The notes below the pieces were generated by a model. That model searched no databases and was not told the DNA's origin. It saw only the letters and a program-made list of their open reading frames with translations. DNA of 64,000 nt from Bacillus pumilus (GTDB lineage Bacteria > Bacillota > Bacilli > Bacillales > Bacillaceae): assembly GCF_009937765.1 (NCBI RefSeq), contig NZ_CP047089.1, forward strand, positions 310,001 to 374,000. The letters run 5' to 3'. The translations under genes and the position numbers were made by a program. The first letter of the stretch is position 1; every line of letters begins with the position of its first letter. Below, piece after piece: positions 1 through 64,000 of the stretch.

Positions 1-1
1 T

Positions 2-100
2 TTAAGTGCATTAGCGATGAATGATCCAGAAAGAACCAAACCACGTTTAGATCAAATCAATCATATGTTAACGAAAATGAGTTATCACACAACACATTAG
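2..100 (+). CDS. C-terminal end of an unidentified protein (partial)
   Basis: An open frame enters from the left edge and stops at a TAG at 98-100, giving the last 32 residues (ends KMSYHTTH). The piece is too short to assign to a family. Its position just ahead of a catabolic operon that carries a palindromic operator makes a transcriptional regulator the natural guess, but that is inference only. Confidence 0.6.
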   Translation, partial: LSALAMNDPERTKPRLDQINHMLTKMSYHTTH

Positions 101-130
101 TCGTGTGATAACTCATTTTTTATTTTTTTG
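75..130 (+). terminator. Rho-independent terminator of the upstream gene
   Basis: A 16-bp stem (75-90 with 103-118) around a 12-nt loop is followed by a long T-rich stretch. The hairpin overlaps the last codons and the stop codon of the partial gene. Confidence 0.85.
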
Positions 131-142
131 AAAGCGCTTTAC
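128..142 (+). promoter_or_regulatory. cre-like CcpA site
   Basis: TTGAAAGCGCTTTAC matches the cre consensus WTGNAANCGNWNNCW except at the conserved C near the 3' end. It overlaps the -35 position that goes with TATGAT at 161-166, so CcpA binding would be expected to repress the following operon. Site and spacing are seen; regulation is inferred. Confidence 0.5.
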
Positions 143-175
143 TATTTGAAAATGAGGTGGTATGATCATATCACA

Positions 176-195
176 AAAGTAATATATATTACTTT
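176..195. promoter_or_regulatory. Perfect 20-bp palindrome, candidate operator
   Basis: AAAGTAATATATATTACTTT is an uninterrupted perfect palindrome lying just downstream of the likely -10 (TATGAT, 161-166) and 48 bases before the first gene of the operon. Position and symmetry fit a dimeric repressor site, possibly for the regulator whose end lies at 2-100. No known consensus is recognised. Confidence 0.5.
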
Positions 196-243
196 AAATA
201 AATTAAATGTAATGAATATAACTCAAAGGGGATGATGGAAACA

Positions 244-915
244 ATGAGTACTGTTCATTTCGTGTCAAATGATCTTATAGCTAGGGCAAGAAAGCTTAAC
301 TCGACCTTGCTGTCAGATGTGATGGGATGCACCGGCGCGATGGATCATCAAATCAAACCAGTGGCGAGAGGCATGAATATCGTCGGCACAGCTTTTACCG
401 TGAGCTTACGGCCAGGGGATAATTTGTTTCTTCACCAAGCGATTTATTCTGCGCAAGTAGGCGATATACTCATCGTTGATGGGAAAGATCATAAGGGTCA
501 TGCATATTTAGGGGAATTGATGGCAGGTGCTGCAAAGGCTGTAGGGATAGAAGGAATCGTGATCGACGGTCTTGTCCGCGATAAAGTCGCTTTAGAGGAA
601 TTAGCTTTTCCAATCTATAGTAAGGGATTCATGCCGAATGGACCCTTTAAAGATGGGCCTGGTGAATTGAATGAAATCATCTCGTGTGGAGGGGTCAAAG
701 TATCACCAGGTGACTTGGTCGTTGCAGATGATGATGGAGTAGTGATTGTCCCGAAGGAGAAAGCAGAAGAGATGCTGTCTCTGGCTGAAGAGAAACAAGC
801 ATATGAACATCAAAGATTAAAAACCATTCAACATTATATAAGCGAAGAAAAGCAGGATATCAGTCTCCTAGCACCTGCATGGCTAGAGGGCAAAATGAAA
901 AAATTCCAAGGATAG
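244..915 (+). CDS. RraA/HMG-aldolase family protein
   Basis: A 223-residue member of the RraA-like family (4-hydroxy-4-methyl-2-oxoglutarate / 4-carboxy-4-hydroxy-2-oxoadipate aldolase type). The family core is visible: LSDVMG near the N-terminus, GELMAGAAKAVGIEGIVIDG followed by VRD in the middle, and the late SPGDLVVADDDGVVIVP segment. True RraA inhibits RNase E, but the catabolic neighbours favour an aldolase or decarboxylase acting on a small oxo-acid. ATGs at 232 and 235 sit almost on the ribosome-binding site (AAAGGGG, 225-231), so the ATG at 244 is preferred. First gene of an operon with the next three; the substrate is unknown. Confidence 0.8.
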   Translation: MSTVHFVSNDLIARARKLNSTLLSDVMGCTGAMDHQIKPVARGMNIVGTAFTVSLRPGDNLFLHQAIYSAQVGDILIVDGKDHKGHAYLGELMAGAAKAVGIEGIVIDGLVRDKVALEELAFPIYSKGFMPNGPFKDGPGELNEIISCGGVKVSPGDLVVADDDGVVIVPKEKAEEMLSLAEEKQAYEHQRLKTIQHYISEEKQDISLLAPAWLEGKMKKFQG

Positions 916-927
916 GGGGGATCTGTG

Positions 928-1803
928 ATGAAGATAGGCTTTATCGGTTATGGAGAAGCGGCATATGAGCTGTCAACGGGATTGAAAACAGAAGGATTAA
1001 ATCATTTTTATGCGTATGATGTACTATTACAGAATGAGAAACTAGCTGGAACAATCCAAGAAAAAGCAGCTCGTACAGGCGTAGAATTAACAAATAATGT
1101 GAATGAAGTCATTGAGAAATCTGACATTATCATTGCGGCTGTGCCAGCGAATAAAACCTTAGAAGTGGCTCAATCGGTATTAGGAAGTTTGAAAAAAAAT
1201 CAAGTATATGTGGACGTATCGGCATCAACTCCAGACATCAAAAAACAAGTGGCAGACGAAATGAAAAAGCAAGAAGCTCTATTTGTAGATGCCGCCATGC
1301 TAGGGCCTCTCCCAGTTAACAAACATAAGGTTCCGATCACGGCAAGCGGTAGTGGAACAGATCGATTCATCGAATTAACGAAAGAATACGGTATGAATAT
1401 TACAAAAATCAGTGATCAGCCAGGAGATGCTTCAGCCTTAAAGCTAATACGAAGCATTTATATGAAAGGGATTGTCGCTTTACTCATTGAATTTTTGGAA
1501 ATTTCTAAAAAATATAATGTCGAAGATCAAGCAATTTCTTCACTAAGCGAAACGCTGGACAGCAAAAGTTTTGAAGAGACGATGAATCGTCTTGTAACAG
1601 GAAGTGCCTTACATGCAAAAAGAAGGGCGATCGAATTACTTGGCTCTATTGAAATGCTGGATTCAGCTCATATTGATGCGAGCATGTCACGGGCAGCACA
1701 ACAGAAGCTAGAGAAATTAGCAGACTTTCAATTCGTTGAACGGTTTAATGGGAAAAAACCCGCCAGCTGGGAAGAAGTCATTGATGTGATACAGCAAGGG
1801 TGA
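928..1803 (+). CDS. NAD(P)-dependent 3-hydroxyacid/6-phosphogluconate-type dehydrogenase
   Basis: A 291-residue oxidoreductase. The N-terminal Rossmann fold starts with IGFIGYGEAA (GxGxxA type), followed by DIIIAAVPANKT and a substrate-loop segment VDVSASTPD. The C-terminal half is helical and looks like the DUF1932 domain that replaces the usual beta-hydroxyacid dehydrogenase C-terminus; KLIRSIYMKG carries the expected catalytic-type lysine. Start chosen at the ATG 7 nt after AGGGGGG rather than the GTG at 925. It lies 12 bases after the aldolase gene and probably oxidises a hydroxy-acid made or used by it. Substrate unknown. Confidence 0.8.
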   Translation: MKIGFIGYGEAAYELSTGLKTEGLNHFYAYDVLLQNEKLAGTIQEKAARTGVELTNNVNEVIEKSDIIIAAVPANKTLEVAQSVLGSLKKNQVYVDVSASTPDIKKQVADEMKKQEALFVDAAMLGPLPVNKHKVPITASGSGTDRFIELTKEYGMNITKISDQPGDASALKLIRSIYMKGIVALLIEFLEISKKYNVEDQAISSLSETLDSKSFEETMNRLVTGSALHAKRRAIELLGSIEMLDSAHIDASMSRAAQQKLEKLADFQFVERFNGKKPASWEEVIDVIQQG

Positions 1804-1807
1804 TCTT

Positions 1808-1821
1808 TGTAAGCGTTTTAT
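1808..1821 (+). promoter_or_regulatory. Second cre-like site, upstream of the permease gene
   Basis: TGTAAGCGTTTTAT matches the cre core except for one position, the same A-for-C as the first site. It lies between the dehydrogenase stop codon and the permease start, so it could act as a roadblock or control an internal promoter. Confidence 0.4.
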
Positions 1822-1848
1822 TATATGAAGAGGAGGCGAAGAAACGAC

Positions 1849-3183
1849 ATGGGTTTTATTGCATTGATTGTATTCATAGCCGTCATCATTATATGGAATG
1901 TCATCGTGAAACGAAATATGGGAGAAGCCATGCTGTTGGGCTTTAGTGCAACCACTTTGTTTGGTGGAATGGATGCGCTTAGACTGTTCTGGGATGGTTT
2001 ACTATTTGCATCCACTTATGAGGTGCTTTATGCAGCCGTTGCGTTTGTATTCATGGCTTATTTAATCGAGAAGCTGGAATTAATTCACGCACTCTTGCGC
2101 ATCCTGAATTCGGTCATCGGTAGACTTCCAGGTGGCGCAGCTTATATGAGTACGTTAGGTTCAGCAGTGTTAGGTGCTCTTTCAGGTTCAAATTCTGCAA
2201 ATACAGCTGCCACTGGCTCTATTACGGCTTCTTGGATGATTAAATCAGGATGGAGCCGAACCCATACGGCCACGATTCTAGCCGGGAATGGCGGACTTGG
2301 AGCCGCGCTGCCTCCAAACTCTTCTATGTTTATCATGCTCGGCTTTGCACCAGTTGCAGCCCTTGTCTCTGAAGGAGATTTATATATTGCTCTTTTAATA
2401 GGAGGACTGTATCAAGTCATATACCGGTTTATTTTGGTGTATATTCTGGTGAAAAAGAATAAAATCCAAGCGATGCCGCCAGATGATATTGTTCCCTTTA
2501 GAGAAGCTGTGAAACAGGGATGGAAATCGATTTTTATTTTTTTTGGTGCCTTGATCCCGATCATCATCACAATTGGTCCGCTGGCAAACTACTTAAAAAG
2601 TAATCCAAATATTGGACCAGAGGCCATGGATCAAATTTCTTTAATTACGTGGATTCCAATCCTCATGATGCTGATTAGTTTAACAATTGGAAGAAAAAAG
2701 GCGTCTGCACTAGATTGGTCTCAGTTTTTCAAGTCGGCCATTCCTAAGTTTACAACGATTGGGGCCTTGATGCTGTTTGCTGTTGCTGCTAGTCAGGTGC
2801 TTGCTGAATTAGGACTCGCAGAAGATTTGACGCAAATCACATCAGTACTTGCCATTCCGAAGTGGCTTATGGTGCTCATTGTTGGTGTTCTTGTCACGCT
2901 GGTGGCTGGACCATTATCTTCAACTGCCACATTAACCGCTGTTGGGCTTGTCTCATTCTCAGCTTTAATCTCAGTCGGAGTAGATCCGGTTGTCGCGGTT
3001 GTCGCCATTCTAGCCTTTTCATCAACAGAAGGCGCTTCCCCGCCTGCATCAGGATCCATTTTCATCGCTTCTGGTCTTGCAGGAGCCCATCCGGAGAAAA
3101 CATTTATTCCGCTCATTCTTTACTATATGCTGCCGATTGTAGGAATTGGCTGGCTCATCGGAATGGAAATACTTCCAGTATAG
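1849..3183 (+). CDS. Large multi-span permease (TRAP/DctM-like organic acid transporter)
   Basis: A 444-residue, very hydrophobic protein with about 11-12 predicted membrane spans. Small-residue loops (LSGSNSANTAATGS, STEGASPPASGS) resemble the re-entrant substrate loops of the DctM/ion-transporter superfamily. The ATG at 1849 follows AGGAGG (1831-1836); the ATG at 1825 has no ribosome-binding site. No DctP-type binding protein is encoded here, so a tripartite TRAP system is not established. Together with the aldolase and dehydrogenase it probably imports the operon's carboxylate substrate. Confidence 0.7.
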   Translation: MGFIALIVFIAVIIIWNVIVKRNMGEAMLLGFSATTLFGGMDALRLFWDGLLFASTYEVLYAAVAFVFMAYLIEKLELIHALLRILNSVIGRLPGGAAYMSTLGSAVLGALSGSNSANTAATGSITASWMIKSGWSRTHTATILAGNGGLGAALPPNSSMFIMLGFAPVAALVSEGDLYIALLIGGLYQVIYRFILVYILVKKNKIQAMPPDDIVPFREAVKQGWKSIFIFFGALIPIIITIGPLANYLKSNPNIGPEAMDQISLITWIPILMMLISLTIGRKKASALDWSQFFKSAIPKFTTIGALMLFAVAASQVLAELGLAEDLTQITSVLAIPKWLMVLIVGVLVTLVAGPLSSTATLTAVGLVSFSALISVGVDPVVAVVAILAFSSTEGASPPASGSIFIASGLAGAHPEKTFIPLILYYMLPIVGIGWLIGMEILPV

Positions 3184-3196
3184 AAAGGAGTCACAC

Positions 3197-3463
3197 ATGA
3201 CAGCATTGATGGAATGTTTATTTAAAGTGCTGCTTGTCCTTTTCTTAACGTCAGGTACCATGTTGGTATTCGGTCAAATACTTGGGATTCTCTTGCAAAA
3301 TGGAGATTTGATCATAGCAAGTACGAACCTATTCAAAAATCCAACACTGGTGTTAAGCGCTTTTTTTAGTCTTGTCGGTTTCTCTCTTCATTATATTCCT
3401 GAAAAGAAAGATACATCATTTAGCGATCAACCATCAGCATCAGCTGGTGATTCGGTCAAATAA
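3197..3463 (+). CDS. Small two-span membrane protein, likely permease partner
   Basis: An 88-residue protein with two hydrophobic segments (residues about 8-30 and 47-65) and a polar serine/aspartate tail. It starts 13 bases after the permease stop with a strong AAAGGAG 6 nt before ATG. Its place and topology suggest an accessory subunit analogous to DctQ, but it is shorter than that family and I recognise no named domain. Last gene of the operon. Confidence 0.7.
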   Translation: MTALMECLFKVLLVLFLTSGTMLVFGQILGILLQNGDLIIASTNLFKNPTLVLSAFFSLVGFSLHYIPEKKDTSFSDQPSASAGDSVK

Positions 3464-3469
3464 GCGTCA

Positions 3470-3503
3470 AAAGCTGGATTCAGTTGGTGAATTCAGCTTT
3501 TTT
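3470..3503 (+). terminator. Terminator of the catabolic operon
   Basis: AAAGCTGGATTC and GAATTCAGCTTT form an 11-12 bp stem with a 7-nt loop, followed by a T run. Confidence 0.85.
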
Positions 3504-3637
3504 GTGCGTGTGGAATAGGTATAAAAACCCAATACCGACGATTCATTTTTCGTTGAATTCGTTTTCAATCATATGCCTCTTGTGCTAGGAAATGGTAACA
3601 TGACGGAGGACTATTTGAGGAATAGAGGTGTTTGACG

Positions 3638-4036
3638 ATGTCTGGAGCTATCATCGGTTATACAACAGCCTTGTATTCGTTAAAGGCAGACATATCCATA
3701 AAAAAAGAACAAATCATAGAACTGACCATGTGTCGAAAAGAAATAAAAGAAGCAAAGTCTGCTCTGGCAGATGCTAACAAGAAAATGACTCATCCAGATC
3801 TGACATCACAGACATGGTTTGGTTATCTTGCAGATACGTTTGATGACATTCGAGACGAGATGGCATCCGCCAGTCAAGAGATAAAAAGTGTACAGATCAC
3901 CAATCTAGTGAACCGAATTGATGAAAGAATCAGCGACTTAAAATCAGAGATCCATTCATTAGAACATGAAATTCATTCGGTTGAAAGAAAAATAGAGAAA
4001 GAAAAGCAGAAACAACTGGAAGAAAAAAGAGGGTAG
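3638..4036 (+). CDS. ywqH: YwqH-like (DUF5082) LXG-toxin accessory protein
   Basis: A 132-residue, mostly alpha-helical protein with a long charged coiled-coil C-terminal half (DERISDLKSEIHSLEHEIHS onward). Size, helical makeup and place as the first of three genes ending in an LXG protein match YwqH of the B. subtilis ywqHIJ module. Such small partners are thought to bind the LXG domain and aid export by the type VII (Esx/YukE) pathway. The ATG at 3638 has AGAGGTG upstream; a TTG at 3632 is less likely. Confidence 0.75.
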   Translation: MSGAIIGYTTALYSLKADISIKKEQIIELTMCRKEIKEAKSALADANKKMTHPDLTSQTWFGYLADTFDDIRDEMASASQEIKSVQITNLVNRIDERISDLKSEIHSLEHEIHSVERKIEKEKQKQLEEKRG

Positions 4037-4040
4037 TCAC

Positions 4041-4319
4041 ATGAGCAGAGAAATTAAAATAGATGCCAGTCAGGTCAAACGAGTATTACAGCATGCAAAA
4101 CAATCAGGCGCTCAAATGAATGCAACACATCCAACAACCATCAAAGGGAGAAATCAGCTCCTGACGGCAGACACATTAGAAAAAATCAATCAGCAGCTAA
4201 ACGAATTAAGTACATCCTACATAGGCATTCTTCAGAAACAACTTGTACAAACAGAACAAGCGGTGAACACCATGATCGAAACGGACAAGGCGCTTGCTTC
4301 CAGCAGTAAAAGAAAATAA
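4041..4319 (+). CDS. ywqI: YwqI-like (DUF5344) LXG-toxin accessory protein
   Basis: A 92-residue alpha-helical protein of WXG100 size. It lacks a WXG motif but matches the YwqI type by size, the central YIGILQKQL segment and gene order. It begins four bases after the preceding stop codon. It probably forms a helical complex with the LXG domain of the next protein as a targeting partner for type VII secretion. Confidence 0.75.
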   Translation: MSREIKIDASQVKRVLQHAKQSGAQMNATHPTTIKGRNQLLTADTLEKINQQLNELSTSYIGILQKQLVQTEQAVNTMIETDKALASSSKRK

Positions 4320-4330
4320 AGGAGAACGCA

Positions 4331-5866
4331 ATGAAAACCCTTGACGCTTTTGCGCTAATAAACGGAATTGACCAAACGCTGAATACATTAAAGCAGCAAT
4401 CACAACAGATTAGCTCTATAGAAAAACAAATCCAACAGATCATTTCACTTGATGGCGCACTAAAGGGAGAGGCGGGACAAGCCATCCGGTCCTTTTATAC
4501 AGAATGTCATATTCCCTTCCTACAATTCTTTCAGGTCGTCATTGAGGAATACAGCACTGCGCTGAAAAACACAAAGCAGGCGCTTCATGCACTTGAATCA
4601 AATCAAAACGGCTTTATATCACAAGCATTTATTGAACACGAACTTGATCAAGGATTAAAAAAAGCTGAACGAACGATTTCTGAAATCGTATCAGAGGTGA
4701 ACCACGCCATCGGCAGAATTGGTCATATTGTTCATTTGCCGAATGTAGACGAATCAACTTTTCAGCAAAACTATCAAAAAGCGTGGCTCGAGACCTCAAG
4801 AACCATTGGTCTGCTTCATGCATTTGACAGAGAGCAGACAAGCGCTTTGCAAGAAACAAAAAGTTCCCTTCAAACAATGAAGCAATACATCAATACGTTA
4901 AGTGCCATGTTCACCGGCCCAAAAATCGACATCACGAGCTATCAAAAAGGGTCTATTTTCAAAAATGGAAAAGAAGAAAAAATAAGCAGCACCATCAGTG
5001 GGTTGAATGACAAAATAGACAACCCGAAAGACAACCCGATGATGATCATGCTGAAGAAGTTGAGAGAGAAAGAACGGACGAATGTGGAGACGGTTGTTCG
5101 GGAAACACCGTCTAGTAAAATCAATCAGACCACCTTGACCTTAAATGGAAAAGTATACAACATAAATGAGTATAAAAAGATCAACTTTGAACATGCCAAA
5201 ACGGTTGACGTCATGCGAGACGGAATGCTGTATCGGTTACGAATATCAGAAAAAAACAAAGTAACGATTGAGAGCGTTAAACCGATTTCTGAAGTGAAAA
5301 CAGGCGATCAACCCCCAAATATCTTAAATACAGCGGTTGAATTTACCGGAATAAACGACGCAATTCGGGTTATTACAGGAAGAGATCCAATAACAGGTGA
5401 TAAAGTCGCGAATATGGATCGTTTGGTATCAGGGGTGTACATGGTTCCAAGCACCAACATTGTTAAAGTAGGAAAATATGTTTTTAAAATTATTAAAGGG
5501 GAGAAAGTAGCTAAGAGGGTTGAGAAGACAGCAAAGGGTATTGGAAAAGGAGAACAATTATTAGATAAAGTTAAAACATATGAACAAGCTAGAAATAAAA
5601 CAGTAGACATAGTTGGAGACCTAGGACCCAATTCACAACCATATACAGGTACGCTTAAGTCGAGTGCTGGATATGGTAAAGTTGTTGGTAGACAGTCCGC
5701 TGACGGAAAAGTAAGATGGAGATTAGATTATGACCCTAAAAAGGGACCACATATAAATATTGAAGATTTTCGTAATGGTAAAGGGGCGAATGCCCGAAAG
5801 ATTGCTATTCCATTTGAGGGTAATGAAAACACTTTTAAATCTTTATTAAAACATTTGAATAGATAA
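4331..5866 (+). CDS. LXG-domain polymorphic toxin (YwqJ-like) with variable C-terminal toxin domain
   Basis: A 511-residue secreted toxin. Residues 1 to about 210 form the helical LXG targeting domain; a linker follows to about residue 380 (a basic KVGKYVFKIIKGEK segment marks its end). The last 80 or so residues hold the toxin domain, with GKVVGRQSADGKVRWRLDYD and then KGPHINIEDFRNGKG. That tail resembles the group annotated as polymorphic toxin type 24, thought to be a nuclease; I am moderately sure of this. The B. subtilis relative YwqJ ends in a deaminase domain instead. From about 5455 the DNA becomes more AT-rich, as expected where toxin tails are exchanged. Export would need the type VII apparatus encoded elsewhere. 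Confidence 0.85.
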   Translation: MKTLDAFALINGIDQTLNTLKQQSQQISSIEKQIQQIISLDGALKGEAGQAIRSFYTECHIPFLQFFQVVIEEYSTALKNTKQALHALESNQNGFISQAFIEHELDQGLKKAERTISEIVSEVNHAIGRIGHIVHLPNVDESTFQQNYQKAWLETSRTIGLLHAFDREQTSALQETKSSLQTMKQYINTLSAMFTGPKIDITSYQKGSIFKNGKEEKISSTISGLNDKIDNPKDNPMMIMLKKLREKERTNVETVVRETPSSKINQTTLTLNGKVYNINEYKKINFEHAKTVDVMRDGMLYRLRISEKNKVTIESVKPISEVKTGDQPPNILNTAVEFTGINDAIRVITGRDPITGDKVANMDRLVSGVYMVPSTNIVKVGKYVFKIIKGEKVAKRVEKTAKGIGKGEQLLDKVKTYEQARNKTVDIVGDLGPNSQPYTGTLKSSAGYGKVVGRQSADGKVRWRLDYDPKKGPHINIEDFRNGKGANARKIAIPFEGNENTFKSLLKHLNR

Positions 5867-5877
5867 GGAGATTTTAG

Positions 5878-6273
5878 ATGAGTTTATTAGATGAGTGTAT
5901 TGAGGTACTAGGTGAGGATGTACATATTTTATATAAAGGTAATAGAGAGCAAATATTAAATGATTTTGAAAATTCCTTTCCATTTGCTGATTGGGGGCAA
6001 ATTGAATGGAAGAAAGTATCTTCTTATGAGCAAGTGGATACATTCGATGAAATACGATCCTTTTTAAATCAAAAACTGAATGAGTACAGTGATATTGTTT
6101 ATGTAATTTGGGATGAAGGGACATTGCCAATTATTCAAACTGCTTTAGATAAAGTATTTGAAGCTATAGATGATGTTACAGCTGTCAGTTTTGATACGTG
6201 GATTTTTTCCCCATCTTCTGGATATGCGATTGAAGTTTTTCATGATGGTGAAGTAAAAGTAGGATTAAAATAG
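5878..6273 (+). CDS. Likely cognate immunity protein for the LXG toxin
   Basis: A 131-residue acidic cytoplasmic protein (MSLLDECIEVLGEDVHILYK; NSFPFADWGQIEW) starting 11 bases after the toxin stop, with ribosome-binding site AAGGAG. It resembles small proteins annotated as contact-dependent-inhibition toxin immunity proteins. Acidity, AT-rich composition and position directly after the toxin tail all fit an inhibitor that protects the producer. No catalytic residues are recognisable. Confidence 0.75.
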   Translation: MSLLDECIEVLGEDVHILYKGNREQILNDFENSFPFADWGQIEWKKVSSYEQVDTFDEIRSFLNQKLNEYSDIVYVIWDEGTLPIIQTALDKVFEAIDDVTAVSFDTWIFSPSSGYAIEVFHDGEVKVGLK

Positions 6274-6282
6274 AATAGATGC

Positions 6283-6321
6283 ACCCTCAAAGAATTAATT
6301 TGAGTCTCTTTGAGGGTTTTG
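6283..6321 (+). terminator. Terminator after the immunity gene
   Basis: ACCCTCAAAG and CTTTGAGGGT form a 10-bp stem with a 15-nt loop and a short T run. Confidence 0.7.
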
Positions 6322-6517
6322 AAATGTTTCTATGAATGGTCATTCTAAGTTTGAACAATATATCTGGTTTTACTTTTTTCTTTGCTAATCAATCCGGCCC
6401 ACAGACAATCATCACTATTTGACTTACTACAAGCATTTTAACTTACCCTGTGCTGAAGAACTTTCTGAAAAGTACCAAGTTAGGGGTGAAAACAAAGAAG
6501 TAAAAAGGGTGATCATA

Positions 6518-6880
6518 TTGAAAATAAAAAAAATAAACTGGATTTCACAAGAAGCCTCAGAAGCTGAAGTGATTGTAACAGATGGCGATCTGGAAATAAT
6601 GTGTTTTGCTCAACCATTAAATTACCATGAAGAAAATGAACTATTAGAGCCTATTTATTGTTTAGATGTCTCAAACTTAGTGAAAGCTGAATTGTCAGAG
6701 TTTAGAATTGAAAAATTAGATGATCATTTTAGTTATAGTTTCTTAGGACAATTAATTGATAAGCGTGATGAAAAAGTGAGAGTAGGCGGACTTTTATTAG
6801 AACTGGATTACAATATACCAGGAGATATAAATGAAGGCGATTTTATAAGTTTTAATTGCCAACGATTAGATGTTTATTAG
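6518..6880 (+). CDS. Unknown acidic protein in the toxin/immunity locus
   Basis: A 120-residue protein if the TTG at 6518 is used; it follows AAAGGGTG by 7 nt. The frame stays open back to 6419 but has no ribosome-binding site there. It is acidic and beta-rich with no motif I recognise. AT-rich composition and its place between one immunity gene and a SUKH gene suggest an orphan immunity protein, but this is position only. Confidence 0.55.
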   Translation: MKIKKINWISQEASEAEVIVTDGDLEIMCFAQPLNYHEENELLEPIYCLDVSNLVKAELSEFRIEKLDDHFSYSFLGQLIDKRDEKVRVGGLLLELDYNIPGDINEGDFISFNCQRLDVY

Positions 6881-6920
6881 TAGAAGGTGAAGTCTTAAGA
6901 GTATCGGAGGCTCTCAAATT

Positions 6921-7313
6921 ATGATCAATTTCCTTCAAAACCCAAACAATCACCTGAACGAATCAGCAAGTGACAAACAAATCAAAAAGGCAGAATCCCA
7001 ACTAAACATGGTGCTGCCTCATGCTCATAAGACCTTACTTAAACAGACAAATGGATGTTCCGTTGGAGGCGATGTCCTACTATATGGCACTGAGGACCTT
7101 GCGGAACGCAATGCAACGTGGGAAGTTCATCATTATGCCAACGGCTATGTAGCCATTGGCGACGATGGTGGCGGACAAGTATTTCTCATGCGTCAGACCG
7201 AAGAAGAAAAACGCGTATGGATTGTGGACGCTGGTGTGATGGACCCTCAGCATGCAGAGTTGGTGACGGAAAACTTGCTGGAGTGGGTGAGTGGAGGATG
7301 TATCGTTGAATGA
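6921..7313 (+). CDS. SUKH (SMI1/KNR4) superfamily immunity protein
   Basis: A 130-residue protein with the SUKH pattern: an N-terminal helix (SDKQIKKAESQLN), LPHAHKTLLKQTNGC, then GYVAIGDDGGGQVFLM, a typical glycine-rich SMI1/KNR4 segment, and a short C-terminal helix. In bacteria this family mostly neutralises polymorphic nuclease or deaminase toxins. No matching toxin is adjacent, so it looks like an orphan immunity gene retained at the tip of the module against toxins of related strains. Confidence 0.8.
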   Translation: MINFLQNPNNHLNESASDKQIKKAESQLNMVLPHAHKTLLKQTNGCSVGGDVLLYGTEDLAERNATWEVHHYANGYVAIGDDGGGQVFLMRQTEEEKRVWIVDAGVMDPQHAELVTENLLEWVSGGCIVE

Positions 7314-7370
7314 ACACGGCTTTCAAATGTATGAATCACTGAAAAGTAAAACTGAATCATCCAACTGAAC

Positions 7371-7403
7371 GCTCTGTGACGTCAAATGTCATGGAGCTTT
7401 TTT
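7371..7403 (+). terminator. Terminator at the right end of the toxin module
   Basis: GCTCTGTGAC pairs with GTCATGGAGC (10 bp, two G-U pairs) around a 7-nt loop and is followed by six T. Confidence 0.8.
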
Positions 7404-7426
7404 AATGATCTCTTCGATTCTCCCCG

Positions 7427-7435
7427 TGTTATAAT
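7427..7435 (+). promoter_or_regulatory. Extended -10 promoter of lipL
   Basis: TGTTATAAT is a consensus extended -10 element ending 34 bases before the chosen lipL start. The -35 region is poor, as is common for this promoter type. Confidence 0.5.
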
Positions 7436-7469
7436 AAACACAGTTTATGAACGAGAGGATATGCAGGAC

Positions 7470-8315
7470 ATGAAAAATGAACCTATTGAGTTACTGACAC
7501 AGCCGAAATGGCGAATCATAGATCAATCGAGCCTCGGTCTTTATGTGGACCCGAAGCAATCCTTTGCGATGGATGATACGCTTTGTGCATCGGTCGGGAA
7601 GGGACTCTCACCAGCGACAGCGCGTTCTTGGGTGCATCACAATACAATTGTGCTTGGGATTCAGGATACAAGACTGCCTTTTCTTCAAGATGGTGTAAAG
7701 CTCCTCGAAGAAGAGGGCTATCGCGTCATTGTACGCAACTCAGGCGGCCTTGCTGTGGTGCTGGATGAAGGTGTATTGAATGTGTCGTTAATCTTTGCGG
7801 AACAAAAAAAGGGCATTGATATTGACCGCGGGTATGATGCGATGGTGGAATTGGTCTGCCGGATGCTGTCTAAGTATGAGGTGGACATTGAAGCTTATGA
7901 AATTGTCGGCTCTTATTGTCCGGGCAGTTATGACCTAAGCATCAATGGAAAGAAATTTGCAGGCATTTCTCAGCGTAGATTACGTGGTGGAGTTGCTGTG
8001 CAAATTTATTTGTGTGCAGATGGAAGCGGGCGGGAACGTGCTGACTTGATCCGCCGTTTTTATGACGCCGCCTTAAAGGACAAACGAGAAGAAGTGAAGG
8101 CCGTATTTCCTGATATACAACCTGATACGATGGCGTCTTTATCAGAATTAACTGGAGAACCAATTGATTATGCGCTTCTTATGCGTCTTTTACTAGAAGA
8201 GCTTCAAACGTTAAGTGATCAGCTGACAGCGTCAGGACTGAACGCAGATGAACAGCTAGAATTTGAAAAAAACATGACGCGGATGATTGAGCGGAATGAA
8301 AAGGTGTTCTCTTAA
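7470..8315 (+). CDS. lipL: Octanoyl-[GcvH]:protein N-octanoyltransferase LipL
   Basis: A 281-residue amidotransferase of lipoate assembly (B. subtilis YwfL/LipL). It moves the octanoyl group from the H protein GcvH onto the E2 subunits of 2-oxoacid dehydrogenases. The biotin/lipoate ligase fold is visible in [39 protein letters not shown] (the Cys is the acyl-thioester residue) and [11 protein letters not shown]. The start at MKNEPIELL aligns with the B. subtilis protein as I remember it; an in-frame ATG at 7461 is possible. Confidence 0.9.
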
Positions 8316-8343
8316 AAATCTTGGAAAGCATAGAGGTGAAGTG

Positions 8344-8829
8344 ATGGAAACCAAGCTCGAGAAAGCCATTGAACTTCGAAAAAGTGGACACCTTCAAGAA
8401 TCAAATGAAATGCTCTCTCATCTTGTAGAGAAGTATCCAGACGATGCCTCTATTCATTATCAATGTGCCTGGAGTTATGACTTGCTAGGAGAGGAAAGGC
8501 AAGCTGTCTTTTTTTATGAAAGAGCCATTGAGTTAGGATTGTCTTCAGAAGAACTAGAAGACGCTCTACTAGGGTTAGGAAGTACATACAGAACCTTAGG
8601 AGAATATGAAAAGTCCAAGCACATGTTCCTAAGAGGGATAGAAACTTATCCAGATAACAAAGCCATACAAACGTTTTATGCCATGACTTTGTATAATTTG
8701 AAAGAACATAGCAAAGCAATGGAAATGTTACTGAACTGTTTAACTGAAACGACAACAGATCCTACTATTTTGAGTTATCGAAAAGCGATTGATTTTTATT
8801 CGAATCAGTTAGATAAATTGTGGAAATAA
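8344..8829 (+). CDS. Tetratricopeptide-repeat protein
   Basis: A 161-residue soluble protein made of about four TPR-type helix pairs. Repeat signatures include YPDDASIHYQCAWSYDLLGE, then LGLGSTYRTLGEYEKS and YPDNKAIQTFYAMTLYNLKE. It is probably a protein-interaction scaffold; partner unknown. The start has AGAGGTGA upstream and lies 28 bases after lipL, so cotranscription is likely. Confidence 0.85.
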   Translation: METKLEKAIELRKSGHLQESNEMLSHLVEKYPDDASIHYQCAWSYDLLGEERQAVFFYERAIELGLSSEELEDALLGLGSTYRTLGEYEKSKHMFLRGIETYPDNKAIQTFYAMTLYNLKEHSKAMEMLLNCLTETTTDPTILSYRKAIDFYSNQLDKLWK

Positions 8830-8858
8830 ACCATTTAATAGAATAGTCAAGTAGAAAC

Positions 8859-8889
8859 GGAGGGGCACTTTAATGGAAGAATCCCCTCC
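8859..8889 (+). promoter_or_regulatory. Hairpin covering the ribosome-binding site of the glycosyltransferase gene
   Basis: GGAGGGG (8859-8865) pairs perfectly with CCCCTCC (8883-8889). The 17-nt loop contains the ATG at 8873, and the left arm is its ribosome-binding site. It could be a weak terminator (T-rich but interrupted tail) or a translational control element. Confidence 0.45.
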
Positions 8890-11224
8890 TTCGTTATGTT
8901 GTTTTTATGCGATAGTCATTTATGACATAAGAAAGAAGGAAAATGTATTGTCATTATTCACCACGTATTACCCGCTGTTTATGCTTTGCGTTTTGTCTGT
9001 GTTGTATGTAATGTATCGTATTCAACCGATGGCCTCTACGGTTAAAAAAATCATCATTGTGCTCTGTGTGTTCACAAATGCCGCTTATATTTGCTGGCGT
9101 CTTTTCTTTACACTGCCTCATGAAGGTACTTTTAATATTGTGATGGGTATTTTGCTTGTTGCTTGTGAATGCATTGGATTTTTACAGCTGCTTGTGTTTT
9201 ATACACTTGTTTGGAAACCTTCCAATCGGAAGCAAGTCATGATCAGTGATCTTGACAGGCTACCAACAGTTGATATTTTCATAGCTACATATAATGAACC
9301 AATTGAAGTGCTGAAACGCACTGTTGCAGGTTGTGTGAATCTCTCTTATCCAAAGGACAAAGTCCACATTTATTTATGTGATGATGGAAAACGGGCGTCT
9401 GTAGAGCAGCTTGCTTCTGAGTTTGGTGTTCATTATCTGACGAGAACCGATAACAAGTTTGCGAAGGCGGGTAATTTAAACCATGCGATGTCTCAAACGA
9501 ATGGGGAGCTGATTCTCACACTTGATGCCGATATGGTTCCCCTTCCTGCCTTTTTAGAAAAAACAGTGCCTTATTTTCATGATGGAGCGACGGCGTTTGT
9601 TCAAGTTCCACAGGCGTTTTATAACGAAGATCCTTTCCAATATAATATGTTCTCGAAGGATCGAATTCCGAATGAGCAGGACTTCTTCATGCAAACCCTT
9701 CAAGCTGGGAAGGATCGGTTTAATGCTGTGATGTATGTCGGTAGTAATACTGTCTTTAGAAGAATGGCCTTAGATGAAATTGGTGGATTTGCTACTGGGG
9801 TGATTACAGAAGACATGGCGACAGGAATGCTGCTCCAAGGCAAGTTCAAATCTGTGTCTGTCGGAGAAGTATTAGCCGTCGGTCTGGCACCTGAAAGCTG
9901 GCTAGATCTGTTAAAGCAGAGAGATCGGTGGTCAAGAGGGAACATTCAGTGTGCCCGTAAGTTTAATCCTTTGAAGGTTCGCGGCTTAACGCTGATGCAG
10001 CGAGTTCTTTATTTAGATGGTATTGTGTATTGGTTTAACGGTTTGTTTAAAATGATTTACATTCTCACACCGATTTTGTTTTTATTGTTTGGTATTCAAA
10101 GTTTCTGGGCAGATTTCCAGTCCATTTTCATGTTCTGGCTACCGGCGTTCTTTAGTTCCTATTTAGCATTTAAACTGGTGTCGAATCAAAAAAGAAGCAT
10201 GTTTTGGAGTCATATTTATGAAAGCTCGATGGCATTTCACCTAGCTGGTGTGGCTTTAAGTGAGCTGTTTTTCAAAAAGAGAGTCGAATTTCTTGTCACA
10301 CCAAAGGGAATTCAAACAGACAAAAGACACTTTCATTTGAAAACGATGATTCCCCATTTGATCTTTTTGCTGCTCTCATTGCTTGTCCTAGTGAAAATAG
10401 GATACGATGTGAAGGTAAACGGAACGATGAATGCTGATCTCACGTTGATTAATATATTTTGGGTGTTGTATAACGGTGCAGGTCTATTCATGGCACTGCT
10501 TGTGGCGTTTGATCGTCCGCGTTATCGAAAATCAGAGCGGTTTATCATTGAAAAAGAGGGACAGCTTCGTTCTGATCATCAAGATCAGTCGATTGCATGT
10601 TTCCTGCTAGATATGAGTGATTCAGGAGCGCGACTCTCCATTCCATTGGATCAAGCTTCTTCTCTTTATCAAGGACAACAGCAATTATTCTTTACAGAGG
10701 ATGAAAGCGTGACGTGTGACGTCGTCTGGAGCTATCCAGAGGAAGACAAGCTGATGGTAGGTGTTGCTTTTACTGACACACAAAAATCAGAGTATCTATC
10801 ACTGATCCGCTTCCTATTCACACGAGAGCATGTAGCCATTACGGATCGTGAGAAAAAATCCTATGCTGTTCGGACGTTTCTCCGCTTTATAAGAGAAACA
10901 GAGAAAGTGCCAAAGGCTATACGGCGAAAATGGATGAGAAAACCTTTAAAAGGTGTGACAGGCACGTTATCATCTGAGGACAAATTAGAAGAGAAGGTGC
11001 CGCTTGTCATACACGATATTAGTGTATCTGGGTGTAAAATCGAGTCTGAAGCTGTCATTGAATTACATGAGAAAGTGCGGATCACCATTGATGCAGAATC
11101 TCTGACAGATCAGCCGGCGATTGCCGTTTGGACTTCAAAAAAACGCGGCCGCACAATGGTCGGACTCAAATTTGTTCAACCTGACATCAAGCAAATAGAA
11201 GAAAGAGAGGGAGTGGTTTCTTGA
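8873..11224 (+). CDS. Membrane glycosyltransferase (GT2, cellulose-synthase-like) with two PilZ-like segments
   Basis: A 783-residue processive glycosyltransferase. Membrane helices come first, then the GT2 catalytic core: DDGK (about 169), DAD (about 217), TED and QRDRW (349-353, the QxxRW motif). More membrane spans follow. Two cytoplasmic PilZ-like segments come next: RxxxR near 547 with DMSDSGARLS, and a second with HDISVSGCKI near 714. PilZ domains bind cyclic di-GMP, so exopolysaccharide synthesis controlled by that messenger is likely. An alternative TTG start at 8948 (after AAGGA) would put the first membrane helix at the N-terminus. The polysaccharide is unknown. Confidence 0.85.
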   Translation: MEESPPSLCCFYAIVIYDIRKKENVLSLFTTYYPLFMLCVLSVLYVMYRIQPMASTVKKIIIVLCVFTNAAYICWRLFFTLPHEGTFNIVMGILLVACECIGFLQLLVFYTLVWKPSNRKQVMISDLDRLPTVDIFIATYNEPIEVLKRTVAGCVNLSYPKDKVHIYLCDDGKRASVEQLASEFGVHYLTRTDNKFAKAGNLNHAMSQTNGELILTLDADMVPLPAFLEKTVPYFHDGATAFVQVPQAFYNEDPFQYNMFSKDRIPNEQDFFMQTLQAGKDRFNAVMYVGSNTVFRRMALDEIGGFATGVITEDMATGMLLQGKFKSVSVGEVLAVGLAPESWLDLLKQRDRWSRGNIQCARKFNPLKVRGLTLMQRVLYLDGIVYWFNGLFKMIYILTPILFLLFGIQSFWADFQSIFMFWLPAFFSSYLAFKLVSNQKRSMFWSHIYESSMAFHLAGVALSELFFKKRVEFLVTPKGIQTDKRHFHLKTMIPHLIFLLLSLLVLVKIGYDVKVNGTMNADLTLINIFWVLYNGAGLFMALLVAFDRPRYRKSERFIIEKEGQLRSDHQDQSIACFLLDMSDSGARLSIPLDQASSLYQGQQQLFFTEDESVTCDVVWSYPEEDKLMVGVAFTDTQKSEYLSLIRFLFTREHVAITDREKKSYAVRTFLRFIRETEKVPKAIRRKWMRKPLKGVTGTLSSEDKLEEKVPLVIHDISVSGCKIESEAVIELHEKVRITIDAESLTDQPAIAVWTSKKRGRTMVGLKFVQPDIKQIEEREGVVS

Positions 11225-11454
11225 AATCAAAAAACGGCGGTTACCTCTATTTACTATGGCTTCCTATTATCATAGGAGCCGGCTACGGCATTTCGCTTTT
11301 GGTGCCGTTTCTTCAGCCTGTACTGACACTTGGCATCGCAGGTCTGTACATTTTTATATTTGGTGATTTTCAGGTGAGACAAGTCAGGTATATTTTTATG
11401 TTTGTCTTTTTGATTAATGTCCTATTTAGTGTGATGCTATTTTTAGGCATTTAA
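11221..11454 (+). CDS. Small membrane protein coupled to the glycosyltransferase
   Basis: A 77-residue protein that is almost entirely membrane-embedded (three hydrophobic segments). Its TTG start overlaps the glycosyltransferase stop codon and is preceded by GAGGGAG, so the two are translationally coupled. It is probably a small subunit of the polysaccharide synthase. No named family recognised. Confidence 0.75.
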   Translation: MKSKNGGYLYLLWLPIIIGAGYGISLLVPFLQPVLTLGIAGLYIFIFGDFQVRQVRYIFMFVFLINVLFSVMLFLGI

Positions 11455-11489
11455 AAAAGTGCTTCCCGCAGATGGGGAGCACTTTTTGT
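11452..11489. terminator. Bidirectional terminator between the polysaccharide genes and rsfA
   Basis: GTGCTTCCC pairs with GGGGAGCAC; A and T runs on both sides let it work for both convergent genes. Confidence 0.85.
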
Positions 11490-12289
11490 TATTCTGCCAT
11501 TTTTTCGAGGTTGCCGTTTCGGTCCATTTTAAAGGTTGGAGCGGCAGTGTCGTCCTCTTCAAACAAAACTAGTTTTCTTGCACGGTTCATGATTTTGACG
11601 AGTGTTTCATAATCTTCTTGAATGGTGAGCTGATCCTTTTCAAGCTTTTTCACTTCTGCTTCTAGCTGCGTGACTTTATGTGAAAGTTCGTTATTTTCTC
11701 GTTTTAACCGGCTGTTTTCCATGCGTAAGGCAGAGGATTGCTGTCCATCGCCTTCATAGCGTCGCAAGAAATCAATGACATCTTCGATGGTTAACTCCTG
11801 TTGCTGCCTAAAAGGATTGGCTTCTGGCTTTTTCTCCACGACATGAGAAGCCTGTGACAATAAGTGTGATAAACTAGCTAACTCTTCATTGTAGCTTTGG
11901 TCTACAAACTGAAGTTGCTCTGCTGTTTCAGATGCTGGTGCAAACGTTTCTTCCTTCGCTGGTTCCAGCTCCTGCGAGAATTCCTCTTGCGTGACCGTTT
12001 CTTCTACTTGCGGCTGATAGAGTAATCGTTTCTTTGCAGGCTGGCCATTGCCGAGCGCACGCATGCGTTGTTTCCGCTGTTTTTTAGCAAGGGCTAGAGC
12101 TTTTTCATATTGATGCCTCACAACAGCATTCCATCTAAAACCGCATGCCGCTGAGGTACGATTTAGCTTGTCTCCTACTTCTTCAAACGCATTCAGCTGT
12201 GTGCTGCCCTCTCTTACGTGACGTAAGACGGTTTCCGCCAAAAGGAGATCATCTTCCTCTGACCAAGCATCTTGTCTTTGTTTTGACAT
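11489..12289 (-). CDS. rsfA: Prespore-specific transcriptional regulator RsfA
   Basis: A 266-residue RsfA/YwfN-family protein. The N-terminus is a Myb/SANT-like DNA-binding segment ([20 protein letters not shown], with [10 protein letters not shown]). A low-complexity glutamate-rich middle follows, then a coiled coil ([20 protein letters not shown]). In B. subtilis it tunes SigF-dependent expression in the forespore, including spoIIR, which lies at 62 kb here. A SigF-like promoter precedes it. Confidence 0.88.
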
Positions 12290-12318
12290 GTTTAAACCCC
12301 CATATGATTTGATGGTAT

Positions 12319-12348
12319 TAGATTAGCCAAGTTCAAGACGGTTTATAC
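12319..12348 (-). promoter_or_regulatory. SigF-type promoter of rsfA
   Basis: Read on the minus strand: GTATA, 15 nt, then GGCTAATCTA, about 30 nt upstream of the start codon. This fits the forespore consensus GywTA-N15-GgnrAnAnTw well, and rsfA of B. subtilis is known to be forespore-expressed. Confidence 0.6.
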
Positions 12349-12527
12349 AAGTTTGCTAAAAGGATAGTGGAAAATACTAGCTTTTATATGAGCACGTCTC
12401 AGCAATTATCATGCGTCTTGCAAGTCCAGCCGCTTCGATGTACAATGTTGGGTGGTATATTATGACTCTTGGTTGTCCAACTGTTTCATATAAAATGAAG
12501 TTCATCATTGAAAGGAAGCGTAAGACC

Positions 12528-12749
12528 ATGGCTAATGAGTTTCGCGTATGTGACGATTGCGATGCGACGAACCTAAAGACGTTGTTGCCTCGACTCAAAT
12601 CGGTTGACCCTGATGCAAAAATTGAAATTGGCTGTCAATCCTATTGTGGTCCAGGACGAAAAAAGGCTTTTGCGTTTGTAAACAATCGCCCATTATCCGC
12701 ACCAACAGAAGATGAGTTACTCGAAAAGGTTCAAAAAAAAGTCAACTAA
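12528..12749 (+). CDS. DUF1450 (YuzB-like) small protein
   Basis: A 73-residue protein with VCDDCDATN near the start and [20 protein letters not shown] in the middle. The cysteine spacing and [13 protein letters not shown] segment match the DUF1450/YuzB group, whose function is unknown. The paired cysteines could bind metal or be redox-active. AAAGGAA lies about 10 nt before the ATG. Confidence 0.75.
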
Positions 12750-12919
12750 ATGTCACTGAATGTGTTCAGTCGACCTAAAAAGAGGTCCGTCCCTGTCAGG
12801 TCGGGCTTTTTACGTCCGTGCAATCGTTGAGAACACATTCACGAGCAAATTCAAGGATGTTTTCGGGAAAAGTTACCCGATATAATAGAAACACGTCTTA
12901 AAAAAAGAGGGACGAAACG

Positions 12920-14221
12920 ATGGCGTATCCAAAAGGGAAATTATCTGAGGAAAAGGTATTTAAAGATCCTGTGCACCGTTATGTTCACGTACGGGACGCA
13001 TTAATATGGGATTTAATAGGAACAAGAGAATTTCAGCGCCTGCGCCGAATTAAACAGCTAGGAACCACTTATTTGACGTTTCATGGTGCAGAACACAGCC
13101 GTTTCAATCATTCGCTCGGTGTATACGAGATTGTGAGACGGATTGTGGATGATGTATTCAAAGGACGGCCGGAATGGGATGAGGGAGAACGCGAGCTTGT
13201 CCTGAGTGCGGCCTTGCTTCATGACCTCGGACATGGACCATTTTCTCATTCCTTTGAAAAGGTTTTCCACTTAGATCATGAATCGTTTACAAGAGATATT
13301 ATTTTAGGGCAAACCGAAGTCAATGAAGTGCTTCGCCGGGTGAGTGATGATTTCCCGAAGCATGTGGCAGAAGTTATTGCGAAAACGTATCAAAACAAAC
13401 AGGTGGTCAGTTTGATCTCAAGTCAAATCGATGCCGACCGTATGGACTACTTGCAGCGTGATGCCTACTATACAGGCGTCAGCTACGGCCATTTTGATAT
13501 GGAGCGTATTTTGCGCGTAATGCGTCCGAGAGAAGATCAGATTGTGATGAAGCAGAGCGGGATGCATGCGGTCGAGGATTATATTATGAGCCGCTATCAA
13601 ATGTATTGGCAAGTCTATTTCCACCCCGTGACACGCAGTGCGGAAGTCATTTTAACGAAAATTCTCCATCGTGCAAAAGAGCTGCATGAAACGGGTTATA
13701 TTTTTACACATGCCCCAGTTCATTTTTATTCGATCTTTGAGGGGAATGTCACCACAGAGGACTATATTAAGCTGGATGAATCCATTGTCTTATTTTATTT
13801 TCAGGCGTGGGAAGATGAAGAAGATCACGTGCTGGCTGATTTGTGCCGCCGTTTTATGAACCGCCGATTGTTCCAATATACAGAGTTTAATCCGAATGAA
13901 GAAATGACGAAATATTTCAAGCTGACCGCCTTGTTCAAGGAGGCAGGCATTGATCCTGACTATTATTTAGTCGTCGACTCTTCCTCTGACTTGCCATACG
14001 ACTTCTACAGACCAGGTGAGGAAGAAGAGAGACTGCCGATTCACCTTTTGACGCAAAGTGGTCACATTAAAGAGCTGTCGAGACAGTCAGATATTGTTGA
14101 TGCCATTTCCGGTAAACGAAGAACCGATCATAAACTTTATTTCCCGATGGACTTAATTGTAGATATGTCGGAAAAAGCTGAAGAAAAGAAGGCGATCATG
14201 AAGCTGCTTGGATTGGGATAA
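12920..14221 (+). CDS. ywfO: HD-domain phosphohydrolase YwfO
   Basis: A 433-residue cytosolic HD-superfamily enzyme. The metal-binding signature is clear: QRLRRIKQLG, then HSRFNHSLGVYE, LHDLGHGPFSHSFE and SSQIDADRMDYLQRD. It resembles deoxynucleotide triphosphohydrolases of the SAMHD1/EF1143 type. The substrate in Bacillus is not settled from sequence. TATAAT at 12881-12886 is a good -10. The 170 bases before the gene otherwise hold only imperfect inverted repeats around 12770-12815, too poor to call a terminator. Confidence 0.85.
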   Translation: MAYPKGKLSEEKVFKDPVHRYVHVRDALIWDLIGTREFQRLRRIKQLGTTYLTFHGAEHSRFNHSLGVYEIVRRIVDDVFKGRPEWDEGERELVLSAALLHDLGHGPFSHSFEKVFHLDHESFTRDIILGQTEVNEVLRRVSDDFPKHVAEVIAKTYQNKQVVSLISSQIDADRMDYLQRDAYYTGVSYGHFDMERILRVMRPREDQIVMKQSGMHAVEDYIMSRYQMYWQVYFHPVTRSAEVILTKILHRAKELHETGYIFTHAPVHFYSIFEGNVTTEDYIKLDESIVLFYFQAWEDEEDHVLADLCRRFMNRRLFQYTEFNPNEEMTKYFKLTALFKEAGIDPDYYLVVDSSSDLPYDFYRPGEEEERLPIHLLTQSGHIKELSRQSDIVDAISGKRRTDHKLYFPMDLIVDMSEKAEEKKAIMKLLGLG

Positions 14222-14251
14222 GGAAGTACTGAAAAAGGAGATGTCGGGAAT

Positions 14252-14752
14252 TTGTTGAAAGAGCATGCAAAGTTGATGAAGGTATTCTCTGAATCTGGGG
14301 AAATCGTTGGACGGAAGAAGCTGCAAAAGATGATTTACATAGCAAAAAAGCTAGATTTGCCTTTTTACGAGAAATACGATTTTCACTTTTATGGCCCCTA
14401 TTCAGAGGAGTTGACGCTCAGAATTGAAGAGTTGTGCAACCTTGGATTCTTGGACGAAATGAAGGAAAAAAAAGGCGGATACTATCAGTATCGTTATTCG
14501 CTGACGGACAATGGGAAAGAGTTTCTCGATCAGTGCGAAGTGGACATGCCTGACCTCAAAGTGCTGACGCAGCAGATGAACGAGCAGTCGTCTCGTTTCC
14601 TAGAGCTCGTCTCTACGATTTTATACTTTGATGATCTGCCAAAAGATGAGGTAAAGGAAAAGGTCTTCACCATTAAAAGCAAGCAGCGCTATACGGACGA
14701 AGAATTTGAGGATGCTCTTGCTTATATTGATCAATTGAAGGAATTGAACTAG
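14252..14752 (+). CDS. ywgA: YwgA-family protein
   Basis: A 166-residue helical protein of the YwgA family. The segment IVGRKKLQKMIYIAKKLDLPF followed by FHFYGPYSEEL recalls the SocA/DUF4065-like fold used by some antitoxin-type adaptors; its role in Bacillus is unknown. It starts with TTG 11 nt after AAGGAG and 30 bases after ywfO, the same order as in B. subtilis. Confidence 0.8.
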   Translation: MLKEHAKLMKVFSESGEIVGRKKLQKMIYIAKKLDLPFYEKYDFHFYGPYSEELTLRIEELCNLGFLDEMKEKKGGYYQYRYSLTDNGKEFLDQCEVDMPDLKVLTQQMNEQSSRFLELVSTILYFDDLPKDEVKEKVFTIKSKQRYTDEEFEDALAYIDQLKELN

Positions 14753-14758
14753 CTTCAC

Positions 14759-14790
14759 AAAAGCCCCGCATTTAGGGCTTTTTTTGTTTT
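14759..14790 (+). terminator. Terminator of ywfO-ywgA
   Basis: AAAGCCC and GGGCTTT form a compact stem followed by seven T. Confidence 0.9.
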
Positions 14791-14977
14791 TGTAAGACCT
14801 AGACCAAAAGCGCTAATTTTCGATGAAATGTGTACTGAACGATTCAGAAAATTAGTGAATATGACGTATTTCGACTTTCTTCCTGTGTATCTAATTCCCT
14901 GTTTTTGACTGAATAGAAGGAAAATGGTGAATTTTCAGTGAATATATAACTTTGTGAAAATCAAAGGAGGGATAGGA

Positions 14978-15790
14978 ATGAAAAAGCGTTCAGTCTTTTT
15001 GTCATTTTTATTGGTAGGTAGTTTGTTACCGGGAGTAAGCTCAGCTTCAGCACCAGTTGCGAGTGCTGGTCATGGGCATGATCATGGTCATACGCCATTC
15101 GAAACACATATTAGTGAGGGGTTGCCAAAGGCAAACGATTTTAAAGATTTGACGAAAGCACCTCCAATTGAACGAGATGTGACAACAAAGGTATTAGATG
15201 AGTCTGGTAAGCAAGTAGGCTCTAGAACCTTTAAGGCGAATACAGGGGATTCTATTTCAACAAAGGCAAGCACAGGCAGTCAAAAAGTAACGGTTTATGC
15301 TGTAGCAGATGCGCAGTATCGTGCGAAATATAGTGACTGGCAGACGCGCATTGTCAGCATCATCGAGCAAGCGGACGTCACCTTTAACCGTGATCATGAT
15401 GTCGACTTTGTCGTACAAGCAGTAGGATCTTGGACATCTTCTGGATCAAATGCAGAGCAAATTTTATCTAACCTGTCGCGCAGCTTTGATGGCAGAGGAT
15501 ACGATTTTGTCACTGGCTTTACAGCTAATCCAAACTTTGATGCGGGCGGAATCGCGTATGTATACAATAGTGCACCGCGCGGAAGTGCATTCGCCGTTAA
15601 CCTTGATCAAGGAACAGCGAATACTGCAAAAGCGGCTACGCATGAATACGGTCATAACTTTGGCTTACCACATGACCCTCAAGGCAGCGGAATTGTCTGC
15701 TTAATGAATTATGATTATTCCTACACAGTCGATTTCTTTGATGCGGCTCATAAAAATCAAGTGAACCGTAACAAAGCGTGGTACAGATAA
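14978..15790 (+). CDS. Secreted zinc metalloprotease with His-rich N-terminal segment
   Basis: A 270-residue secreted protein. A Sec signal peptide (MKKRSVFLSFLLVGSLLPG, cleavage expected after SSASA) is followed by a histidine cluster GHGHDHGH, a pro-like segment and a catalytic domain. The zinc motif HEYGHNFGLPHD fits HExxHxxGxxH of metzincin-type peptidases, and the downstream LMNYDY resembles a Met-turn. A strong AAAGGAGG precedes the ATG. There is no counterpart at this place in B. subtilis as far as I know, so it may be group-specific. The preceding 190 bases hold only the ywgA terminator and probable promoter sequence. Confidence 0.82.
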   Translation: MKKRSVFLSFLLVGSLLPGVSSASAPVASAGHGHDHGHTPFETHISEGLPKANDFKDLTKAPPIERDVTTKVLDESGKQVGSRTFKANTGDSISTKASTGSQKVTVYAVADAQYRAKYSDWQTRIVSIIEQADVTFNRDHDVDFVVQAVGSWTSSGSNAEQILSNLSRSFDGRGYDFVTGFTANPNFDAGGIAYVYNSAPRGSAFAVNLDQGTANTAKAATHEYGHNFGLPHDPQGSGIVCLMNYDYSYTVDFFDAAHKNQVNRNKAWYR

Positions 15791-15800
15791 AATAAGAGAC

Positions 15801-15837
15801 AAAAGGACAAACACCCATGTGCCTGTCCTTTTTTTAT
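15801..15837. terminator. Bidirectional terminator between the metalloprotease gene and ywhB
   Basis: AAAAGGACA and TGTCCTTTT form the stem; the A and T tracts at the outer edges serve both strands. Confidence 0.8.
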
Positions 15838-15839
15838 GC

Positions 15840-16025
15840 TTACAGGTCGCTGATGCGTTTTCCTGCTACGGCATAGTGTTCTTTTTTCATTTCTTCAATA
15901 ATAACAGAGACTTTTTCTGCACCTGCGCCTGTTGTTTCAACAACAGCGTCAGTGACTTTCTCTACAAGCGCTCTTTTCTGCTCGTCTGTTCTTCCTTCAA
16001 GCATTTGTACGGTGACAATCGGCAA
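15840..16025 (-). CDS. ywhB: 4-oxalocrotonate tautomerase family enzyme YwhB
   Basis: A 61-residue tautomerase. Pro2 becomes the N-terminal catalytic base after removal of Met. PIVTVQMLEGRTDEQKRALV is the family signature and Arg11 is in place. The natural substrate is unknown; B. subtilis YwhB tautomerises oxalocrotonate-like enols in vitro. Divergent from ywhC. Confidence 0.9.
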   Translation of the reverse strand: MPIVTVQMLEGRTDEQKRALVEKVTDAVVETTGAGAEKVSVIIEEMKKEHYAVAGKRISDL

Positions 16026-16132
16026 TGCGAAAACCTCCTTTTTCCTTTAATGCTACGCTTCCCTTTAGTTTAAGGGACTTCTTATAGTATACTGAATGAA
16101 GTAAATCATTGTATAGAAAGAAAGAGGGATTC

Positions 16133-16795
16133 ATGCCTTTGAACCAATTTCTTGTGTATCCATTAGAACTGATTCCATATGTCGCCATTACACTTGTTGT
16201 TGCATTTACGATGCACGAGTTGGCGCATGCATATGTTGCGTATCGTTTCGGAGACCCAACAGCTAAGAACCAAGGGAGACTCACATTAAATCCGTTGAAG
16301 CATCTTGATGTATTTGGGACGATTTTGATCTTTGTCGCTGGGTTTGGCTGGGCGAGACCTGTGCCGGTGAATCGTTACCATTTTAAAAACCCGCGCTTAG
16401 CAGGAATCTGCGTCTCGATTGCTGGCCCTTTAAGTAACTTGGTGTTGGCGTTTCTAGGCTGTTTCGTGTACGTGCTTCTTCAGAAATTTGGCGGGGAGTC
16501 GCTCATGCGCTTTGAGCCTGGAGTGGATTATTTCTTCCGAATCTTTATAAACTTGAACGTCATTTTGTTCCTATTTAACTTATTGCCAATTCCGCCGCTG
16601 GATGGGTATCGTATTATTGAGGACGTCGTTAGTCCCCATATCCGTGCGAAAATGACGCAATTTGAACAATATGGGATCATTATCTTTCTCATATTCGTGA
16701 TTACGCCGCTAGGACAGTTTGTTTTTGGTCCATTGATCGGAATGCGGGATCAAATCATATACTGGTTTAATCTTATTTTGAAGCCGCTGCTTTAG
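16133..16795 (+). CDS. ywhC: Site-2-type membrane zinc metalloprotease YwhC (M50)
   Basis: A 220-residue membrane protein with about six spans. The intramembrane zinc motif HELAHA (HExxH) is in the second helix and LLPIPPLDGYRI supplies the third metal ligand (N/D-P-x-D-G type). Its size is typical of the short YwhC/Rip-like group of regulated intramembrane proteases. Substrate unknown. It is followed 12 bases later by ywhD. Confidence 0.88.
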   Translation: MPLNQFLVYPLELIPYVAITLVVAFTMHELAHAYVAYRFGDPTAKNQGRLTLNPLKHLDVFGTILIFVAGFGWARPVPVNRYHFKNPRLAGICVSIAGPLSNLVLAFLGCFVYVLLQKFGGESLMRFEPGVDYFFRIFINLNVILFLFNLLPIPPLDGYRIIEDVVSPHIRAKMTQFEQYGIIIFLIFVITPLGQFVFGPLIGMRDQIIYWFNLILKPLL

Positions 16796-16807
16796 GAGGT
16801 TTAATGA

Positions 16808-17326
16808 ATGGAAGGTAAAAAGAAGAAACCAATTGGTTTTAATATCATTAAAAAAACAGATGCAACAGACGGACACGGAGGCTTTGGAGCGGGTGCGCTC
16901 AGCCTAGATAACATTTCGCCGGTGATCATTGATGTAGAGGAAAAGGAAGCTGTCATTGATATTGGTGCTATGCATGCAAGAAGTGCCGTTGAAAAAGGAA
17001 TTAAATTTCTGAAAACAAAAGAAGAAGTGCCGAACGGAAAACCGTATTGGCTCGTATGGGTGACCATTGACCGCAGAGAAGAAGGTCCTTACTATGCGGG
17101 TGTCACGGCTTGCGAAATGACCGTTGATCGTTCAATCCGCCGAGGGTATAAGTCGCTTCCAGAGCATGTGAATTTAATGGATAAATCAATGAAGCGAAAA
17201 ATCGTTGTTAGTCATATGGATGATGTATCGAAAAAGGTACTGGCTGATTTCTTGAAGAGTCATAATGAAGCACTTTGGGAAGCATCCACAGATGAATTAA
17301 AAGAAGGATTGGCTGTCCCTGAATAA
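16808..17326 (+). CDS. ywhD: YwhD-family protein
   Basis: A 172-residue soluble protein of the YwhD family, unknown function, in the same order (ywhC-ywhD-pbpG) as B. subtilis. It has a lysine-rich start, a glycine-rich stretch (DGHGGFGAGALSLDN) and an otherwise mixed alpha/beta sequence. GGAGGT lies 7 nt before the ATG. Confidence 0.82.
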   Translation: MEGKKKKPIGFNIIKKTDATDGHGGFGAGALSLDNISPVIIDVEEKEAVIDIGAMHARSAVEKGIKFLKTKEEVPNGKPYWLVWVTIDRREEGPYYAGVTACEMTVDRSIRRGYKSLPEHVNLMDKSMKRKIVVSHMDDVSKKVLADFLKSHNEALWEASTDELKEGLAVPE

Positions 17327-17412
17327 TTGTGAAATTTTTGTGAAGAATGGCGAATTGCTACCAATTCCAGCTGATTTTTGAGTAAACTGGTGTTAAAGCT
17401 AGGACATGGAGA

Positions 17413-17457
17413 ATCCCGAGATGCAAATCTCGGGGTTTTTCATGTCTTTTTTTCTTT
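17413..17457. terminator. Terminator between ywhD and pbpG
   Basis: CCCGAGA and TCTCGGG with a 6-nt loop are followed by GTTTTT and further T runs. It serves ywhD and lies next to the 3' end of the convergent pbpG. Confidence 0.85.
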
Positions 17458-17459
17458 TT

Positions 17460-19529
17460 TTAACGTTTCAGCCACTTTTCCCACCATTTCTTTGGCTTTT
17501 GATCTTGAACTGGATGATCCTCAGAAGATTTATTCTCAGCGCCGTAGCACACACCTGTCGGCTCCGTTCCTTCTATAAAATAGGTAAATACCTTTGATTC
17601 ACATCCTGGGCCTGCCAGATCGCCGGTTTTTGGATTGATATACACACCTTTTACGCCGTCTGGTGGCATGAAGGAGGACGCTGGCTGTTTAGAGAGGGCT
17701 GATTCCATAAAAGATGCCCATATCTTTTTTGCATAGGCTGTTTCTTCGACCGAGTCAATGGTTCGCCCTTTATCATAGCCTGTCCACACACCTGTCACGA
17801 GCTGGGGAGAGAAGCCGATCATCCAGCTGTCGGCTCCTGTCGTCCCTGATTTTCCTCCGTATGTTCGCGTGAGATCCTTCATAATGGTGCGACCAGTGAC
17901 ACTCGTATAGCCGTTTAACTGATCATTGAACATTCCTGACATCATGTCGGTGGTGACAAAGGCTGCTTTTTCATCTAAGACTTGCTCTCGTTTTTGTTTT
18001 TCTTCAAAAAGTACGTTGCCTTTTGCATCCGTTACTTTTGTAATAAAGGTGGGTTTGACTCGTTTTCCGCCATTGACAAGCATGGCATAAGCATTTGTCA
18101 TTTCAATTGGTTTGACAGGGGACGTGCCTAAGGCTAGTGATGGCACTTGATCTAGTTTTTCGTTGATGCCAAATGTTTTCCCGGCACGTACAAGCTGCTC
18201 CATTCCTAAAAATAGATGGGTTTTCACAGCGTAAATATTATCAGACAGCGCCAAGGCTTGAAGCATCGTAATGCCGTCATTGGCGTAATAGCCATGATAA
18301 TTGCTTGGCGAATAAGCAGCACCGCTTCCTTGATCATCGAGCTCAAAAACTGTTTCTTCACTACGCATGACGGTTGCTGGTGTAAACCCATTTTGTAAGG
18401 CCATGTAATAGAGAAGTGGCTTCATTGTTGAACCGGGCTGTCTTTTCGCTTGTGTGACCCGGTTGAATGGACTTTTTTCGTAATCTCTTCCTCCGATGAG
18501 GGCGAGTACATGACCTGTTTGGGGATGGATAGCAGTAAAGCCGACTTGGATGTCTGATTTCGAATCGATTGTGCTTTTTAACGTCTTCTCAGCAATTTTC
18601 TGTAATTCCGGATGTAAAGTCGTTTGGATATGAAGGCCATAGGTTTCGATCTGTTCCTCAGTTAGCCCCAAGGTTTGCTTCAACTCACGAACCACATCAT
18701 CATAAAAATACGGTGCTTGCTTTGCTTGTAGCTGCTTCTTTTGCAAAGGACGATAGGACAGTTTTTCTTTCGCGGCTTCAGCGGCTGCCTTTTTCGTAAT
18801 CATGCCGTCCTCTTGCATGTGCCTCAAAATCATATTCTTTCTTGCACCGGCTTTCTCTTCATTCACATAAGGGGAGTAGAGAGAAGGGCCCTTTGGGATA
18901 CCGGCAAGTAAGGCAGATTCAGCGAGGGTCAAATTCTTCGCTTTTTTTCCGAAATACAGACGGGATGCCGCTTCCACGCCATAAGCTCCATGACCATAAT
19001 ATATGGTGTTCAAGTATCCTTCTAAAATCTCATCTTTTGTATAGTTTTGTTCTAAGCGAATCGTGTAAAAGGCTTCATTCCATTTCCGCTTCCACGTTTT
19101 ATCATGATCTAAATACAGATTTCGTGCATATTGCTGGGTGATCGTGCTGGCTCCTTGTACTTTAGCCATGGCGCGAATATCAGCCACTGCAGCTCCTGCC
19201 ATTCGTTTCACATCAAAGCCATGATGCTCATAAAAGGTTTTGTCTTCAACAGCCACAGCTGCCTGCCTGATATGAGGAGACATGTCCTTTAACGGCACCC
19301 AATATCTCTTTTCTCCAAAGCTAGATTCTCCAAGCTTTGAACCATCGGCTGCATAAATCGTCGTAGATTGGGGAACTTGAACAGAAGGGGCGCCTTGCCA
19401 TTTGGCGATTAAAAGAATCGTCAAAAAAACAGTGCCTGCAAATAGAAAAGCGAGCAAGCCTATAAAAAAACAGGCTCGAATCGTTTTCACGGTCATGCGG
19501 ATTTTTTTATTACTCATGATTGTGTCCAT
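17460..19529 (-). CDS. pbpG: Class A penicillin-binding protein PbpG
   Basis: A 689-residue bifunctional peptidoglycan synthase (YwhE). A short cytoplasmic tail and one membrane anchor (residues about 15-40) precede the GT51 transglycosylase (VAVEDKTFYEHHG, QGASTITQQYARNLY). The transpeptidase has STMK as the SxxK motif, SDN and KSGTTG. The frame stays open 75 codons further upstream, but the start at MDTIMSNKK agrees with B. subtilis PbpG and gives a proper anchor. PbpG works with PbpF in forespore germ-cell-wall synthesis. Confidence 0.92.
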   Translation of the reverse strand: MDTIMSNKKIRMTVKTIRACFFIGLLAFLFAGTVFLTILLIAKWQGAPSVQVPQSTTIYAADGSKLGESSFGEKRYWVPLKDMSPHIRQAAVAVEDKTFYEHHGFDVKRMAGAAVADIRAMAKVQGASTITQQYARNLYLDHDKTWKRKWNEAFYTIRLEQNYTKDEILEGYLNTIYYGHGAYGVEAASRLYFGKKAKNLTLAESALLAGIPKGPSLYSPYVNEEKAGARKNMILRHMQEDGMITKKAAAEAAKEKLSYRPLQKKQLQAKQAPYFYDDVVRELKQTLGLTEEQIETYGLHIQTTLHPELQKIAEKTLKSTIDSKSDIQVGFTAIHPQTGHVLALIGGRDYEKSPFNRVTQAKRQPGSTMKPLLYYMALQNGFTPATVMRSEETVFELDDQGSGAAYSPSNYHGYYANDGITMLQALALSDNIYAVKTHLFLGMEQLVRAGKTFGINEKLDQVPSLALGTSPVKPIEMTNAYAMLVNGGKRVKPTFITKVTDAKGNVLFEEKQKREQVLDEKAAFVTTDMMSGMFNDQLNGYTSVTGRTIMKDLTRTYGGKSGTTGADSWMIGFSPQLVTGVWTGYDKGRTIDSVEETAYAKKIWASFMESALSKQPASSFMPPDGVKGVYINPKTGDLAGPGCESKVFTYFIEGTEPTGVCYGAENKSSEDHPVQDQKPKKWWEKWLKR

Positions 19530-19558
19530 GCCAAGCCCCCATTTTGACGGTTTTTTAT

Positions 19559-19588
19559 CAGTATGGAACAAAGAAAACCGTTTTAAAC
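19559..19588 (-). promoter_or_regulatory. Possible forespore (SigF/SigG) promoter of pbpG
   Basis: Minus strand: GTTTA, 17 nt, CATACTG, about 30 nt before the start codon. The -10 core and -35 fit SigF/SigG loosely; the GG of a full SigF -10 is missing. Known SigF control of B. subtilis pbpG supports the call. Confidence 0.4.
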
Positions 19589-19637
19589 AAATGATTGAAA
19601 GAGCGTGCATGAAAATTGAAGAGAACTCATGCGGTTC

Positions 19638-19666
19638 TTTACAATTTGATATGAATCCACTATACT
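19638..19666 (+). promoter_or_regulatory. SigA promoter of speE
   Basis: TTTACA, a 17-nt spacer and TATACT, ending 87 bases before the speE start. Confidence 0.65.
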
Positions 19667-19753
19667 TTTTTCTTGGACAATCGATATAGTCATAGCCGAT
19701 AAAGGCGCTAACAATAGATGTTTGTTTATTATTGGATGAGAGGAAGATGGACA

Positions 19754-20584
19754 ATGAGCGAACTTTGGTATACAGAGAAGCAAACGAAGAATTTTGGTAT
19801 TACATTGAAGGTGAACAAGACCCTTCACACAGAACAAACAGATTTTCAGCATTTAGAAATGGTGGAAACAGAAGAGTTTGGCAATATGCTGTTTTTAGAC
19901 GGTATGGTGATGACATCTGAGAAAGATGAGTTTGTATACCACGAAATGGTGGCACATGTTCCTCTTTTCACTCATCCAAACCCGGAAAATGTTCTTGTTG
20001 TAGGCGGAGGAGACGGCGGTGTCATTCGTGAAATTCTCAAGCACCCAAGTGTGAAAAAAGCGACACTTGTTGATATTGATGGAAAAGTCATCGAATACTC
20101 GAAGAAATTCCTTCCTTCAATTGCTGGGAAGCTAGACGATCCTCGTGTAGATGTCAAAGTCGGAGACGGCTTTATGCACATTGCTGAAGCTGACAATGAG
20201 TACGATGTCATCATGGTGGACTCAACTGAACCAGTTGGACCAGCTGTGAACCTGTTCTCTAAAGGATTTTACGCAGGAATCTCAAAAGCACTCAAAGAAG
20301 ACGGTATTTTCGTGGCACAAACGGACAACCCTTGGTTCACACCTGAGCTGATTACAAATGTACAACGTGATGTGAAAGAAATTTTCCCAATCACGAAGCT
20401 TTATACAGCGAATATTCCAACGTATCCAAGTGGACTTTGGACATTTACCATTGGTTCAAAAAAGTATGACCCACTTGCTGTAGAAGACAGCCGTTTCTTT
20501 GATATTGAGACGAAATATTACACAAAAGAATTGCACAAAGCGGCATTCGTTCTGCCGAAATTTGTGAGCGACTTAATCAAATAA
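19754..20584 (+). CDS. speE: Spermidine synthase SpeE
   Basis: A 276-residue aminopropyltransferase making spermidine from putrescine and decarboxylated S-adenosylmethionine. The nucleotide-binding [14 protein letters not shown], the acidic DIDGKVIE and the catalytic MVDSTEP segment are intact, and the sequence is very close to B. subtilis SpeE. Start at [10 protein letters not shown] with AGGAAG upstream. It pairs with speB to form the agmatine-to-spermidine route. Confidence 0.96.
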
Positions 20585-20598
20585 ATCAAGCGAAGTGG

Positions 20599-20630
20599 AA
20601 ATGCGCAAATGACCGTTTGCGCATTTTTTG
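20599..20630 (+). terminator. Intergenic terminator-like hairpin between speE and speB
   Basis: AATGCGCAAA and TTTGCGCATT form a perfect 10-bp stem with a 6-nt loop and six T. It lies inside the presumed operon, so it may set the ratio of the two mRNAs by partial termination. Confidence 0.7.
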
Positions 20631-20653
20631 AAGCGTAAAAGGAGGAATCTTGC

Positions 20654-21526
20654 ATGAGATTCGACGAGGCTTATTCAGGAAAAGTGTTTATTGGAAGTCA
20701 TCCGACATGGGAAGATGCAAAGGTCATTTTATACGGGATGCCGATGGATTGGACCGTCAGTTATAGACCAGGCTCACGTTTTGGCCCAAACCGTATTCGT
20801 GAAGTATCGATCGGTTTAGAGGAATACAGTCCTTATTTAGATCGTGAGCTACACGAGGTACCATTCTTTGATGCCGGTGACATTCCACTTCCTTTTGGAA
20901 ATGCACAGAAAAGCTTAGACTTAATTGAAGAGTATGTCGACAGCATTTTAGAAAAAGGGAAGTTTCCATTAGGAATGGGCGGCGAGCATCTTGTGTCTTG
21001 GCCGGTTTTCCGCGCGATGCATAAGAAATATCCTGATTTGGCTATTATCCATATGGACGCACATACGGATCTTCGTGAGGAATACGAGGGTGAGCCGCTG
21101 TCTCATTCAACCCCGATTCGTAAAGTAGCAGGACTCATTGGACCTGAGAATGTGTTCTCTTTCGGCATTCGTTCTGGGATGAAGGAAGAATTTGAATGGG
21201 CAAAAGAAGCGGGCATGCACATCTCTAAATTTGAAGTGCTGGAGCCATTGAAGCAAGTATTGCCAAAGCTGAAGGGACGCCCAGTGTATGTGACGATCGA
21301 CATTGATGTACTCGACCCAGCTCATGCACCTGGTACAGGCACGGTAGATGCTGGCGGTATTACATCAAAAGAGCTGCTTGCATCTATTCATGCGATTGCA
21401 GGATCTGATGTGCAAGTAGTCGGTGCAGACCTTGTTGAGGTAGCACCTGTATACGATCATTCTGACCAAACAGCGAATACAGCGAGCAAGCTTTTACGCG
21501 AAATGCTGCTTGGGTTTGTGAAATAA
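20654..21526 (+). CDS. speB: Agmatinase SpeB
   Basis: A 290-residue ureohydrolase converting agmatine to putrescine and urea. Binuclear manganese ligands are in GGEHLVSWP, MDAHTDLR and TIDIDVLDPAHAPGTGT. It follows speE by 69 bases and supplies its putrescine. AAAGGAGG precedes the ATG. Confidence 0.96.
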   Translation: MRFDEAYSGKVFIGSHPTWEDAKVILYGMPMDWTVSYRPGSRFGPNRIREVSIGLEEYSPYLDRELHEVPFFDAGDIPLPFGNAQKSLDLIEEYVDSILEKGKFPLGMGGEHLVSWPVFRAMHKKYPDLAIIHMDAHTDLREEYEGEPLSHSTPIRKVAGLIGPENVFSFGIRSGMKEEFEWAKEAGMHISKFEVLEPLKQVLPKLKGRPVYVTIDIDVLDPAHAPGTGTVDAGGITSKELLASIHAIAGSDVQVVGADLVEVAPVYDHSDQTANTASKLLREMLLGFVK

Positions 21527-21539
21527 CACCTTGATAGAG

Positions 21540-21575
21540 GAGCTTGTCATCTCATATGGACAAGCTCTTTTTTTA
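21540..21575 (+). terminator. Terminator of speE-speB
   Basis: GAGCTTGTC and GACAAGCTC form a 9-bp stem with seven following T. Confidence 0.9.
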
Positions 21576-21604
21576 CATCGATCAAAAAATAAAGGAGGCA
21601 GTTC

Positions 21605-21952
21605 ATGTTTTCTTCTATATTGATGGTGCTTCTCGCTTTTTGTGTGTTAGCGGCGGGTTTTCTCACGCTGAAACGAGAGCTCGCAGCTGAGCCGCCTGTT
21701 TTTGCTTCGAAAAAGGAAGCGAAGGAAGAGATGTTGGGGCTGTTTCAGGATCGAGGCTTTTTCTATCTGACGGCCATTGCGCTATGCATGCAGGTGGTAT
21801 GTAAGCAGGCGCAGATCGTGCCATTTGATTTTTTTCAGGCATTTTTGGCAAGTTCAGGCGTACAAGCTCTTTTTTATTTCATCAAAAGAAAAGACTTGGG
21901 CATAAAGGCTGGATTGGTGGTATTAGTGAGTTTCGTGTTCCTTTTTTTCTAA
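21605..21952 (+). CDS. Unknown small membrane protein
   Basis: A 115-residue protein with four predicted membrane segments and a charged loop (SKKEAKEEMLGLFQDRG) between the first two. A textbook AAAGGAGG lies 5 nt before the ATG, so it is very probably expressed. I recognise no family. Confidence 0.75.
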   Translation: MFSSILMVLLAFCVLAAGFLTLKRELAAEPPVFASKKEAKEEMLGLFQDRGFFYLTAIALCMQVVCKQAQIVPFDFFQAFLASSGVQALFYFIKRKDLGIKAGLVVLVSFVFLFF

Positions 21953-22076
21953 AGGGATGGTGTAAGATCAAAAACGAAGTTTAATCGCAGTGAATAAGAG
22001 AAATGATGGGATGATAGGCAATCATGAATATGGTATACTATTTTAGTTAAACGGGTCTTAGCAAAGGAAGTGCAAA

Positions 22077-22499
22077 ATGACACAAAACCAAATTTCAATT
22101 CATGTAAAGTCAGTGATGAAACCAGAGACGGAGCCGGCTGAAACGATCGAATTCCGCACGACTGGAACGTATCAAGAAAAGAATGAAAAAACGTATCTCA
22201 CTTACCATGAAGAACATGAAATGGGTCAAGTAAAAACCGTTGTGAAAATGAGTGAAAAAGAAATTTTTGTCATGAGATCAGGGGCCATTCAAATGAAGCA
22301 GCGCTTTCTCATCGGAGAAACGACCGTCACACATTATACGATGCCATTCGGTACACTACAGCTTGATGTGCACACACATGGCATTGATCTGGATGTGGAC
22401 AAGGGACTGCTGCACATTACGTACGATATGCTGACAGGGGAAGACCAAAAGCATTTACATACATTATCGATTTCATATAAGGAGGATTTACGTTCATGA
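22077..22499 (+). CDS. ywiB: DUF1934 beta-barrel protein YwiB
   Basis: A 140-residue calycin-like DUF1934 protein: alternating beta strands such as [32 protein letters not shown] and [10 protein letters not shown]. Its stop codon overlaps the argS start (ATGA at 22496-22499), the same coupling as in B. subtilis. Function unknown. Confidence 0.88.
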
Positions 22500-24169
22500 A
22501 TATCGCAGAACAGGTCAAAGATGCGTTAAAAGAAGAAATTATTGCGGCAGTCGTCAAAGCAGGACTTGCTGATGAAAGCCAGGTACCAGATGTCCTTTTA
22601 GAAGTGCCGAAAGACAAAACCCACGGTGATTACTCCACCAATATGGCGATGCAGCTTGCCCGCATTGCAAAAAAAGCACCTCGTCAAATCGCAGAGGACA
22701 TTGTCAAAGCGTTTGATAAAGGGAAAGCTTCTATTGAAAAAATGGATATCGCAGGTCCAGGGTTCATTAACTTTTATATGAACAATCAGTATTTAACAAA
22801 GCTCATCCCTGCTGTCCTTGAAGCAAAGGAAGCATATGGTGAAACGAATACAGGCGGCGGCCAAAAAGTGCAAGTTGAATTCGTCTCAGCCAACCCAACA
22901 GGTGACCTTCACCTTGGACATGCCCGCGGAGCAGCTGTAGGTGATTCTCTTTGCAACATCCTTGATAAAGCAGGGTTCGACGTGAGCCGTGAATACTATA
23001 TCAACGATGCAGGGAATCAGATCAATAACCTCGCTTTATCTGTAGAGGTACGTTACTTTGAGGCGCTCGGTCTTGAAAAAGAGATGCCTGAAGACGGGTA
23101 CAGAGGAGAAGACATCAAAGGCATCGGGCAAAAGCTGGCAGATGAATTTGGTGACCGTTTCGTGCACGAGTCAGAAGAAGAGCGTATGAAGTTCTTCCGT
23201 GAATACGGCTTGAAATACGAATTGGAGAAATTACGTGTAGATCTTGAGAATTTCCGTGTCCCATTTGATGTATGGTATTCAGAAACCTCTTTATATGAAA
23301 ACGGAAAAATCGAACCAGCGCTGGAAACGCTTCGCGAAAAAGGCTATGTCTTTGAAGAAGATGGTGCAACGTGGCTGCGTTCAACTGATTTTGGCGATGA
23401 CAAGGATCGCGTGCTCATTAAAAAAGACGGCAGCTTCACTTACTTGCTTCCAGATATCGCATATCATAAAGACAAATTGGACAGAGGCTTTGACCAGCTC
23501 ATTAACATTTGGGGCGCGGACCATCACGGCTATATCCCTCGAATGAAAGCGGCGATTCAAGCACTTGGATATCCGGCTGGCAAGCTTGAAGTAGAAATCA
23601 TTCAGCTCGTTCATCTATACAAAAACGGTGAAAAGATGAAGATGAGTAAGCGTACAGGAAAAGCCGTCACCATGCGTGATCTGATTGAAGAAGTAGGCCT
23701 AGATGCCACTCGTTATTTCTTCGCGATGAGAAGTGCGGCGACACATATGGACTTTGACCTAGACTTAGCGATTTCTACGTCTAACGAAAACCCTGTGTAC
23801 TACGCACAATATGCCCATGCGAGAATTTGCAGCATGCTGCGTCAAGGTGAAGAAAAAGGCTACGAGCCAAATCTTGAAAAAGCAGATTTCTCTCACATTC
23901 ATTCAGAAAAAGAATACGATCTTCTGAAAATCATTGGCAGCTTCCCAGAAGTGGTAGCAGAAGCAGCTGAAAAGCGTATTCCGCACCGTGTGACGAACTA
24001 TATTTATGACCTTGCATCAGCCCTTCACAGCTTCTACAATGCCGAAAAGGTCATTGATGTAGAAAATGAAACAAAAACAACAGCACGTCTTTCACTCATG
24101 AAAGCAACACAAATTACGCTTGCGAATGCATTAAAACTAATTGGTGTATCGGCTCCGGAAAAGATGTAA
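22496..24169 (+). CDS. argS: Arginyl-tRNA synthetase
   Basis: A 557-residue class I synthetase. The ArgRS-specific N-terminal domain is followed by the HIGH-type motif [18 protein letters not shown], the KMSKR version of the KMSKS loop and the helical anticodon-binding domain. Full length and intact. AAGGAGG overlaps the end of ywiB, so translation is coupled. No T-box leader is visible upstream. Confidence 0.97.
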
Positions 24170-24174
24170 TTATA

Positions 24175-24209
24175 CGAAAAACCCACTCTAAACAAGAGTG
24201 GGTTTTTCG
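24175..24209. terminator. Bidirectional terminator after argS
   Basis: AAAAACCCACTCT pairs perfectly with AGAGTGGGTTTTT around AAACA; it serves argS and the convergent small gene. Confidence 0.92.
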
Positions 24210-24219
24210 TTTGTATTTT

Positions 24220-24498
24220 TCATCGTTCAGCTGTTAGATCACTTTTATGTCTCTGGAAAATCTCAATTTCGTAAACCTCTAATGCTTGTTTAGGAAGTTG
24301 CTTTTCTAATGCAGAATGCAAACCTGCCATATCTTTTGAAGTATCGATGCCAATGGATATTGTGGGCTCTGTCTTGATAATCTGATAGTTAAACAATTTA
24401 TACTCTTCCCATAATGAGTCCAATACGTGGATGACCTTATCATCTAATTCCTCTTCAGAAAGGGTGAGAGTTTTTGAAGTGAAACTTAATCCAATCAT
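24220..24498 (-). CDS. Hypothetical 92-residue protein
   Basis: A small soluble protein (MIGLSFTSKTLTLSEEELDD onward) with an alternating alpha/beta pattern and no recognised family. The ATG has no visible ribosome-binding site (upstream bases GAATCTCTTTGT). It lies 22 bases downstream of the terminator of the two peptide genes on the same strand, so read-through may be its only source of transcript. Whether it serves the peptides is unknown. Confidence 0.5.
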   Translation of the reverse strand: MIGLSFTSKTLTLSEEELDDKVIHVLDSLWEEYKLFNYQIIKTEPTISIGIDTSKDMAGLHSALEKQLPKQALEVYEIEIFQRHKSDLTAER

Positions 24499-24520
24499 AC
24501 AAAGAGATTCAGAATCTGTT

Positions 24521-24561
24521 AAATAAAAAACATCCGCTATCTACTAGAGACAGCGGATGTT
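24521..24561 (-). terminator. Terminator of the twin-peptide transcript
   Basis: On the minus strand AACATCCGCT and AGCGGATGTT form a 10-bp stem with a 13-nt loop followed by a T-rich tail. Confidence 0.88.
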
Positions 24562-24566
24562 GAACA

Positions 24567-24632
24567 TTACCCAAGCGTATTAATAATATTAGAAATAGAA
24601 TCAAATAATTGGCTAAGTACATCAGAAAACAT
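24567..24632 (-). CDS. 21-residue amphipathic peptide, copy B (PSM-like)
   Basis: A 22-codon gene with AGGAGG 9 nt before its ATG. The peptide begins MFSDVLSQLF and ends NIINTLG, and is identical in all 21 residues to copy A. Hydrophobic residues fall at 1, 2, 5, 6, 9, 10, 13, 16, 17 and 20, a near-ideal amphipathic helix with net charge about -2. It has no signal peptide or leader. Size and helix pattern recall alpha phenol-soluble modulins and leaderless peptides. Eight codons differ from copy A and every change is silent, which argues for selection on the peptide. Confidence 0.78.
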   Translation of the reverse strand: MFSDVLSQLFDSISNIINTLG

Positions 24633-24682
24633 AGTTTGTATCCTCCTTTCGGCAAGCATGTAGTATGTGTGCGTTAATGGGA

Positions 24683-24748
24683 TTAACCAAGTGTGTTAAT
24701 AATGTTAGAGATAGAATCGAATAATTGGCTAAGGACATCAGAGAACAT
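24683..24748 (-). CDS. 21-residue amphipathic peptide, copy A (PSM-like)
   Basis: The promoter-proximal copy, with AGGAGG 7 nt before its ATG and the same 21-residue product as copy B. The two genes are 50 bases apart in one transcript that ends at the hairpin 24521-24561. The 100 bases upstream are AT-rich and show no clear SigA, SigB or SigH promoter. Possible roles are a surfactant or lytic toxin, a spreading factor or a signal; none can be settled from sequence. Confidence 0.78.
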   Translation of the reverse strand: MFSDVLSQLFDSISNIINTLG

Positions 24749-24844
24749 GTTTTTGCCTCCTCTCTTTTCTTTTTACATTTACTTAACGAAGGGGATGAAG
24801 GGTTGGATCACTTTTTCTAAAAAATTTTTAAAAAAGAGGGTGGC

Positions 24845-24880
24845 ATAGAAAAAAGCACCACAATTCGAGTGCTTTTTTCT
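24845..24880 (-). terminator. Terminator of the S66 peptidase gene
   Basis: AAAAAAGCAC and GTGCTTTTTT form the stem; on the minus strand it lies just after the stop codon. Confidence 0.85.
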
Positions 24881-24888
24881 TTTATTAG

Positions 24889-25860
24889 TTATGAATGAAT
24901 GCGCAGCTTCACGTCTCCATTTTCACACGCTAGCTGAACGTTTCCGCCAATCGGTAAGGTGAAAACCGGCTGCGTATGTCCGATATCGACATCGTAGATC
25001 ACGGGAATGTGTTTAAGCATCGGGTGTTTATCTAAAATGAACTTCAAATGTTCTTCTGTCATCTTGGATTTCTTCTGAAAGCGTCCGATGATCAACCCTT
25101 TAATGGACTCTGCATGCTGCAAGAGGGAAGTGAGGTCTCTGGCGAACATTTCAGGGAAGGCCAACTCATCATCCTCCACAAATAAGATGGCGTCCTTGAT
25201 TTGAGGCATAAACGATGTCCCTTGCAGTAAGTTCAGTGTACAAAGGTTCCCTCCATACAAGGTGCCTTCGGCTGTTCCTTCCTGATAGATTCCCCATCTC
25301 GTCGGATGAAACTGTCTGTTCGCTTGATCAAGATACCACGCATCATCACTCCACTTGGTCGAAGGGGTCACATCAAAAGACTCACCGTCATTCATCAAGC
25401 AGGCTTGAAACATAGCCGTCTGCTCCTCTTGCCCCTGCTTCATTTGAAAGCTGGAGAAATGGGGTCCAGAGTATGTCACCATCTCACATTTGGCTGTAAT
25501 AGCGCTTGCGAGTGCGGTAATATCACTGTATCCGCAAAGAACTTTAGGATGCTGACGGATCAAGTCGTAATCGATGTAAGGCAAAAGTTCATTGCAATTG
25601 AAGCCACCAATGGCGGTCAAAATACCGTCGACCTCATCATCTGTGAATGCCTTATGCAAATCAGACAAGCGGTGTTCAATAGATGATGAGGAATGAAGAT
25701 CACATTCAAACACGTGCTGTCCAAAAGAGACAGTGAAACCTAAAGCCTCTAAACGTTTTTTTGCTTGAGCGATTCCTTCTTCTGATAAAATGCTGGCACT
25801 TCGGCTTGGGGCAATGACACGAAGATGACTGCCTTTTCTTAAAGGAGAGGGTGTATACAT
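24889..25860 (-). CDS. S66-family peptidase (LD-carboxypeptidase / MccF-like)
   Basis: A 323-residue cytosolic serine peptidase. The family features are IAPSRSASI near the start, LTAIGGFNCNELLPYIDYD, the nucleophile elbow CGYSDITAL (Ser), GGNLCTLNLL and the late GHTQP carrying the catalytic His. Family members cleave L,D-tetrapeptides in murein recycling or inactivate microcin-C-type peptidyl-nucleotides. The start is ATG at 25860; an in-frame TTG lies two codons earlier. A second, divergent paralog lies at 29.4 kb. Confidence 0.88.
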   Translation of the reverse strand: MYTPSPLRKGSHLRVIAPSRSASILSEEGIAQAKKRLEALGFTVSFGQHVFECDLHSSSSIEHRLSDLHKAFTDDEVDGILTAIGGFNCNELLPYIDYDLIRQHPKVLCGYSDITALASAITAKCEMVTYSGPHFSSFQMKQGQEEQTAMFQACLMNDGESFDVTPSTKWSDDAWYLDQANRQFHPTRWGIYQEGTAEGTLYGGNLCTLNLLQGTSFMPQIKDAILFVEDDELAFPEMFARDLTSLLQHAESIKGLIIGRFQKKSKMTEEHLKFILDKHPMLKHIPVIYDVDIGHTQPVFTLPIGGNVQLACENGDVKLRIHS

Positions 25861-25977
25861 AAACAAATCTTCCTTTCCATCACATATTTATCCATTATAT
25901 CGGATCAAATGACCCAAGTCTGTAAAAGCTAGAAGAAAGGCATAGGTCGTGCGTTTCATACAAGCTGTGCGAAGGGT

Positions 25978-27519
25978 ATGGAAGAGAAAAGACAGAAACG
26001 AATGAGGGCGGAGAATGTGAAAAAAAGACGACTGGAATTTTTATTTTTATATTTTATGATATTCGGGGCATATGTGGTGTATTGGTGGCCGGTTCCAGCG
26101 TGGAGTGTTCAGTTGTACGTAGCGATTTATATCGCCATTATTTTATTTAGTATCATCTCACTCATGCTAGAGAACCGTACATCACAGCACACACTCTTAT
26201 GGATGTATGTGCTCATCTTTTTCCCGATCATTGGCTATATGTTTTATTTGTTCTCGGGACAGCTCTATGTGAAAGGTCATTTATTCAAATCAAAAAGAAT
26301 GTACAACCGTGAAAAACTACGCAGAATATCTGAGCTTGAGAGCAAGCCTGATGAATCAAGTTTAACCGAAAATCAGCGGACTTTTTTTCATTACACAGAA
26401 AAGGCAACAGGCATGCATGTGAACACAAATAGTGATATGGACATTTTAAAAAATGGGGAGGAGACGTTTCCCCGTATTTTTGAAGAGTTAAAAAAGGCAA
26501 AATCGTTCATCCATATAGAATACTACATGTTCAAATCAGATTTCCTTGGACACCGGATGATGGAGATTTTGATAGAAAAAGTAAAAGAAGGGGTAGAGGT
26601 TCGCTTCATCTATGATGCGGCTGGCAGCATTCGCTTCTCTCGAAAAGATATTAAACGCTTGAAGCAGGCGGGAGTCAAGGTTGCTCCTTTTCTGCCTTTA
26701 AAATATGGTTTCTTTAATCAAAAATTCAATTTCCGTAATCACCGAAAAATTGTGATCATTGATGGGAAAACAGGATTTGTCGGCGGGTTAAATGTCGGAA
26801 AAGAATATGTCGGACGTGATGAAAACATCGGTTTTTGGCGTGATACGCATACGATGTTAAAGGGCGAGGCTGTCCAAACCCTTCACTCTGTTTTTATGCT
26901 CGACTGGGAGTATGTATCAGATGAAGTATTAATTGACGATCCGAAGTATCATACGCCTCATCCTGTGACGGGAGAGGATGTCATTCAGGTTGTACCAACT
27001 GGACCTGATATGAAAGAAAGTATGAGTGATTTATATGATGCACTCATCTCAAATGCGAAACAATTTGTCTGGATTGCGACACCTTATTTTGTCCCGAATG
27101 AATCCATACGTACGGCATTGAAAATTGCTGCAACAAGAGGGGTGGATGTTCGCGTGATGGTTCCGGAGATCAATGACGGCTTTCTCACTCAATACGCCAC
27201 AAGGTCCTATTTTTCTGAGCTCCTAAAAGAGGGTATCAAGGTGTATCACTATCAAAAAGGCTTCATGCATCAAAAAGTGATGATCGCAGATGGAGAACTT
27301 GCCTCTGTCGGCACCGCAAATGTGGATATGAGAAGCTTTCAGCTCAATTTTGAGGTCAATGTCTTTACGGCCGCGAAAAAGCCCATTGAGCAGCTGATGG
27401 CCCATTATGAAGAAGATATGAAAGAATGTGAGCAAATGGGACCTGTTCATTTTTATAAAAGAGGCTTAAAAGAGCGATTAAAGGAATCATTTGCTCGGTT
27501 GTTTTCTGGTGTTTTATAA
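25978..27519 (+). CDS. ywiE: Cardiolipin synthase (YwiE type)
   Basis: A 513-residue membrane phospholipase-D-superfamily enzyme joining two phosphatidylglycerols into cardiolipin. Two N-terminal membrane helices (about 20-70) and a PLDc_N segment precede two catalytic motifs, HRKIVIIDG with GFVGGLN and HQKVMIADG with SVGTANVDMRS. Position between argS and ywjA identifies it with ywiE. No strong terminator follows; an inverted repeat at 27546-27568 lacks a T run. Confidence 0.9.
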   Translation: MEEKRQKRMRAENVKKRRLEFLFLYFMIFGAYVVYWWPVPAWSVQLYVAIYIAIILFSIISLMLENRTSQHTLLWMYVLIFFPIIGYMFYLFSGQLYVKGHLFKSKRMYNREKLRRISELESKPDESSLTENQRTFFHYTEKATGMHVNTNSDMDILKNGEETFPRIFEELKKAKSFIHIEYYMFKSDFLGHRMMEILIEKVKEGVEVRFIYDAAGSIRFSRKDIKRLKQAGVKVAPFLPLKYGFFNQKFNFRNHRKIVIIDGKTGFVGGLNVGKEYVGRDENIGFWRDTHTMLKGEAVQTLHSVFMLDWEYVSDEVLIDDPKYHTPHPVTGEDVIQVVPTGPDMKESMSDLYDALISNAKQFVWIATPYFVPNESIRTALKIAATRGVDVRVMVPEINDGFLTQYATRSYFSELLKEGIKVYHYQKGFMHQKVMIADGELASVGTANVDMRSFQLNFEVNVFTAAKKPIEQLMAHYEEDMKECEQMGPVHFYKRGLKERLKESFARLFSGVL

Positions 27520-27574
27520 GGCTTTCCAGTCGAAGAAATCATTTCCTCATCTAGTATTTTGATGAGGATTCCTC

Positions 27575-27595
27575 TATAATTGAAAATGATTATCA
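27575..27595 (+). promoter_or_regulatory. Fur box overlapping the ywjA promoter
   Basis: TGAAAATGATTATCA (27581-27595) matches the 7-1-7 Fur box TGATAATNATTATCA with one difference. It directly abuts a consensus -10 TATAAT (27575-27580). ywjA belongs to the Fur regulon in B. subtilis, so iron-starvation induction is expected. Confidence 0.8.
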
Positions 27596-27624
27596 ATTAT
27601 AGAGGAAATGAGGTTCTTTTACAT

Positions 27625-29340
27625 ATGCTAAAACGCTTTTTCGCCTATTACAGGCCCTATCGAGGTCTGTTCTTTTTAGATTTCTTTTGCGCTGTTGCCG
27701 TTGGATTGATGGAACTAGGTTTCCCGCTTATCGTGAACTACTTCATTGATACATTGTTACCAACAGGGAACTGGACAATTATTGTCTGGACGGCATTTGC
27801 CCTGTTTGTCATTTATGCCCTTAGCTCGGTTATGCAATTTATTGTGTCGTATTGGGGGCATATGCTTGGCATCAATATTGAAACAGATATGAGGAAAAAG
27901 CTGTTTGATCACTTTCAGCGCCTATCTTTTAAATTCTTTGACAACAACAAAACGGGTAAGCTCATGTCACGGATGACAAACGACCTCATGTACATTGGAG
28001 AGGTGGCGCATCATGGTCCTGAAGATTTGTTTATAGCCATTATGACGATTCTTGGTGCCTTTGCAGTCATGCTGATGATTAATTGGCAGTTGGCCATTTT
28101 AACGTTCCTCATCATGCCAGTCATCATCTGGCTCGCCCTTCATTTTAATAAAAAGATGACAAAGGCGATTACACAGCTCAACAATGACATTGGAGACTTT
28201 CATGCAAGGGTTGAAAACAATATCGGAGGCATTCGACTTGTTCAAGCCTTTGCTAACGAACATTTCGAGAAAAAGCGTTTTGCTGAAAACAACAACCGTT
28301 TTCGGAAAGCGAAGCTTCTTTCCTATAAAATTATGTCGGTCAACGGATCAATCAGCTATATTCTGACACGTCTTGTGACGCTGTTTGTCCTTCTCGCAGG
28401 TACATGGTTTGTCCTGCAAGGTCAATTAACGGCAGGTGGATTTATCGCATTTGTTCTGATTACGAATGTTTTATTTAGACCGATTGATAAAATCAACACG
28501 GTCATTGAAATGTATCCAAAAGGCATTGCGGGCTTTAAAAGCTATGTTGATTTGCTAGAAACAGAACCAGATGTGAAGGATACAGAGGGAGCACGTGATG
28601 TATACGGATTGAAAGGTGAAATTGAATATCGAAACGTAACATTTGGCTACGATGAACACAGTCATGTGTTAAAGAATATCGATTTGAAGATCAAACAAGG
28701 AGAAACGGTTGCGTTTGTCGGGCCTTCAGGAGCAGGAAAATCAACGATTTGCAGCCTGCTGCCTCGTTTTTATGATGTGGATGAAGGGGAGATCACAATA
28801 GACGGTATAAGTACAAAATCGATGACGTTGTCTTCTTTAAGGCAGCAGATTGGTATTGTGCAGCAGGATGTCTTTTTATTCTCAGGCACCATTCGTGAAA
28901 ACATTGCGTACGGCAATCTAGAAGCCAGCGATGCAGAGGTGTGGGAGGCTGTACGTCGTGCGCATTTAGAGGAACTTGTCCAGCGTTTCCCAGAAGGGTT
29001 GAATACGGTGATAGGTGAGCGCGGCGTCAAGCTATCAGGCGGCCAAAAGCAGCGCTTGTCCATTGCACGGATGTTTCTGAAAAACCCTTCTATACTCATC
29101 CTAGATGAAGCCACATCAGCACTGGATACAGAAACAGAAAAAGCCATCCAGGACGCGCTGAGTGAACTAGCCGTCGGCAGGACAACACTCGTCATCGCCC
29201 ACCGCCTAGCAACAATTAAACACGCCGACCGTATCATCGTCGTGACAGAGGAAGGCATTGAAGAGCAAGGCCGCCACCAAGATTTAATTCAAATGGGTGG
29301 CGTATACAGCAGACTGCACGAAGCGCAGTTTGGTCATTAA
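27625..29340 (+). CDS. ywjA: ABC exporter YwjA (MsbA-like)
   Basis: A 571-residue fused exporter half-transporter. A six-helix transmembrane domain (about 1-310) is followed by the ATPase domain with Walker A GPSGAGKS, Q-loop, LSGGQKQR signature and Walker B ILILDEATSALD. It probably acts as a homodimer exporting a lipid or hydrophobic compound. The upstream in-frame ATG at 27580 lies inside the promoter and is not used; the start at MLKRFFAYYRPY is preferred. In B. subtilis ywjB follows; here an S66 peptidase gene takes that place. Confidence 0.92.
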   Translation: MLKRFFAYYRPYRGLFFLDFFCAVAVGLMELGFPLIVNYFIDTLLPTGNWTIIVWTAFALFVIYALSSVMQFIVSYWGHMLGINIETDMRKKLFDHFQRLSFKFFDNNKTGKLMSRMTNDLMYIGEVAHHGPEDLFIAIMTILGAFAVMLMINWQLAILTFLIMPVIIWLALHFNKKMTKAITQLNNDIGDFHARVENNIGGIRLVQAFANEHFEKKRFAENNNRFRKAKLLSYKIMSVNGSISYILTRLVTLFVLLAGTWFVLQGQLTAGGFIAFVLITNVLFRPIDKINTVIEMYPKGIAGFKSYVDLLETEPDVKDTEGARDVYGLKGEIEYRNVTFGYDEHSHVLKNIDLKIKQGETVAFVGPSGAGKSTICSLLPRFYDVDEGEITIDGISTKSMTLSSLRQQIGIVQQDVFLFSGTIRENIAYGNLEASDAEVWEAVRRAHLEELVQRFPEGLNTVIGERGVKLSGGQKQRLSIARMFLKNPSILILDEATSALDTETEKAIQDALSELAVGRTTLVIAHRLATIKHADRIIVVTEEGIEEQGRHQDLIQMGGVYSRLHEAQFGH

Positions 29341-29342
29341 AG

Positions 29343-29373
29343 AAAAAGTCCTTTTGATAAAGGGCTTTTTTTG
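29343..29373 (+). terminator. Terminator of ywjA
   Basis: AAAGTCCTTTT and AAAGGGCTTTTTTT form a stem with a loop GAT and a T run. Confidence 0.75.
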
Positions 29374-29412
29374 TTAGGATAGAAAAAACTTGTGAAGGAA
29401 GGATCTGATGGA

Positions 29413-30411
29413 ATGAAGGGGCTTCGGCGATTACAAAAAGGCGACAAGATCGGTATTTTTTCACCTTCAAGTCCTGCATCAGCGACCTCGCCTCTTAGGT
29501 ATGAGCGGGCGAAGAAGTGGCTTGAGCAAAAAGGATTCATTGTGGTACCAGGATCATTAACAGGGAAAGAAGATCACTACCGTTCAGGTACAATTCAAGA
29601 ACGAGCCAATGAGCTGAATGAGCTGATGGCTAGAGACGATTTGGCGTGCATCATGTCAATGATTGGCGGGACAAATTCAAACAGTTTGCTGCCTTATCTA
29701 GATTTTGAGCTGCTAAAGCAACATCCGAAAATCATGATCGGTTATTCAGATGCGACAGCGATTCTTTTGGCTGCCTATGAAAAAACGGGGTTGCCTGTTT
29801 TCTACGGACCGGCGCTTGTCCCATCTTTTGGGGAATTTGAACCGTTTGTCACATATACATATCAGTCGTTCGAAGAGATCCTGATGCATCCACAACCCAT
29901 TCCTTATCAGATCAAAAAACCACCTTTTTGGACGGATGAACGAATCAATTGGGAAGAAAAAACGCGTGATAAAAAGCATCGCCCGAACGATTGGCTGTGT
30001 GTCATAGAAGGACAGGCAGAAGGTAGGTTGATCGGTGGAAACCTCAATGCAATGTATGGCATATGGGGCAGTGAGTTCATGCCAGCAATCCAAACAGGAG
30101 ACATTCTCCTCATTGAAGATTGCATGAAAACCGCTTCAGTTGTAGAAAAAAACTTCTCTTTATTGAAGGTAAATGGAGTATTTGAGCGGGTATCAGGGAT
30201 TCTTTTGGGGAAACATGAGCTGTTTGATGATGAGGGAACAGGCAAAGAACCTTACGAAATGTTACTTGAGGTGCTAGGAGAGACAAAAAAACCGATCATC
30301 GCAGATTTTGACTGTGCCCATACACACCCGATGCTTACGATGCCAATTGGGGCACAAGTGAAAATGGATGCAGTTTCCAAAAAAGTGTGGTTGACGAAAG
30401 AGTGGATCTAA
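29413..30411 (+). CDS. S66-family peptidase, second paralog (MccF-like)
   Basis: A 332-residue serine peptidase with the same landmarks as the gene at 24.9 kb: IFSPSSPAS, SMIGGTNSNSLLPYLDFELL, nucleophile segment IGYSDATAIL, GGNLNAMYGIWG and the late CAHTHP with the catalytic His. The two are clearly different in sequence and so are old paralogs. The ATG at 29413 is about 10 nt after AAGGAAGG; an upstream GTG at 29392 is less likely. Substrate: murein L,D-peptides or a microcin-C-like toxin. Confidence 0.88.
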   Translation: MKGLRRLQKGDKIGIFSPSSPASATSPLRYERAKKWLEQKGFIVVPGSLTGKEDHYRSGTIQERANELNELMARDDLACIMSMIGGTNSNSLLPYLDFELLKQHPKIMIGYSDATAILLAAYEKTGLPVFYGPALVPSFGEFEPFVTYTYQSFEEILMHPQPIPYQIKKPPFWTDERINWEEKTRDKKHRPNDWLCVIEGQAEGRLIGGNLNAMYGIWGSEFMPAIQTGDILLIEDCMKTASVVEKNFSLLKVNGVFERVSGILLGKHELFDDEGTGKEPYEMLLEVLGETKKPIIADFDCAHTHPMLTMPIGAQVKMDAVSKKVWLTKEWI

Positions 30412-30439
30412 AAAGAGCAGCCAGAAGCTGCTCTTTTTT
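30411..30439. terminator. Bidirectional terminator between the S66 gene and ywjC
   Basis: GAGCAGC and GCTGCTC with flanking A and T tracts. Confidence 0.85.
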
Positions 30440-30692
30440 ATGAAACCTTCTCTTTTTCAAATGGCTGCAAGAGGTCTTGTGCTTTTTTTCCCTCTACGAC
30501 AATTAAGTAGTCAGATTCTAAATGAGTGAGCCTGAATGTTTCAAGCTCTACGATATTTTTGATGTTACACATTGTTTTCTTAGAATATACATATAGACGA
30601 TGTTGAGCCTCGTGGCATTTTTCATAAAGAGAAATAAGCTTATGTAAATTCAATGCTTTCGCAGCGATTTGGATTGAATAGATCTGAGACAT
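30438..30692 (-). CDS. ywjC: YwjC, small HPr-like general stress protein
   Basis: An 84-residue protein. Length and order of segments (IQIAAKALNLHKLISLYEKC, a middle KTMCNIKNIVELETF, then LIVVEGKKAQDLLQPF) recall the HPr fold, but the phosphorylatable His15 context is not evident. The ATG at 30692 is 8 nt from AGGAGG; the ATG at 30698 is too close. A SigB promoter precedes it. Molecular function unknown. Confidence 0.78.
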   Translation of the reverse strand: MSQIYSIQIAAKALNLHKLISLYEKCHEAQHRLYVYSKKTMCNIKNIVELETFRLTHLESDYLIVVEGKKAQDLLQPFEKEKVS

Positions 30693-30733
30693 CTTCATAT
30701 CCTCCTGTTGATTACTTTCTCACAATAGCTTTG

Positions 30734-30759
30734 TTACCCCTGTTTATACAGAGATAAAC
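30734..30759 (-). promoter_or_regulatory. SigB promoter of ywjC
   Basis: On the minus strand GTTTAT, 14 nt, GGGTAA: five of six at both elements of the SigB consensus GTTTAA-N12-15-GGGTAT with legal spacing. It lies just downstream of the uvsE stop codon. Confidence 0.78.
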
Positions 30760-30765
30760 CTTTCT

Positions 30766-31728
30766 CTATGGTTTCCACTCAATGGTTCCTCCGCCCACTC
30801 GCTTGTTGCCTCTTATCGAAGACAACTCTTCGACCAGTCGGAGCAGGGCTTGATCCTTTAACTTCGCCTCAATCATAAAATCTACATCACGCCCATACGG
30901 TTTTAATGCATGAAAAAGCGGTAAGACAAAGGACATATCTACACCATCTGCATGACTACGTATAGCTTTCTCTGATTTCGGTGAGGATAAATGAATTTTA
31001 GGCGGAATGCCAGTGCTCGTCCGAGTGTCGAACATTCTTGGCAGGATGTCTTCAAGCGCGGCATTGTCATCTTTATTGGCCACGTGATGATGGTAATCAA
31101 AAACAAAGGGAATACCATGCTTTTCACATACACCAAGCGTTTCTAACGACGTATACGTTTTGTCATCATTCTCAAGCGTCATCCTCGCCTTGATATGCGC
31201 CGGAAGCTGTTTGATATTTTCATCAAATCGTTGAAGCGCCGAGTCTTTATCACCGTACGCGCCGCCAACATGAATGTTCATATAGCCTTCCTTTTCGAGC
31301 TTCATCGCCTCAAGCATTTGATAATGGTACGTCATGTCGATCACGGCATTTTCTGTGATTGAAGGTTTAGGGCTAGTAAACAAGGTGAATTGATTGGGGT
31401 GAAAGCTCACCCGAAGCCCATGCCGTTTCACCAAATCACCAATTTCAAGAAACTCCTTTTGAAAAGGTGTCACAAAGTCCCAGCGTACCTCAGGATGGGT
31501 CGCAAGCGGAACGATCGAACTCGAAAAACGGTAAAGCGGGATATCATGAGCAATGGCGAAATACAGCGTTCTTAATGTATTCACGAGATTGGCCTTTGTT
31601 GTACGTAATAACGCCTCTTTTCCTTCTTCCTTTGAGAGCTTGCTGTATCTTGCAAAGGTCAGCGACTTGGCAGGAGAAGCCTCCCACAAGGTGACGGCAT
31701 TGGATACATAACCAAATCGATAACGCAT
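30766..31728 (-). CDS. uvsE: UV damage endonuclease UvsE
   Basis: A 320-residue TIM-barrel endonuclease (YwjD) that nicks DNA 5' of UV photoproducts. Family segments [56 protein letters not shown] and FDYHHH carry the expected metal ligands (His, Glu, Asp). It begins 12 bases after ywjE with AAAGGAG, so the two are cotranscribed. Confidence 0.93.
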
Positions 31729-31740
31729 AGGTCATCTCCT

Positions 31741-32937
31741 TTATAAAAAATAAGAAAACATGGCGGCAGCCCATTCAAGCATACGTGACAAAAGCGGACG
31801 CTGTGCCAATTTCTCTTCTGTCATAAGCTCAGACACTTCTATGTGCTCGCGAATTTTCCCCTCTACGTGTGAAGTAAAGTCGACATCATCAATAGCGACG
31901 TCAACTTCCTCGTTTAAAAACAAGCTGCGTTTATCAAAATTTGCCGTACTGATGATACTGCGTCTCTGATCAATCAGAATGGCTTTCGCATGATAAAATC
32001 CTTTATAAAAACGATAAACAAGGCAGCCAGAGGCAATGAGATCCTTTAAATAATGAAATCCAGCCTCTTTAACAAGTGGATGATCTGCTTTCATTGGGAT
32101 GATGATTTCAACCGTGACGCCTCGTTTTCGTGCATCAAGCAGTGCATTCAGTAGAGGAGCAGATGGAATAAAGTAAGGCGTACAAATGATGATCTGTTTC
32201 CTCGCCTGCTGAATATCTTTGAGAAATAAAGCCTCTAAAGAGAAACCAGCAGTCGCGCGTGTTGTGCATTGTAGTGTTCCCTGTTCCAAAGCAGGAAAAA
32301 CATCATATTGCAGCTGGTGAATGCCAGATGTCCGGTATAAATCATTCAAAAACACATGCTGGAGATCTGCAACAACTTGCCCCGTCATGCGCAAATGATA
32401 ATCCTTCCATATGCCAAACCGTCCCTTTTTCCCAACATATTCATCACCAATATTAAATCCGCCAATATAGCCAATCTTTCCATCAATCACCGTGATTTTA
32501 CGATGATTTCTCATGTTTAACCGATAAATCAAAAAAGGGAAACGAGGTTTATTTAAAAAGTAAAATTGGATGCCACTTTTCTCCAGCATGTCAATGGACT
32601 TTTGATCAAACGGATAGGACCCTAATCGATCGGTCAGTAAAAAGACGGAAACTCCTTGTTTCGCTTTTGTTTTCAAGGCTTGTAACACCCTTTGACCAAT
32701 CTTGTCGTTCTTTACAATAAAGAACATCATATGAATAGAAGAAGAGGCGTGCTGTATATCGGTGAGCAGCTGATTAAAAAGTGGTTCACCATCATGATAA
32801 AAGACGGCATCACCGCTTGTTTGGTCAAAAGATCGTTCAAAAGCGCGGGTAGAAAAATATTTCTTTCCCATATAAAGGTCTAACAATATGAGACATACGA
32901 TGACAATGAGTACGAGTAGGATGATCAATGCGATCAT
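31741..32937 (-). CDS. ywjE: Phospholipase-D-family cardiolipin synthase YwjE (ClsB)
   Basis: A 398-residue enzyme with one N-terminal membrane helix (IALIILLVLIVIVCLILL) and two PLD motifs, HRKITVIDG with YIGGFN and HAKAILIDQ with STANFDKRS. It is shorter than the ywiE product because it has only one membrane helix. The ATG at 32937 lies 7 nt after AGGAGG; the upstream open frame to 33012 would overlap the fadF promoter. Divergent from fadF. Confidence 0.88.
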   Translation of the reverse strand: MIALIILLVLIVIVCLILLDLYMGKKYFSTRAFERSFDQTSGDAVFYHDGEPLFNQLLTDIQHASSSIHMMFFIVKNDKIGQRVLQALKTKAKQGVSVFLLTDRLGSYPFDQKSIDMLEKSGIQFYFLNKPRFPFLIYRLNMRNHRKITVIDGKIGYIGGFNIGDEYVGKKGRFGIWKDYHLRMTGQVVADLQHVFLNDLYRTSGIHQLQYDVFPALEQGTLQCTTRATAGFSLEALFLKDIQQARKQIIICTPYFIPSAPLLNALLDARKRGVTVEIIIPMKADHPLVKEAGFHYLKDLIASGCLVYRFYKGFYHAKAILIDQRRSIISTANFDKRSLFLNEEVDVAIDDVDFTSHVEGKIREHIEVSELMTEEKLAQRPLLSRMLEWAAAMFSYFL

Positions 32938-32992
32938 GAAGCTTCCTCCTTTTTTGCATATTTCAATAGTGTACCCAAACGCGCAAAAAATA

Positions 32993-33022
32993 TTGACTGA
33001 ATACTCATTCATTATTTATGAT
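32993..33022 (+). promoter_or_regulatory. fadF promoter with FadR operator
   Basis: TTGACT (32993-32998), 18 nt, TATGAT (33017-33022). Inside it, TGACTGAATACTCATTCA (32994-33011) matches the FadR (YsiA) operator TGAATGAMTARTCATTCA at 16 of 18 positions. Binding would block the promoter until long-chain acyl-CoA releases FadR. Confidence 0.85.
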
Positions 33023-33080
33023 AGAGGTACAACATGGAAACGGAACAAAGTGGGTTTTGGGGAATGAAAGGGGGAGCAAG

Positions 33081-35192
33081 ATGAATAGCCTTTTAATCAT
33101 GAACATGATTGCATTTGTGGCGGTGACCGCTTACGCTGTGTATTTGTTTATTTATCTCATTCGAACACGAGCAGCGTACATTCGTCTTGGCAAAAAAGAA
33201 GAGTTTCAACAAGACATGAAAAAGCGCTTAGAGCGTGTTTGGGTCAATGTATTTGGGCAAAAGAAGCTGTTAAAGGACAAGAAGAGCGGCATCATTCATG
33301 TGCTGTTTTTCTACGGATTTATCCTTGTGCAGTTCGGAGCCCTTGATTTTATTATGAAGGGACTCGTTCCAGATAGCGGACTTCCTTTAGGTCCGCTTTA
33401 CGGTGTCTTTACTTTTTTCCAAGAGGTGGTCACACTACTCATTTTAGTAGCCGTTGTTTGGGCGTTCCATAGAAGGTATGTAGAAAAGCTTGTCCGTTTA
33501 AAGCGTGGCTTTAAATCCGGTCTAGTGCTTTTATTTATTGGCGGCTTGATGCTGACCGTTTTACTTGGCAACGGGATGAATATCATCTGGCATGGACACT
33601 CTCTATCACCAACTGAGCCAATCGCATCCAGTATTGCATTCTTGCTGGGCGGTATTTCACCGCTTGCGGCAACGGTTGTTTTTTATGTCGCATGGTGGGT
33701 GCATCTTCTGATTTTGCTGACATTCTTAGTGTATGTCCCGCAGTCAAAGCATGCTCACCTCATTGCAGGACCGGTGAACGTATTTGCGAGCAGATTAGAC
33801 CCGCCAGGCAAGCTGCAAAAAATTGATTTTGAAGACGAGACACAAGAGACTTTCGGTGTGGGGAAAATTGAAGACTTTCGTCAGTCACAGCTGATCGACC
33901 TTTACGCTTGTGTGGAATGCGGGCGCTGTACAAATATGTGTCCAGCAACAGGTACAGGGAAAATGCTGTCTCCAATGGATTTGATTTTAAGGTTAAGGGA
34001 TCATTTAACCAATAAAGGAGCGGCCATTACTTCGAAGACGCCTTGGGTACCGCAACTTGCCTTCAGGCAGACAACAGGAAATCAGCTGGCGCTTCAGGCG
34101 AGAGGAGCAGGTGCAGAGGAATCGGCTGCCAGCTCGATGTATCATCCTTCTCTTATTGGTGAGGTCATTACAGAGGAAGAAATTTGGGCATGTACGACGT
34201 GCCGAAACTGTGAAGACCAGTGCCCTGTCATGAATGAGCACGTCGACAAAATTATTGATATGCGCAGATATCTTGTGCTGACTGAAGGGAAAATGGACGC
34301 AGATGCACAGCGTGCGATGACAAGCATTGAACGCCAAGGGAATCCGTGGGGATTGAACCGAAAAGAAAGAGAAAATTGGCGTGAACTGAGAGAAGATGTA
34401 CACGTGCCGACAGTAAAAGAGCTGAAAAAAGCAGACCAAACTTTCGATTATTTATTCTGGGTTGGTTCAATGGGGGCATACGACAATCGAAGTCAAAAAA
34501 TTGCGCTTGCCTTTGCAAAGCTTCTCAACGAAGCAGGCGTCTCCTTTGCCATCCTAGGCAATAAAGAGAAAAACTCTGGCGATACACCAAGAAGGCTTGG
34601 AAACGAATTTTTATTCCAAGAGCTTGCGACAAAAAACATTGAAGAATTCCAGAAAAACGGTGTCACAAAGATCGTCACGATTGATCCGCACGCATACAAT
34701 TTATTTAAAAATGAGTATCCAGACTTCGGTCTTGAGGCAGAAGTGTACCATCATACAGAATTACTAGCAGAGCTAGTGAAAGAAGGGAAATTAACGCCTG
34801 TACATGAAGTAAAAGAGGTCATCACCTTCCACGACTCTTGCTACCTAGGCAGATATAACGAAGTGTATGATCCGCCGAGAGACATTTTAAAAGCCATCCC
34901 TGGAGTGACGCTGAGAGAAATGGAACGTCATCGTGAAACTGGTATGTGCTGCGGTGCAGGAGGGGGCTTAATGTGGATGGAAGAAGAGACAGGTACCCGG
35001 ATTAACACTGCCCGAACGGAGCAAGCGTTACAAGTGCAGCCATCCATCATCAGTTCAGGATGTCCTTATTGCTTAACGATGCTGGGAGATGGGACGAAAG
35101 CGAAAGAAGTAGAAGAGCAGGTAGGTACATTTGACGTCGCTGAGCTTCTTGAAAAATCAGTGTTTGGCGAGGCTGGAAAGCAGGTTTCGTAA
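33081..35192 (+). CDS. fadF: FadF, membrane iron-sulfur oxidoreductase of beta-oxidation
   Basis: A 703-residue membrane protein. About six N-terminal membrane spans resemble the nitrate-reductase gamma-type cytochrome domain. Two 4Fe-4S motifs follow (CVECGRCTNMCP near 280 and CTTCRNCEDQCP near 375). Two CCG-type cysteine-rich domains come last (DSCYLGRYNE; GMCCGAGGG; SSGCPYC). It is thought to pass electrons from acyl-CoA dehydrogenases and ETF to the quinone pool. The ATG at 33081 follows AAAGGGGGAG. Confidence 0.92.
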   Translation: MNSLLIMNMIAFVAVTAYAVYLFIYLIRTRAAYIRLGKKEEFQQDMKKRLERVWVNVFGQKKLLKDKKSGIIHVLFFYGFILVQFGALDFIMKGLVPDSGLPLGPLYGVFTFFQEVVTLLILVAVVWAFHRRYVEKLVRLKRGFKSGLVLLFIGGLMLTVLLGNGMNIIWHGHSLSPTEPIASSIAFLLGGISPLAATVVFYVAWWVHLLILLTFLVYVPQSKHAHLIAGPVNVFASRLDPPGKLQKIDFEDETQETFGVGKIEDFRQSQLIDLYACVECGRCTNMCPATGTGKMLSPMDLILRLRDHLTNKGAAITSKTPWVPQLAFRQTTGNQLALQARGAGAEESAASSMYHPSLIGEVITEEEIWACTTCRNCEDQCPVMNEHVDKIIDMRRYLVLTEGKMDADAQRAMTSIERQGNPWGLNRKERENWRELREDVHVPTVKELKKADQTFDYLFWVGSMGAYDNRSQKIALAFAKLLNEAGVSFAILGNKEKNSGDTPRRLGNEFLFQELATKNIEEFQKNGVTKIVTIDPHAYNLFKNEYPDFGLEAEVYHHTELLAELVKEGKLTPVHEVKEVITFHDSCYLGRYNEVYDPPRDILKAIPGVTLREMERHRETGMCCGAGGGLMWMEEETGTRINTARTEQALQVQPSIISSGCPYCLTMLGDGTKAKEVEEQVGTFDVAELLEKSVFGEAGKQVS

Positions 35193-35204
35193 ACAAAACA
35201 GGCC

Positions 35205-35229
35205 GATGAATAGAATGTTCATCGGCTTA
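35205..35229 (+). terminator. Weak hairpin after fadF
   Basis: GCCGATGAA and TTCATCGGC pair (9 bp, 7-nt loop) but the following T run is short, so at most partial termination before the thiolase gene. Confidence 0.4.
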
Positions 35230-35232
35230 TAC

Positions 35233-35277
35233 ATGACGCTGTGCATCAGCTGATTAGATAATATGTAAGCGGTAACA
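35233..35277 (+). promoter_or_regulatory. Internal promoter with cre site before the thiolase gene
   Basis: ATGACG, 18 nt, GATAAT (35257-35262) is a plausible promoter. ATGTAAGCGGTAACA (35263-35277) fits the relaxed cre consensus WTGNAANCGNWNNCW at every position and lies at the start point, so CcpA should repress the thiolase and downstream genes on glucose. Confidence 0.6.
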
Positions 35278-35294
35278 AATGGGAGGGGACATAC

Positions 35295-36470
35295 ATGAGC
35301 AAGACGGTCATTGTATCTGGAGCAAGAACACCATTTGGAAAACTAGGCGGTGCTTTGAGCGGGTTGACTGCCGCAGAACTAGGCGGAGTGGCAATCAAGG
35401 CTGCGCTGGAAAGAGTGCCAGGTTCAAATCATGTGGATGAGGTCATCATGGGAAGTGTTTTGCAGGGAGGACAAGGACAGATTCCTTCAAGGCAAGCAGC
35501 AAGACATGCTGATCTTCCGTGGTCCGTTCCGACGCAAACCATCAATAAAGTCTGTGCATCAGGAATGCGCAGTGTGAGCACAGCAGATCAAATCATCCGA
35601 GCTGGAGACGCGGAGGTCATCGTAGCGGGCGGTATGGAATCCATGTCACACGCTCCTTATTTACTAAAAAAAGCGCGCTGGGGCTACAAAATGGGAGATA
35701 GTGCGGTACAAGATGCGATGATTTTAGATGGATTAACCTGTTCATTTACAGGCGTCCATATGGGGGAGTATGGGAGCATGGCTGCGAAGGAACTTGGAAT
35801 TACGCGCGAAGAGCAAGACCTTTGGGCGTTAAGAAGTCATGAACGGGCGATTGAAGCGCAGAAAAACGGCTTTTTTGAACATGAAATCACCCCCGTCACC
35901 GTCAAGACAAAAACGGGAGAGCGGCTGATCACAGAAGATGAATCCCCGCGGCGTGATACGTCATATGAACGACTGTCAAAGCTCATGCCTGTTTTTGATC
36001 AAACTGGTACCATTACCGCTGGAAGTGCACCAGGTATCAATGATGGCGCAAGTGCGCTACTTTTAATGAAAGACACATATGCAAAGCAGCATGATGTCAA
36101 GCCATTGGCAGTCGTGCTTGGTCATGTGCAGATAGCCGTAGAGGCAAAGGATTTTCCAAAAACACCAGCCTTTGCTATCGAGAAGATTTTACAGAAAACA
36201 GGGAAGCGTCTAGAGGATATTGATCTATTTGAAATCAATGAGGCATTCTCAGCCGTGGCGCTGGCGTGTGAAAAAATCACGGGGCTGGACCGGCGGAAAA
36301 TGAATATCAATGGTGGTGCAGTTGCGCTTGGTCACCCTATTGGGGCAAGCGGAACACGTATCATATTGACCTTGATTCATGCATTAAAACAAAGAGGTGG
36401 CGGTATTGGCATTGCGGCGATTTGCAGTGGAGGCGGTCAAGGAGATGCCATCATGATAAAGGTAGATTAA
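35295..36470 (+). CDS. Acetyl-CoA C-acyltransferase (thiolase, MmgA/FadA type)
   Basis: A 391-residue thiolase catalysing the last step of beta-oxidation or the condensation of two acetyl-CoA. The nucleophilic cysteine lies in [24 protein letters not shown] and CSGGGQGDA are the other active-site segments. GGGAGGGG precedes the ATG. The set thiolase, hydroxyacyl-CoA dehydrogenase, acyl-CoA dehydrogenase resembles mmgABC, here fused into the fadF locus. Confidence 0.92.
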
Positions 36471-36489
36471 AAGGGAGGCGTTCATCGTC

Positions 36490-37353
36490 ATGAGTACAGA
36501 AGAAACCGTCATGGTCGTTGGAGCTGGACAAATGGGATCAGGCATTGCCCAAGTCTTTGCACAGTCTGGCTACACAGTCCTGCTGCATGATGCATCTGAA
36601 AAGCAGATTCATCGAGCCATTTCCTCCATGACCAAACAACTGACGAAACGAGCAGAAAAAGGAAAGCTAGCCCATCAGGCAGTCCGAGATATTACACAGC
36701 GGCTTGCCGTATCAACAGATTTAACGGACGTGCAGCAAGCTCACTTAGTGATTGAAGCTGCATCTGAACAAATGAGTGTGAAAAAACAAATCTTTGAAAC
36801 ACTTGATCAATTTGCAGAGGCGAAGACGATATTTGCAACAAACACATCTTCCTTGTCGATCACAGAATTAGCAGCTGTTACAGGAAGACCGGAGCAAGTG
36901 ATTGGCATGCACTTTATGAATCCTGTCCCTGTCATGAAACTCGTTGAGGTCATTCGAGCGCTGCAAACGAGTGACGACACGTATCAACTCGTTTGTGAAA
37001 CAGCAAAGGCATTAAACAAAACTCCAATTGAAGTGGAAGACTTCCCAGGGTTTGTATCAAATCGTATATTGATGCCAATGATCAATGAAGCCATCTATAC
37101 CCTTTATGAAGGCGTGGCAGATGCAGAAAGCATTGACGGTGTTATGACGCTTGGAATGAATCACCCAATGGGACCGCTTCGTCTCGCTGATTTCATCGGA
37201 CTAGATACATGTTTATTTATTATGAATACCCTTCATGAAGGACTTGGGGATAGCAAGTATCGACCTTGTCCTCTTTTGAAAAAATACGTGAATGCAGGCT
37301 GGCTGGGCAAAAAGACAAAGAAAGGTTTTTACACATACCACGACCACTCATAG
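36490..37353 (+). CDS. 3-hydroxyacyl-CoA (3-hydroxybutyryl-CoA) dehydrogenase
   Basis: A 287-residue NAD-dependent enzyme. The Rossmann motif [15 protein letters not shown] is at the start; the catalytic His lies in [15 protein letters not shown], with [14 protein letters not shown] and [19 protein letters not shown] in the C-terminal dimer domain. Twenty bases downstream of the thiolase gene. Confidence 0.92.
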
Positions 37354-37364
37354 GGGGAGTCAAA

Positions 37365-38477
37365 ATGGATGTTTTGCTTACGGATCAACAGCGACTCTGG
37401 AGAGAACAGGCAGCAGAATTTGCAAGACAGCGTGTATTCCCGGAAGTGGAAGCCATGGAACAAGGTCAGTTCCCAAGGACACTTTTAGCTGAAATGGGAC
37501 GACAAGGCTTTCTAGGGATTCCAATACCATCTTCTTATCAAGGCTTAGGAGCAGATTTTACAACGTATATCATCGCCATTCATGAATTATCTAAAGTGAG
37601 TGCGACCATCGGCGTCATTGTGTCCGTCCATACATCTGTTGTGACGATGCCTATTTTGGCTTTTGGAACGAATGAGCAAAAAGAATCCTATGTTCCGCAG
37701 CTTGCATCCGGGCAGAAACTGGGCGCTTTTTGCCTGACTGAACCGAAGGCAGGCTCAGATGCCTCTAGTATTCAGTTAAGGGCAGAGCGGACAGAAGACC
37801 ATTATGTGTTAAATGGTACAAAAATGTTTATCACAAGCGGCGGGGAAGCAGAACTGTATCTTGTCTTTGCCGTGACAGATCCTGCTTCTACGAAAAAAAA
37901 TATATCGGCATTCATTGTTGAGAAAGGTACACCAGGATTTACGATCGGAAAAGATGAGAAAAAGATGGGACTGCATGGATCAAAAACGGTCACGCTTCAT
38001 TTTGATGGTGTGCGGATTCCAAAACAACAGCTGCTCGGAGCAGAAGGAGAGGGCTTTCACATCGCCATGTCTAGTTTAAATGCGGGAAGAATCGGTATCG
38101 CGGCTCAAAGCCTTGGGATAGCTGAAGCTGCTTTAACGGAAGCAGTGACGTATTTAAAGCAGCACCCAGCAGGTCTAGAAACGACCATTCGGCTAGGGGA
38201 TTTGGCGGCGAAGCTTGAAGCTGCCAAGCTATTAGTCTATCAAGCGGCTGCTTATAAAGAGGCAAATCGTCCGGTGACAAAGGAAGCATCCATGGCAAAG
38301 CTATTTGCGTCAAAAACGGCGGTTGAGATCAGTACAGAAGCGATCCATTTACTCGGCATGGACGGTTATACGAATCGCTATCAAGCACAACGTTACTTTC
38401 GTGATGCGAAAGTTTGTGAAATCTATGAAGGAACAAGTGAAATTCAAAGGCTGGTCATTTGTAAACAGCTAATATGA
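37365..38477 (+). CDS. Acyl-CoA dehydrogenase
   Basis: A 370-residue FAD enzyme. Family signatures: [16 protein letters not shown] (flavin contact), [29 protein letters not shown] and the C-terminal [25 protein letters not shown] end ([20 protein letters not shown]), where the Glu in the IYEGTSE segment corresponds to the catalytic base. The ATG at 37365 is preceded by AGGGGGAG and lies 11 bases after the dehydrogenase stop. Confidence 0.9.
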
Positions 38478-38490
38478 AACGAGGTGGCTC

Positions 38491-39636
38491 ATGATGCAGT
38501 TTCAATTAAGTGATGAACATGAAATGATTCAAAAAATGGTGAGGGATTTTGCGAAAAATGAAGTAGAGCCAACAGCAGCAGAGCGAGATGAGACAGAAAC
38601 GTATGATCCAGCTATTTTTCGCCAAATGGCAGAGCTCGGTTTAACGGGGATTCCTTGGCCGGAAGAGGTTGGCGGGATCGGTAGTGATTATTTAGCCTAC
38701 GTCATCGCAGTGGAGGAGCTTTCAAGAGTGTGTGCCTCTACAGGCGTCACGCTCTCCGCCCACACCTCTCTCGCCTCGTGGCCCATCTATACTTTTGGAA
38801 CAGATGAACAAAAAGAGACCTATTTAAAGCCGCTTGCAGAAGGACAGAAGGTAGGGGCATATGCACTCACTGAGAGCGGGTCGGGTTCGGATGCCGGCGG
38901 AATGAGGACGACGGCAGTAAAGGCAGGCAGTGAATACGTCCTGAACGGTGCGAAAATCTTTATTACAAATGGGGGCATTGCGGATTATTATATTGTGTTT
39001 GCTGTGACAGACCAAGAAGCTGCATCTCGAAATACGACAGCCTTTATTGTAGAAAAAGAGACACCGGGCTTCTCGGTCGGTAAAAAGGAAAGCAAACTGG
39101 GCATTCGCTCATCGCCAACGACTGAAATTCGATTTGAAGATTGCCGGATTCATGAAAAGAACCGGCTCGGACAAGAAGGAGAAGGCTTTAAAATAGCAAT
39201 GATGACCCTCGATGGCGGCAGAAACGGCATTGCTGCACAGGCTGTTGGGATTGCACAAGGCGCTCTTGATGCGGCAGTCCATTATGCGAAGGAGCGCAAG
39301 CAATTCGGCAAACCAATCATTCAACAGCAAGGAATCGCGTTTAAGCTAGCAGATATGGCAACCGCAATTGAAGCCTCCAGGCTACTCACTTATCAGGCAG
39401 CATGGCTCGAAACGAAAGGGCTCCCGTACGGAAAAGAATCAGCTATGTCCAAGCTCTTTGCTGGAGATACAGCCATGAAGGTAACAACAGAAGCCGTCCA
39501 AATCTTCGGCGGCTACGGGTATACAAAGGATTACCCAGTCGAACGATACATGCGTGATGCGAAAATCACCCAAATTTATGAAGGCACACAGGAAATCCAG
39601 CGCCTAGTCATCTCGCGCAAACTACTAGATATGTAG
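38491..39636 (+). CDS. acdA: Acyl-CoA dehydrogenase AcdA
   Basis: A 381-residue FAD enzyme, the second of the operon. It has [57 protein letters not shown] and a C-terminus with [24 protein letters not shown] catalytic Glu region. Position at the end of the fadF operon before rpoE identifies it with B. subtilis acdA. Two adjacent ATGs (38491, 38494) are possible starts. Confidence 0.92.
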
Positions 39637-39646
39637 AAACAAAGCA

Positions 39647-39676
39647 AAGACCACCTGACGTGAGGTGGTCTTTTTC
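39647..39676 (+). terminator. Terminator of the fad operon
   Basis: AGACCACCT and AGGTGGTCT with a 6-nt loop and five T. Confidence 0.9.
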
Positions 39677-39943
39677 GGTGTGGATCATGAAGTGTTTTTG
39701 CACTAGCACCATCCAAAATTCACATTAACGTATGAGTGATTTGTAACTGATGAAGTAGTGAGTATTGGTACATGTGAATTGGCAATATACCTACTAAAGA
39801 ATTAGACCTCAAGAATAATATAGCGATAACCCACATACAAGGTAATAGTCAGGTTTTCCTGAATTTAAGATGATTTCCAGTATTGAGCCATATTATATGA
39901 GCATTATGTTAAAATTGAGAAAATAAAAATATGGGAGGTTATT
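39677..39943. other. Non-coding AT-rich stretch at the left end of the accessory island
   Basis: No gene or clear signal is visible. It marks the change from core to accessory DNA: acdA and rpoE are close neighbours in B. subtilis but are 5.4 kb apart here. Confidence 0.5.
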
Positions 39944-40135
39944 ATGACCACAATTACTACTATCTTAGCGATTGTAACTTTGGTGATATGGATCATGGTT
40001 TCCGCAGAACTATCAAAGTCTTCAAAGAAAGATCAAAATGAAAAAGAAAATAGCCGTAGAAAATTAATTGTTTTAATGTTTGCAGGCATTATATTGACGA
40101 TAGCAGTAGTCATCTCATTACTTCAGAAATTGTAG
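39944..40135 (+). CDS. Small two-span membrane protein in the bacteriocin island
   Basis: A 63-residue protein: membrane helix, a highly charged loop (SKSSKKDQNEKENSRRK), second helix. GGGAGG lies 6 nt before the ATG. Immunity proteins of circular bacteriocins are small, hydrophobic and cationic, so this is a candidate, but it lies 1 kb upstream of the precursor gene and could be unrelated. Confidence 0.6.
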   Translation: MTTITTILAIVTLVIWIMVSAELSKSSKKDQNEKENSRRKLIVLMFAGIILTIAVVISLLQKL

Positions 40136-41073
40136 CTTTAAAATACGAAAAAAGTGATTGTATAAAAAAGTTCATCTCGTTCACTAATGTGTTTAAACTT
40201 TGCAAAAATGTCACGGTTCAGCCTCATTTCTAACGTGATGGTTATGATTTTTCCTACATAAATAAGCAATTCTTTTTTTGTCCGAATAGTGAATCTCCTA
40301 AAGAAAATCCAGAAAAATGAATATACGGAGGATTCATGCAAAAAGCAGCCATTATTTTTCATCATACGTTCAAGGATTTGAATAAAGGGTATCAATTTTG
40401 ATATCAAACGGAAGTCGAGACAACTCAATATGAGTGTCTCGATTTTTTTGGAATTGAGGAAATTGATTCAATTTAACTAGGTAATTTAATCCATTATCTT
40501 CTTTTTTGACTTGGATTCGTAGGGACTTATGTTGTGTTTTGGAAAATAGTATGTTTATCACATTTTCTAAATGTTACAATTTTTCAAAAGCTATGATAGG
40601 AACTGAGCTATATAAAGCTATTGATATATTTCCAAAAATAAATCACTTTCTCATACAGATACGGTTCTTCACAGGGTCAATATGTATAACTGTACTTCCC
40701 ATTCATTCATCACTTCTCTTGAATTCAAAATAAAATCAACTCTTTTTTCACATTCATAATGATGATTCAGTTAATTTTTGAATCTGGGCTCCAATTGTTG
40801 AAGAATATTTCAGTAATAATTGAAGGACTACAACGAGCATCTCTTAAAAAAATTCATCATGAAAGTTTACCTGCCTCTAAAAAGAAGGCACTGAAAATTC
40901 GAAATGAATTTTGATAGTGTTTATCAGAAATTCTGACTAGATTTGAATGAATCAGAGCATTTTATGCTATTACATAAGTGCCCAGTAAAAATGGAAAATG
41001 AACGTAAATCCTGATAAAAACTGATTACAAATACCGTTAATTAAATAAATGTTACAAATTTTCCAAAAAATTA
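40136..41073. other. Degenerate AT-rich region with gene remnants
   Basis: About 0.94 kb without an intact gene. Short open stretches on both strands look coding-like in composition but lack ribosome-binding sites and are cut by stops. Minus-strand pieces near 40140-40430 (FTIRTKKELLIYVG) and 40370-40561 (FSKTQHKSLRIQVKKEDNG) and a plus-strand piece at 40759-40914 are the best examples. Probably decayed genes of the island; parents not identified. Confidence 0.45.
40759..40914 (+). pseudogene. Possible remnant of an unknown gene (51 codons)
   Basis: An open frame ending in LPASKKKALKIRNEF, basic and helical, with no ribosome-binding site before the ATG. The composition looks protein-like, so it may be the surviving 3' end of a larger gene. 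Family not recognised. Confidence 0.3.
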
Positions 41074-41102
41074 TTGAAATGTAATTTAATTCTTGCTAGA
41101 CT
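41074..41102 (+). promoter_or_regulatory. SigA promoter of the bacteriocin precursor gene
   Basis: TTGAAA (41074-41079), exactly 17 nt, TAGACT (41097-41102), 35 bases before the precursor ATG. Confidence 0.7.
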
Positions 41103-41136
41103 AAAGAAGTAGTAAATAATCGAAGGAGGTCATATT

Positions 41137-41427
41137 ATGACGAAAGCAACAGATTCTAAGTTTTATGCTTTATTATCGCTATCACTTCTTGCGGTAACAT
41201 TAGTAGCTTTAGTGATTGGTAATGGTTCTTTGATTGCAGCAAATCTAGGTGTTAGTACTGCAACTGCGGCAACAGTAGTTAATTTCTTAGATACTTGGTC
41301 CTCAGTAGCGACAGTCATTACAATCGTTGGTGTTTTCACTGGCGTAGGCACAATTAGTTCAGGTGTAGCTGCTACTATTTTGGCTATCCTTAAGAAACAA
41401 GGAAAAGCAAAAGCTGCTGCTTTTTAA
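41137..41427 (+). CDS. Circular bacteriocin precursor (pumilarin/amylocyclicin/uberolysin type)
   Basis: A 96-residue precursor. A hydrophobic leader of about 36 residues (ending IGNGSLIAAN) is followed by a core of about 60 residues running from LGVSTATAATVV to KKQGKAKAAAF. The core is almost all small and hydrophobic residues with a lysine cluster near the end, typical of head-to-tail cyclised bacteriocins that fold into a helical bundle and permeabilise Gram-positive membranes. Cleavage after Asn36 would join Leu37 to Phe96, agreeing with the aliphatic-first, aromatic-last rule of the class. Strong AAGGAGGT start. Very likely a pumilarin homolog; leader length is inferred. Confidence 0.88.
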   Translation: MTKATDSKFYALLSLSLLAVTLVALVIGNGSLIAANLGVSTATAATVVNFLDTWSSVATVITIVGVFTGVGTISSGVAATILAILKKQGKAKAAAF

Positions 41428-41432
41428 TCTAA

Positions 41433-41472
41433 AAAAAAATCATCTCAATCTTTAATTGAGATGATTTTTTTT
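41433..41472 (+). terminator. Terminator after the bacteriocin precursor gene
   Basis: AAAATCATCTCAA and TTGAGATGATTTTTTTT form a strong hairpin. Partial termination here would give far more precursor than export and immunity mRNA, as is usual in such clusters. Confidence 0.9.
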
Positions 41473-41578
41473 CCAAAAGTCAGGTGAAATGGCGCTTATA
41501 TAGATAATGATTTAAAAACTAATTTAACGTTTTATGCCCATGCGGCTTGTAATAAAACATGAATTAGGAGGAAATTTC

Positions 41579-41755
41579 ATGATAAAAGCAAATAAACTTG
41601 GCTCATTCTCACTATTGTTATTTGCAGTGACAATAGCATCTTTATTCGTTGGAAATGGTTTTTTGAGAGCAGCCAATCTATGTGTTACTGTGGCTGCCGC
41701 TGCTATTATGGTTGTACATAAAAAACAAGGGAAAGCGAAAGCTGCTGCTTTTTAA
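41579..41755 (+). CDS. Second, internally deleted bacteriocin-precursor-like peptide
   Basis: A 58-residue protein clearly derived from the gene before it. The leader is similar (FVGNGFLRAANL against VIGNGSLIAANL) and the last 11 residues KKQGKAKAAAF are identical. About 36 core residues between the LGVS-like start (LCVT) and the C-terminal helix are missing. AGGAGG lies 7 nt before the ATG and the frame is open, so it is probably translated. It may be a decaying duplicate or a short peptide with its own role. Confidence 0.7.
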   Translation: MIKANKLGSFSLLLFAVTIASLFVGNGFLRAANLCVTVAAAAIMVVHKKQGKAKAAAF

Positions 41756-41763
41756 GATGACTT

Positions 41764-42897
41764 ATGCATAAAACTAATAAACTATTTAAAATATATGATC
41801 AAAGTATAATGGGGTATCTCAATTATATTGGGATGATTCTTTTTTCTTTCATTGTGGTGGGAGCGTTGATTTTCTATGGGAATGAGATTCCTAGCGCTTA
41901 CCTAAACAGCTTTGTTTTTATTTCAATATACATTGTAGCTACAGCTAATATTAATCGTTGTGTATTACCGTATAGAAGACAGCAGCCTGGCTTGGTCTTT
42001 GTCTCTAAACAATTGTTGTTGAAACATTTATTCTTTACGATAAAAAAAGGATATTCAGTTCAATTACTTTTGGCTTGTTTCATCGCTTTAACCTTTTTGC
42101 TAGTTGAAAATCAATATGTCATTATGATACTAGCTCTTGTGGTCGTAATGCTTTCTTTTGCATCTCAATTATTGTCTGGTCTATTCAATATCATCAATAG
42201 AATACTCCTTTTGTTACAATTTTGGTATATCATAACGTCCGTTTTTGAAGCAGTGATCATACTGCAAATAGTACAGTCTCTTCTTATTTATATTTACATA
42301 AGTAATTCTCATAGGATACCTTTGACAACTGGGCTTTCCTTTCTAAAAAGTGCGAATAAGCAACAGAGGTCTGGAAATATTCTGTATTTATTTTTGTCTT
42401 ATATCACTAGTAATAAAATATTAATGATCTTAATAGGCGCTTTAGTAGCTGTGCTTACTTATTTCGCCCAATCTTTCTTAACGAAAATAGAAAATCTGCC
42501 TGCGCTCATTTTGGTCTATATCAACTTTATCACGATCTTAGAAATCCTAATAGGTTCGAAAAAGGAAGAGATTGTGCTTGATAAAGCAAGAGTCGAGACG
42601 CTACAAGCTTCATTGATTGTGAGTCCGTACGAGAGATTTAAATCCAGTACGATTTATTTACTATGTCTTGTACTGATTTTTGTCAGTGTGTGTGGAATTG
42701 TCGGAGTAATGATAAACACGTCCGATATCTCCATTATTCTTAAAAATACGTTATCGCTTCCTTTAATCATCTTTATCGGGGTCGTATATTTCAGAAAAAC
42801 AGAACTATTAATCAACGATTATGAACATAAGTTACTGAAGCTATCCTTGCCGATTTTATTACTCATATGTATAACAATTTTCACAATTACTTCATGA
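41764..42897 (+). CDS. Bacteriocin maturation/export membrane protein (377 aa)
   Basis: A membrane protein with about ten predicted spans and no motif I can name. Size and position directly after the precursor match the large B-type membrane protein of circular bacteriocin clusters, thought to take part in cyclisation or secretion. The ATG at 41764 has only a weak ribosome-binding site, eight bases after the preceding stop, so translational coupling to the short peptide gene is likely. Confidence 0.78.
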   Translation: MHKTNKLFKIYDQSIMGYLNYIGMILFSFIVVGALIFYGNEIPSAYLNSFVFISIYIVATANINRCVLPYRRQQPGLVFVSKQLLLKHLFFTIKKGYSVQLLLACFIALTFLLVENQYVIMILALVVVMLSFASQLLSGLFNIINRILLLLQFWYIITSVFEAVIILQIVQSLLIYIYISNSHRIPLTTGLSFLKSANKQQRSGNILYLFLSYITSNKILMILIGALVAVLTYFAQSFLTKIENLPALILVYINFITILEILIGSKKEEIVLDKARVETLQASLIVSPYERFKSSTIYLLCLVLIFVSVCGIVGVMINTSDISIILKNTLSLPLIIFIGVVYFRKTELLINDYEHKLLKLSLPILLLICITIFTITS

Positions 42898-42910
42898 AAA
42901 GAGGAGGAAA

Positions 42911-43441
42911 ATGATACATAAAAGATTGAAATATTTTCTGTGGTACTACTCTATCTACTGTATTTTGCTGATAGGTACAGGGATTTATCTTGGGAATATA
43001 GTCAACAAAGATTTATTTGAAGCCACACCGCCAACATCGGGCCAGGAATTTATGTCTGTAGTCCTACAACATAACTTAACGAACTTTGCAATGTATTTAC
43101 TAGGTTTCTTGTTGTCGCCTTTATTTCAAATAATGGATTTTGGAGGTTCTTCCTTCGTTATTACGATGGGTTTTAGAACACTAGGAGCACAAGAAGCTTT
43201 AAGTAAACTAATTCCTCATGGGCTATTAGAATTTCCAAATATGTTGTTTTATCAAGGAATAAGCCAGTATGTGCTTTTCACCCTCATTTATACGAAATCA
43301 ATGAAAGCCGCTTTAGGTGTCATGAAAAAAATGATTCCTTATTATCTACTATCGTTAGTCATCCTAATAATCGCTGCTTTTATTGAAGGATATGATTCTT
43401 TATTATTTTCTATCATGATCAATCATAGATGGTTTTATTGA
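42911..43441 (+). CDS. SpoIIM/DUF95-family membrane protein of the bacteriocin cluster
   Basis: A 176-residue protein with about five membrane spans. The segment LIPHGLLEFPNMLFYQGISQYV is the DUF95 (stage II sporulation M-like) signature, a constant component of circular bacteriocin operons needed for production and immunity. GAGGAGG precedes the ATG. Confidence 0.85.
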   Translation: MIHKRLKYFLWYYSIYCILLIGTGIYLGNIVNKDLFEATPPTSGQEFMSVVLQHNLTNFAMYLLGFLLSPLFQIMDFGGSSFVITMGFRTLGAQEALSKLIPHGLLEFPNMLFYQGISQYVLFTLIYTKSMKAALGVMKKMIPYYLLSLVILIIAAFIEGYDSLLFSIMINHRWFY

Positions 43442-43471
43442 AGACTCTATAAGACGGAGAAGGGGATTCAA

Positions 43472-44086
43472 GTGGGATTAGAATTTGTAGAATGTACGAA
43501 GAAGTTCAAAAACAATACCATACTAGATAAAGTGAATTTTTCAATTCCAACAGGCCTCTTTCATTTAGTGGGACGAAATGGTGCAGGTAAAAGCACTCTC
43601 CTTAAAATGCTAGCTGGTCTAGATAAGAGATACTCTGGGGATATTGAGACAAACAAAGAATCGACTCTTTATTTAAATGTTGATCCAATTGGCATTCATC
43701 CATTTACAATTAGAGAAAACCTAGAGATTCTGTGGAATACCTTTCATATTGTACCGACTGAAGAACAATTGGGTATTGTGAATGATTTTTTTGATGGTAA
43801 CCTAGATGGTTCGTATAGCAGAGCATCTACGGGTATGAAAGCGAAGGTAGGATTATCTTTATTGTTCGTAAAAGATTGGAAAACCATTCTAATTGACGAA
43901 ACTATGTCATCTCTAGATTCAGAGAGTATAGATATGCTATCTGAGAGGCTAGTGAATCTTTCTATTAAAAAAATTTCCACCATCATATATGTTTCCCATA
44001 GCATGGTGAATAAACGCTTAAACGATCATTCAAGCATTATGAGTATAGGGGATGGGAGGCTATTATGGAACAACGTCCAAGAATAA
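43472..44086 (+). CDS. ABC transporter ATPase of the bacteriocin cluster
   Basis: A 204-residue ATPase. Walker A is GRNGAGKS; the signature motif is the divergent YSRASTGMKAK; Walker B is KTILIDETMSSLD; the switch His is in YVSHSM. It starts with GTG after GAAGGGGA. It is short for the family but has all core motifs. It should power the export or immunity complex with the flanking membrane proteins. Confidence 0.88.
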   Translation: MGLEFVECTKKFKNNTILDKVNFSIPTGLFHLVGRNGAGKSTLLKMLAGLDKRYSGDIETNKESTLYLNVDPIGIHPFTIRENLEILWNTFHIVPTEEQLGIVNDFFDGNLDGSYSRASTGMKAKVGLSLLFVKDWKTILIDETMSSLDSESIDMLSERLVNLSIKKISTIIYVSHSMVNKRLNDHSSIMSIGDGRLLWNNVQE

Positions 44087-44568
44087 CATCACTGATATCA
44101 TTAATCATTTTTATTATGGCGAATTATTATTTCGTTACTTTTGCTATTGAATTGAATGGCTACATTTCGAAACTAGATGATTTAAGAGCTTTGTTAGAGG
44201 ATATGCCTTATGAAACGATGCTGAATCTAATTGTTGTCATTACAACAATTCTCACCAGTATCAGTCTCTTAGTACAATATCTCATCGCTAAATTCTTATT
44301 AATGCTCTTTTCTCCAGAGGTTAAGGGTCATTTGTTTTATGCTCTAATTCCTAAGATTATCATTATGTTTATTAATGTAATATGTATGGGGATCTTGCAA
44401 ATACAAAGCTTATGGCTGTACCTCTTCACGGCACTTATAGGAGCAGTGTTCATCTTATTCTTTTTTCAATATAAAAAAGCGAACTGGAAAGCATCGATTC
44501 TCTTTGCGGCACCATTTATTATCGATGCTCTCATTTCCTTAGGAAAAGAAATAGTCGCTGTAATGTAA
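44065..44568 (+). CDS. Membrane protein, probable permease partner of the bacteriocin ABC ATPase
   Basis: A 167-residue protein with four or five membrane spans. Its ATG lies inside the last codons of the ATPase gene with GGGAGG 5 nt upstream. Overlap and topology indicate the membrane half of the transporter, or an immunity protein. Family not recognised. Confidence 0.78.
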   Translation: MEQRPRITSLISLIIFIMANYYFVTFAIELNGYISKLDDLRALLEDMPYETMLNLIVVITTILTSISLLVQYLIAKFLLMLFSPEVKGHLFYALIPKIIIMFINVICMGILQIQSLWLYLFTALIGAVFILFFFQYKKANWKASILFAAPFIIDALISLGKEIVAVM

Positions 44569-44681
44569 TGAATAATAAGTAGAGCATGAACTTTTAAGTG
44601 AAACAAAGCTTGCGAAAAGAGTAACGGTATTCGCATAAAAGTGAATTCAAGGTAATTTGAGAAAAAGGTTTTATTTTCATT

Positions 44682-44722
44682 AAAGGTACACGTCAACTAA
44701 ACCCGTTGACGTGTACCTTTTT
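44682..44722 (+). terminator. Strong terminator closing the bacteriocin operon
   Basis: A perfect 16-bp stem (AAAGGTACACGTCAAC with its complement at 44705-44720), 7-nt loop and T run. Confidence 0.93.
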
Positions 44723-45007
44723 ATACGCTTTATAATAAATGGACAATCACATTTTTTCGTATGGAATGAATAGAACGTCATATAAAAAGCATGCCGGACA
44801 CAAAAGTTAGACCCATTTTACCCAAATGAAGAACCATTAGGTGAGCCCCTTGAGAAAAAATCAAAAATTAACATGATTAAAGGTGGCATAAACTCCCCTA
44901 ATTTGTTTATAATGAGAGGTATGGTTTGTCGTAAAAATAAGGGATAAACACTTATTATTTCACTGATAAATGGATACATACATGTAATAGAAAGGGAGTG
45001 TCTGACC
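44723..45007. other. Intergenic region before rpoE
   Basis: It holds a consensus -10 (TATAAT at 44908-44913) with a poor -35, the likely rpoE promoter. A plus-strand frame open from 44774 to 44944 reads in a protein-like way (LDPFYPNEEPLGEPLEKKSK) but has no start signal and may be a remnant or chance. Confidence 0.4.
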
Positions 45008-45547
45008 TTGAGTTTGAAAGAATACTCACAGGAGCAGCTCAAGCACATGTCTTTAGTTGAACTTGCTTATGAAATTTTCAGAGACAGCAAAACACCGATT
45101 ACGTTTTCCGAGTTAATAGATGAAATGGTCCGTTTACAAGGAATTCAAAAATCTGATCTTGATGATCGCCTTGCTCAATTTTATACAGACTTAAATATAG
45201 ATGGCCGCTTTATTTCGTTAGGTGATCAGAGATGGGGACTTCGCAGCTGGTATCCAGTTGATCAAATCGAAGAAGAAGTTCAGCCAGCTGTGAAAACAAA
45301 AGCGAAAAAGAAAAAAACAAAAGCAGCTGTCGTTGAAGAAGACTTCGATGAAATTGAAGAGGAAGAGGAAATCGAAGAGCTTGAAGAAGACCTTGATCTT
45401 GTTGAAGACGACGATGATCTCGACCTAGACGATGATGAGGAAATCGAGGAAGAGATAGAAGACTTCGACGAAGATGATGACGAAGATGATGACGGCTTAA
45501 CAGAAATTGACGAAGACGATTTAGACGATAATGAGGAAGAGAAATAA
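45008..45547 (+). CDS. rpoE: RNA polymerase delta subunit RpoE
   Basis: A 179-residue protein. The folded N-terminal domain (HARE-HTH type, ending in LGDQRWGLRSWYP) is followed by a short lysine patch and an unstructured tail of about 75 mostly Asp/Glu residues. Delta displaces nucleic acids from RNA polymerase and speeds recycling. The start is TTG, 10 nt after AAAGGGAG. Confidence 0.95.
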   Translation: MSLKEYSQEQLKHMSLVELAYEIFRDSKTPITFSELIDEMVRLQGIQKSDLDDRLAQFYTDLNIDGRFISLGDQRWGLRSWYPVDQIEEEVQPAVKTKAKKKKTKAAVVEEDFDEIEEEEEIEELEEDLDLVEDDDDLDLDDDEEIEEEIEDFDEDDDEDDDGLTEIDEDDLDDNEEEK

Positions 45548-45585
45548 CCCTCATAAACCGGTCCTTAAAACAGGACAAAACCGTC

Positions 45586-45700
45586 TTGACTTTCGAGAGC
45601 GAACTATGTAGTATGTATTTTGGGCTCTCTAAAAAGAGTACGTAAAGATACGTTCATTTACGCTCCCTTTCATTTATTTGAAAGGGAGCTTTCTTATTTT
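45586..45700 (+). promoter_or_regulatory. pyrG promoter and CTP-sensing attenuator
   Basis: TTGACT, 17 nt, TAGTAT (45609-45614), then a start point at GGGCTC (45622). A terminator hairpin follows: GCTCCCTTTCA (45662-45672) with TGAAAGGGAGC (45679-45689) and a T-rich tail. In B. subtilis low CTP makes polymerase add extra G residues at the GGGC start; the poly-G pairs with the C/U-rich left arm and prevents termination. All needed elements are present. Confidence 0.9.
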
Positions 45701-45713
45701 TCAAGAGATTTAG

Positions 45714-47393
<1,680 letters not shown>

Positions 47394-47397
47394 AACA

Positions 47398-47434
47398 AAA
47401 AACTGCCGAGAGAATGATCTTCTCGGCAGTTTTT
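47398..47434. terminator. Bidirectional terminator between pyrG and ywjG
   Basis: AAAAAACTGCCGAGA pairs with TCTCGGCAGTTTTTT. Confidence 0.92.
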
Positions 47435-47965
47435 TTATTCATATTCCTCAACGATTTCTTTCAAAGTAAACGATAGAGCGTGGTAGACGTATAAACATGT
47501 CATTAAAGCAGGGTAACCGAACCTTGTCCCGTCATCAGCAGGCACAAGCGGCTTCTTAAGCTGAAAATCAATATGGACATCACAATGCTCTTCAATCATG
47601 GACGGCTCCTTTTGTGCGGGCCCGACACCAACAACAGGCGTCCCTTGCGCGTGCAGCTCTTTTACAAGAGATTGAATCTCCTCGTCTTCTGGTTCTGAAT
47701 AAAATAGTAGCACTCTATCGCTTGGATGAAGCAAGCTGCGCTCTGCTTGATCAAGCGGCAGTACTTTCGCACCTGGAAATGGCTCCTTGCTTTCAGTTGC
47801 CTCTAGGGCTACAGCAGCCAGTTCATTCTTTCCGTGAAAATAAACACCATGTCCACTGACAACGGCCTGTGCAAGAAGGCGTGCACCATCCTCGATCGCT
47901 TCAGCCTGCTTTTCTCCAATACGTGAAAAAATACCTGATAACTGAGTCGTGAAAATTTTTAACAA
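47435..47965 (-). CDS. ywjG: DUF2529 protein YwjG
   Basis: A 176-residue SIS-like alpha/beta protein: a helical start, GHGVYFHGKNELAAVALEA, and VLLFYSEPEDEE. Sugar-phosphate-binding (SIS) folds often show this layout; function unknown. Convergent with pyrG and divergent from spo0F as in B. subtilis. Confidence 0.85.
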   Translation of the reverse strand: MLKIFTTQLSGIFSRIGEKQAEAIEDGARLLAQAVVSGHGVYFHGKNELAAVALEATESKEPFPGAKVLPLDQAERSLLHPSDRVLLFYSEPEDEEIQSLVKELHAQGTPVVGVGPAQKEPSMIEEHCDVHIDFQLKKPLVPADDGTRFGYPALMTCLYVYHALSFTLKEIVEEYE

Positions 47966-48064
47966 GACGGATTTCCTCCTTCGGTCAGATCATTTTATAA
48001 TAGAATATAAAGAGAATATTAGGAAAAATGCTCAGAAAATGTCGTAAAGTAAACTATTATAAAT

Positions 48065-48092
48065 AAAGGAAATGTGAAAATCAAACAGAATT
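48065..48092 (+). promoter_or_regulatory. SigH promoter of spo0F
   Basis: AAAGGAAAT and ACAGAAT are separated as in the SigH consensus RnAGGAwWW-N11-12-RnnGAAT. TGTCGTAA at 48040-48047 upstream resembles a 0A box with one mismatch. Both agree with known Spo0A and SigH control of spo0F. Confidence 0.75.
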
Positions 48093-48145
48093 ATTTAACA
48101 ACAGCTCTTTTTATGGCGAAAAATGAAAGCAATGGGGTGTAACAG

Positions 48146-48520
48146 ATGAATGAGAAAATTTTAATTGTCGATGATCAATATGGTATTAGAATATTGTTGA
48201 ATGAAGTGTTTCATAAAGAAGGTTATCAAACCTTCCAAGCAGCCAATGGGCTTCAGGCGTTAGATATTGTGAAAAATCATAGACCAAACCTTGTGTTGCT
48301 TGATATGAAGATTCCCGGAATGGATGGAATTGAAATTTTAAAACGCATGAAATTAATTGATGAAGACATCCGTGTCATCATTATGACAGCCTATGGCGAA
48401 TTAGACATGATCCAAGAATCCAAAGAACTCGGTGCTTTGACGCACTTTGCGAAACCTTTTGATATTGATGAGATCAGAGATGCTGTCAAAGAATACTTGC
48501 CGCTCGAAACAAACGGTTAG
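48146..48520 (+). CDS. spo0F: Sporulation phosphorelay response regulator Spo0F
   Basis: A 124-residue single-domain receiver. The acidic pair is in ILIVDDQYG, the phosphorylated Asp54 in [13 protein letters not shown], the Thr in IIMTAYGEL and the Lys in FAKPFDIDE. It carries phosphate from KinA-E to Spo0B and is dephosphorylated by Rap phosphatases. Essentially identical in layout to the B. subtilis protein. Confidence 0.97.
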
Positions 48521-48548
48521 ATGGAAATGATTGAATCGAGTCATTCTG

Positions 48549-48577
48549 TTGCCGATTTGTCGAATAATTGGTATCCT
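48549..48577 (+). promoter_or_regulatory. fbaA promoter with embedded 0A box
   Basis: TTGCCG (48549-48554), 17 nt, TATCCT (48572-48577). The spacer contains TTTGTCGAA (48556-48564), a consensus 0A box, so phosphorylated Spo0A could repress the gene. Confidence 0.5.
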
Positions 48578-48698
48578 AGATAAGAAGAAGAAAGCGATCT
48601 GACTTTGAAAGTTTACATATGGCGAGAAATTCTGGTCATGCTAGGGTGGAGAGCTTTTTTTAGTAAGCAAATTAGCTACATAGGGAGGATTTTTCATC

Positions 48699-49556
48699 AT
48701 GCCTTTAGTTTCAATGACAGAAATGTTGAAAGACGCAAAGGAAAAAGGTTACGCTGTTGGACAGTTTAACTTAAATAATTTAGAATTCACGCAAGCGATT
48801 TTACTAGCTGCTGAAGAAGAGAAATCTCCAGTTATCTTAGGAGTATCTGAAGGAGCAGGACGCTACATGGGCGGCTTCAAAACAGTTGTCGCAATGGTTA
48901 AAGCGTTAATCGAAGAATATAATGTAACAGTTCCTGTTGCGATTCATTTAGATCACGGTTCAAGCTTTGAATCTTGTGCAAAAGCAATCCATGCAGGATT
49001 TACTTCTGTCATGATCGATGCTTCTCACCATCCATTCGATGAGAACGTAGCAACAACTGCGAAAGTAGTTGAGCTTGCACATTTCCATGGTGTATCTGTA
49101 GAAGCTGAGCTTGGAACTGTTGGCGGACAAGAAGATGACGTCATCGCTGAGGGCGTTATTTATGCTGATCCAAAAGAGTGCCAAGAGCTTGTAGAACGTA
49201 CTGGCATTGACTGCCTTGCACCTGCATTAGGTTCAGTTCATGGTCCATACAAAGGTGAACCAAACCTTGGCTTCACTGAAATGGAAGAAATTGGTAAAAT
49301 GACAGGTCTTCCACTTGTTCTTCATGGCGGAACAGGTATCCCAACTGCTGACATCAAGCGCTCAATTTCACTTGGTACAGCAAAAATCAATGTAAACACT
49401 GAAAACCAAATTGCTTCTGCGAAAGCAGTACGCGAAACACTTGCTGCAAAAACAGAAGAGTATGATCCACGTAAATATCTTGGACCAGCTCGTGACGCAA
49501 TTAAAGCGACTGTTATCGGCAAAATGCGTGAATTTGGTTCTTCTAACCAAGCATAA
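48699..49556 (+). CDS. fbaA: Class II fructose-1,6-bisphosphate aldolase
   Basis: A 285-residue zinc aldolase of glycolysis and gluconeogenesis. Metal and substrate residues are in HLDHGSSFE (Asp and His), [25 protein letters not shown] and VLHGGTGIP. Strong AGGAGG 9 nt before the ATG. Confidence 0.95.
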
Positions 49557-49570
49557 TTTGATGAGAACCG

Positions 49571-49598
49571 AAAGCCGCCTGAGTCACAGGCGGTTTTC
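49571..49598 (+). terminator. Terminator-like hairpin after fbaA
   Basis: CCGCCTG and CAGGCGG with a 5-nt loop and TTTT; moderate strength. Confidence 0.7.
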
Positions 49599-49652
49599 TC
49601 CATATCTTGAGAAAGCGCAATCAAATTTACATTTCAGACAATTTATTGATAG

Positions 49653-50306
<654 letters not shown>

Positions 50307-50310
50307 GTGA

Positions 50311-50352
50311 TTGTGGCAGGCAGGATTGTCTCCTGTTTGCCGCAGTTTTTCT
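50311..50352 (+). terminator. Terminator of tal
   Basis: TGGCAGGCAGGA pairs with TCCTGTTTGCCG (with G-U pairs), followed by TTTTTCTT. Confidence 0.75.
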
Positions 50353-50553
50353 TAAAAACGCTAAGAAATGTTTTGTGCAAAGAAGAGAACATCACAGCCT
50401 CGCAAAGCTTCGATTATTTTTCTTCCGACAAATTTCGTTTAACCTGTATTCTTTCTCTTGATATTGGCTAAATTTTGGACAAGACCTTTTAAAGCGCGAC
50501 ATCCACAAACAGTATAACTCCAACAGTGATCTTCTTTAAGAAGGGAGACAAAT

Positions 50554-51843
50554 ATGGAAAAGTTAAACATTGCCGGCGGTGACCCCTTACGCGGGACCGT
50601 ACATATTAGTGGTGCGAAAAATAGTGCAGTGGCACTGATTCCTGCCACGATTCTCGCTGATTCTCCAGTAACGATTGAGGGCCTTCCGCATATTTCAGAT
50701 ATTGACACATTACGAGATCTGTTAGAAGAGATTGGCGGAAAGGTCACATTTGAAAAAGGCGAAATGGTCGTCAATCCTGCTTCCATGATCAGTATGCCGC
50801 TTCCTAATGGAAAAGTGAAGAAACTGCGTGCGTCTTATTATTTAATGGGCGCTATGCTGGGAAGATTCAAGCAGGCTGTCATTGGGCTGCCAGGAGGATG
50901 CCACTTAGGACCTAGGCCGATTGATCAGCATATCAAAGGGTTTGAAGCACTCGGAGCCGAGGTGACAAACGAGCAGGGTGCGATTTATTTGCGCGCTGAA
51001 AAATTAGTTGGAGCCCGTATTTACCTTGATGTGGTCAGTGTAGGTGCGACCATCAATATCATGCTGGCAGCTGTACTGGCTGAAGGAAAAACGTTAATTG
51101 AAAATGCCGCAAAAGAACCCGAAATTATTGATGTAGCCACATTGCTTGCGAGCATGGGAGCCAAAATCAAAGGTGCGGGTACTGATGTGATTCGAATCGA
51201 AGGTGTAGGATCTCTTCATGGCTGTAAGCATTCCATCATCCCTGATCGTATAGAAGCAGGCACTTTTTTAATTGCCGGTGCTGCGATGGGAGATGAAGTT
51301 GTACTTGATAATGTGATCCCAACTCATTTAGAATCAATTACGGCGAAACTTAGAGAGATGGGGTTCACCATTGAAACAAGCAACGATCAAATGCTGATCG
51401 TTGGCAGAAACGAAGGACTCAAGCCTGTCGATATTAAAACCCTTGTGTATCCGGGCTTTCCAACGGACCTTCAGCAGCCGATGACGGCGCTGTTAACAAA
51501 GGCGAAAGGCACGAGTGTGGTCACAGATACGATCTACTCAGCCCGCTTTAAGCATATTGACGAATTGCGTCGAATGGGTGCAAACATGAAGGTCGAAGGA
51601 AGATCTGCCATTATTACTGGACAAACGCAGCTTCAAGGAGCAAAGGTGAAGGCAAGTGACCTACGTGCAGGTGCTTGTCTCGTGGTTGCAGGGTTAATGG
51701 CAGACGGTGTGACCGAAATCACAGGGCTTGAACATATAGACAGAGGATATAGTTTGCTTGAGAAGAAGCTTGAAGGCTTGGGTGCAACCATCTGGCGTGA
51801 AAAGCTGAGTGACCAAGAAATAGAAGAACTTCAAAATTCATAA
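50554..51843 (+). CDS. murAB: UDP-N-acetylglucosamine 1-carboxyvinyltransferase MurAB (MurZ)
   Basis: A 429-residue enzyme adding enolpyruvate to UDP-GlcNAc, the first committed step of murein synthesis and the target of fosfomycin. The catalytic Cys is in [26 protein letters not shown] at the start and [15 protein letters not shown] near the end are family segments. It is the second MurA paralog of bacilli, found at this locus. Confidence 0.95.
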
Positions 51844-51875
51844 GGCTTTGACTGTGAGAGGAGATTTGGACAAAA

Positions 51876-52841
51876 ATGGAAAGAAGTTTATCGATGGAAC
51901 TAGTACGGGTGACAGAAGCAGCTGCATTAAAATCTGCTCGTTGGATGGGAAGAGGATTAAAAGACGAAGCAGATGATGCTGCAACAAGTGCAATGCGTGA
52001 TGTATTTGATACCATTCCGATGAAAGGAACAGTGGTCATTGGCGAGGGGGAAATGGACGAAGCACCAATGCTTTATATTGGGGAAAAGCTTGGGAACGGA
52101 TACGGACCTCGTGTGGATGTAGCTGTTGATCCTTTAGAAGGAACAAATATTGTGGCAAGCGGCGGCTGGAATGCCTTAGCTGTTATTGCGGTGGCAGATC
52201 ATGGCAACTTGCTGAATGCACCTGATATGTACATGGATAAGATCGCAGTAGGTCCAGAAGCGGTAGGCTGCATCGACATTGAAGCGCCTGTCATTGACAA
52301 TCTTCGTGCTGTAGCAAAAGCAAAAAACAAAGATATTGAAGATGTGGTTGCAACGATTTTAAACAGAGATCGACATGAGAAAATCATTGCTGAACTGAGA
52401 GAAGCAGGAGCAAGAATCAAACTGATCGATGATGGTGACGTTGCAGGAGCCATTAATACAGCATTTGATCATACAGGTGTTGATATTCTATTTGGTTCAG
52501 GCGGAGCGCCAGAAGGTGTCCTTTCTGCTGTTGCGTTAAAGGCACTTGGTGGTGAAATCCACGGAAAGCTTCTTCCTCAAAGTGAAGAAGAACTCAGACG
52601 CTGTGAGAAAATGGGGCTGGATGTTGGCAAAGTCTTAAGAATGGAAGACCTCGTGAAAGGCGACGACGCCATTTTTGCAGCGACTGGTGTAACAGACGGT
52701 GAGCTATTAAAAGGTGTTCAATTCAAAGGCTCTGTTGGAACAACACATAGTGTTGTGATGCGTGCGAAATCAGGTACAGTTCGTTTCGTAGATGGCAGAC
52801 ACAGCTTAAAGAAAAAACCGAATCTTGTCATTCGTCCGTAA
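51876..52841 (+). CDS. glpX: Class II fructose-1,6-bisphosphatase GlpX
   Basis: A 321-residue phosphatase (YwjI) used in gluconeogenesis. The metal-binding and substrate segments [15 protein letters not shown] and [13 protein letters not shown] are intact. It follows murAB by 32 bases. With fbaA and tal it forms a sugar-phosphate block. Confidence 0.94.
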
Positions 52842-52872
52842 TCTGAAAGCGGGTATTCATTACCCGCTTTTC
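52842..52872 (+). terminator. Terminator of glpX
   Basis: GAAAGCGGGTA and TACCCGCTTTT with loop TTCAT. Confidence 0.9.
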
Positions 52873-53205
52873 ATATAGGTGTCAAATGTATATCATTTTC
52901 TTTTTAAAGTTGAATATTCTCTGCAAATGAGGTAAAACTAAAGAGTGCTGCGAAATTTTCTGCGAATTTACTTCTTTTAAGCTTCAACAAGTTTAAATAC
53001 TGCCGCATCATGACGATATACTCATTATCCTTCTCTATGTTGACAAAGCTCAATTTCACATTGTTCCTATCTTTACGATAAAACGAGTGGGAGCGTTACC
53101 ATGAGAGCGAGGTCATTCCAACAAAAACGGAATTAAAAGCTAATCAAATACAATGGTCATGCATTTGTAATGAAATACATTGACTAGAAAAGTGTGGTGT
53201 CCATA
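52873..53205 (+). promoter_or_regulatory. Long leader region of rho
   Basis: About 330 bases without a gene. TTGAAT, 17 nt, TAAAAC near 52910-52940 is a possible promoter, which would give an untranslated leader of some 260 bases. Rho is autoregulated in B. subtilis by terminating in its own leader; no intrinsic hairpin is obvious here, so a similar mechanism is plausible. Confidence 0.4.
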
Positions 53206-54489
53206 TTGAAAGATGTTTCGATTTCATCTTTGGAAAATATGAAATTAAAAGAGCTGTATGAGTTAGCAAAAAAGTACAAAATCTCTTATTACAGCAAACT
53301 AACAAAAAAAGAATTGATTTTTGCCATCTTAAAGGCGAATGCTGAGCAAGAGGATCTCTTATTTATGGAAGGGGTTCTTGAAATTATTCAGTCTGAGGGA
53401 TTTGGTTTCTTAAGACCAATTAACTACTCTCCAAGTTCTGAAGACATTTATATTTCAGCTTCACAAATCAGACGTTTTGATTTACGAAACGGAGATAAGG
53501 TGTCTGGAAAGGTACGACCTCCAAAAGAGAATGAACGCTACTATGGCCTCCTTCATGTCGAAGCGGTAAATGGGGACGACCCAGAATCAGCTAAGGAACG
53601 TGTTCACTTTCCTGCACTCACGCCGCTATTCCCTGATCGTCAAATGATTCTCGAAACACAGCCTAATCACCTGTCTACTAGAATTATGGATATGATGGCG
53701 CCAGTTGGGTTTGGGCAGCGTGGTTTAATTGTTGCACCGCCTAAGGCTGGGAAAACCATTTTGCTCAAAGAAATTGCCAACAGCATTTCTGAAAATCACC
53801 CAGAGTCAGAGCTAATTGTCCTTTTAATTGACGAACGCCCAGAGGAAGTAACAGATATCGAACGTTCTGTTGCAGGGGATGTTGTTAGTTCAACCTTTGA
53901 CGAAGTACCGGAAAACCACATTAAAGTAGCAGAGCTTGTATTAGAGCGTGCCATGCGTCTTGTTGAACATAAGAAAGATGTCATCATCTTAATGGACAGC
54001 ATCACAAGGCTTGCTCGTGCATACAACCTTGTCATTCCGCCAAGCGGCCGAACGCTTTCCGGCGGTATTGATCCAGCGGCTTTCCACCGTCCAAAACGCT
54101 TCTTTGGTGCTGCGCGTAACATTGAAGAAGGCGGAAGCTTGACCATTTTAGCCACTGCGCTTGTTGATACAGGATCACGTATGGATGATGTGATTTATGA
54201 GGAATTTAAGGGAACGGGGAACATGGAGCTACATTTAGACCGCTCTCTGGCAGAAAGAAGAATTTTCCCAGCAATCGACATTCGTCGTTCTGGAACGAGA
54301 AAAGAAGAACTGCTTGTACCAAAAGAGCATCTTGATCGTTTATGGGCGATGAGAAAATCGATGTCAGATACACCTGACTTTGCTGAGAAGTTCATGCGCA
54401 AAATGAGAAAGACAAAGACAAACCAAGAATTTTTCGATATTTTAACGCAAGAATGGAAACAAGCGAACATGTCTGCATCTAGAAGATAG
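53206..54489 (+). CDS. rho: Transcription termination factor Rho
   Basis: A 427-residue hexameric RNA-dependent ATPase. An N-terminal Rho-N helical segment ([14 protein letters not shown]) is followed by the cold-shock-like RNA-binding domain ([14 protein letters not shown]), Walker A (APPKAGKT), Walker B ([13 protein letters not shown]), and Q/R-loop segments ([11 protein letters not shown]). The TTG at 53206 gives the same length as B. subtilis Rho; a GTG at 53194 is in frame. Confidence 0.96.
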
Positions 54490-54619
54490 CTTGTTGAAAA
54501 AATACATTTGCAATCATAGACTCACACTGTTATAATTTCATCATGTGCGTTTCAGAATTTATTCTGAGATATTAACTCTGTTTCCGAATTGGATTCAGGG
54601 CGGAAGGAGATGACAGTAG

Positions 54620-54820
<201 letters not shown>

Positions 54821-54831
54821 TAATAGATACA

Positions 54832-54867
54832 ATAAACAGGCAGGAATCCGTTCTTGCCTGTTTTTTT
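54832..54867 (+). terminator. Terminator of rpmE
   Basis: AAACAGGCA and TGCCTGTTT stem with seven T. Confidence 0.88.
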
Positions 54868-54907
54868 ACGTGGATTGATGGAACTTTAAAACGGGGGAGA
54901 AGACCTT

Positions 54908-55510
54908 ATGTATGTGATGAAACAAAGCGGTTGGCTTGAAGTCATCTGCGGAAGTATGTTTTCTGGAAAGTCGGAAGAATTGATTCGGAGAGCCAAAAGG
55001 GCCACCTTTGCCAAACAAGAAGTAAAAATATTCAAACCAGCGATTGATAACCGATATAGTACTAGCTCAGTTGTTTCACATAACGGTTCATCGGTCGATG
55101 GGATTGCAGTAGCCTCACCAAAAGACATAATAACGCACATATCAGAAAGAACCGATGTCATTGGCATAGATGAGGTGCAATTTTTTGATGAGACAAGCAT
55201 TGACATTGTCACTCAATTGGCTGATAAAGGTTACCGAGTCATTGTTGCAGGCCTTGATCAAGACTTTAGAGGAGAGCCATTTGGTGTTGTTCCGCATTTA
55301 ATGGCATGTGCAGAGCTTGTAACAAAACTTCAAGCAGTTTGTTCGGTATGCGGCTCCCCAGCGAGTAGAACACAACGCTTAATCGACGGTAAACCCGCAT
55401 CCTATGATGATCCCATTATTTTAGTAGGTGCGCAGGAATCATACGAAGCACGATGCAGACATCACCATGAAGTACCAAGGCTTGACGTTGGTACAACACT
55501 TGACAATTAA
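54908..55510 (+). CDS. tdk: Thymidine kinase
   Basis: A 200-residue type II thymidine kinase for pyrimidine salvage. P-loop [16 protein letters not shown], the lasso region and the zinc cysteines in [13 protein letters not shown] and CRHHH are present. The C-terminal tail ([10 protein letters not shown]) differs from the lysine-rich B. subtilis end. GGGGGAG lies upstream of the ATG. Confidence 0.95.
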
Positions 55511-55790
55511 AAAAATAGCAAATGCCGCTGTGTTTCGTTTTTCGAGATTTTGGCTGAACACCCATCATTTGTACTTAAATAAATTAAATAACGCTACGAA
55601 AAAATTATCTAATTTTCAACGCTTGCGTTTTAGCATAAGCAGGCATAAAATGACTAACTGTAGTGTAAAGCATTTTAACGAAAAGTTCGATTTCTTGTCA
55701 TAATTTTTTTTGATTAAGGATTTTCCTCCTTAATCGTTCTTTAAATTAATAGTTCACTTTATTTATATTTTAGAAAGAGGGTAGTTTTTG
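55511..55790. other. AT-rich intergenic region between tdk and maeA
   Basis: About 280 bases without a supportable gene. A 9-bp hairpin at 55712-55735 (GATTAAGGA with TCCTTAATC) has no good T run. It probably contains the maeA promoter, which in B. subtilis is malate-induced through the MalK-MalR two-component system; no operator is recognised. Confidence 0.4.
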
Positions 55791-57491
55791 ATGAACAACG
55801 TGAAGAAAACAAAAGAAGGGTACCTCGAAACCACTTTGACAGGTAAAGATGTATTATCGATTCCAACGTTGAACAAAGGCGTTGCTTTCTCTGAAGAAGA
55901 AAGACAAGAGCTTGGACTAGAAGGCTTACTTCCTCCAACTGTTCTCACTTTAGAACAACAAGCGGAGAGAGCGTACAAGCAATTCCTAGCACAGCCAGAT
56001 CGTCTTCGTCAAAACGTATACTTAAGTGATTTGCAAAACCGTAACGAAGTATTGTTCTATAAGCTTATATCAGACAAGCTTCGTGAAATGCTTCCAGTTG
56101 TGTACACACCAACTGTTGGTGAAGCGATTCAAGAATACAGCCATGAATACAGAAGACCTCATGGTGTCTATCTTTCAATCGACAACATTGACGGCATTGA
56201 GAAAGCATTTGAAAACTTACATGCAACAGCAGGAGATATCGACCTAATCGTAGCAACTGACTCTGAGAGCATTCTTGGAATTGGTGACTGGGGTGTCGGT
56301 GGTATCAACATCGCAATCGGTAAATTAGCTGTTTACACAGCTGCAGCAGGTATTGATCCAAGCCGCGTGATTCCAGTCGTATTAGATGTTGGAACAAACA
56401 ATGAAAAATTATTGAATGATCCATTATACATCGGAAACCACCACAAACGTGTACAAGGTGAAAAATACGAGGAATTCATTGATGCTTATGTAAAAGCAGC
56501 GCTTAAATTCTTCCCGAAAGCATTACTTCACTGGGAAGACCTTGGAAACAAAAACGCACGTAACATCATGAAAAAATACAATGATAACATCTTAACATTC
56601 AATGATGATATTCAAGGTACTGGTGCCATTACTTTAGCGGGTGTTCTTGCGGCTGTCAAGAAAACTGGTACTCAATTGAAAGATCACCGTGTGATGATCT
56701 TCGGAGCTGGTTCAGCTGGAATCGGAATCGCAGATCAAATGCGTGACACAATGGTTCTTGAAGGTCTAACTGAAGAAGAAGCAAACAATGCTTTCTGGAC
56801 ATTAGACTACAGAGGTTTATTGACAGATCAATTCGAAGATGAAGTGTTTGATTTCCAAAAACCATACCTTCGTTCTTCTGATGAAGTAGAAGGCTGGGCA
56901 CGTGATGAAAAAGGCCAAATCTCATTTGCTGAAGCTGTTCGCCAGGTGAAGCCAACGATTCTAATTGGTACATCAGGTCAAGGCGGCGCATTCACTGAAG
57001 AAATCATTAAAGAAATCGCAGCTCATACAGAGCGCCCAGTGATCATGCCAATGTCTAACCCAACACCACTTGCGGAAGCAGTTCCAGAAGATCTATTCAA
57101 ATGGACAGACGGCCGTGCACTTGTTGCAACAGGAAGCCCGTTCGAAAACGTTGAGTATAACGGAATTGAACATGAAATTGGACAATCAAACAATGCGTTC
57201 GTATTCCCTGGACTTGGTCTTGGTTCAATCGTAACGGAATCAAAAATCATCACAAAAGGCATGTTCGTTGCTTCAGCGGATGCGATTGCTGAAATGGTTG
57301 ATCATGATAAACCAGGTGCTGGTCTACTTCCAAGCATTGATAAGTTACAAGAAGTTTCTATTAAAGTGGCTATTGAAGTAGCAAAAGCAGCAATTAAAGA
57401 TGGTGTCGCAAGAAAAACACCTGACGACATCGAACAAGCTGTGAAAGATGCAATGTGGATTCCTGAATATAAAAAAATTGTAAGAGCATAA
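55791..57491 (+). CDS. maeA: NAD-dependent malic enzyme MaeA (YwkA)
   Basis: A 566-residue enzyme converting malate to pyruvate and CO2. Family segments: [30 protein letters not shown], the metal-binding [19 protein letters not shown] and the Rossmann motif [14 protein letters not shown] preferred over the TTG directly before it. Followed by a transporter gene that may take up malate. Confidence 0.94.
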
Positions 57492-57504
57492 TAAAATGTG
57501 TAAC

Positions 57505-57538
57505 GCGGCATTGTTTCGGGTAATCTAAGCAATGCCGC
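57505..57538 (+). promoter_or_regulatory. Intergenic hairpin between maeA and ywkB
   Basis: GCGGCATTG and CAATGCCGC form a perfect 9-bp stem with a 16-nt loop but no T run. It may be an mRNA-processing or stabilising hairpin rather than a terminator. Confidence 0.5.
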
Positions 57539-57583
57539 AATAAAATAAAGAAACATGTAAAGGATTCAAGGAGGAATAGTAAG

Positions 57584-58540
57584 ATGGACTTTTTAAATAT
57601 TTTGATCCTCCTAGCACCGATTTTTTTCGTTATCGCGCTGGGTTGGTTCGCAGGGAACTTCGGCAGCTATGACGCTAAATCTGCAAAAGGTGTAAGTACA
57701 CTTGTTACAAAGTATGCTTTGCCAGCGCACTTTATCGCCAGCATTCTGTCAACACCAAAAGATAAATTCTATAGTCAAATTCCATTTTTCGTTGCATTGA
57801 TTTTCGGAATCGTTGGTTTTTATATCATTATCCTTTTAGTTACGAAATTTGCGTTTAAATATGATTTAACAGATTCATCTGTTTTCTCGTTAAACTCAGC
57901 ACAACCGACCTTTGCATTTATGGGGATTCCGGTCTTGGGCAGTTTATTTGGGGCTCAAGAAGTTGCAATTCCGATTGCTATTACCGGAATAGTTGTAAAT
58001 GCATTGCTTGATCCAATTGCGATTATTGTGTCAACTGTCGGTGAAAAAACAAAAGGAAAAGCCAAAGATGGCGAAAGTTTCCTAAAAATGACGACAAAAG
58101 CGATTTTGCACGGTTTATCAGAGCCGCTTGCACTTGCACCGCTAGCAAGTATCATTCTTGTTCTTTTAGGATTTAAACTTCCTGAAATTGGACATGAAAT
58201 GCTAGAGGAAATTGGAAGTGTGACATCAGGGGTTGCGCTATTCGCAGTCGGTGTCACTGTAGGTATTCGAAAAATTAAACTGAGCTTACCTGCTTTCAGT
58301 ATTGCACTATTAAAAGTAGCTGTTCAACCGCTTCTTATGTATCTTATCGCCATTCTTATGGGGCTTTCGGCTGATGAAATTACAAAAGCTGTATTGCTTG
58401 TTGCCTTCCCAGGTTCAGCTGTTGCAGCGATGATCGCGACACGATTTGAGAAACAAGAGGCAGAAACGGCATCCGCATTTGTGATCAGTGCCATCATGTC
58501 ACTCATAACATTACCGATCATTATTGCGCTTACCGTATAA
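57584..58540 (+). CDS. ywkB: AEC-family (auxin efflux carrier) transporter YwkB
   Basis: A 318-residue membrane protein with about ten spans in two halves; [20 protein letters not shown] and [14 protein letters not shown] are AEC-type segments. Bacterial relatives near malic enzyme or malolactic genes are often malate carriers, so malate or pyruvate transport together with maeA is a reasonable inference. AAGGAGG upstream. Confidence 0.88.
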
Positions 58541-58548
58541 TATAGTAG

Positions 58549-58574
58549 AAGGCTGCCTCATGAGGCAGCCTTTC
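58549..58574. terminator. Bidirectional terminator between ywkB and racA
   Basis: AAGGCTGCCTCATGAGGCAGCCTT is a perfect palindrome placed between the convergent genes. Confidence 0.9.
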
Positions 58575-59123
58575 TTAGCGAAATGAATGAAACAGAGGGA
58601 AGAGCACACGCTTTTTTTTGATGTCAGGTTGCGTCATTTCCTTTTTTTCTTCTATTTGAGAGGGTTGTTTTAATCTTTCGGTAAGACGCTCAAGTTTAGT
58701 GGTGAGATCTTCAATTTCTCTGCGGTGCTGGAGCAGCTGGTATGATACACCTTCGTCTGCTTTTTTAGCCAGTTTCCGTTCAAGTTCCTGCAGTCGTTTT
58801 TCTACATCAGTGCTGTGCAATTGCTGCTGAATGAGCTGATTCACTTGCTTTTCTAATGCTTCAATCCGCTTAATAGAGACATCAGTTTCTACAGCAGGAG
58901 ATAACTGTTGAACGGTTTCTGTGTGGATTGGCAGTCGAATGTCTTGAAGAATCACACCCTCACTCATTTGGTGTTGGACTTCTTTGAGCAGCTGTACAAT
59001 ATCTTCATGAAATTCATAATGTCCAAGTTCATTCCGGGCGACAGGGATGTTGAGCTGTTTGACCCAACGCTGAATCGTTTTTGAAGAAACGCCAATTTCT
59101 TTTGCAACCTCATTTGTATTCAA
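58575..59123 (-). CDS. racA: Chromosome-anchoring protein RacA
   Basis: A 182-residue protein that ties the origin region to the cell poles through DivIVA during sporulation. It has an N-terminal MerR-like helix-turn-helix (TNEVAKEIGVSSKTIQRWVK), a central coiled coil (KRIEALEKQVNQLIQQQ onward) and a basic/hydrophobic C-terminal tip (KKKRVLFPLFHSFR). The TTG at 59123 lies 8 nt after GGGAGGG and fits the known N-terminus. Confidence 0.9.
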   Translation of the reverse strand: MNTNEVAKEIGVSSKTIQRWVKQLNIPVARNELGHYEFHEDIVQLLKEVQHQMSEGVILQDIRLPIHTETVQQLSPAVETDVSIKRIEALEKQVNQLIQQQLHSTDVEKRLQELERKLAKKADEGVSYQLLQHRREIEDLTTKLERLTERLKQPSQIEEKKEMTQPDIKKKRVLFPLFHSFR

Positions 59124-59271
59124 ACCAAATGCCCTCCCTTTTTTCAATTATAAGTACCATTCTCTTCAAGGAGGAACTGTTCCTTCACGTTAGACAAAAC
59201 AAGTAACCAATCGGCAAAGATCGTGTTTTCTAGCGGAAAATTGCAGAGAATCAATTGTTTTGGAAATTTTT

Positions 59272-59300
59272 TTGACTGTCATACCCCGCTATACTATAAT
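59272..59300 (+). promoter_or_regulatory. SigA promoter of prfA
   Basis: TTGACT, 17 nt, TATAAT: near-consensus, 33 bases before the start. Confidence 0.85.
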
Positions 59301-59333
59301 TAGACTGTTACGCACAAAACAGAGGTGAAGACC

Positions 59334-60401
59334 ATGTTAGACCGTTTAAAATCAATTGAAGAACGCTATGAAAAGTTAAATGAATATTTAAGTGATCCTG
59401 AAGTGGTGAACGACCCTACGAAACTTCGTGAATATTCGAAGGAACAATCTGATATTCAAGAAACTGTTGAGGTATATAGACAATATCGTGCGGCATACGA
59501 CCAGTTGAGCGAAGCGAAAGCAATGCTGGAAGATAAGTTGGATGCCGAGATGCGCGACATGGTCAAAGAAGAAATTTCAGAGCTCACAGAGGAAACAGAA
59601 CGTTTAGAAGACGAGCTGAAAATCTTGCTGATCCCGAAAGATCCGAATGACAATAAAAACGTTATTGTGGAGGTTCGTGGTGCAGCAGGAGGAGAAGAGG
59701 CCGCGCTTTTTGCAGGAAACCTTTACCGTATGTACAGCCGTTATGCTGAAATGCAGGGCTGGAAAACAGAAGTCATGGAAGCGAGTGTGACTGGGACTGG
59801 CGGTTATAAAGAGATTATCTTTATGATTAGCGGGAAAGGCGCATATTCCAAACTAAAGTTTGAAAACGGCGCACACCGCGTGCAGCGTGTTCCGGAAACA
59901 GAATCAGGTGGACGGATTCATACATCAACAGCGACAGTGGCTGTCTTGCCTGAGGCTGAAGAAGTTGAAATTGATATCCATGAAAAGGACATCCGTGTAG
60001 ATACTTTCACATCAAGTGGACCTGGCGGACAAAGTGTTAACACAACCATGTCTGCTGTTCGATTAACTCACCTTCCAACAGGAGTGGTTGTATCCTGTCA
60101 GGATGAGAAATCACAAATCAAAAACAAAGAGAAAGCCATGAAAGTATTACGTGCGAGAATTTATGATAAATTCCAGCGTGAAGCACAGGCTGAATATGAT
60201 CAAACACGTAAATCTGCTGTTGGAACAGGGGATCGTTCAGAGCGTATCCGTACGTACAACTTCCCGCAAAACCGTGTAACAGACCACCGCATCGGATTGA
60301 CGATTCAAAAGCTTGATCAAATTTTAGAAGGAAAACTTGACGAGGTCATTGATGCATTAATTATGGAAGACCAAGCAAGAAAGCTTCAAAATGCAAAATA
60401 A
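59334..60401 (+). CDS. prfA: Peptide chain release factor 1
   Basis: A 355-residue class I release factor reading UAA and UAG. The GGQ motif ([11 protein letters not shown]) and the PxT-type codon-recognition region ([14 protein letters not shown]) are present. The ATG follows AGAGGTG by 6 nt; a GTG at 59325 is within that site. Its last codons overlap prmC, which methylates this GGQ glutamine. Confidence 0.96.
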
Positions 60402-61278
60402 TCAGCGAACCATCTTTGAAGCCCTTAAATGGGCTTCTTCTTTGTTAACGGAAGCCGGTAGAGACCAAAACGCAGCAGAGCTTCTTTTGATGCATGTATT
60501 GGACCTAAGCAGAAGTGAACTTCTTGCACGTTTTCATGATCAGTTGCCAGATGAGCAAGATCGGTTATTCCGCGAGTTTGTCACGCAGCACAAGAAAGGC
60601 GTGCCAGTTCAACATCTAATAGGTATTGAATTTTTTTACGGCCGTCCCTTCGAGGTGAACAAACATGTTCTCATTCCTCGACCTGAAACGGAAGAGGTCG
60701 TTTTGGCGGCGCTGAATTTGATGAGTGACATCTTCCCGCACGATCAGCCGCTCAAAGCAGTGGACGTGGGTACAGGAAGCGGGGCAATTGCGATTACGCT
60801 CGCTCTTGAGAAAGAAACACTATCTGTCACAGCGACGGATATTTCACATGAAGCACTTGCGGTAGCAAAGCGGAATCAACAAGCGCTTGGTGCAGATGTC
60901 CATTTTTTACAAGGGGACTTACTCGAACCGATCAAGGATCAAGGCATCAAAGTGGATCTGTTTATTTCTAACCCGCCTTATATTGCGGCAGACGAAATGG
61001 GCGGTTTGTCAGAGGTGGTCACGAAGCATGAGCCAGTAAATGCGCTGACAGATGGACGTGATGGTTTGTGGTTTTACAAGCGTCTCGTTCGTGATCTTCA
61101 CCATGTACTTCATGAGCAGGCGGTCGTTGTCTTTGAAATCGGACATAAGCAAGCGCAAGATGTAAAAACACTTCTCTTGCAGTCATTTCCCGCGGCAGAT
61201 GTCCGCATCGTCAAGGATATTAACGGGAAAGACCGAGCTGTTTGCGCACACATCAAAACGGAAAGTCCGGCTGAATAA
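60391..61278 (+). CDS. prmC: Release factor glutamine methyltransferase PrmC
   Basis: A 295-residue SAM-dependent enzyme (YwkE). The SAM motif [17 protein letters not shown] and the catalytic NPPY ([12 protein letters not shown]) are intact. Overlaps prfA by 11 bases; substrate and modifying enzyme are cotranslated. Confidence 0.95.
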
Positions 61279-61398
61279 AGTCGGACTATTTTATTATGTA
61301 AAGATGAAACTTATGGTAAAAGAGAAACGTATATATAGAAGAATGAACATTCTGATCATGATTTTTTTACATAAATTTGTTTTGAAGGAGCGAATGGT

Positions 61399-61896
61399 GT
61401 GAACAGAAGGTATGCGATGGTGTTGGTCATCGTCAGTGTACTATTGATTGTGAGTGCTTGTGGCAAACCGAGCTTTAAAAAAGAAGCAGCAGCATTTGGA
61501 GAAAGCTATAAAAAAGCACAATACACAGTGAATCGAACAGATGACCTAACTGACATGAAGGAGAAGTTGAAGTCTTATTTAACCGAGCATGAATATCAAG
61601 AATATACACAAGACAGCATGTTCCCGAGCGTATTAGAAGCAGCAAAGGATCAAGATTGTCAAATTAAGCTGAAGAAAATTACGTTTACGCCTTCAGATGA
61701 AAGCGATGACAGAATTGAATTTAACTATGAAATGATGATTCAATTTATTAATCAAAAAGGAAAAGTCAAAAAAGAAATCAAGAAAAAAGGAGCAATGACT
61801 GTCATCAAAACAGATGCAGGGCTAAAAATTAGCCGAGATTGGGATGGAAGACTCTACCCTTCCGATTACCAATCCTCACTCCAAAGCCGTTCTTAA
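61399..61896 (+). CDS. Putative lipoprotein
   Basis: A 165-residue protein with a lipoprotein signal peptide: MNRRYAMVLVIVSVLLI followed by lipobox VSAC. The mature part is lysine-rich, alpha/beta, without a named domain. GTG start 8 nt after AAGGAG. Located between prmC and spoIIR; function unknown. Confidence 0.8.
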   Translation: MNRRYAMVLVIVSVLLIVSACGKPSFKKEAAAFGESYKKAQYTVNRTDDLTDMKEKLKSYLTEHEYQEYTQDSMFPSVLEAAKDQDCQIKLKKITFTPSDESDDRIEFNYEMMIQFINQKGKVKKEIKKKGAMTVIKTDAGLKISRDWDGRLYPSDYQSSLQSRS

Positions 61897-61912
61897 TGGA
61901 ACGGTTTTTTTT
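61887..61912 (+). terminator. Terminator of the lipoprotein gene
   Basis: CCGTTC and GAACGG stem followed by eight T, overlapping the end of the gene. Confidence 0.85.
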
Positions 61913-61950
61913 CATTTGACTTACAATCTATTAAAAAAATCATCTTTTCT

Positions 61951-61980
61951 GTTTATGAGATGGGTTTCCTGGACACAATG
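61951..61980 (+). promoter_or_regulatory. SigF promoter of spoIIR
   Basis: GTTTA, exactly 15 nt, GGACACAATG: a good fit to GywTA-N15-GgnrAnAnTw, 35 bases before the gene. spoIIR is a classic SigF target. Confidence 0.75.
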
Positions 61981-62015
61981 TTTGTAGCGAAGAGAAAAAG
62001 TGGGGGGAACACATC

Positions 62016-62672
62016 ATGTTTAAAAGTAAAATGATGATATGTCTTTATATGTTTCTATTATTATGCGGTGCTTTTGCAAACCTTGGCAAGGAAGAGACAG
62101 CGGCTGCTTCTGCGAATCAGCCTGTTGTGATACCAGATGAAGCCATTCGATTACGCATTTTAGCAAATAGTGATCGTTCAGCAGATCAGGATGTGAAAAG
62201 AAGCATACGTGACGAAGTCAATGCCAATATGACGGAATGGGTCAAAGACCTTACATCTATTGAAGAAGCAAGACGTGTGATTCGGTCCAAGCTGCCAGAA
62301 ATCAATCGTATTGCCAAAGCGAAATTGAAGGAGCAGCACATTGATCAATCCGTATCAGTCAGCTTCCAAAAAGCCTCATTTCCAACAAAGCTTTATGGAA
62401 ATTTCGTTTATCCTGCTGGGAAATATGAAGCCATTTTAATTACGCTAGGAGAAGGGGATGGAGCCAATTGGTGGTGTGTATTATTCCCGCCGCTTTGCTT
62501 TATCGATTTTTCAAATGGAGAAGCCATCGCATCGCCAGAGGGTGATGAAGAGAACGAAGTGACAGCCCAGCAAACAGATGAGTCTGTGAATGAAGCGGTC
62601 AAAGAAAAGAAAGAAGAGACGAGTGAAGTGAAATTCTTTTTATTTGATTGGGTCTCTAGTCTTTTCTCCTAA
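62016..62672 (+). CDS. spoIIR: SpoIIR, forespore signal for SigE activation
   Basis: A 218-residue secreted protein. Signal peptide at 1-33, then the SpoIIR core: IRLRILANSDRSADQDVKR, GNFVYPAGKYEAILITLGEG and GANWWCVLFPPLCFID. An acidic variable segment precedes a hydrophobic C-terminus. It is made in the forespore and triggers SpoIIGA to cleave pro-SigE in the mother cell. Confidence 0.93.
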   Translation: MFKSKMMICLYMFLLLCGAFANLGKEETAAASANQPVVIPDEAIRLRILANSDRSADQDVKRSIRDEVNANMTEWVKDLTSIEEARRVIRSKLPEINRIAKAKLKEQHIDQSVSVSFQKASFPTKLYGNFVYPAGKYEAILITLGEGDGANWWCVLFPPLCFIDFSNGEAIASPEGDEENEVTAQQTDESVNEAVKEKKEETSEVKFFLFDWVSSLFS

Positions 62673-62735
62673 AAAAGGTATAAATCTGTTTTTACCTCAT
62701 AGAGTTGAAGTAAGAGATCAAAAAGAGGTGAAAGC

Positions 62736-63179
62736 ATGTATTATCAGTTAAGAATAGCCACAGAAGAAGATGCCCCAGCCATTAATGCTTTTCTTGAAAA
62801 AGGACAAGCGAAAGGCGGCGTCACACTTGCAGAGCGTACGACATTTGTTGTTATGGAAGATGCGGACGGTCAACTGGCAGGGTGTTTAGGTCTTGAGCAA
62901 CTGAGTGAACAAGAGGGCTTGCTACGGTCTCTTGTCATATCAGATAAACTAGGTCAAGGACATATCGTGTCTTTATTCCAAAGTGTTCAAACGCTTGGAG
63001 GAAAAATAGGTGTGGATACGTTTTATGTCGTTGCCAACCACTCCTCCTCACATGATTTTTTAGCATTGATGGGCTTCACAGCTTTAGAGGATATTCCAGA
63101 AAGCATGTGGGTATCTGCACATGCAAAAGAGATCTTAGCGAAAGAACAGGCTGTGGTTCTTCAAAAAAAAGCCAGTTAA
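62736..63179 (+). CDS. ywlB: GNAT N-acetyltransferase YwlB
   Basis: A 147-residue GNAT-fold protein: RIATEEDAPAINAFLEKG at the start, GCLGLEQL, LLRSLVISDKLGQGH (acetyl-CoA loop region) and VVANHSSSHDFLALMGFTAL. It resembles ArgA-type amino-acid acetyltransferases in length; substrate unproved. AAAGAGGTGA upstream. Confidence 0.85.
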   Translation: MYYQLRIATEEDAPAINAFLEKGQAKGGVTLAERTTFVVMEDADGQLAGCLGLEQLSEQEGLLRSLVISDKLGQGHIVSLFQSVQTLGGKIGVDTFYVVANHSSSHDFLALMGFTALEDIPESMWVSAHAKEILAKEQAVVLQKKAS

Positions 63180-63195
63180 TCACAATATATTGAAC

Positions 63196-63402
63196 TTATA
63201 CACATACTTATCCACCGTTAAACAAGCGTTATCCACAAATTGTGGACAACGCTTGTTTTATTGATCATCATCTTTTATACTTTCAAAAGGATAATTGAGA
63301 TATATCAACAGTTTTATCTTTTTTAAAAGGAGTTTGTATGATGTTAAATACAAAAAGGTGGTCTGTGGATTTAGAAAAGGATTTATCCACATACTATCCA
63401 CA
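63196..63402. promoter_or_regulatory. DnaA-box cluster at ywlB-ywlC
   Basis: Consensus TTATNCACA boxes at 63196-63204, 63229-63237 and 63383-63391. Near-matches at 63208-63216 (TTATCCACC), 63241-63249 (reverse strand) and 63394-63402. A DnaA-box cluster at this gene pair is known in B. subtilis and is thought to titrate DnaA and restrain replication initiation. Confidence 0.8.
63220..63258. repeat. 19-bp inverted repeat containing two DnaA boxes
   Basis: Arms 63220-63238 and 63240-63258 are complementary except for one pair, separated by one base. Each arm contains one DnaA box, in opposite orientation. It could double as the ywlB terminator, although the T run is short. Confidence 0.7.
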
Positions 63403-64000
63403 AATTGAACAGGCAGCGCTGTTATTGAAGCAAAACGAAGTAGTCGCTTTTCCGACAGAAACGGTGTATGGACTAGGGGCTAATGCAAAAGAGACAGAAG
63501 CTGTCATGAAAATATATGAAGCGAAAGGGCGTCCAAGTGATAATCCATTGATTGTCCACATTGCCGAGGTTGAGCAGCTTCATGAATTTGCACAAATAGA
63601 AAGTGAAAGAGCAAAGGCATTGATGAAAGCCTTTTGGCCTGGTGCTTTAACCATTGTGCTTCCGTGTAAGCTGGGCACTTTATCAAAGCAGGTCACAGCG
63701 GGTTTATCCACGGTCGGTGTGAGAATGCCTGACCATCCGATTGCGCTTGAGCTTATCCGAACGGCTGGTCTGCCGATTGCCGCTCCAAGTGCCAACCGTT
63801 CAGGTAAACCTTCTCCGACACAAGCTGACCATGTAGCAAGTGATCTCGATGGGAGAATCGCTGGGATTGTCGATGGTGGTTCAACTGGTATTGGCGTTGA
63901 GTCAACGGTCGTATCCTGTGTGGATGAGATTCCAGTCATCCTAAGACCGGGCGGAATTACAAAAGAAGCTTTAGAAGAGGTAGTAGGAACGGTCAGTATT
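63341..64000 (+). CDS. ywlC: L-threonylcarbamoyladenylate synthase YwlC (Sua5/TsaC), partial
   Basis: The first 220 residues of a Sua5/YrdC-type enzyme that makes threonylcarbamoyl-AMP for the t6A37 tRNA modification. FPTETVYGLGANA, YEAKGRPSDNPLIVH and APSANRSGKPSPT are family hallmarks. The gene runs off the right edge. ATGs at 63338 and 63341 follow AAGGAG (63327-63332); the second has better spacing. DnaA boxes lie inside its first codons and at 63704-63712. Confidence 0.93.
   Translation, partial: MLNTKRWSVDLEKDLSTYYPQIEQAALLLKQNEVVAFPTETVYGLGANAKETEAVMKIYEAKGRPSDNPLIVHIAEVEQLHEFAQIESERAKALMKAFWPGALTIVLPCKLGTLSKQVTAGLSTVGVRMPDHPIALELIRTAGLPIAAPSANRSGKPSPTQADHVASDLDGRIAGIVDGGSTGIGVESTVVSCVDEIPVILRPGGITKEALEEVVGTVSI

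Follow-up and report, generated by a model that had tools for sequence, protein, structure and literature searches.

Two tiny tandem genes of Bacillus pumilus, located in the 64,000-nucleotide stretch of DNA analyzed here (the window), seem to be part of an as yet undescribed family of tandem tiny peptides that stands under one envelope-type σ factor in several Bacillus-related groups. Comparison with related genomes indicates that these genes are real and kept by selection, and a shared regulation of the peptide, σ and wall-protein units is well supported. We propose that the products are σ-controlled, leaderless peptides that act on membranes or surfaces to protect the envelope and that the long class of the family is exported, a reading to which we assign a probability of about 0.5.

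The first-pass annotation had described two 22-codon minus-strand genes, 50 bases apart, for the same peptide, each preceded by AGGAGG and closed together by a single terminator, and the unit was found as described. Gene 1 (24683–24748) and gene 2 (24567–24632), each of 22 codons including the stop, encode the identical 21-residue peptide MFSDVLSQLFDSISNIINTLG. By direct reading, their ribosome-binding sites occupy 24756–24761 and 24642–24647 on the minus strand. An intrinsic terminator with a 14-pair stem and a T-rich tail ends the unit on that strand at 24529–24561, and the fold energy of this region (24520–24566) is –21.2 kcal/mol. An alternative in-frame ATG at 24659, upstream of gene 2, would give 30 residues and has no AGGAGG 5′ of it. 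The two genes differ by eight bases in eight codons, and all eight changes are silent, as had been noted. If single changes fall at random, with a 2:1 weight for transitions, the expected silent share is 0.26, so that eight of eight has a probability of ∼2e-5 if the changes are independent, which argues that the peptide is under selection. We consider it very likely that the genes are translated. In the own genome, a single 3.77-Mb contig, these two are the only copies at E ≤10.

The unit is flanked by a gene for an S66 LD-carboxypeptidase (24889–25866) and by the convergent argS (22496–24169), which is reached beyond the terminator after a small unrelated open reading frame. This frame (24220–24498, minus strand) has a DUF4030 match below the cut-off, and its start looks truncated: in an alignment, a longer, signal-peptide-like beginning is seen in genomes G025, G030 and G031 and is absent from the own genome. 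A scan for σ70 promoters returned five promoter-like sites versus 3.9 in shuffles, and an Rfam scan gave no match close to the gathering score. An ABC half-transporter gene lies 2.8 kb from the peptide unit and presumably resembles ywjA. In B. subtilis, ywjA is Fur-regulated according to PMC3896406.

The earlier proposal that the peptide has been kept while the DNA drifted also holds among relatives that have the σ factor described below. A search of 120 relatives gave peptide matches in 14 members of the genus, the own genome included; one further match, in G091, was rejected as a chance hit (E 0.39, no ribosome site on reading). All 14 genomes of the pumilus clade carry the locus, in one to three copies and damaged in two of them, while the other 30 of the 44 genomes of the genus gave no peptide match. 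Thirteen members of the genus have the adjacent S66 gene at 85–100% identity, versus ≤52% in the other 21 with such a gene, and the peptide locus is present in all 13 as well as in G035, where the S66 gene was not found. Named carriers within the clade are B. altitudinis, B. safensis (two), B. australimaris, B. zhangzhouensis, B. xiamenensis and Bacillus sp. 28A-2. Counted as minima by codon column, 17 copies from nine clade genomes with the σ factor described below show 19 silent changes and one replacement, and five copies from five clade genomes lacking it show 14 silent changes and seven replacements. The latter include a nonsense codon and an altered 3′ end in G043, and a changed residue together with a lost stop in G028.

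Upstream alignments of the pumilus clade revealed a conserved block, TGATCCAA-N14-CGTTAAGTA, that stands out from far less conserved surroundings. It lies at 24780–24810 on the minus strand, 31 bases 5′ of the first ATG, and represents a putative ECF-σ-type promoter. The extent originally given for the unit, 24521–24765, thus covers the genes and the terminator and leaves this block outside; the ECF-type promoter, the regulon sharing it and the kindred arrays of other families had all been missed. When up to three mismatches were allowed, the own genome yielded 68 sites versus 28 control sites. With the tighter motif TGATCNAA-N14-CGTWAAGTA, which was drawn up after six of the 68 sites had been read, three sites remained versus none in the control. 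They precede the peptide unit, a gene for a secreted wall protein of 460 residues followed by a sortase gene, and a gene pair for an ECF σ factor and its anti-σ factor.

Across the genus, the 25 zero-mismatch matches are confined to 13 peptide-bearing genomes among the 44. Allowing one mismatch gave 41 matches in 16 genomes versus 12 for the reversed control. Thirty of these 41 sites were read: 13 stand before the peptide, seven before the wall protein, five before the σ gene, one at a deleted σ gene and four before nothing fitting, so that the same three targets recur in relatives within the genus. Upstream of the wall-protein gene, the motif was present at 30 of 30 loci (10 in the own genus, 20 in other genera; reversed control 0/30), and upstream of the σ gene at 26 of 42 (reversed control 0/42); at the strictness used, it is missing from the remaining 16.

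The ECF σ factor carries the domains Sigma70_r2 and r4_2, and the next gene encodes an anti-σ factor with zf-HC2 and RskA_C domains. ECF σ factors usually use one promoter type for their own gene and for their targets. Since the motif is common to the σ gene and the peptide unit, the peptide is most simply explained as a target of this factor, and direct control of the peptide unit by it is highly probable. The occurrence of the two is linked as well: a σ ortholog at E 5e-43 or better, with next relatives at 5e-18 or weaker, was found in 21 of the 30 peptide- or remnant-bearing genomes tested, and each of the 11 genomes with at least three peptide copies has it. In the other nine, the best relative stands at 1e-17 or weaker.

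The wall-protein gene (L025:1563–2945, corresponding to C1:220335–221717 of the own genome) encodes a secreted product with a sorting-signal-like end and a GVDTG_CTERM match below the cut-off. Relatives occur in 138 of 298 Bacillales genomes, and in G249, G284 and G106 the genes for σ factor, anti-σ factor, wall protein and sortase adjoin one another. Many of these relatives are labeled copper amine oxidase at NCBI; a Pfam scan of the own-genome protein detected no copper amine oxidase domain. An alignment of 57 sequences, taken from 120 listed relatives, shows two repeats that contain eight invariant histidines. The predicted fold is all-helical and has no clear relative among solved structures.

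A combined pattern of promoter, ribosome site and ATG matched 102 rows, corresponding to 101 sites, and these came from 73 of the 298 Bacillales genomes; the reversed pattern matched two. From the sites that did not fit wall-protein or σ coordinates, 13 regions were picked by eye and read; at least three further rows (G096, G116 and G294) lie outside these regions. Three of the 13 turned out to be arrays of tiny genes, in G220, G284 and G269. The array of G220 consists of seven 21-residue genes, six for MFTDILVQAFESVSSIIGTLG and the last one for MLTDVLTQLFESVSSIVGTLG, and those of G284 and G269 contain four and seven genes, respectively, of a 30-residue class, such as MNDITQILGDILNESGNESGNLDIDVSNLL.

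When 397 genomes of the order were searched with profiles, 13 proved to have convincing relatives of 21 residues. Four of these genomes belong to the pumilus clade, four to family f3 (Shouchella and kin) and five to family f44. In family f3, the copy number is seven in G220, five in G357, six in G294 and three in G337; a search by name yielded S. miscanthi and S. xiaoxiensis. Each f44 genome has two genes, MFNDVLMNLFNAVSSIINTIG and MLNEVLMNFFNAVSSIINTIG, which are altered in G353 and G411, and TGATCYAA-N14-CGTATTA stands upstream at the four loci read. Among 36 copies from the Shouchella family, 36 silent changes compare with nine replacements, and among the 25 copies of the main type, 17 with one. 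Most Shouchella arrays close with a distinct ML-type peptide and the f44 arrays pair an MF with an ML type, a hint that the two types may be partner peptides; the pumilus clade has the MF type only. Shouchella xiaoxiensis carries a six-gene array at L270 and, on a second contig (L273), two more genes of the 21-residue class, both of which have an ECF-type promoter of their own. No ABC half-exporter was found next to any 21-residue array read, nor, by eye, a common gene behind these arrays elsewhere. An FtsX-like permease gene lies ∼2 kb past the G337 array on the opposite strand (L245:4944–7001, minus strand). The other 97 of the 110 matching genomes were dropped, with best E values of 1e-3 or worse and matches mostly inside longer frames; the best two of these, G435 and G358, had on reading no tiny gene of the 21-residue kind. 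To look beyond the order, 240 genomes of the class were searched, with six matches, two from the pumilus clade and four weak and unconvincing ones.

The long class of 29–30 residues occurs in five genomes with four to 11 copies (four in G284, seven in G269 and 11 each in G249, G106 and G307), and G373 and G430 hold degraded remnants. At all five loci, the array is followed on the same strand by two genes with ABC_membrane and ABC_tran domains, that is, by a pair of half-exporters; in G106, the first of these genes is split into two frames, of which the membrane part alone was scanned. Terminator-like sequences were seen by eye between array and exporters (L174, L175). None of the 397 genomes contains convincing members of both length classes. 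The long-class search matched 60 genomes, and 53 of them were set aside as weak on the same grounds as the 97 above. Regarding the surroundings of these arrays (L255, L256 and L257 for G249, G106 and G307), that of G249 lies behind a wall-protein paralog and a sortase gene, and that of G106 near CopC/CopD-type genes and a fn3-like protein below the fn3 cut-off. Despite these neighbors and the name given to the wall protein, nothing in the data shows a copper signal.

The peptides of both classes share a characteristic chemistry. The window peptide had been described as a leaderless, anionic amphipathic helix of no recognized family, and the predictions agree: its helical hydrophobic moment of 0.553 is reached by none of 5000 shuffles, its net charge is –2, and it contains no Lys, Arg or His. 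For ten representatives of both classes, the net charge ranges from –1 to –6 and the best helical angle from 96 to 100 degrees, and shuffled sequences attain the moment in 0–0.06% of cases for the short and in 0.6–2.3% for the long class. Among 87 array members outside the pumilus clade that were read by motif, Lys, Arg or His occurs in none of 45 short-class and in three of 42 long-class members (one gene each in G106, G307 and G269). The short class is therefore anionic and free of histidine, which argues against a metal-binding peptide and against a classical cationic antimicrobial. A Pfam scan of the window peptide returned a single chance match, COG4_m, below the cut-off and no family above it; NCBIfam had no match for the window peptide, a Shouchella peptide and two long-class peptides, although family models may miss 21-residue relatives.

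Based on these observations, we propose the following model. A dedicated ECF σ factor would be held by its RskA-type anti-σ factor until an envelope signal releases it. The freed σ factor would then transcribe three units in the own genome: its own operon, the helical wall protein with its sortase, and the tandem peptide genes. Several identical genes, each with a strong ribosome site, would yield large amounts of the anionic amphipathic helix of 21 residues. Acting without a leader, this helix would most likely lie at the interface of the membrane or the cell surface and serve a program of envelope protection. The peptides of 29–30 residues would leave the cell through the neighboring ABC half-exporter pair, and those of 21 residues by some other route, or they would stay inside. 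Membrane or surface action of the peptide is probable; for export of the 21-residue class, we see the chances as even. The products are thus most likely leaderless peptides that act on membranes, are synthesized when the envelope is stressed and, for the long class at least, are exported. A bolder version remains tentative and somewhat doubtful: an undescribed envelope defense of the Bacillales, in which an ECF σ/RskA switch raises a sortase-linked helical wall protein together with a mass dose of leaderless anionic micropeptides, in two length classes, in arrays of up to 11 genes and sometimes as two partner peptides, that coat or stabilize the envelope, one class being exported by its own ABC pair.

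Some of this evidence would also suit a peptide of the same regulon that stays inside the cell and, like SpoVM, lies on the inner leaflet of the membrane, altering the membrane or a membrane protein under stress. The missing leader, the one-sided hydrophobic face and the lack of an ABC half-exporter beside the 21-residue arrays read all agree with such a role. It is harder to reconcile with the half-exporter pair behind the long class at five of five loci and with up to 7–11 copies, an unusual dose for a regulatory membrane peptide, and we regard it as possible, though rather unlikely. The exporters adjoining the long class would instead suit a leaderless bacteriocin-like peptide that the producer releases as an antimicrobial or in competition, as would a leaderless amphipathic helix and the two peptide types (MF and ML) of the Shouchella and f44 arrays. 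However, the short class has no positive charge, the sequence is nearly invariant inside each clade, no immunity gene was recognized, and the promoter is that of an anti-σ-controlled envelope regulon, all of which makes this explanation quite improbable.

The near invariance per clade, together with a surface protein and an anti-σ factor that are co-regulated, might also point to a peptide signal that reports to the anti-σ factor or the wall protein by autoinduction. Nothing points to a receptor, and seven or eleven copies better match a structural dose, so that we consider this very unlikely. Finally, the peptide product might be irrelevant, the short frames being leader peptides or an RNA element of the attenuator type. 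Short frames do precede a terminator, exporter genes do lie downstream in the long class, and bmrBCD of B. subtilis has a leader peptide. Yet divergence is mostly silent, so that the amino acids are what is selected; the window unit is closed by its terminator with unrelated genes behind; and no Rfam family comes near its gathering score. A regulated downstream gene, as for leader-peptide attenuators, is seen neither behind the window unit nor, by eye, as a common gene behind the other 21-residue arrays. Attenuation thus seems extremely improbable, and we return to envelope-protective peptides as the preferred reading.

Staphylococcal phenol-soluble modulins and δ-lysin are leaderless, short, amphipathic helices encoded in tandem copies, features that the Bacillales peptides share. 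The modulin likeness suggested at first therefore stands as to mode and fails as to family match and positive charge: the Bacillales peptides match no family model, have an ECF-type promoter, lack Lys, Arg and His in the short class, and show no ABC exporter beside the 21-residue arrays read. Leaderless bacteriocins of the aureocin/lacticin type are usually cationic. The Bacillales peptides resemble them in the missing leader and in the ABC exporters beside the long class, but are anionic, almost invariant per clade and without a recognized immunity gene. They may work somewhat like modulins or leaderless bacteriocins, but differ from them in sequence and charge. SpoVM is single-copy and sporulation-controlled; it is similar in being a very small amphipathic helix that could in principle settle on a membrane, whereas the Bacillales peptides are tandem and have an ECF-type promoter. 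With SigK/RskA-type systems, the regulator shares an ECF σ factor with a zf-HC2 and RskA_C anti-σ factor and a motif before the σ gene and its targets, but the Bacillales factor goes together with a wall protein, a sortase and the peptides. We found no description of these peptides in the literature: a full-text search with the peptide and three fragments returned no paper, and the sections read of PMC10272403, PMC3171730, PMC7406223, PMC3858371, PMC3896406, PMC5504735 and PMC6561321 do not describe them. Genes of such length are hard to detect by sequence alone. Starting from one peptide, the promoter motif brought to light arrays in several bacterial families, a hidden gene class tied to a defined σ factor. 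It also provides a concrete regulon for an uncharacterized ECF system and for a large wall-protein family often named copper amine oxidase, a domain not found in its own-genome member. The role of mass-produced leaderless peptides in the stressed Gram-positive envelope, and their route out of the cell, can now be tested.

The fate of the peptide after loss of the σ factor was followed in the nine genomes lacking an ortholog. In G003 (L187, C1:816500–820500), a deletion has removed the ECF σ gene and most of the anti-σ gene, so that the σ promoter now adjoins the anti-σ 3′ end; peptide and wall protein are intact. Relative to the clade, a residue, start or stop of the peptide is changed in six of the nine (G028, G043, G353, G411, G373 and G430), the ribosome site of G016 is weaker, and G035, like G003, has an intact peptide. 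Among the 12 σ-bearing genomes of the pumilus clade and f44, the only changed copy is copy 2 of G030 (I16M). For the 21-residue class in these two groups, any changed copy is found in one of 12 genomes with the σ factor versus four of seven without (Fisher P 0.038, classes set after the data had been seen). Replacements versus silent changes by σ presence in the pumilus clade gave a Fisher P of 0.045, again with post hoc classes and with several of the seven replacements in σ-less genomes going back to a single alteration at the 3′ end of the G043 gene. A midpoint-rooted argS tree indicates four separate losses in the clade if the factor is ancestral (G016; G028 with G043; G035; G003), so that the losses are few and the genomes are not independent in this test. 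The direction fits relaxed selection on the peptide after loss of its regulator, and the test is supportive only.

The predicted promoter is old, and its use extends beyond the three units. In the ten regions of the combined pattern without tiny-gene arrays, the site stands before three lipoproteins, a sortase, a DUF4383 protein, a molybdopterin oxidoreductase, two GGDEF-type proteins (one scanned) and two σ genes (one scanned). One of the lipoproteins is YtkA-like, one falls just under the YtkA cut-off and one has no match. In other genera, the promoter thus stands before YtkA-like lipoproteins (L177, L178, L179), GGDEF-type proteins (L184, L185) and a molybdopterin oxidoreductase (L186), which suggests a wider redox or envelope regulon under the same promoter there.
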